DNA from: Antrodiella citrinella
Taxonomy: Eukaryota > Basidiomycota > Agaricomycetes > Polyporales > Steccherinaceae
DNA: 34,965 nt
Assembly: GCA_004802725.1 (NCBI GenBank)
Contig: SGPM01000291.1
Span: 1 to 34,965, forward strand
Reading direction: 5' to 3'
Shown here: in pieces, positions 1 through 34,965 of the stretch
Layout of the letters: each line of letters begins with the position of its first letter
How positions within the stretch are numbered: the stretch's first letter is position 1
The notes under the pieces: generated by a model
Seen by the model: only the letters and a program-made list of their open reading frames with translations
What the model was told of the DNA's origin: nothing
The model's database searches: none
Program-made: the position numbers and the translations under genes

Positions 1-2916
1 CACAGAAACAGTTATTGCATGAAGGAATTTGCTAGGGTCGTTCTCCAAAAGTCGGTCCACTTTGAGCTCTGCCAGCGGATGCTGTTCCGTACCATCTTCA
101 CGAGGAGTGGGGAAAGGATCCCGTTCGATGCCTGCCAAAGAAGGATACGCAGCGACGACGCGCAGGACCTGGAATGAATCTGGTTCGCAATGCGCGAGTC
201 TCTGCATATTGGCGAACATCGTCTTTCGTAGGCCTGCAGGTTTCTCCAACGCCTACAAATGGTAGTGGATGTGATGAGCAGCCGTACCCTGGCGTAGATA
301 GAAACGCGGTACTTACATCACAGTAATACCTTGGTGTAACACTCCTGATTGCTTTTTTTCGCTCTGAGGGAGAGATTTGCTCGCTGGTCTCGTGAGCTTT
401 CATCTGCATGGCAATCCATACATACTGCTCGTCTTTCAGTCTTGCAAGGACGAAGCAGTCTGGTCCGCACTTCGTATCTGGAAACAAAAAGGGAATGCCA
501 TTCGGGTTCTCGAACCATTTCTGTGTCCTTTTGCTCGCCCCCTTCCCTCGCTGTCGCGCAGCAAGCTGAGGTTGTGTTCTATCATCGTATGGATGCTTCA
601 CGAGTTTGAACGAATCCGAGGCAATATTTGAGCCCTTGTTGCAGGAAACCAAAGCGGCAGTTTGAGAAGCCCATGCGGGCTCTGGACCAATGAACTTGAA
701 GACTTGATTAAGGGGTGTACGATCGTCAAGTGCGGAGGAAAGGTATAGAGGAATAATAGTCTCAAACGCGTATGGACGAGAGCCCTTGTCCCTCATGCGC
801 TCTGCGAGATGGTCCGCGAAGTCTTGATGATGATTTTCTTCCAGCCAATGAGCCAATGCGAGCAAGGGTAGAGGCTCCGCGATGCGCGCCACTTCTGAGT
901 CCTTGAGGACGTACGCGAAAGATGTCTCAACGAGCGAGGGGGGAGCGTCCATGACGAACGGTTCGTCCATGAGGTAATAGCAAATGCAGTTGTAGATGTA
1001 CTGAATGACCTGGTCTTTCTTTGGTAGTGCGTTCAGTCTGTCAAAGTTGAACAGTCTGAACGAAGGGGGCACGACAGGATCCAGAGGTAAGGGGGCAGCC
1101 TCAGCGAATTCCGGAAGGCAGTCTACAGGTGTGTATGATGTCATATGACGCACGTACATATCCAAGGCTTTATGGGGTCTTTTGAAGCCATCGAGCAAGG
1201 CGAGTTCAATGAAAGAGGCTGTGAACCGATAGCTAGGCATATCAAAATGAGCTTTGGGAATGAGAGCGCACACGGATGGAGGTACACATACCGACCAGGT
1301 ACCCATCTGAATAATCGTACGAGCAAATGTGTGCCCTCAGGCGATTTCAAGTAGCTGGCAGGGAAATATTTGCTGATGTATTTTTCCTGGGGGCCAGCAG
1401 CAGAGAAGTCTCCCTTTTGCGTTACAACGACTATGTTCGCGGGTTTGCTTTCGCTAGAATCAATAGCTGTCTCGATAGACCGTTTCGACAGCGCCGTGCC
1501 GGAGATAATGAGTGTAGGATTGAAGGTAGGGACCGCACGAAGTGCTCGGATTATCTGACGAAGGACCGGCCGAGGCTTTGTGTAATCTTGCGACACGAAG
1601 CTATTCTCATAAAGCGCAGCTGCCCTTTGAGCTTCGTCCACTATAACGAATAGTCTATGCTGATTGCTGGCCGACTGTATCGTGTTCTCGATCCAACTGT
1701 GTGTGGTGGTAATTTGGCCGCGCAGGAAGTTGGACGATGCTGGACGGTAGTTGAGTGAGAGGGTCTCAAAAAAGTCTGTGCCGTCGAGGAGATCCGACAC
1801 AGGAGCAATTTGGAGCAAAGTCCACATCCGCTTGCGAGCGCTCTCCGTGATAGTTGCGTGAGGTGGAGAAGAGATCTCTAGGAAAAGCTTCATCACCACC
1901 AGGCGCGCGAGAAGAATCTCATGAATCCTGTGCGTGACCACGGCTTCATTGCTGGCGATGACAGCGGGGTCGATAACCCCGTGATTGTCCGTAGAAGCTA
2001 TCTTGAATCGTCCAGATAATTCAAGCGTGGACAGGACTTCTTGTAGGTCGCGAGACGCGAGACCTTCCGATGTTGCACAAGCAAAGTACAGTCCGTAGTC
2101 GCGACAAAGGCCTTCCAACAGAGTTCGAGTTTTACCGCGACCAGGTGAATCATACAGCATGCTATAAAATTACATGGTCAAATGTATATACACGAGACAC
2201 AGAGAGAACCTGATCGTACCAAGTGGCATGACGGTGAGTAAACACTGCACCCAAGCTGGAATCGAACTGCGAATCCACGCCTAGTTTGTGAAGCAGTAGA
2301 CACGGACGGTTGTTGATCGTAGGGATTTCAAGACTAGCGATGAAATCTGTATGAGTCGAGCCTGAGGTGCTGGCAGGAGTCCATGACGGCAGCTTTTTCT
2401 CGCCGCTGATGACGAGAAGAAGTCTGGCTTTCAAGTCGCTGAGTATGACCTGCGCATCTTTGAGAATCTCTGCATCTGGATTCCGAGGGGTTTTGTTAAC
2501 GTCGTTCAGCGGCGGTACTGTGCGATCCGCGGTCCCGTTCAAGAGAGCTGAAAACATCAGGCATGAGCCACACGACTATGATATAGCACGTGAGACCTAC
2601 GATGGTGCAGCAGACTCTTATAATCTTTCCGATCACGACAGGCCAGAACCATTTGAGAGATATTCCCAGAGCTGTCGTTCGCCGAAATCCATTGAAGGGC
2701 AGCAGTGCGAGTAATGAACTGTGTGGAAATGGATATCTTGAGCTCAGATGTGGCATCGAAAGCATAGTGGAGAATTTGGGCGGCTCGTTCGTGCGCAGTG
2801 GCATTCGGATGCAGCGCTATCCAAACTTCACTAAGGCCATGAACTTGGGCATTGACAGCTTCCATCTCCTCCTCTGTTGGGGGAAAGGCGGATGGCGTGG
2901 TGTGTCCTTCAGCCAT
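1..2916 (-). CDS. Crinkler/RHS-like P-loop NTPase with PD-(D/E)XK nuclease domain (3' end beyond window)
   Basis: Exons 2601-2916, 2220-2547, 1292-2161, 317-1232 and <1-252 join in frame to at least 894 residues with no stop before the window edge. A Walker A-like loop (YDSPGRGKT, residues 218-226) follows a short intron with donor GTACGA, and a Walker B-like VDEAQ sits near residue 390. Towards the C-terminus, GPDCF (Asp763) followed by QMK (Gln781, Lys783) fits the D...QxK core of the nuclease found in fungal CRN proteins. From family knowledge, such proteins pair a STAND/AAA-like NTPase with a restriction-like nuclease and are thought to act in host nuclei or in inter-organism conflict. 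The N-terminal ~100 residues are not recognised; a sequence resembling residues 15-60 recurs at 12.5 kb. The start ATG at 2914-2916 was chosen because family-like sequence follows it directly. A 48-nt in-frame stretch (GTTCAT...CGACAG) in exon 1 could be an optional intron. NTPase-nuclease call firm; biological role inferred. Confidence 0.82.
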
Positions 2917-3626
2917 AGTTGGGGGATTCCTCGCAGTGCGAATAAGATGGTTGCGAAGACGAACGCGATTGTTCAAGGGGAATTGCTGATTATATGATAT
3001 GAGCATGATGGAGACAGGAAGGTTGAAATCGATATCCTCGTGTTTGGAAGGAGCAAAAACTAGACGGTAAAGCTGTTTTGAGCAAGTACTATAGCCTGGA
3101 TGGTCGATACCGGGGACCACGGCTGATGCAGATGTCTGGGTGATTGTCCAAACCAAAAGTTCAAATCAACGGCCACAATGGAGATCGCTCGGGGTCTCGG
3201 ACTTGTCGATAGAGTATACGCAATGTACTAGTACTGTTGCAAAGGTGATCAGTACTTGTCTATCAAGCGGAGAGTCATAGACGGGCCACAGTCTTCAATC
3301 AAATTCGATGCTGTGAATGAGAGGACGTTCAAGTGGAAGGTGTGGACTGCCCGCTCATTCGATGTTTCGAGTTGTACTACTAGCAAGTAAGTACATAAGT
3401 TTCGAACCTGAGGACGACCATGCCACGTGTGTCGTGGCCGATTTGACGCCCACACGTGCTCGACGGCTAGAAACTTTTACGGAACTTCCAGTCAAGTTGT
3501 AATCAATATGATCTTGGCCACCTGTGGTACTCAATCGTTTGAAAACTATCTTTACAAAGCTACTAGTAGTAGATCCATACGGTCATTACACACCCTCGCC
3601 AAAGGAAGGCTCCTGCACCCCTCATA
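2917..3626. other. Intergenic: upstream of the CRN gene and downstream of MFS carrier 1
   Basis: I see no spliceable coding sequence here. Open frames are short and unlike any family. The 5' flank of the CRN gene (about 2917-3200) contains in-frame codons upstream of the chosen ATG (for example an ATG at 3154-3156), so a longer N-terminus cannot be excluded, but those codons look like untranslated sequence. Confidence 0.5.
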
Positions 3627-5769
3627 TCAGAGTGTGTAACGGTACCCGCTCCACTTATCTCCCTTCTCTCGTTTCGCGTCTTCTACGCTCGCAAACTTGC
3701 CGTTCTTCAACAAGTCAGTCCGGTCTTCGTTCACGCCTTCGATGACTTCGTCTCGTTCGCCGCGGTCCCGACGTGCGTTCTCTTGCTTGAGGAATACAAG
3801 CATCAGTATTGAGCAGATGAAGCCAATCCCAATGTACGCCAGCACGATGCCATGCCCAAGTCTGTACCACGGTTTGTCGACGCTTCGGTACTACACAAAC
3901 GTTTATAAGTTGACTCAACCTCGTGGCATGAGAAAGGAAGCGACTTACCACGTTGGAACTGACGGCACCGTTGAGGTTTCCGAAACTGATGACCATGGCA
4001 AGGGTGACACTGCGCTTGTACGATCCCTCCACGTTGTTCGACACCCAAGCGATAGTGTTCGGGATGTTGGGATAGATACCGCAAGCTGCTAGGTACACGC
4101 CGAAATAGGACAGACCAGGAGTACGAGAAGCTATCAGAATGATATATCCGGCAGCACCAATACAGCAATTGAAGCTACGGAAAGACGAGCATAGATTTAG
4201 CCTCGGCATCTCCAAAGATACATGATGCTGTGCTCACATATTCAAATAACCACGCTGTCCGCGACGATCAGCAACAAAGCCAACGACACATGTCATGATC
4301 CCAGCAAGCGCATAGACAGGCACAGTCAGCAGGTTGGCGGGGGTGGCAGTAAAACCAAGCTAAGAATAGTGTTGAGACGATGTCATCATGCGCAGTCGTC
4401 CAAGGTGAGAACTCACCTGGTTGATAATAGTGGGCAGGAACAGCGAGAAGGCATACAAAGGACCATCGGATCCCATGTACAACAACACTTTATCAAAAGG
4501 TCAGGGATATCCACGGAACTCGGAAGTCGGTAGATGAGCTTACTTCCAAGCCATGTCCTCCAGTCCAACAAGCTTTGCCAGATATACCGCAGCTTCAACG
4601 TCTCTCCAGCAGCGCTGAATTGGTCGTCATTCTGGAGCCTCCGAATGACGAAAGTCCGCTCGGCCTCGGTCAGGAACTTAGCAGTGTCAGGGAAATCCTG
4701 GATGATCCAGAAGGACGCGACACCAGCTAACACCGTCAAGAGACCTTCCAGGATGAAAATCCAAGCCCACGCAGGCTTGCCTCCAACACCATCCATGTTC
4801 GAAATGGCCGCCTAGATATGAAAATATCATGAAGCGAATGAGCATTTTACATGCTTTCTTCACGAAGGAAGTACTTACAGACAGTAGACCACCGAAAGCA
4901 CCGGATACAGTTGCGGCTGAGAAGAACACGGCAGCACGGATACCGAACTCCGAGCGTTTGTACCAACTGTGAAAAGTTAACAATCAGGAATGGGTGAGAA
5001 GGCCTTCTTCGTAATAAATCACCATGAGAGATAGTAGTTCACGCCTGGGAAGAGTCCGGCCTCGAAAAGTCCGAGCATCCAACGCAATCCTAGGTGAATG
5101 TCATTGAGCAGACTGGACTCAGTATAGCAAGTTCAGAACATACCTAGAAGGCCACCGTAGTTGTGTACAAGACCTTGCACTGTCTATAGATGACATCAGG
5201 ATGTGGGTCATGAATTTGCGACGTCACCCTTACCATCATAACACCCCATAGAAGCATAAGTAACGACAGCCAGATGGAGGGTCGCAGGCGTTTCAAGAAA
5301 ACGTTGGAAGGAACCTATAGTGGTTATGAGATCAATCCACGATGTTGAGAGAGAGAAAGTCGGGAACATACCTCGAAGAGCGCGTATGAGAAGAAAAAGA
5401 CTGTGAGTGCAATGTTGTATTGCGTGTCAGTGATGTGCAAAGACTGCTCTAAGCCGTACAACTGTGGACTATCAGTATCACTGTGGTCGTTCGAGATTTG
5501 AGGAAACTCGCCTTCGCGTTTCCGATACTCGTACGATCCAAGAAACTTAGCAGGTACAAGAATGACAGCCATGGAACAAGGAAAAGATCGAGTTTGCGCA
5601 TCAGCTTGCGTTCATCGACCCCGCTGACATCGATGTGGGCATTGTACAAGGGGACATCCGATTGCTCCTCGACACCGACGTTAGCCTCTTCCGAGCGTTC
5701 AACGCGCTCCTTCTCGTTGGAAGAATGTGTCGAGGGCGCGTTCGACGAGTTCTTCTCCGTCGCGGACAT
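3627..5769 (-). CDS. MFS transporter, Dal5/Tna1-like anion:cation symporter family (carrier 1)
   Basis: Eleven exons (5512-5769, 5372-5461, 5234-5314, 5144-5183, 5023-5089, 4879-4966, 4544-4811, 4417-4487, 4238-4359, 3949-4174, 3627-3890) give exactly 524 residues, normal for the family. Family signatures are visible: SFLDRTSIGNAK after helix 1, LYGLEQSLHITDTQYNIAL, the central GLFEAGLFPGVNYYLS followed by WYKRSE, and WRTWLG before the second half. The protein ends in YRYTL, close to the FRYTL end of carrier 2. It should be a 12-helix plasma-membrane carrier for an organic anion such as a carboxylate, allantoate or nicotinate; the substrate cannot be read from sequence. The start is the second ATG of its frame, beginning MSATEKNSS, with a TATA-like box about 127 bp upstream. 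Intron 1 must be GC-AG (AAG|GCGAGT), because no GT donor keeps the frame across GNAK|LYGLE. Confidence 0.93.
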
Positions 5770-8009
5770 GATCGTGATGGAGATGGCTTGCACGATGTTC
5801 CGGTACTGGGAAGAGAGAGAACTGAATGGAAGAAGACCTCGGGGAGACAGAGAGGCTTTGGAAAGTCGTCTTGCACCAAGACCACGTCCTGAGATCTTAT
5901 ATATAGGGTGTCATCCTTTGTGAAAATGATCAAGACCGCAAAACGGGGTCCCGAGAGTGTGGGACTCTGCCTCGCCCTGCTGGTCGGCAGCACGATTTGT
6001 TTGGATATGGGAAGACTGTCGCACAGTCGCAGGCTCTTGCAGCGCGTCAGAGCGAGTCGAATGATGAGGCGAAGTCATGTGTGAGCCACAAGCGCGGAGA
6101 AGTTATGTCATTGGCCCCGATGAACCGTTTTTCCACGTGTTGCGGGGATACGATAACGGTCACGAAGCAATTTAAAAAATGATCACAGCTTTGTGGGGAA
6201 CAGTGGGGTCGTCGCTGAGAGACCGGATGTAGAAAACGATTAGGATGGACCCACCACTACGAGCAAAATCCAGTGTCGCCGTACCTGTAGCTGAATGAGA
6301 AGCGCTTAGTGGTGCAAGCAAAGAACGCAATGAAATGCATCTGTCGATTGTTTTCTGTGGTCAATTTTTCCCTACCCTATGTCCAGTGTTTTTGAACGAC
6401 GCTCAGACTGAAACATAAGTTGGGATATTCGACGTCAAGATCGTCAAGAACGATCGAACCGTCGCCGGACCCCAATACTCCAGCAGTTTGCAAATTCGAG
6501 CAATGGACAAACTTGCTCGCGATCCAGACGCGGGCACTGTTTATCGGTACTGAGAAGCCGAAGAGCACAGGTCAGCTGTCCAATGAAGCGTGTACGTCCC
6601 GGTTTTGCCAGTAACATCCAAAGGTACAATCTTCCCCATGCATAACAGCAGATAACTCACATGCACCGCGGAGCAAGGCGATAGAGGACTCGTATGTTGC
6701 TTATAGAGAAACGTATACACACAAGTTTCTCGGGTTTTCGGCGCAGGGGTGGAAGAAACACGGCAAGCACAGCGGCACCATTGCAGCTCCTTGTAAGTAC
6801 TAAGTAGAAGGTGCTTAGTGAGAGTTTGATGAGATAACCGAAGACACTGAGATGTTCCTGGTCAGTGGTCTCCCGATATACTTGAGGTCTTGGGAAATCA
6901 GAAGCTAGCTCAGGCACCGTTCGGTGCCAACGACCTTGAGTTGCTTGAGCTTCGCGAAGCAGTTGTTGACATCCCACTCACTGAGGATTGAGCGCTGAGT
7001 TGCCAGTGTCCATCCGAAGATTTGTCGTTGATTTGTCACAATTCAATTCAATATCTACGCAGACGATCTACGTCGGTGCCGGATCAACTGTCGAGTTGGA
7101 CGGTAGTCGGAACAAAGCTTGTCGAACTCACTGATACTCTGAACAGACACCGAGTTTTCCGTGTCCTCCTCCGTATTCTTTGCAGAGCACGGACAGCAAC
7201 TTTGGTCACAGCCGCACAGCCCAATTTCCGGTCCTGGAGATCATGAATGTCGTTAGCGCGAAGAATCACGAACGCAAACTTGTCCAAAAGACTCGGAGTG
7301 AATCATTATTTCAGACAGCAAAGAACGTACCGGGTTTCCGTTGCGATCGCGAACGCTCCCAGAAGTCCAGCGTGTGTAGTGAGAGAGTTGTGACTTCGAG
7401 GGGGCGACTATGTTCGACTAGGCAGGACTATGGAGGGCGGGGAGGACGAATGCCTCGTCTTCCAAATGGACCGAAGGCATTGCAAATACGATCGACGCGG
7501 ATCGATTGCTCCGGGGCGTCCGGCCTTGAACTTTTCACTACCAAGCACGACCTAGCACGACCTGTGATCATGAAATTGAACGTAGTGTTCAAACGTTCAA
7601 GCTTCAAGTTCAAGCTCAAGCATCATACATACTACTTATGCACCACCTAAAGGCCTATCAACATACGAAAGAAAACGATCGCAGATCAACATACCATTCC
7701 ATTTTACAGCCCAGAGCTTTTTTTGCGCACGCTGGTTGCGAGGTTGGAGAAAACGCGATAATTCGAAACGAAAGTGTTCCAGACCGTCGACGCCGGGACA
7801 TTTGAATCGGCACTTGAAACTGCAGCCACTAACGCGTCACGCACGCGACTATCACGTGGCCCTTGTCACCACGCGTTTGATCAGTCGTCGTCTTTTCTCT
7901 TTGGTCCGTCCTACTCTTGGTCCTACCACTGCTCAGAGAACTACTCGCACTACGCTCTTTTCTTTTGGTTATTTTATCTTGTGGTATCGTGTGTGTTCCA
8001 CAGTGGAAT
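5770..8009. other. Gene-poor region between MFS carrier 1 and the zinc-motif gene
   Basis: This 2.2-kb stretch has no gene model I can support. Open frames at 6377-6568 and 6657-7290 on the minus strand are short, interrupted by stops, and could not be joined through splice sites into a recognisable product; they may be remnants of a decayed gene. A short run of repeated TTCAAG/TTCAA units lies at about 7580-7622. The stretch should contain the promoters of the two flanking divergent genes. Confidence 0.4.
5896..5905 (-). promoter_or_regulatory. TATA-like box upstream of MFS carrier 1
   Basis: TATATATAAG reads towards the carrier gene, about 127 bp before its start codon. Assigned by sequence and position only. 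Confidence 0.45.
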
Positions 8010-10089
8010 ATGAGTGACACTGTTTCTGCGCCAGAGAAGTACGTGTCCAAGTCAGTTCTATGTGATTTGGTATCGGCGTTTCTGATAGAGACGCCTTGTG
8101 GTCTAGATCCCCTGCTGTTAGAGTTACCTACTCTGGAAAGCGGAAGGTACATCGATAGGAATCCAATTTGCACTGGAGCAATGTCGTTCTGAAATCGAGT
8201 TTGTAGCAAAAGAGACGAGAAAGTACGAGCAACGGCGATCAGTGCGTAACACTGTCCTCACGCTATTTCATTCCGCTGAATCGTCTCCTACAGAGACCAA
8301 TCTGGCTCAGATGAGGGCTTAGATGCACCTTCTGAGGTTGAGAACGTATCTGCCACAAGCCCAGCCCCGTCGCATACCTCCTTCAGTGTTCCCCCAGTTC
8401 CGGCTCACGCGCAAGGGAATGTCTCGACCACCCCTGTTCGTCCCCCAGCTTCCCGTTCCTCCATGACGCCCTCCACATCCAGGGTGAAGCCTCTGTCTAT
8501 GGCCAGTGCGGGCCCACACTCTCCGTGAGTCTATGCTAGTTTTATTTGTTGCCTCTCCTTCGCGACCTAACGAGCTTGTACGAACAAAGACATGGTTCTG
8601 TCGATGATGGTGCTTCCGAAGCTGGAACGAGGCCGCGTCAGAGGAAGTCAGAAGCGGATAGGATCCAGTTCTTCAATGACGACCCGAATTGCGCCGATTT
8701 GTCTCCCTACCGCGCCCTCTGCACTAAGTGTCAAAAGGTGATTGTCCTGAGTACGAATCGACGGTATGTTATGAAGAACTGGGCTATTCACCGAAAGTCG
8801 GATTGTGCAATTGTCCCCGACGAAGCGTATGTCTCTTTATATCGATTGTGGGTCAGTCAGTCTATTGACAATACTCGAAATTAGAGGCTTGACCTCCCCG
8901 AAACCTGCTGTCCAATCTTCCGCAGAGGCCAAGGAGATTGCGACCGAGCCGTCTCTGCTCGTGCCCCCTGCCCCTTCCGCATCCTCGGTCAAATTCCCCA
9001 CTGTCGTTGGAAGTGAAACAATCAAGGAAGAAGCTCAGCTCTCAAAACAGGATAAACGCAAGGCTCGGCTTGAAGCGGACCCGCTCGCCGAAACTGTGGA
9101 AGCACACGCGGTATTATGCAGATCTTGCCATCAGTGGATTCAACTGGCCGCGACGACGCGTTACGCGACTGCCAAATGGGTGGATCATCGCGAGTATCAA
9201 TGCCCTGCAAAGGGGAAGCAAGAGTGAGTGTTTTGTATTGAAACCACGGTGTGAGCAGCAGACCTCACACTGGTCGTTGCCCCGTAGACAGCCGTCCGTC
9301 GGGCCATCGGACCCGACGCCGGGACCGACTGACTCAACTTCAGTCGCAGAAACAAAGCAAGAAGAGGACTCCGATGTCGACTCCGACGCCGACAGTGAGT
9401 CCCACGAGGCCGTGTACTCACCGGCGAAGCTCTTGTGCCTGTTGCGTGCCGATCCGCAGCTCGTGTTCTTGCCCGGAGAGGACATTCGGTGTCGATATTG
9501 TTCCAAAGTGTATCCCACCGCAGGGAATTTGCAGGTTGCCTACAATGATTGGCAGCAACATAAGGAAACCTGTCACACGTGCGTTCTGCAAGCTTGATCT
9601 TTCATGAGCCCTTGCTGACTGACCATTTTCCACAGGCCTCGACGTGAGAGCCGGCTGAGCTCCTTCACTTTCTGGCTGCCTAGCTTCCTTTCGCCGTCGG
9701 TGCAAGCAGAAACGTCACCCAACCCTCCAGCTGATACTCCCATCGTTCCGGACAAGGGCGCGTCGCCCCCATCCGGCTGGCTTGCCAATATGTGGCCCTA
9801 CGGCAGGCGCAGCAGCTCAGAATCAAATCTGCCGAACGGAGCCACCCCTTCGTCATCGCGATCTGTATCTGGGCCTTCGAGTTTGACTTCCCGGAAGCGC
9901 GGGAGGGAAGAGGACGAGGAGGGGGAGGCGAAGCAGGTTGGTCGGGTCGTGCGGCCCCGTCGTACGGAGCCTGCGGGGTTGTGGAGGAGGTTGTCGGCGT
10001 CGGTGGTTGGATTGGTCGACGGTGTAAAGGCGGGGTACGCTGCAGCTGCGTCGTCGTCGTCGATGGACGGAGTGGAGAGAATGGGATGA
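8010..10089 (+). CDS. Protein with three BED-like zinc motifs (function unknown)
   Basis: Six exons (8010-8038, 8294-8524, 8590-8826, 8885-9223, 9288-9578, 9636-10089) give 526 residues. Three cysteine-histidine motifs lie in exons 3, 4 and 5: LCTKCQ...NWAIHRKSDC (Cys131, Cys134, His154, Cys159), LCRSCH...KWVDHREYQC and IRCRYCS...DWQQHKETCH. All follow C-x2-C-x19-H-x3/4-C, with Trp three residues before the His. BED fingers use a similar C-x2-C...H-x3-5-H/C pattern, so zinc and perhaps DNA binding are likely, but I do not recognise the family. Stretches between motifs are rich in Ser, Pro and acidic residues; the C-terminus is basic with SRKRGREED and GRVVRPRR, a plausible nuclear signal. The first exon is only 29 nt and followed by a 255-nt intron, so the 5' end is the weakest part. 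The next gene downstream carries the same motif once, suggesting local duplication. Confidence 0.75.
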
Positions 10090-10856
10090 GAGTTCGGACG
10101 CATCTAGTACGTCCTTCTTGTGTTTCATGCTGTATATTCTTGTTCGGGTGGGACGTGGCGCAACGAATCTGAGGCGATTGACGTTATGTATGTCGAGTAT
10201 CTATCGTAATTCTCTGGTGACTTGTCCTGCTTTTGTTCGTTTGGCATGTGGCGTGGTGACTTGGTGGTGGGACGAAGTGGTACTAGTAAGCTGGAATGCA
10301 GGACCGTCACCCACTAGAAGCCAATCATTTTGCTATCAGTCTATTTTATGGTTTCACCTCATGCTAGGCTCGCGTGGACGGTGAAGAAGGCGGGTGATTC
10401 GGAGGTCTTATTGTACTCCGCCGACCCAAGTACGACGTGCATATTCAAATTCCCAATCGCATGTCCTTCCCCTCGACCTCCTGCAGTGCAACGGCCCACA
10501 CGCCCATCGCCATGGCCGCCATCTTGGATGCACATTTTCGGACGACACCTCGATTTACTTCCGCGTTCAGATGTGCTGCCGCGGCCGGCACCGGCGACTG
10601 CCGTGGCGTGCCGGGGTGTGGCTCCGTTCCGCGAAGGTTCTGGAGGTCTCGGAGTATGAAAAGCATCCGCGCGCGGTGGGTTCCGGTGGCGTGGGGCGTA
10701 CCTGCCGATCGTCCCTTCCCTCTCTGACTCCCTCCGCCTCTTCTGCGTGTGGCGCGCAGCCCTTTCTCTTCGTACTTTCACCTTGACCGACTCTCTCCCC
10801 TCCCCCTCACTGTCCCCCGCAACGAAATCCCTTCGAGCTCGACGTTTCACGCGACG
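10090..10856. other. Intergenic between the two zinc-motif genes; pyrimidine-rich promoter of the second
   Basis: No gene is supported. The last 150 bp before 10857 are rich in C and T on the plus strand (runs such as CTCTCCCCTCCCCCTCAC), common upstream of fungal start sites. A long minus-strand open frame (10359-10850) has very high Arg, Gly and Pro and no recognisable motif, so I treat it as a by-product of base composition. Confidence 0.45.
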
Positions 10857-12033
10857 ATGAGGACCAGAAAAGCGTAGGCGCCCCTTTTACGCGAATCCCA
10901 TCTCTATTTACTCACTTTTACTCAAGTAATGGAACAGAAGGGCCACAGGAATCAGAATTAGTGAGTACCAACCTTCATTACCTTCCCACTTCGTTGTCTC
11001 AAATCCCACCTTTCTTTCTTTGTTAGTTCCAACAGAACGAGGACACAGCGCCGTACAGCTCGCCCACCGCGCAAAGGTTAATTAGCCTTTTAACATTCCC
11101 AGTCCGCTTCCGAGTGCTCACAACCTCTTCCCCTGCGCCCGTACAGCAGCCCCAAGAAGAGGGGACCTCAGAACACACGGAACGCGCGCAGCGTGAGGTA
11201 CGTCGCAGGCCAAAGCCCCTTTTCACGCCACTCACCGCACGACACTTGCAGCTCTGCCCCTTCGCACCGTGGAACCCCGGCCGAACGCGCTAGAGAACGC
11301 AAGCTACGCGACGATGCGATGGCGCTTGTCCACAACCCTCAGCTCGTCCAGTGTTATCGGTGCGGCAGTAAGATCAAGCTCTCGCTCAAGAGCTTCTGGG
11401 ACCCCTTCCATTGGATTAAGCATAAAGAGAGGTGTCTGAAAAAGCCAGAGTCTGTGGTGCAGGAGATGAGAGAGTCCAGCGACGTGCGTGCTTAGCCCCT
11501 TTTCTGCCAAGTTAGCGGTTTCTCTGACATTCTTTGAAATGCAGCTGCCCCTGCCTCCTCCGAAATCCCCGACGCCTCCTCCAGCGCCGGTACTGTCTGT
11601 CCCCGCGGTTCCTGTGGCGCCGAAGTCGTCGTGGCCCACCGAAGTCAAAGTATACGTCAAGCGGACGTCCCCGTCGCCCTCGCTGACGCCTCCTCTCGTC
11701 TCGGACGAAGAAGAGGATGAGGAGGAAGACCAGTCGATTGCAGCGGGCCCCAGCCACAGTCCAGAGGTTTTCGTGGCTCCGATCCCGTCGCGTCCTCATC
11801 CATATTCAAACCTTACGGCATCGTACCCCTCGTCTCACGATAACTGTGACAGAGATTACTTGTACCGGTCAAGCCCCCCGACCCAAGGCCAAGCTCCTGC
11901 ACGGAGGGGCACGCTGACCCTGGCACACAAACCTTATTTCGCGCCGGTTTTCTACGAAGAGGATCGCTGCTGCTCTCCACCGCTCACAATGCTAGGGTTC
12001 AAGGAGAGCCGGGTGCGTCTTTCTCGGCATTAA
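10857..12033 (+). CDS. Small proline-rich protein with one BED-like zinc motif (function unknown)
   Basis: Six exons (10857-10873, 10927-10960, 11027-11076, 11147-11197, 11252-11483, 11545-12033) join to 290 residues. The motif VQCYRCG...HWIKHKERC (Cys85, Cys88, His108, Cys112) has the same C-x2-C-x19-H-x3-C spacing and conserved Trp as the three motifs of the upstream gene. Before it is a basic linker (SSPKKRGPQNTRNARS); after it comes PPPKSPTPPPAP, an acidic patch (SDEEEDEEEDQS) and a low-complexity tail. The ATG at 10857 was chosen because only this start keeps the frame through the first two tiny exons (17 and 34 nt); the ATG at 10929 would be out of phase. The acceptor of exon 3 could be 11026 or 11035, a difference of three codons. 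Probably a paralogue of the preceding gene. Confidence 0.7.
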
Positions 12034-12513
12034 ACCTGAACTGTGATTGTTGTTTCTTGGTTCTTGCATATCAGTTTCCGTTTCCTCCCCATCTCTCTGT
12101 TGTTCATCATTGCATTCATCCTACACCATGCCTCCCACGTTTTTAATGCACATATTGTAGCAGTAACATTATTCTGGATAGTAACCCCATGCCTATTTCG
12201 CAGTTCACGTTGTATATATTACCATGTACCATCACTGTCTTCTTGACTTTGTAGATAGAGTCGTCATTTGTCCGCACCATACCTAGATTATACATCACTC
12301 CTCCGAGTCCTCGCTCTTCTATTCCTCGCATTTGCCTGTGTATACTCATTGTAACTAACATCTCCACAATTCACGTGTACCCCACCATCATCAGCTTTTC
12401 GTCGCATTACGGAGCAAAGCAGGTAAGTACCAGCGTGCTGTCTCTTTCAGATTCGGTGGCCAAGTACTTGCCTCTGGGCTAGACGTATCGATCATTTACA
12501 CCCTTCAGCTAGT
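12034..12513. other. Intergenic, AT-richer
   Basis: No coding sequence seen. The stretch contains the 3' flank of the zinc-motif gene and a possible donor (AGCAG|GTAAGT near 12421), which could belong to a former 5' leader of the CRN-like fragment that follows. Confidence 0.4.
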
Positions 12514-12700
12514 ATGACTGATGAAATTGACATCCTTCCCACCTCTGTACTGACAAAGGAGCAGATGGAAGCTGTCAATGGCCAAGTTCATGCCCATAGT
12601 GAGATTTACATGGCGCTGCAACCGGATATCGATGCTACTGCGCACGAACGAACCGCCGCCATTCTCAACACTTCGCGATCATAACTGTATCGAGTTGCTC
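12514..12700 (+). pseudogene. Relic of the CRN gene N-terminus
   Basis: An ATG at 12514 opens 56 codons whose middle closely repeats residues 15-60 of the CRN protein at the left of the window: KEQMEAVNGQVHAHSE here against EEEMEAVNAQVHGLSE there, then TAHERTAAIL against TAHERAAQIL. Identity is also plain in the DNA (GATGGAAGCTGTCAATG, ACTGCGCACGAACGA). Similarity stops around the TAA at 12682-12684, where a frame change relative to the CRN exon follows. No NTPase or nuclease sequence follows, so this is a truncated duplicate on the opposite strand from its source. It could still be transcribed as a short protein. Confidence 0.65.
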
Positions 12701-13176
12701 GTTGCGGCCGACCTTGTAAGTTAACAATTTTCTTGTTCGTCACTGTTGTCTGATTTCATCTCTCTTGATCTGGATGTTGGTATGAGATCCCGGTCTCTGC
12801 GTCTGTATTGTATGCGCCTCCTTTCAAGAGTGCTTTGCCACCTACAAGCAGCCACATCGGTGAGATGGTGATACCGAAAGAGATCTCCTTTGATTGTACG
12901 CCATGAAAGAACGGACGGGACAGCTGAGTCAAAGGGCTTTCGTTGGTATCTCCCTTTGTGTCCAGTTTTAAAGGCCGAGTGGCGAATCGCTGTAGGTTAT
13001 ATATTGCCTTCACCAGATCCAACAACAACCAAGCTCTCTTCCTCTTCTCTCAGGTTCTGAGGTCAGTCAACATATACCTCTCCTGGAGGGTACCTGGAGA
13101 CACTTTCCATTCTTACTGATGCCGCTCTACTCACATTTCCGTGCACATCGTTCAGTTCAGTTGCGAAATTGACAAT
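12685..13176. other. Intergenic upstream of TM1
   Basis: No gene supported. A minus-strand open frame of 90 codons (12756-13028) has no features and no homologue elsewhere in the window. The region should hold the promoter and 5' leader of the gene starting at 13177. Confidence 0.4.
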
Positions 13177-13974
13177 ATGTTCCCAACAATATCCAAACAT
13201 CCGCTCTTTGCATATGCGGATATGCCCCTCAAGATTTTCAATAACGTACAAGATTTTCTAGGCCTCATCTTCGAAATTCACGAAATGGTTGCCGCAGTAA
13301 GTTTCCTTTGACTTGTCTATCCAACCTATCAACGAGCATCCATCTTCAGGTTGTTACAGGATTCGCCTTTGGGTTCAAGGTCCTTGCAATCTCCTTCTGC
13401 TTCCTGTGTTCGTTGTGGGCGCCGTGCACCTCGAGCTTTACAGATTGTAGTGCCACATGAGCCCTCTGTATGTTCACAAGACTCTGCTCCGGCACACCTC
13501 GAAGGACCTGCGATCCTCGATCACTCTCCACCCAGGTGCTCCCCGCGTCGCCCAGGCTTGGTCAAGAAACTCGCCCTTTCCGAGCTGAACAGAAGGATTA
13601 ATGTCTTGGAGGAGACGCTTGAGGACTCGGAAGACGACCCTCAGACCGTGTACAGATGGTTCGAGGACGTCGGAGTTTCAGAGCGCTGCGTCGTCGCTCC
13701 TCCGGGCGTACTTCGCCCTTCCAGGGAACCCGCCATCACCTTCAAGACGGGCGACATCTACCTGCAGAAGCCCAACACGGACTCTCACATTGACAACAGC
13801 ACTCTGTGGGTCCGTACGATTGCAGGCTGGATGCCGGCGGCGCCCGGTACAGCTCACCCCTCCCAGGCCGGGTACGTCTTGGTAATGAGGAGCAACTCAG
13901 ATCCAGCTTGGATGCGTGGGTCTGTGGACGTGAATATTCTCGAACCCAACACTATGACGGTAATCATGGACTAG
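13177..13974 (+). CDS. TM1: member of an unrecognised membrane-anchored family (possibly frameshifted)
   Basis: Exon 1 (13177-13296) encodes 40 residues and ends in phase 0 at GTAAGT. Exon 2 carries the conserved C-terminal domain: LNRRINVLEETLEDSEDDP, FEDVG, GDIYLQKP, LWVRTIAGW, PGTAHPSQAGYVLVM and PAWMRG, matched at corresponding positions in TM2 (24.4 kb) and partly in TM3 (25.6 kb). In both relatives a transmembrane helix starts right after the intron. Here the first acceptor (13349) opens such a helix (VVTGFAFGFKVLAISFCFLC) but in a frame that meets a stop; the second acceptor (13359) enters the domain frame and loses the helix. Either a further unusual intron reconnects them (GTGTTC at 13407 to CAG at about 13536 would fit), or this copy carries a frameshift. 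Function unknown. It lies tail-to-tail with MFS carrier 2, as TM2 does with a dead carrier copy. Confidence 0.6.
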
Positions 13975-14046
13975 GTAGGTCTATCTAGGGCTCTTCTCTT
14001 GGCGACTGTCGATCGCTGACTTGTGTATCTACAGTAGCTCTCCAGA

Positions 14047-14080
14047 AAAATGTCTCCCCAGAAAATGTCTCCCCGTCCAC
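14047..14080 (+). repeat. Short tandem duplication
   Basis: The unit CAGAAAA(A)TGTCTCCCC occurs twice in direct succession in the 3' spacer between TM1 and MFS carrier 2. It is absent from the matching spacer at 24.2 kb, so it probably arose after the duplication. Confidence 0.6.
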
Positions 14081-14109
14081 CTCCAATCCACCTCCATACG
14101 TTCAAATAA

Positions 14110-14300
14110 TGTATCAAGTTTCCTTTTCTGTTCTGTATAGCTATCTTACAATGCCTCCTCATAATGAAACTGTTCTGTGTCTAGACTACAGTGTGTACCT
14201 GAAGTCCGGTGCACGATCACCTAACCTCCGAATCTCTGCGGCGCTCAGTTTGGTACCGTTCGCCGCCATCTCCGCTTCCAGGAGGTCTCTCTTCTTGTTG
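14110..14300. repeat. Inverted segmental duplication, copy A (carrier 2 end and shared 3' spacer)
   Basis: Read on the minus strand, the last ~110 bp of carrier 2 and the following ~75 bp of non-coding sequence match the plus strand at 24069-24262. In the spacer, TTTCATTAT and GTAAGATAG then ATACAGAA and GAAACTTG appear in the same order in both copies. Similarity in non-coding DNA shows a duplication of the locus rather than protein-level conservation. Boundaries are approximate. Confidence 0.75.
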
Positions 14301-16728
14301 ATACGTGTATATATCAGGATGGCCATTGGAACGGTAACGAAGCCGATTCCAACAAACATCAGCTCAAGGCCGTCTACGACATGAAGTTGGGTCAGAATGA
14401 ACGAGACCCTCAACGAGAAAAGTAACTCACGTCCGAGGATGTATCGCGGAGCATCTTGAGTGCGATAGATGTTGGAAGCAATAGCGCCAGAGAAGTTTCC
14501 GATACCAATGTGCAGCGCCATACCAACACCACGCTTGTACTGACCTGCAAGGTTGTTCCCTAGCCTGTAAGGTAGGTTGATTGTGAGCTCCAGACATCGT
14601 ACGTGACGACTTTTGGAACGTACCAGCATACAATTGCAGGGAATGCTGCGTACGATCCTGCGACGGCAAAGAATGTACCAAAGTACTTGACACCGATGGG
14701 AGCATTGGACACGTTGATACCGAATCCGATAGCGCAGAGAGTAAGGCCGGCCAAAATAAATGGAGAACGTTTCTTGATGCGATCGGACCAAATGGCGAAG
14801 ATAAGCAAGACGATGGCTAGAAGAGAGTCGTGAGTGGGCTGTGACTGGAACATAAAAGTGCTACTTACTGGCAAAGACGTATGGGGGTACAGTTAAAAGT
14901 TGACTAGTGGTCGTGTTGAAGCCGAAACCGTTGATGATTGATGGAAGGAAAGGCGAGATTCCGTAAACTGAGCAAGGACATCGTTAGCACCGCTCAATAT
15001 GTTCACAGAAAGAACATACCAGGTCCAATAATCGACATGTAGATCAGGATGTGCAGCCAAACCTGCCAGTCTAACAGCGCTGAAATAAGGTGGCGCATCT
15101 CGAAATGTTCCTCCTCTCCGACTGAGGAATTGTCGTACTCTTATAAGACGTCAGTAAGGTCAATCGCTCAATGTTACCCAAAAGGCCCGCTTACTCTTCT
15201 TGTGGATGACATATGCGCGTTCCTCAAGAGTGAGGAATTTCGCGGTAGCTGGGAAGTCGACCAAGACTATTGTTCACGAGAAGTGCCAATGTGTATGTTG
15301 GTTAGCTATTTAAGGGGATGAAACATGGAGTAACAACGTACGGAAAGCAGCGAGGATTCCAACGCAGATTGTAGCGCAACCTTCGAGAATCTACAAACGG
15401 GTCAGCATAATCCCAGAGCGTAATAAGAGATCAATCGTACGAAGATCCAAGACCAGCCAAGCAGACCGTCAGTTCCCGACATAAAGGAAATACCGAACGC
15501 AAGAAGACCAGAGAATGCGCCTGCATATTCACGTTAGGAGAACTATGTTGACTTGAACACGGAGTAGACCCACCAGCAACTGAAGCACCGCCATAAAAGA
15601 GACCAACTCGGAACATGAGCATATGCCTCGGATACCACATTGACAGGCTACCGACACAAGTCAACTCGAATTGATTGTGAAAGCAGTATCATGCTGACGT
15701 ACTAGTAGACCACACCGGGGAACAAGCCAGCCTCGGTGACACCTAGGCAGACGCGAACGGCGACAAGTTGAGGATAGCTAAGAGGCAAAATCAGACCATG
15801 ACACCGATCGCGATAGTTAAAGTCATACGTTTTCACCAGACCCATCAATGCCCTAGGTTGAATCAGTAACTTCAATCTAACGAGTGCCGAAACGTAATGT
15901 GACTGACATGATCAATCCCCACACAATCTAGAGACTGTCGTGAGGACATATTGGACGCAGTCAAAATGTAACGAGAAACTCACAGAAATCCCTGGAAGCC
16001 ATCTTCACAATTTCACGCGAATGAGCTAAGAAGTAAAAAGTGGACCGAGCTATTGTACACACCGTGACGGACGGAACTTCTTGAGAACAAGGCTACATAT
16101 CAAGTATGAGCACAAATCCACTTGTAATTGTGGAATCAATCTACTCACTTGGCGGGACATTCGAACAAACAATACGGCTGTCAGAGATTTGCTGTCAGGC
16201 GTTGTCAATTTGCAAAGCATCCGCGGAACCACTCACTATGAAAAACATGGTCTACGCAGACTCAATTAGTGTATGATTGCGAGTGCCGGTCATGATACAC
16301 GTACTAAGGCGATGTTGTACTTATTTCCGGTTAAATGGAGCTGTTCTGTAAGGCCTTGCAGTTTGGCGTTACCTTATCGGCGCGAAGACAGTCAATACAT
16401 GTACACAGTCATGGAATGGTCTCAGATCGTACCGATATTGCCTGTCAATGTCTACATCAGCTCAACGGTTCACATAGCGAAGACTGAGCTTACCTCTGTC
16501 CAGGAAGGACGCCAGATACATCAGAGTCAAGATGGGCATCAACTTCAGGTCGACCTTCCGCCATATCCTCGCCTCTTCCTCTGGAGTGATATCCGGAGGC
16601 GGTGGCAGCGTGCTATCGCCACCAAAGTCATACACTTGCTCTCCCTTCTCCGAGGCCTCTTCTACGCGTTCAGAGCTTGGTCGTTTCTCGAGACTGTTAT
16701 GGACTGAGGGAGCTTTGCTTCCAGCCAT
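14186..16728 (-). CDS. MFS transporter, Dal5/Tna1-like anion:cation symporter family (carrier 2)
   Basis: Nineteen exons close in frame to 510 residues: 16494-16728, 16433-16441, 16305-16372, 16237-16251, 16149-16177, 16063-16092, 15984-16002, 15908-15927, 15829-15852, 15703-15777, 15574-15647, 15441-15520, 15342-15390, 15195-15266, 15020-15139, 14869-14967, 14624-14816, 14431-14564, 14186-14373. Exon 2 is a 9-nt microexon that supplies the middle of DRGNIGNAKLQG, a signature every relative has, so it is required. Other marks are CLGVTEAGLFPGVVYY followed by LSMWYPR, LVDFPATAKFLT and the FRYTL end. It should be a 12-helix plasma-membrane symporter of an organic anion; substrate unknown. The 5' half is cut into exons of 9-75 nt, unlike carrier 1. 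A monooxygenase gene lies 817 bp upstream on the same strand, and a dead copy of this carrier's end lies at 24.1 kb. Confidence 0.92.
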
Positions 16729-17544
16729 GGTATCGTACTAGGGAGGAGGAGAGAAACACGACCGAGGACAAGTCGTGGGTTCGGTGGAGAGCCTTCGTTG
16801 AAAGGCCTGGGGAGCAGAAGCTACATTCTGGCGACGCGTCCCAGCTCAATATATAAACGGTTCCCTAGTGCAACCCTAGTGGGCACTGTAGTATTCACGG
16901 TGCACCGTTCCCCCACTCGGATCAGAAGGCGCAGATAGATATACCCGCAGGTCAAATACTCCAATATTGGCATCCCTAGAGCGGACCTGGAGAGTGCGTG
17001 TGACATGGTGCAAGCACCATGCCCGGCTGTCTGATCAGGTTCCACGAAATGACATATCGAGCCAAACTGCAGGGCACATGTGAGAGTTCCCAGATGTTCC
17101 CTCGCCTGTTCGGTTTCTCCATATCGCTCGCGGAGCCCGGGAATAGGAATGAACGATTGCGATATTGAGGAGCGGTCAGGTGGTCAAGTGAAAATACCAT
17201 GATGCCCTCGCCCACCGCAGCCTCATCCCTGCTAGGCATCGCTGGATCGCTCGCGTACCAGATCTTTTAACTGCTAAGAGCTCCGGGAGTTCGCAGTTTT
17301 GGTGAATTTGTATCGCAACTCTCGTAGCTGCAGATGCGGCGTACCACATGGCGGCGTTCAAGATCGTTTTCAGCGTCTGTTTCCAGTCACGAGCAGTCTA
17401 ATCTTGCCACTACTGTCTGGCACCATCATTGGCATCAATATTGCAGGAAAGTCAAAAACCCCACACGAGTAACACGACAGATATCTTGCACCGAATCTTA
17501 GATTGACAATTGGTATATACTATACAGAACAGTTCCGTGACCTT
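16729..17544. other. Intergenic: promoter of MFS carrier 2 and 3' flank of the monooxygenase
   Basis: No gene supported. About 120-130 bp before the carrier's start, the minus strand reads TTTATATATTG (around 16848-16858), an AT-rich stretch that could serve as a core promoter. Confidence 0.45.
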
Positions 17545-20000
<2,456 letters not shown>

Positions 20001-20917
20001 CGCGGTGTATTCCAAGATCTGGGTGGGAAGGGAAGAGGTTATTGTGCTCGAAACGCTGAGCTCCGAAGGTCGACCTTTATACAAATAATACATGATGGCA
20101 CCGGACCTGCCAGTGCCATGGCATGACGGGATTTCTGAGACTGCCGATATCACCTCGACAGCTCCTGTCTTCGATATGACATATCCTCAAAGGCCATTGG
20201 TAGCGTGATGCTGCTCGGATGAGTATAGCGCAGGAATTGGAACGACAAACTAGGAGACGATGCTCATGAAAACTGTTCCTTTTCGTGCAACATTCTGCGG
20301 TGCGGAAGTCGTACGGAATCCCAGAGTGGAAAGCGAGCGAAAAATCCAACAATACGATATTGAGAGCATCAAAGAGGAAGTTCGTCCTGAGAGATTGAAA
20401 GCTGTTTGAAGACGGTTGCAGCGTGGAAGATGACGAGAGGGAAGCCTCAAACGGAAACTCGCCCAACAGAGATCTAAGCGAGGCCCGTCCAGCTGATTCA
20501 AAAGATCAGAATCGCAAAGCGAGTCCTTCAAATTAAATGCCTAGGACGGTATCGTTGACTGGAATGTTGTACCCTCGTTGAACCAAAGTTGAACCAGCTT
20601 GGAAGGTCCTTCCTTCGCTGAGTCAAGCTTGTGGAAGATATGACCTCTCAAGGGAATAGCATTCACAAGACACTACACTTCGACGCTTCGTGTGCGCAGT
20701 TCAATATCGTAAAGAAGTCAAATGGAGGTTTCGGATCTTAGGTATGACAAGGGCAGAGTCCAAGTGCGATGACGAGAAATGGTATACACATTAGCAAGCA
20801 GGTATAATGATGAATGGGATCAGCAAGCAACGAAAGCAAAGCGCCACAAGAACATACAACACGTTACATACACAGCAAAACTTCAGAGATACAGCAGCAG
20901 CTATACACATCGCCACA
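20001..20917. other. Intergenic: promoter of the monooxygenase and 3' flank of the double kinase
   Basis: No coding sequence supported; open frames overlap on both strands and lack family features. The first ~100 bp hold the TATA box of the monooxygenase. Confidence 0.5.
20075..20081 (-). promoter_or_regulatory. TATA box of the monooxygenase gene
   Basis: TATAAAG reads towards the gene, about 75 bp before the chosen ATG. It lies inside the open frame that extends upstream, which argues that the upstream in-frame ATGs are not used. Confidence 0.55.
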
Positions 20918-23515
20918 TCAGAGTCCGAGCGACTCCATCTCCACCTTCATTTCGTCCACCAGAGTCTGAGCTACTGGACGCCCGGCAGGCTCTCCGGCCC
21001 AGCATCTCTCGCACAGGTCCCAAACGCCGTCGGAAACGGGTAGAGACCCTTGCGCGTGAGTTGGACGTTCGGGACGTTGTCCTTCTACGACCCGACGAAG
21101 CACGAGGTAGTCAGTAAGACCTTGGAAGGGGTCGTGGCATGTGTAGATCTAGTGTATACGCAATAAGCATCGAAGTTCGGCTAGTATTAGGGGTAGACGT
21201 ACCTCCAGGCAGACACATGCAAAGGCGTAAACGTCCCCAGCATACGTTGGTCTTGCTGATGTGAGTTTGTATTCCTCTGGGTCTAGCAGCTCTGGGGCTA
21301 GCCATCGAATGGCACCGTTCGAGGAGGTACGGTAGCTTCCTGTAGTCGGCTCTGCGACAATAGCGAGACCAAAGTCAGCGAGGCGGACTTTCCATTCCTC
21401 ATCTATAAGGATGTTGGCCTACAAGATGAGGTGTGAGAACCGGCTCAAAAGTCGAGGAGCATGAAATACACTCACGCCACGCAGATCGCCATGAACGTAT
21501 GTCTTGGAATGGAGGAACGCGAGTCCTTGCGCGATTTGGGACACCTATATGAAATGTAAACGAGAAGCCCACGAACAAAGTCTGCAAGTGAAATTCGCAT
21601 ACCCAAGAAGTAACGCGAAGAACGCCATCATGGAAACGATTACTATTCTTGAGCTCCATGATGCAGTCACGAATGTTGCCATGGTCCATGAACGGCAGTA
21701 CCATGCATAAACTGTGTTTGAAGTTGGAGGCATCCACACCGAGGAAGGGAAGGATGTGTTCATGCTTGAGCGTGGACCAGATGAGCGTCTCGCGGTAGAA
21801 CGACTGTCATACGTTGAAACTTCAGAATTGCATATGTGGAGTGAGGAAGATAAAGACCTACGCGTTTCGCTCTCAGTTTCTTCCACTCCTCCGTTTTCTG
21901 ATACAATTTGAGCCTCTTCAGCGCAACCTTCTTCCCTTCGTACTCTCCGACAAAAATATCCGCGAACGCGCCGCCTGCCATGGACTCCTTTTCCAAGCAC
22001 TTCACACCTTTGACGAATAACGTGCTAGGTATTTCCCACTGCGGACATGCCAGCGCCATGGTTTGGACGACCTGCGAGATGGCAGGACGGTCTGAAGGCT
22101 GCGCAGACCAGCACCACAGCATCAAAGCCCACAGATGATCTGACATCTCGGCGCCCTCAGAGATACTAGGACGTGAAGGACGACGCCCTTCCAGGACTTT
22201 CAAAAAAACTTGGTGGTCGGAGTTGAGATCGAAGAAAGGCGGTTGACCGGTGTACAGCTATGGCCAAGTTGTAAGCATGCATGACGTCAGGAACGCGCAA
22301 GAACGAGTACTTACTTCGATAGCCATACACGCAAACGAGTAGACATCGCTTGCAAACGTCAGGGGGCTCGTTTCTGAGCTAAGGTCTTCTGGTTCCAATA
22401 ACTCAGGGCAGCGCCAGCGAATGGGCCCGACCTGTGCGAGCGTGTCGTCAAGAGGAACCGTGTTTGTGACAACCGCGAGGTCAAAATTGGTTACGCAAGC
22501 CACACTCTCGGAGTCAATGAGGATATTGATCTGTCAAAGGTCCATGTTAGACATGATATGTGCTGCACGCGAAGTAATCTCGAACCCCTCGCAAGTCCCC
22601 ATGTACGATGTCTTCTCCGTGCAGATATGCAACGCCCTGTGAAACCTCGAACAGCTGTGAGTGGGAAATAGCGTTCATCAGCAAGAATGACTGGCGATGT
22701 CACGAAGCAGTGCTCACCCATTGATTGGTCGTCGTGACCAGTTCGGGTCCGGAAAACTTTCCTTGAACTTTGAGTACATCCATAAACTGCAGTATGTTGC
22801 CGTTCTTGATCCAGGGTAGCACAATGCAGGGTGTATGTTCAAACGCGTCGTCAGAGATGCCAAGGAAGGTAAGAACGTGTCGGTGATCCAAGGTTCTCCA
22901 CAGCAAGGACTCGCGGAAGCAACCCTGATCATACGTTGTTAGTTATCGCCGCTAGCTTGGAAAGGATGATAGCACGCACCAGTCTGAGCTTGCTCTTCTG
23001 AGACTCCTTCAGCTTCGTATAATATCGCAATCGCTTGAGAGCAACTTTCTCCCCCTTGTACGTGCCGCAGAAAATATCCGCGAAGCCTCCAGAAAAGCGA
23101 CTTTCACCATCTTCACACTTCACTTCTTGCAGGAACATGGTCTCGGGCAGTATATCGTTCTTCAAACCCAATTTCCACCACAAGACGCGCAATTTGTTGC
23201 GTGCAAGGACGGTCATGGCTTTGGATTCATCGAAAGGAGGCTCGAGCATCTAAAATAGAAGGTATGAGTGAGATCATGATCGAGACTGGTCAAAATCCTA
23301 CTCACCTCTTGAATGATCTGCGCCGCCAACCGAGCTTCTAGTTCTACAAAGTTCAACACCTCCGAATAGTCGTCTGTCTCTAGGGACGTCGTTACAAGAC
23401 GCGTCACTCTCTGCTCCGGAGTCTCGCTCGTCCTCCGCGATGTAATGGGGTGTCGGAGCCGATCCGAGTCTCCTTCACGCTTGCGAAACGTCTTGGTGCT
23501 GAATGGATTGAACAT
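20918..23515 (-). CDS. Tandem kinase protein: degenerate kinase domain followed by intact kinase domain
   Basis: Ten exons (23306-23515, 22980-23249, 22718-22924, 22586-22654, 22315-22530, 21862-22257, 21603-21803, 21476-21544, 21203-21418, 20918-21148) give 694 residues; all nine introns are phase 0. Domain 1 (about 120-396) has a Gly-rich loop FSGGFADIFCG, Lys142 in VALK, and HGDLRG with Asp249, but reads NFD (267-269) where DFG should be. Domain 2 (about 410-690) has AGGAFADIFVG, Lys438 in VALK, HGDLRGANIL (Asp543) and an intact DFG (561-563) followed by APELL. HGD replaces HRD in both. One uninterrupted exon (21862-22257) holds the end of domain 1 and the start of domain 2, so this is one gene rather than two. 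Both resemble the tyrosine-kinase-like class expanded in agaricomycetes. Domain 1 is probably a pseudokinase regulating domain 2; substrate unknown. The N-terminal 110 residues lack a recognised domain. Confidence 0.88.
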
Positions 23516-24068
23516 CGCGAGAGATGAGGACGAAGTTCAAGGAGATGGAGGGTACACGACAGTTGGTTGAAGAGGATCCAGACGAGAAGGCATTAAATGT
23601 TGATTGAAGCCGAGAGAGGTACGTATGCATACGTACAGGCCAGGAACATACATGTCACTGTTAGCTCTGGAGGCCGTGTGCGGGAGGGTCTTCTGCCATT
23701 CTAAACGGATGGCGCTGCTGGTCGCAATCAATCATCTTGCTTTCTCACCTGGCAAGTCCCACATATCCTGGCGTCAAATCAATGCCACCAACATCGATGC
23801 GGTGTCGGACAAGACAAAGCACCGCTGCGGTCACCTTCTTGACAATACCTGACCGCGATTGCAGTGAATACGGTCTTTGAATAGCGATTTGCTGCTTCTT
23901 AGCATATTGGAAATGACCAAATACTATCCAATCGCCAGTGCAGGTCGTTACCGCGTTACCAACGGTACCATGACCGCGCTGGCGTCCCTCAAACATGTGT
24001 GCTGTCAGTCAAGGAAATATACGCAGTAGGCAAGATAAACCTTGAAATCTCTTGAAATTTGCGTTAGC
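23516..24068. other. Intergenic upstream of the double kinase
   Basis: No gene supported. The segment presumably once contained the body of the duplicated MFS carrier whose end survives at 24069-24181, but I find no further recognisable carrier sequence by eye. Confidence 0.4.
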
Positions 24069-24181
24069 GACAAGAAGAGGGACCTCTTGGAAACGGATGG
24101 GGCGAACGGTACCAAACTAAACGCTGAGCGCCGAAGAGATTCGGAGGTCATCGTGCTCCAGACTTCAGATACACGTTGTAG
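24069..24181 (+). pseudogene. Relic of an MFS carrier 3' end, copy of carrier 2
   Basis: The plus strand matches the coding end of carrier 2 base by base with small gaps: GACAAGAAGAGGGACCTC, then GCGAACGGTACCAAACT, GAAGAGATTCGGAGGT and ACTTCAGATACACGTTGTAG. Indels of 1-6 nt break the frame several times, although the final TAG is preserved. No upstream exons remain. This is a dead copy, inverted relative to carrier 2. Confidence 0.8.
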
Positions 24182-24262
24182 GTAGACAGAGACGAGCTTT
24201 CATTATCAGGGGTGGTAAGATAGACATACAGAAAAGAAAAGAAACTTGGTTTGCTGGTTCAA
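24069..24262. repeat. Inverted segmental duplication, copy B
   Basis: Partner of copy A at 14110-14300 (reversed). It includes the carrier relic and the spacer after it, and lies next to TM2 just as copy A lies next to TM1, in both cases tail-to-tail. Confidence 0.75.
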
Positions 24263-24403
24263 CGCATCTATAACATTAATACTGTGGAGTCGACAAATAA
24301 TGTGCGTCGCTGGACCTGGTACACGGAAGATATGTCAGGAGTCGAAAGAGTTCGAGAGATGAAAATACCAGCTCACCTGGTACGCGTCAACATGACGTGG
24401 TGG

Positions 24404-25113
24404 TCACACCTTGCTGCACATCCATGCAGCTTCCAGATTCCCCAGTACCCTCAGGACGTATCCGTGACTGGAGGGGTGAGCGGTGCCCGGTGCCGCGAAC
24501 ATCCAACTTCCATCCGTAGTACGGACCCACAGAGAGATCTGATCTGTGTTTGCCTCCATGCTTGGGATACGTAGATAGATATCTCCCGCGTTGAACATGA
24601 CGACGGATCCCACTCCGTTTGTATAGAGGGCACTCGGAGGCATGGCGACCATCTCTGAACGAAAGCCGATGTCCTCGAAGAGCTGGTAGGAGGCCTGAGC
24701 GTCGTCTTCGAAAGTGCCTACAAGAACGTTGATCCTTCGACTGAGCGAATGTACGAGGAGCTTGTCCTTCGAGGGGTAGCGTGGGAAGTAGTGTGGAATC
24801 GCGTTGGTGATAAGAACATGGTATCCTCCGACTTGTGTGGTGGCCAAGACCGAGCGAACCTGTCTCTCTAGCATCTCTGTCATTGAGATACCCCATGACC
24901 AAAAAGAACCAGAATAGTAGAAGACGAGGGCGACCAAGCCAAGGAAAATGGTGTAAAGTAAAAGACTCTGGATGAATTGAATATGAATCAACATGTGATT
25001 GAGTCAATATGCCGAATGCCACTTACGAGGAGCACTATCTGGGGAACGGCTGAAACGAGTTGGTCGTAGTGAGAGCGCAGAACATAGCCTGGGTGTTCGA
25101 GTAGTGGCAACAT
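24404..25113 (-). CDS. TM2: intact member of the unrecognised membrane-anchored family
   Basis: Two exons (25027-25113 and 24404-24967) give 216 residues. Exon 1 encodes 29 residues and ends in phase 0; exon 2 opens directly with a hydrophobic helix (SLLLYTIFLGLVALVFYY), then a ~50-residue linker, LSRRINVLVGTFEDD, and the C-terminal domain with FEDIGF, FNAGDIYLRI, ISLWVRTTDGSW, PGTAHPSSHGYVLRVL and AAWMCSKV at the end. Compared with TM1 and TM3 the signature is G-D-[IV]-Y, W-V-R-T, H-P-S. One helix and a globular tail suggest an anchored protein whose side of the membrane cannot be told. I do not recognise the domain; Trp, Gly and Pro spacing hint at a beta-rich fold. TM3 lies upstream on the same strand, and a carrier relic lies downstream tail-to-tail. 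Confidence 0.72.
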
Positions 25114-25639
25114 GACGATGACTTCTTCAACTGCACGACAGAAAAAAACCAAAACAGTGGCGTTAGTGCGTTAGTACCAGTGTAGTGTATCGTATGTTAA
25201 CAGCGGACTTACTAGTATTGAAGTTGGAAAGGCAAGGGCGTATGAACTGCGGCAGTGAAGACCCTTGTTGCGGGCGTGTGGAGGTTGAAGTTCTGGGAAA
25301 GAAATTTCTGTGAGCTGCCTTGGATATGTAGCCTTCCTCTGTCCCGCCACTCGGACATTCAAGTTGGGCACAAAGTGCCTTAACGAACAAAGCTCATTGT
25401 GCATTCTAACTATCCACCCTTTCACGCTATCTGTGAAAAGAAAATCTCCTCTCGGGGTATCACCATTTCACGTCGGCTCGTCGAGCCTGTCTACACGACT
25501 TTGCAAGATGAAGGGATATTGTTTCACGAAGTGTACAGATTCAGACTACGTCGAGATCACATCCTGGCAACTCGATTGAGTGTAACGGCTAGCAACATGT
25601 GAACGTTCACTTACGAGTTCAGCAGATGATTCGATGCTG
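25114..25639. other. Intergenic between TM3 and TM2
   Basis: No gene supported; small open frames on both strands lack features. It must hold the promoter of TM2 and the 3' end of TM3. Confidence 0.45.
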
Positions 25640-26546
25640 TTAGGACCGAGAAGTGTTCGCCACCCATTCAGGTCGCTCGTTGAGCAGAGCCAGCGTAAAG
25701 TCTTGCCTCGACGGATGAACGAAACCAGAGTCCGCAGCCTCCCAACCAGAAGTCGTCCGAACCCACCAAGTGGTCCCACGCGCCTGAGTATCCGACTCGT
25801 GCGAATAGACGTCGCCTTCCACAAACTCAACATCAAACGATAATGGCTCAGATGGCGACTGACCGCCTCCGATATCCTCGACCCAATGAAAAGGAACGGA
25901 ATGATTTTCCGTATCCACGTCGTAACTATGCAGCTGGATTATTCGAGAGTATAGCACTATGGGTGGTTGAGATGTGAGACGGGACGGAGATGAGGCGGGT
26001 GCGGCGGACCGAGCTAGGCGATGTCTTGTACTTGGACTGGCGTTGGTCTTCAAGCGTTTCTTGACGGGAGACACGGTGGAGCGTACGCGGGGCTGAGAGT
26101 GCGAGGTGGACGAATGATAAGGCGGTGCGGTTGAGGCACGAGCAGATGTGATCCTGGGAGGAGTGGTTGATGAAGATGCTACTGGAGACATCGCGGATTG
26201 ATACACTGCCAGAGACGTTATTGCTTGTGACGCTGCTGAGGTTGTTGGCGACGCTGTTTGAGTTGAGGTTGCGCTCGAGGCTAACCGGAAGTATACGATG
26301 ACGGCAGCCAGGGTGGCGAGTGCTGCTGCGATGAACAACTCGGATTGAGGATAGCTAGCTAGCTTGTATCACCACCCCATCAGCCTACAGTTTTGACCTA
26401 TGAGTGCACGTCAAACGTACCTCTCGTAAAGAACACGCATAGCTAGCCCAGCCTACAGGCAGCGACGGCGCATTCGCAGGAATGACATTCACTGCTCGAC
26501 CAATCATCAATGCGATGCCATACGCAATCGCCGCAGCGCCACTCAT
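25640..26546 (-). CDS. TM3: diverged member of the unrecognised membrane-anchored family
   Basis: Exons 26421-26546 and 25640-26338 join in phase 0 to 274 residues. Exon 1 (42 residues, MSGAAAIAYGIALMIGRAVN) is followed directly by the helix LFIAAALATLAAVIVYF at the start of exon 2, the same layout as TM2. The linker is long (about 100 residues) and rich in Ser, Thr, Ala and Pro with a basic cluster (VKKRLK), so it is probably disordered or glycosylated. The C-terminal domain keeps WVEDIG, EGDVY, WWVRTTSGW, HPSRQDF and PEW, but is much more divergent than TM1 and TM2 are from each other. Intron position and helix placement are the main evidence for kinship. Function unknown. Confidence 0.68.
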
Positions 26547-27115
26547 GTCACGGATTTAGTAGATTGTCACCGGTTCTTGCGATAAGCTGTGATCAGAATG
26601 TCAGTTTCGCCACGCAGAGAGACGCAGTAGAAGACTGACAAGCACAGAGAACCGATTATACCAGAAAACACGTATTCAATGGAGGGGGAAATGACAAGAA
26701 CTCAAACGGGAACGCATTTGACTTCAGTTAGTCACGAAAAACGACATGAGGCAAATGAGCCACTCGGACTCTCGGACTGCGACACAAGGGCCAACAAAAC
26801 GTGTTGTTGTAAAACGTGGAGGGATCGTTCACCGGTCGACCGACAGCCGGGTTGTTATGACCGAACGCCGAGCATTGGTCTTCACATCGCGCTCGTCAAC
26901 CCCCGAGTACTGAGTCACCTGCCATTTTCGGAATACAGAGTCGGCCTAATGAGAAGAGAAGAAAGACACTGTAGGACAACTCACGAGCGAGCGGATTTGG
27001 AACAATGCATAAATATGAACGCGGGCTAGATCTCCTGCGACATGAACATAGAAGATGACAAAAGCGACAAAGGAATAGCAAAGACTGAAAACGTGAGCCT
27101 ATACAAGTAGAAGCA
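26547..27115. other. Intergenic upstream of TM3
   Basis: No coding sequence seen; an open frame on the plus strand (26679-27029) has no recognisable features. It lies between the TM3 start and the F-box gene's end. Confidence 0.45.
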
Positions 27116-28300
27116 TCAATCAAGAGTACGCGCCACTTGTAAGATGCCCCTCTCGTGTAAACGAGGAAACGCAAGTTGGTACTTCGACTTCACGACATCT
27201 TCCCTCTTGTTCGGATTATACTTGGTTACGAAACAGACCTCGGCGAGCTGTGAAAAGTTTGGGGCACATAATGTCTCCTCTAGCTGCTGAGTATCCGCGC
27301 CAATGAAATCGGGGCCGAACTCAATGGTGTGGACGTGTGGGGAGACAACGCGGGAAAGGAGGTCGCGTGTAAGTGGATGAGCAGGACGTGACAGAACGAG
27401 CCGTTGTAGGTTGACGCTTTGTGTAAGGTCGATGCTTTCCAGCATATCTGTTTCATGACATGTGTAAGCAGCACAGAAAGGCTGAGTCAAGGAAAAAGGC
27501 TCACTCGATAAGTCGGTATCTGAGCGCCCGAATGGTGACACGAAGCCGATGTGGAGTTCTTCCAGCTGCGGTCCCAAGGTCCGAATGAGCTTGCCCATAC
27601 TTCTCATGTTGTACATGGATATGCCGACATCCAGGACTCGAAGAGATTCGAGGCTCCCTTTGCTTATCAGAAAATCAATGAGACTTTCACGTCCATAGCG
27701 TCGTGTTGGAATAGCGCTGCAGTGCATAAGAAGCCTCTCCAGTTTCGGGTTGTGCGGTTTCTCCACAGCTTCTATCTCGCCAACTGATTCGTCGATATCT
27801 GCAACGCGCAGATCCTTCAGGAAGGGGAATGCCGAGATGATGCCGAACAGTTCTTCTGTGTACAAACTGCATTCGACGAGGGATATGCGAGTGATCGTGG
27901 TGAACTTCGCCAGGTCCTTCAATGATTGCGGTTTCCAGCTGTCCTGTACGAAACGAAACTCGAAAGCTTCTAACCGGGACAGAGGGACCGGAAGAGTACG
28001 GGAGAGGCAACATTGCACCAATGGAGCGCTAAGCTCTCGACCACGAAAACGGAGGGTGCGGACACAGTCGCCGATCATAGGAGAAGTTATGAGAACTTCT
28101 TCAAAGCGAAGGAACATAGTTTCGCTTTCGACGGTGATGTCGCGAAAGAGGCAGACGCGGCTGGCAGCAAGCCACGCTTTGGAAACCAGCGCGCACGACT
28201 TGAGAGCATTCGAGTTGTAGGCGAGGAGATCCATGAGATAAGCGTCCAGCTCTGGAGGAAGGTCGACGTTTTCAGGAGGGACGTAGGCATCTGAAACCAT
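27116..28300 (-). CDS. F-box-like protein
   Basis: Exons 27505-28300 and 27116-27447 give 375 residues. Residues 13-58 (VDLPPELDAYLMDLL, then LKSCALVSKAWLAASRVCLF) fit the F-box-like domain seen in hundreds of agaricomycete proteins; the rest contains leucine-rich stretches such as LKDLRVADID, LESLRVLDVG and LEELHIGFVSPF, which may form degenerate repeats. F-box proteins are the substrate-recognition part of SCF ubiquitin ligases; the target is unknown. The 57-nt intron (27448-27504) has good GTGAGC...CAG ends, but its length is a multiple of three and it contains no stop, so an unspliced form with 19 extra residues is possible. The first of two in-frame ATGs (28396) was rejected because the domain sits right after the second. 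Confidence 0.82.
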   Translation of the reverse strand: MVSDAYVPPENVDLPPELDAYLMDLLAYNSNALKSCALVSKAWLAASRVCLFRDITVESETMFLRFEEVLITSPMIGDCVRTLRFRGRELSAPLVQCCLSRTLPVPLSRLEAFEFRFVQDSWKPQSLKDLAKFTTITRISLVECSLYTEELFGIISAFPFLKDLRVADIDESVGEIEAVEKPHNPKLERLLMHCSAIPTRRYGRESLIDFLISKGSLESLRVLDVGISMYNMRSMGKLIRTLGPQLEELHIGFVSPFGRSDTDLSSEPFSLTQPFCAAYTCHETDMLESIDLTQSVNLQRLVLSRPAHPLTRDLLSRVVSPHVHTIEFGPDFIGADTQQLEETLCAPNFSQLAEVCFVTKYNPNKREDVVKSKYQLAFPRLHERGILQVARTLD

Positions 28301-29385
28301 CGTTATCGAGACTAGGAGGATGGCGGTGTCGGTGTGTCGGTGCACGTGAAATGGTGACTCTGCCTGTGCGCGCGACTGCCAGTCAGTAAACTGCAACGCT
28401 GCCAGTTCAAAGCCTGAGAGGAAGACTCACGAAGATAGTCGATTGTAAATCGAATGAGGGTGTTCTCCAGGCGCAAAGGGCTTTTAAACGCGAATGTGGC
28501 TCACTGGGAAGATAGTCCTTCTTGCCGGAAGGGTCTTGGTTTGACCAATTGCTGGCATTCGGTCACCGGTGAGCGACGACAGAATCCACGTGGAGCTATG
28601 CGTTCTGATGCACTGTGAATCACGTATCAATCAACATTATCAAGCAAAGATGTCTGGCCATGGGAGAATGGAGGCGTTATGTAGGGATGAAGGACAGGCA
28701 AAACTTGAAGCTTGAAGACTGGAAGAAATTGACGCAAAACGCCGAAGCGCGCTTATCTTCGTAATGCTTATCAATTTCCAGTAAGTTACGAAGTCAGCTC
28801 ATTAACTCTACGTAATCACTGTCGGATGCTGGGATCGATATGCAGTCGTCCTGTAATGTTCACAGAATGAGAGGACGTTTGCCAACATCTCCGGAAAGTA
28901 CGTACGTCGTACGGTGACTATTTAGTACTTATCAGGCGCGCGGGATAATGGTGGTGTGCATAAGAAACTCGGGACGGACTCCAGAAGTGCGTAAACGCTA
29001 TTGACAGACAATCCTTTAACGCTGAAGAGATGGTAATGATTTCTCGAAACAATAGGATCCATTGAGGACCAATGGCAGTGTAGTCGAAATACTGTAGCGG
29101 GGAAACACCGAACAGCTCAACAAAGTTTGATGACGTAATACTCGGAATAACGGTCAAAGGATCTTGTTGTTTGATCCTGTTGCTTTGCGGCCTCATCGGG
29201 ATTACCCTTTTCGAATCAATACGACTGGATTTGAAAAGCCGGCGATCTGAAGTAAAAAGCAGATGAAGTTACTGCTGACAGATTGTAAAGCAATACGACG
29301 ATACAAGAGTTGAAACAGACGAGTTCACGCATTGCAAGAAAATCGAACATATTCAGCATAGTTGAGAGAGAAAGAGAGTACATGT
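28301..29385. other. Intergenic: F-box gene promoter and 3' flank of the ADIP-like gene
   Basis: Mostly empty. One minus-strand frame of 92 codons (28918-29196, beginning MRPQSNRIKQQD) has a non-random look (FVELFGVSPLQYFDYTAIG), but I recognise no family and found no convincing splice partners. It may be a small gene or a remnant. Confidence 0.35.
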
Positions 29386-32196
29386 TCAGCCTTTCCAGGC
29401 CGGAGCCATGATGGCAGCCTCGGCGCTGTCAATCGGGACGCGTCTCGCGCCTCCCTTGACTTTCGCCACGATCTTTGGAGGGATCACTGTTGAACTCGCT
29501 TTGGAAGTCGACGCCGAACGTGAGCTCTTCTTCGCCACCGCCAGCGTCGACACCTTGCGGTCGTCATCTGATCTATGATGCCTCGTCTTGTTCTCCTTCT
29601 CCAACGTAGCGGTCGTGGCGCCACGATGTCTACTGGACCCAGTCCGCCGTTCGTCCGCTCGTGCCTTGCCCTTGTCTTTCACAGGAACTCTCCGCTCTGT
29701 CTTGTTATGTTGCTTCGTCTGCTTCTCCCGCAAGGGTGGTTGTTCCCCAGCGTCGTCATCGTCATCCGATACTCCGAGCTCAGCAGCCAAACTCCTCATC
29801 GCGCCAAACGTCATCGGCTCCCCAGGAGTCGGCGAGATGCCTGGACTCTCGTTCTCGTCACTAAGAGAACCGAGTGATGGGATCCGGTTCTCGGGGCTCT
29901 CCGGGGAGTTCGCCAGCATCAGGATGCGACTGAGTGGACTGGGCTTCACGGGGGAGTATGCGTGTATCATGCGCGCTGTGAATGGTTTTGCCATAGGGAA
30001 GGGGCGTCGTGAAGGTGTATTGGCTATTGCAGGGTCCGCCTGAACGCCGAGACTGGGTGCGGAATTGGATGATGGGAGAGAGGAGGAGGATGCTTCGGGT
30101 TGAGGTCGTGTGACCAGGTCGTCAGATTGCGAGAGGGGTATACTGTTGGATGCTGAGGGTATATCGAGCTTGGATATTGGAGCTGCGAAGGCAGATGAAA
30201 GAAGCACGTCTTGTGTGTTGAACGTGGAGGCGGGTGATGGGGGAGGAAGCACGAAAGCGGATGTCACAGGCGGTAGCTGTGTCTTGGTCGGTGTCATGCT
30301 GAGCTTGAACTCGGGTATCGAGGAAGTGGAGGGGATGACTTCCGTTTCAAAAGAAGGGATGACCTTGGTCTGCTTCTTTGGTGAGAGTCCCAAACCGGAC
30401 GAACGCCGAGATATCCGGGTAGTCTTCTTCTCAACTTTTGTCAGTGCACCGCTGCTCTTCACTTTATGTGACACCTTCCGTGGAGACCTCCGATGTGAAC
30501 GATCAAGGACTTCTTCCTCGGCTGCTGGAACAAGGTTCTCAATCATAGGCTGCGTCGAGGTGGATGGTATCCTGTGTCTTGACGGGATTTCATTCAGCAT
30601 TCGCTCTACCTCCCACGACCGCTTCTCCTCCAAAAAGCGAATGCGTTCAGCCTGGAAAGAAGGTAAGCGTAACGACCAAGGAGTATATCAGACGTTGACT
30701 GACCTCAAGTGCCGCCTTCTCTTTGCCCAACTTGACTGCTGTCTCCGAGAACTTGCGTTGGTCCTCTTCCAGCTCCTGAATGCGCTGATCAAGAAGACCC
30801 TTCTCCTCCTCTGTGCGTGTTTTAGTCATATTTCCCTGCATGATGAGCTGCTCGGCAGAGAAGCGTTCAAGGAGATCGTGTGCTTGAGCAGCGTATGTCG
30901 CTGACTGCTTCTGCGCCTCACCTGATAGGGCTCAGCACGGTGGAGAGAGTGGGATCTACCAATACACTTACTCAGTTCCGTCCGAAGGGCTTTCACGGCG
31001 TTCTGCAGTTTCTCTACTTCAGCACGATCTACCTGTTCCTTTGCTGATGCTTCTTGCTTGACGGCCGAGACAGATGTAGGCGAAGATTGAGAGATTGCAT
31101 GTGATTGTGCCAAGCGTTCCGAGAGTTCTCGTGTTGAGTTCAGCAGTGAGGTCACTTTATCGCGAGCGGCATTGGCGGGAGACAAAGGGAACAATGATGT
31201 TGAGGGGATCAAGGAAGGCTAAAAGTGGCGTTAGAACTACTTCGAAGGGTACGCAAGTTTGAGTCATACCTCATCGATAGCCTCTGATGTTGACAGCTTC
31301 TGCGTCGTATACATGATACGTTGCAGTTCATTGGCCGCAGAAATGACGATTCCTCGCAAGTTTCGGGTCTCATCTGCCAGGTCCTTGCGTGAACGCTCGG
31401 CTTGTTCGAGGGATAACTCGAGGAACCCTTGTCCTTTCCCTCTCATCTGCACATCGGATGCTTCCACTATTTGAGAGTTTGCAAAGTTGATTCCGCTCGG
31501 TGTCGATCCAAGCTTAGCTTGAGCATCCGATAGCTTATTCCACCGTTCCATGATGCGGTCCTTCTCCTTCTCAACCTTCTTCATTTCAGCAGCATGCTGA
31601 GTTCGCAGGCCTTGTAGTGTTGTACGCAGCTTTTGAAGCTCGGTCATGGTCCGTTTGTGGGCGGTTTCAGTGTTCTGTAGATTCAATGTGGCGGATCTGC
31701 AAGATGTCAAGAGAGCTGAGCTAGTATGCGCAGCATGGGCACGTACGCTAATCGTGATTTGTGCGTGTTCATCTCACGTTCCGCGTTCCCCGCCCGGTCT
31801 GTAGCAGTCTTGTACATTGACATGAGTCGCTCATGTTCGTAACTCAGTGTTCGTATCTTTGCGCTCAGGTCTTCCGTTCGTGACATGTCTTCCTGAGGGC
31901 TGAGTCAAAAAGCCTGCTCCAACGAGGCCGCAGTACACGATACTCACAATCCGCTGACTGAGCATACCCAACAAACACTTCACTACCCTCTCACTATCCT
32001 CCTTCTGCAGTCCGTCCAGCGACAATCCAGGGTTCTGCGTGAAGCCATGTGCTAGAAGTTGTGAGTTGATATACTGCAAACTCGAGGTCGAGGAGGTTGA
32101 CTCGGCAGAGCTTCCTTCTGAGAATGGCGATCCAAAGTCCGACAAAGAGGCGTCCAGTGCCCAATGCACCACGGATTTCTTCTTCGGCGTAGCCAT
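29386..32196 (-). CDS. ADIP/Msd1-like coiled-coil protein (spindle-pole/centrosome family)
   Basis: Six exons (31948-32196, 31747-31892, 31270-31696, 30972-31218, 30704-30921, 29386-30651) give 850 residues. Residues 40-190 fit the afadin- and alpha-actinin-binding domain: YINSQLLAHGF, VKCLLGMLSQR, EDMSRTEDLSAKIRTLSYE and a long heptad coiled coil (HKRTMTELQKLRTTLQGL; MKKVEKEKDRIMERWNKL). Two further coiled-coil stretches lie around residues 300-450. The C-terminal half is low-complexity, rich in Ser, Pro and Lys with KKK and DDDDD runs, probably disordered and phosphorylated. Known relatives (SSX2IP in animals, Msd1 in fission yeast) anchor microtubules at the centrosome or spindle pole body; the same role here is inference. 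The N-terminus (MATPKKKSVVHWALD) is clear. Its start lies only 330 bp from the start of the divergent HMG-box gene. Confidence 0.85.
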
Positions 32197-32526
32197 CGCG
32201 ATGAGTTATGTCGTTGACTCCTGGAAACCCGTGTCCCGATGGAAGATGGATTGGATGGGTGAGAAAACGCGTCAAGTTCTAGTGGATGGGATGTGCTCTC
32301 GGTGACCGAAAATTATAGTAGCGGAATAAAAGGTCGTGGAGACATTAGACACGTTGCAACGAAAAGCAAACCAAAAACGCGACGCGACGCGGTCACATGG
32401 TGTTCGCATTCGGGCGCCTTTGAAAAGCTCACCAGTTGGTTTTGGTGGGATGTTCAGCTTTCTCTGCTACTTTGAACGCATTGCGCAACACCTCAGTCTG
32501 ACAATTTTCGTGGACGCACACACCGA
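32197..32526. promoter_or_regulatory. Divergent promoter region shared by the ADIP-like and HMG-box genes
   Basis: The two genes start 330 bp apart on opposite strands, so this segment should contain both promoters. I see no clear TATA box; GACGCGACGCGGTC near 32380 is a GC-rich imperfect repeat that could bind a factor. Confidence 0.5.
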
Positions 32527-34124
32527 ATGCTAAGAATATCGGTCCTCCGACCTACGATACAGCGGTCATGCCAAGCCCAAAGCTTGATTTCTCTCACGCG
32601 AGGTACTAGTGCGTCAACGAAGAATCCACAGTGACAGCGCAGACCCAGTGCAAGGTGTGCGTCCCCTCCATCTCACAGAGCTTTTCAATCATGATATTAA
32701 GGCCCTGATCAGACAGCTGGTACAGTAGCGCAAGACGACCGGCCTAGTGAACCAAACTTGACTCGGGCGAAGAGCGAAGTGGAACCACCGAAGAGACCAT
32801 TTACTGCGTACAACCTCTTCATGCGCGAACGTTTTGGCCGCGGGAGCACGATTATGTACGCTCAAGAGGCTGGGGAGCTGTGGACTGCGATGAGTGCACA
32901 TGAGAAGAAGGTGAGTCTCTTCTCAGCTCCTGTACAGGAAAACACATCATATCACGCACAGATATATGCGATATTGATGCTTGACTAGCCCTACTTCGAC
33001 AGAGCACGGCTCGCTTTGCAAGAGTATAAACGTCTTCGGGAGGAGTACTGTAATACGTATAACATTACCTGGCCTCGGCAGCCTGCTAGTGCCCTCTCGC
33101 TTTTCGGTCGGGAGAGGAAGATGCGTGTGCAGGAGGCTTACAGTCTTTGGGAGCAGTTATCTGAGGCCGAACGGCAGGTATGTTCACACTGCATACAGCA
33201 ATACGACTCACTCACACACATCTCATGGATGATAGCCCTACGTTGATAAGAGAAATGCACTGAGTGAAGAGTATCGGGTGCGGAAGTTGGAGTATGCGCT
33301 TCACTTGCAGAAAGATACGTTGAACAACGTGGTCCCGAAGAAAGGGGAGGCAAAACTATTGGCGGTCCAAAAGCGAGCAAAGAAGGTCAGACTTTCGCGT
33401 GGTACGTGTTTTCTCTTNGTGCGTTAGTGACCTGACCGAGTGCCAGAACACGAGCAGGTGGTGGACGCTGGACACATTGAGGTGCCTACATATGATACCT
33501 CTAGCGCGTGGAAAATATTCCGCCTAGAACGCAAGCTCTCTGTGACTCAAGCCAGTGCTGAATGGCGTCGAATGACTGCGGAAGAGAAGAAAGTACGTAT
33601 GTTTCCTCCCCCTCATCGGCTACTGTCCTGAGCCCGATTGCGTACAGCCGTATCTAGACGCATGCGCGACGAAGAAAGCGCAACGAGCAGTTAAAACTGA
33701 CGCGTTTGTGCGCGCAGTGGGGCTCAAGGGCGTGCAAAGGATGAATGCAGCACGGGAGGTAGAAGGGAAACGCAAAATTGGGATAAAGGTACTCAAACCG
33801 CGACCTGCGAACAGCTACATAGTGTGAGCTTGTTTACGTATTGATGCATTCCGAATTTGTGTCTAATGTATTGTTTGTGCTCCCCGTAGGTTTTACAGTG
33901 AGTTTGCTAAATCCTCAGCGTCTCCTCGCAACGTCACTGTCGCTATTGCCGCTGGGGCGAAGTGGCGGACAATGTCCGACGCAGAGAAAGAGGTGGGTCG
34001 CCACTTTCTGTCATGCATACGACTATATTCTCATTTCCGCGTTCAGCCGTACAGAAAGCTCGCGGCGAGCCTGAGGGAACGCGACGCTCAGGCTAAGAAT
34101 GTCGATGTGCCAACGGAGAGCTGA
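32527..34124 (+). CDS. Probable mitochondrial protein with four HMG-box-like repeats
   Basis: Eight exons (32527-32602, 32702-32910, 32989-33177, 33236-33401, 33447-33592, 33648-33823, 33890-33992, 34047-34124) give 380 residues. Exon 1 starts MLRISVLRPTIQRSC, rich in Arg, Ser and Leu without acids, a typical mitochondrial presequence. Box 1 is PPKRPFTAYNLFMRERF...ELWTAMSAHEKK then PYFD; box 2 PRQPASALSLFGRERK...LWEQLSEAERQ then PYVD; box 3 SSAWKIFRLERK...EWRRMTAEEKK then PYLD; box 4 FYSEFAKSS...KWRTMSDAEKE then PYRK. HMG boxes bend and compact DNA; mitochondrial members (Abf2, TFAM) usually have two. Boxes 1 and 2 are the best preserved, 3 and 4 are shorter. A phase-0 intron falls directly before PY in all four. 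The acceptor of exon 2 (after TTAAG, 32701) was chosen by phase and is the least certain site. The n at 33418 lies in an intron. Confidence 0.83.
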
Positions 34125-34965
34125 TGTACGCTTTGGCTACTGCAGTATGACAGTCCTATCCCCCAGGCTTGACAACGATATCGCAGAAAGATAGACCTGA
34201 CCAGGGACAAACATTCCTTTGATTATTATTTTTTGATTATAACAACAAAGTTGGAATCTGGATTAGCTTCGGTTTCTCATTATCCGTACGTACAGTCTGC
34301 AATTGCAGAGGGCCTGAATACAAAGTGCGCAGTAGAATAAGATAATGCAAAAACAATCCAAAGTCCAGTGCTCGCTCAGCGGAAATCAGCATAGTTGATC
34401 TGGTGGATCCCAGCTGGGATTATTGATGATAAACTACATAGTACCACGACCCAAACCCAGGAGCTGATACCAAAGGAGAGCAGCGGAAGAGCATTAAAAA
34501 GAATCAGGATCAGTTCGTGCGACTCCGACTCAAATGAGACACCCCGCCACCAACTGAACAACTTATCAGTGATCCCAAAAGTGATGACGACATGTAATGC
34601 TGAGAAACAATCACTGTCAACCAGGTTTTCATGTGCAAGGATCTGGATGGCTCACCATTTGCACCGTCGAGTTTTGTTCCCCGAGCCTCCACATACTCTT
34701 GTTGGATCACAGCGGCGACTGATTCTCCTTAGTAGCAGGACCCTTCCGATTGACAACAGTCGATAAGTCCGACCATGGAAGTCTCGAGGGGGTCGCAAAT
34801 AACTCGTTGGAAGTAGGGAAACTGCGAGAAAGTACTGGTATGTATACAGTTGGCAATCGCGTGAACGAAAGACATATAAAGAGAGTGTGTGACTGACTGG
34901 CGCCTTCACGACGCGTCGTGTAACGCGTTGCTGTCACAGTTATTGTCAGAACAAATATAAACACG
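34125..34965. other. Right-hand end: no supported gene
   Basis: Minus-strand open frames (34376-34561, 34510-34710, 34652-34964) could belong to a gene entering from the right, for example around a GTGAGC donor near 34650, but I recognise no product and could not build a model. Confidence 0.35.

What the first reader, a model, noticed from the sequence alone, without database searches (positions are those of the whole stretch)
20918..23515. Single gene encoding a degenerate kinase domain fused to an intact one (JAK-like order)
Both domains keep the VALK lysine and the HGD aspartate, but domain 1 reads NFD where DFG should be, while domain 2 reads DFG. A continuous exon links them. A pseudokinase placed before an active kinase resembles the JAK layout; here it would be an independent invention in a fungal TKL-like lineage.
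Basis: partly seen in the sequence, partly recalled or inferred. Interest (0 to 1): 0.75.

Follow-up and report, generated by a model that had tools for sequence, protein, structure and literature searches.

The report
Fungal pseudokinase fused to active kinase
A gene of a mushroom-forming fungus encodes two kinase domains in one protein, the first apparently disabled at its metal-binding site and the second intact, a layout that resembles animal JAK and yeast Gcn2 kinases but is built from a fungal kinase family.

Summary
The minus-strand gene at 20918-23515 (ten exons) encodes 694 residues, identical to public EUX98_g7210 of Antrodiella citrinella (Polyporales). Domain 1 keeps the VALK lysine, helix-C glutamate, HGD aspartate and following asparagine but reads NFD; domain 2 keeps every catalytic residue checked. 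One 396-base exon joins them. The Steccherinum ochraceum ortholog (67% identical) has the same layout and also reads NFD, so this is not an error or a fresh mutation.

The JAK comparison holds for domain order only: no FERM or SH2 was found, domain 2 lacks tyrosine-kinase diagnostic residues, and the predicted interdomain arrangement does not superpose on JAK1. The order is not unique: Gcn2 has it, and Dictyostelium and plants also pair dead and live kinases.

Among relatives found here, 14 of 24 tandem proteins have a domain with a substituted catalytic residue, against 3 of 176 single-domain proteins; a quick tree needs at least three first-domain and six last-domain changes. A tree-aware association test showed no signal. 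Most likely domain 1 is a pseudokinase that regulates domain 2 in cis; that is inferred, not shown.

The parts
20918..23515 (-). Whole coding region of the tandem kinase gene (10 exons, 694 aa)
   Evidence: Hand-built model, identical to EUX98_g7210, re-derived by spliced mapping
23139..23515 (-). N-terminal region, residues 1-107 (intron included): low confidence 1-27, then confidently predicted helices 33-47, 51-54, 58-72, 84-101
   Evidence: AlphaFold2 model; no Pfam match over it; best PDB sequence match E 0.16
22057..23138 (-). Kinase domain 1 (residues 108-391, introns included), degenerate
   Evidence: HMM envelope, PF07714, coordinates
23034..23036 (-). VALK lysine K142 of domain 1, retained
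22595..22597 (-). HGD catalytic aspartate D249 of domain 1, retained
22480..22488 (-). NFD motif (N267-F268-D269) in place of DFG
   Evidence: same in ortholog P0002
22531..22585 (-). Intron 4, weak donor GTTCGA, between HGDLRG and INILID
   Evidence: ortholog protein is continuous across it
21862..22257 (-). Single 396-base exon joining the end of domain 1 to the N-lobe of domain 2
   Evidence: open frame
22021..22056 (-). Interdomain linker, residues 392-403 (12 residues)
20945..22020 (-). Kinase domain 2 (residues 404-686, introns included), catalytic residues checked all present
21368..21376 (-). DFG motif (D561-F562-G563) of domain 2

Best explanation
EUX98_g7210 is a tandem kinase of a fungal TKL-like family. 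Shown: one gene model; both domains belong to the same family and share its intron positions; domain 1 has lost the metal-binding DFG aspartate and the DFG glycine, keeps the other catalytic residues checked, and is the same in a second genus. Inferred: two family genes (or one duplicated) were joined, the second unit losing its own N-terminal helical region; domain 1 then became a pseudokinase that may still hold nucleotide but transfers phosphate poorly or not at all; it is kept because it contacts domain 2 in cis and sets its activity, by analogy with the Gcn2 pseudokinase (which stimulates its neighbour) or JAK JH2 (needed for both suppression and full activation).
For: One protein, one linking exon. 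NFD together with K, helix-C E, HGD-D and N are all shared by the Steccherinum ortholog. Identity between the orthologs is 185 of 283 aligned residues in domain 1 and 205 of 283 in domain 2 (Fisher p 0.08), so domain 1 is held almost as tightly. The 12-residue linker aligns without a gap. AlphaFold2 gives pTM 0.79 and 0.76 for the two orthologs with confident folds for both domains. The four kinase-domain introns sit at the same places and in phase 0 in domain 1, domain 2 and the two single-domain paralogs tested from the same genome, which fits assembly from whole family units. The DFG aspartate is kept in 176 of 176 single-domain relatives. Other tandem relatives repeat a dead-plus-live pairing.
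Against: No biochemistry, transcript or genetics was available for either domain. pTM is not a test of contact, and no interface error map was given. The predicted orientation does not match JAK1. The ortholog was found in one other species only, so conservation rests on one comparison, without DNA for dN/dS. The tree-aware test of tandem status against loss showed no signal. Whether the domains came by fusion of different genes or by duplication is open: they do not group in the tree, but holding them together is not rejected (p-AU 0.127).
Confidence: 0.6

Rival explanations
1. Scaffold or decoy: domain 1 is catalytically dead and works by binding a partner or presenting a substrate-like surface, with little effect on domain 2.
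For: Tandem relatives place the dead domain first or last with different spacings, which argues against one fixed cis-regulatory geometry across the family. Plant kinase-pseudokinase proteins serve in immunity (PMC6170490, passages); that they act as decoys is recalled.
Against: Nothing here shows a partner; the short linker of constant length in the two orthologs puts the domains side by side.
Confidence: 0.17
2. Domain 1 is still an active kinase by an unusual route (metal-poor or metal-independent), so 'degenerate' is wrong.
For: Lysine, helix-C glutamate, catalytic aspartate and asparagine remain. CASK is listed as active with cations inhibiting it (PMC4718504, passages); that its DFG aspartate is changed is recalled.
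Against: The DFG aspartate takes part in binding the divalent cations and is needed for efficient catalysis (PMC4718504); 176 of 176 single-domain relatives keep it.
Confidence: 0.1
3. Decay: domain 1 is a leftover under weak constraint with no function of its own.
For: The glycine loop is altered in the ortholog (SSWGISDIF), and domain 1 is a little more diverged than domain 2.
Against: Open frame, five of the seven key residues listed under the observation check kept in both species, 65% identity across two genera; the difference from domain 2 is not significant.
Confidence: 0.1
4. The messenger differs from the gene at NFD because of RNA editing.
For: mRNA editing is reported from Polyporales (PMC7306014, passages), and each changed codon is one base transition from a codon of the family residue (codons read).
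Against: No transcript seen; two sites would have to be edited; codons of the ortholog were not available.
Confidence: 0.02

Closest known systems
JAK family (JH2 pseudokinase - JH1 tyrosine kinase)
   Same: Pseudokinase directly N-terminal to an intact kinase; Foldseek's top hit for both ortholog models is JAK1 (7t6f), aligned across both domains.
   Different: No FERM or SH2 match; domain 2 lacks the tyrosine-kinase diagnostic residues; rmsd 24.1 A and TM 0.32-0.33 over both domains. JAK JH2 replaces the catalytic-loop aspartate (PMC4718504, passages); here that residue is kept and the DFG aspartate is lost.
Gcn2 (RWD - pseudokinase - kinase - HisRS)
   Same: Pseudokinase N-terminal to an active kinase, in fungi; in yeast the pseudokinase stimulates the kinase by direct contact (PMC4014428, abstract and passages).
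   Different: No RWD or HisRS match; different kinase family; Gcn2's pseudokinase lacks critical residues for ATP binding, this one keeps most.
[quoted passage not shown]
   Same: Agaricomycete expansion; domain 2 reads DLRGAN, GAIRWLAPE and GQRP, i.e. lacks AARN and the proline and has P where TKs have L/M, as that paper describes for FslK.
   Different: The sections read (abstract, Results and Discussion) describe members as mostly without additional domains and conserved in catalytic residues, and do not mention tandem pseudokinase-kinase members. Domain 1 has a proline at the tyrosine-kinase proline position. Clade membership was not tested.
Plant tandem kinase-pseudokinases (WTK1/Yr15, RPG1)
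   Same: Dead and live kinase in one protein; WTK1's active domain is of non-RD type, as is the family here.
   Different: WTK1 has the kinase first and the pseudokinase second; plant proteins (PMC6170490, passages).
Dictyostelium dual-domain kinases
   Same: Active plus inactive domains, some in the TKL group, the N-terminal one usually inactive; said to have evolved on multiple occasions (PMC1420674, passages).
   Different: Different families and lineage.

Membership tests
Pseudokinase (domain 1) | Lacks at least one of beta3 lysine, HRD aspartate, DFG aspartate (PMC4718504) | tested here: met
   DFG aspartate replaced by asparagine in both orthologs
Pseudokinase (domain 1) | No phosphotransfer activity | not testable with these tools
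   Needs an enzyme assay
JAK | Pseudokinase N-terminal to an intact kinase | tested here: met
JAK | N-terminal FERM domain | tested here: not met
   Pfam scan of the full protein lists PF07714, PF00069, RIO1 and, below its cut-off, TCAD9; only 107 residues precede domain 1
JAK | SH2 domain | tested here: not met
   Same scan
JAK | Tyrosine-kinase signature in the active domain (AARN; P before (I/V)(K/R)W; GXR(L/M); as given in PMC3937382) | tested here: not met
   Domain 2 reads DLRGAN, GAIRW, GQRP
JAK | JH2-JH1 relative arrangement | tested here: inconclusive
   Predicted models differ from 7t6f (rmsd 24.1 A, both models) and, for the ortholog model, 8ewy (20.4 A); the orientation is a prediction
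Gcn2 | RWD and HisRS-like domains | tested here: not met
   No such match; eight residues follow domain 2
FslK (domain 2) | No AARN, no TK proline, GXRP | tested here: met
FslK (domain 1) | No AARN, no TK proline, GXRP | tested here: inconclusive
   DLRGIN and GRRP fit, but it reads GPIRW, with the proline, in both orthologs
FslK | Position inside the FslK clade of PMC3937382 | not tested
Plant TKP | Descent from plant kinases | not tested
   No plant kinase was put in the trees; named listed hits are fungal

The most novel reading that the evidence does not exclude
Mushroom-forming fungi have repeatedly invented their own cis-regulated kinases: when two members of their expanded TKL-like family become fused, one domain tends to lose its catalysis and turns into a built-in regulator, with either order possible. 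The window gene would be one conserved product, a Gcn2- or JAK-like switch made from fungal parts.
Probability: 0.35. Interest if true: 0.65.

Novelty: new member of a known kind. Interest (0 to 1): 0.42.

Why it matters
Pseudokinase-kinase tandems are well-studied regulators in animals and in Gcn2. If a large fungal kinase family keeps generating them independently, in both orders, it offers a natural replicate experiment for asking what a fused dead kinase does and whether order matters. It would also give a handle on a mushroom kinase family whose exact functions were still to be determined in the one paper on it read here (PMC3937382).

Tried and rejected
Membership of JAK: rejected. Annotation artefact (two genes run together): rejected, one open exon spans the join and a second species has the same protein. 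Sequencing error at NFD: rejected, the ortholog has it too. Shared introns as proof of recent intragenic duplication: rejected, the two single-domain paralogs tested have the same four introns. Domains 1 and 2 as each other's closest kin: not seen in the tree but not rejected (p-AU 0.127).

A claim that fusion leads to loss of catalysis: crude counts look strong (14 of 24 proteins against 3 of 176, Fisher 9.7e-13; per domain 15 of 49 against 3 of 176), but they ignore relatedness, and the pair test on the tree had 6 supported pairs and no signal (median p 1). The census leans on automatic gene models and on lists cut at the best 120 of 339, 207 and 620 hits, from searches that scored only the 7994 and 7990 candidates sharing most words; it is not complete, and relatives were chosen by likeness to this gene. 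P0011 domain 1 probably has a model gap; P0101 and P0204 (single-domain) have gaps and are not counted as losses. Four further two-domain proteins (P0055, P0062, P0088, P0135) were left out of the 24 because one kinase-like match scored below 125 bits. The trees hold part of the set: 97 rows, of which 48 single-domain proteins that I picked by hand out of the 163 then known, and 73 rows after 24 distant or odd ones were dropped. One search's additions (P0190-P0204) are in no tree.

VIA-align mainly tested domain 1; its 50 rows hold no JAK, which says nothing either way. No DNA of the Steccherinum ortholog was at hand, so dN/dS was not computed. NCBIfam gave only matches below cut-off.

Literature searches for tandem or pseudokinase members of this fungal family listed no such paper by title or the start of the abstract: 20 of 109 listed; 4 of 4; 20 of 247; 15 of 19; 10 of 63. 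PMC2838846, PMC12394161, PMC5030230 and PMC10197012 were seen only in passages matching my terms, and those passages mention none. The library holds open-licence papers only.

Full report
What is there. The minus strand of 20918-23515 carries a ten-exon gene. All nine introns are GT-AG, 54-63 bases and phase 0. The 694-residue product is identical to EUX98_g7210 of Antrodiella citrinella, order Polyporales, family Steccherinaceae, and a spliced mapping of the public protein gave the same introns. The genome searched as 'own' holds 30.0 Mb in 602 contigs and gave 146 exon-level matches to PF07714, so this is one member of a large family.

The two domains. Residues 108-391 and 404-686 are full kinase domains, 12 residues apart. 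Domain 2 has every catalytic residue checked. Domain 1 has the lysine, helix-C glutamate, catalytic aspartate, asparagine and APE-type glutamate, but NFD instead of DFG. HGD in place of HRD is the family norm (G in 171 of 176 single-domain relatives). Domain 1 also reads GPIRW where 0 of 176 single-domain relatives have the proline, in both orthologs.

Conservation. The only clear ortholog found is P0002, EIP91_005508 of Steccherinum ochraceum, also Steccherinaceae, 67% identical over 96% of the query. It has the same two domains and the same NFD. Identity between the orthologs is 185 of 283 in domain 1 and 205 of 283 in domain 2, not significantly different (p 0.08). The next hits with wide coverage are 32-36% identical over 85-94% of the query, and one-domain hits reach 48%.

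Family pattern. From 204 proteins listed by three searches I cut out kinase domains with a profile built from domain 2 and its matches in the first search. 176 proteins have one domain, 27 two and one three. Of the 176 single-domain proteins, 176 keep the DFG aspartate, 3 have a substitution at the HRD aspartate (P0127, P0160, P0198), and two more show gaps at a key position. Of 24 proteins in which all domains score at least 125 bits, 14 have a substitution at the lysine, HRD or DFG aspartate: first domain in P0001, P0002, P0012, P0013, P0043 and P0132; last domain in P0003, P0004, P0005, P0007, P0008, P0121 and P0164; both in P0011, whose first domain looks like a gene-model gap. On a quick 97-row tree this needs at least three first-domain changes (P0011's set aside) and six last-domain changes. 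Two cautions: the counts ignore relatedness, and the tree-aware pair test had only six supported pairs and found nothing.

Origin. On the careful tree of 73 domains, with the HGD and DFG columns left out, the two orthologs' domains 1 pair (100/100), their domains 2 pair (100/98), and the two pairs do not join; the branches between are weak. Forcing them together is not rejected (p-AU 0.127). Two single-domain paralogs from the same genome, P0016 and P0128, have introns at the same four kinase positions and phase, so the repeated intron pattern looks inherited from the family. The simplest account is a join of two family genes or copies in which the second unit lost its N-terminal region; this is inference.

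Structure. AlphaFold2 on the two orthologs gave mean pLDDT 87.7 and 84.7, pTM 0.79 and 0.76. The N-terminal region forms confident helices in both; no Pfam match covers it and the best PDB sequence match has E 0.16. In both models the activation segment of domain 2 falls below pLDDT 50, that of domain 1 is near 75. Foldseek ranks JAK1 (7t6f) first for both, aligned over both domains, with rmsd 24.1 A and TM 0.32-0.33: the order matches, the predicted relative placement does not.

How it may work. The DFG aspartate takes part in binding the cations and is needed for efficient catalysis, though not absolutely for ATP binding (PMC4718504, passages), so NFD should cripple phosphotransfer while the remaining residues may still allow nucleotide binding. 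[quoted passage not shown] I think cis regulation of domain 2 is the most likely role, about 0.6; the direction cannot be told. Everything after the sequence facts is inference.

What is known. Dead-plus-live kinase proteins are known in animals, in Gcn2, in plants (PMC6170490, passages) and in Dictyostelium, where the authors noted repeated evolution (PMC1420674, passages). The fungal family fits the description of FslK in PMC3937382 (abstract, Results and Discussion) in domain 2; domain 1 departs by its proline. Those sections do not mention tandem members. The literature searches, of which only the listed part was seen, showed no paper on tandem pseudokinases in this family. I file it as a new member of a known kind, with a family-wide pattern that deserves a proper census.

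Noticed in passing
window 23139-23515 (residues 1-107): A helical N-terminal region, predicted with high confidence in both orthologs, has no Pfam match and no significant PDB sequence match; by eye a similar stretch precedes each kinase unit in P0004.
   Followed up: partly
window, domain 1, residues around GPIRWRCPE (just before E295 at 22402-22404): Domain 1 has a proline before IRW, as tyrosine kinases do, in both orthologs; 0 of 176 single-domain relatives have it.
   Followed up: partly
P0121 (metagenome protein, 680 aa) and P0122 (EUX98_g8218, same species as the window): Tandem relatives whose first domains are among the closest to domain 1 of the window gene in the quick tree; P0121 has HGN and DYG in its second domain, P0122's second domain lacks the start of its N-lobe in the public model.
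   Followed up: partly
P0006 (Collybia nuda, 1182 aa) and P0132 (Crucibulum laeve, 1171 aa): Two family kinase domains near the two ends of the protein, about 600 residues apart, with PF24883 also listed for both (its position not checked; I recall it as an NTPase-type domain of fungal NLR-like proteins); P0132's first domain is degenerate.
   Followed up: no
P0003 (Steccherinum ochraceum, 1126 aa): Three family kinase domains in one predicted protein, the last with lysine, helix-C glutamate and catalytic aspartate all replaced.
   Followed up: partly
window 22531-22585: Intron with an unusual GTTCGA donor in the middle of domain 1; homology supports its removal.
   Followed up: partly
window 4413-4811, minus: Weak MFS transporter match (PF07690, E 0.0039, below cut-off) in an exon-sized frame.
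   Followed up: no
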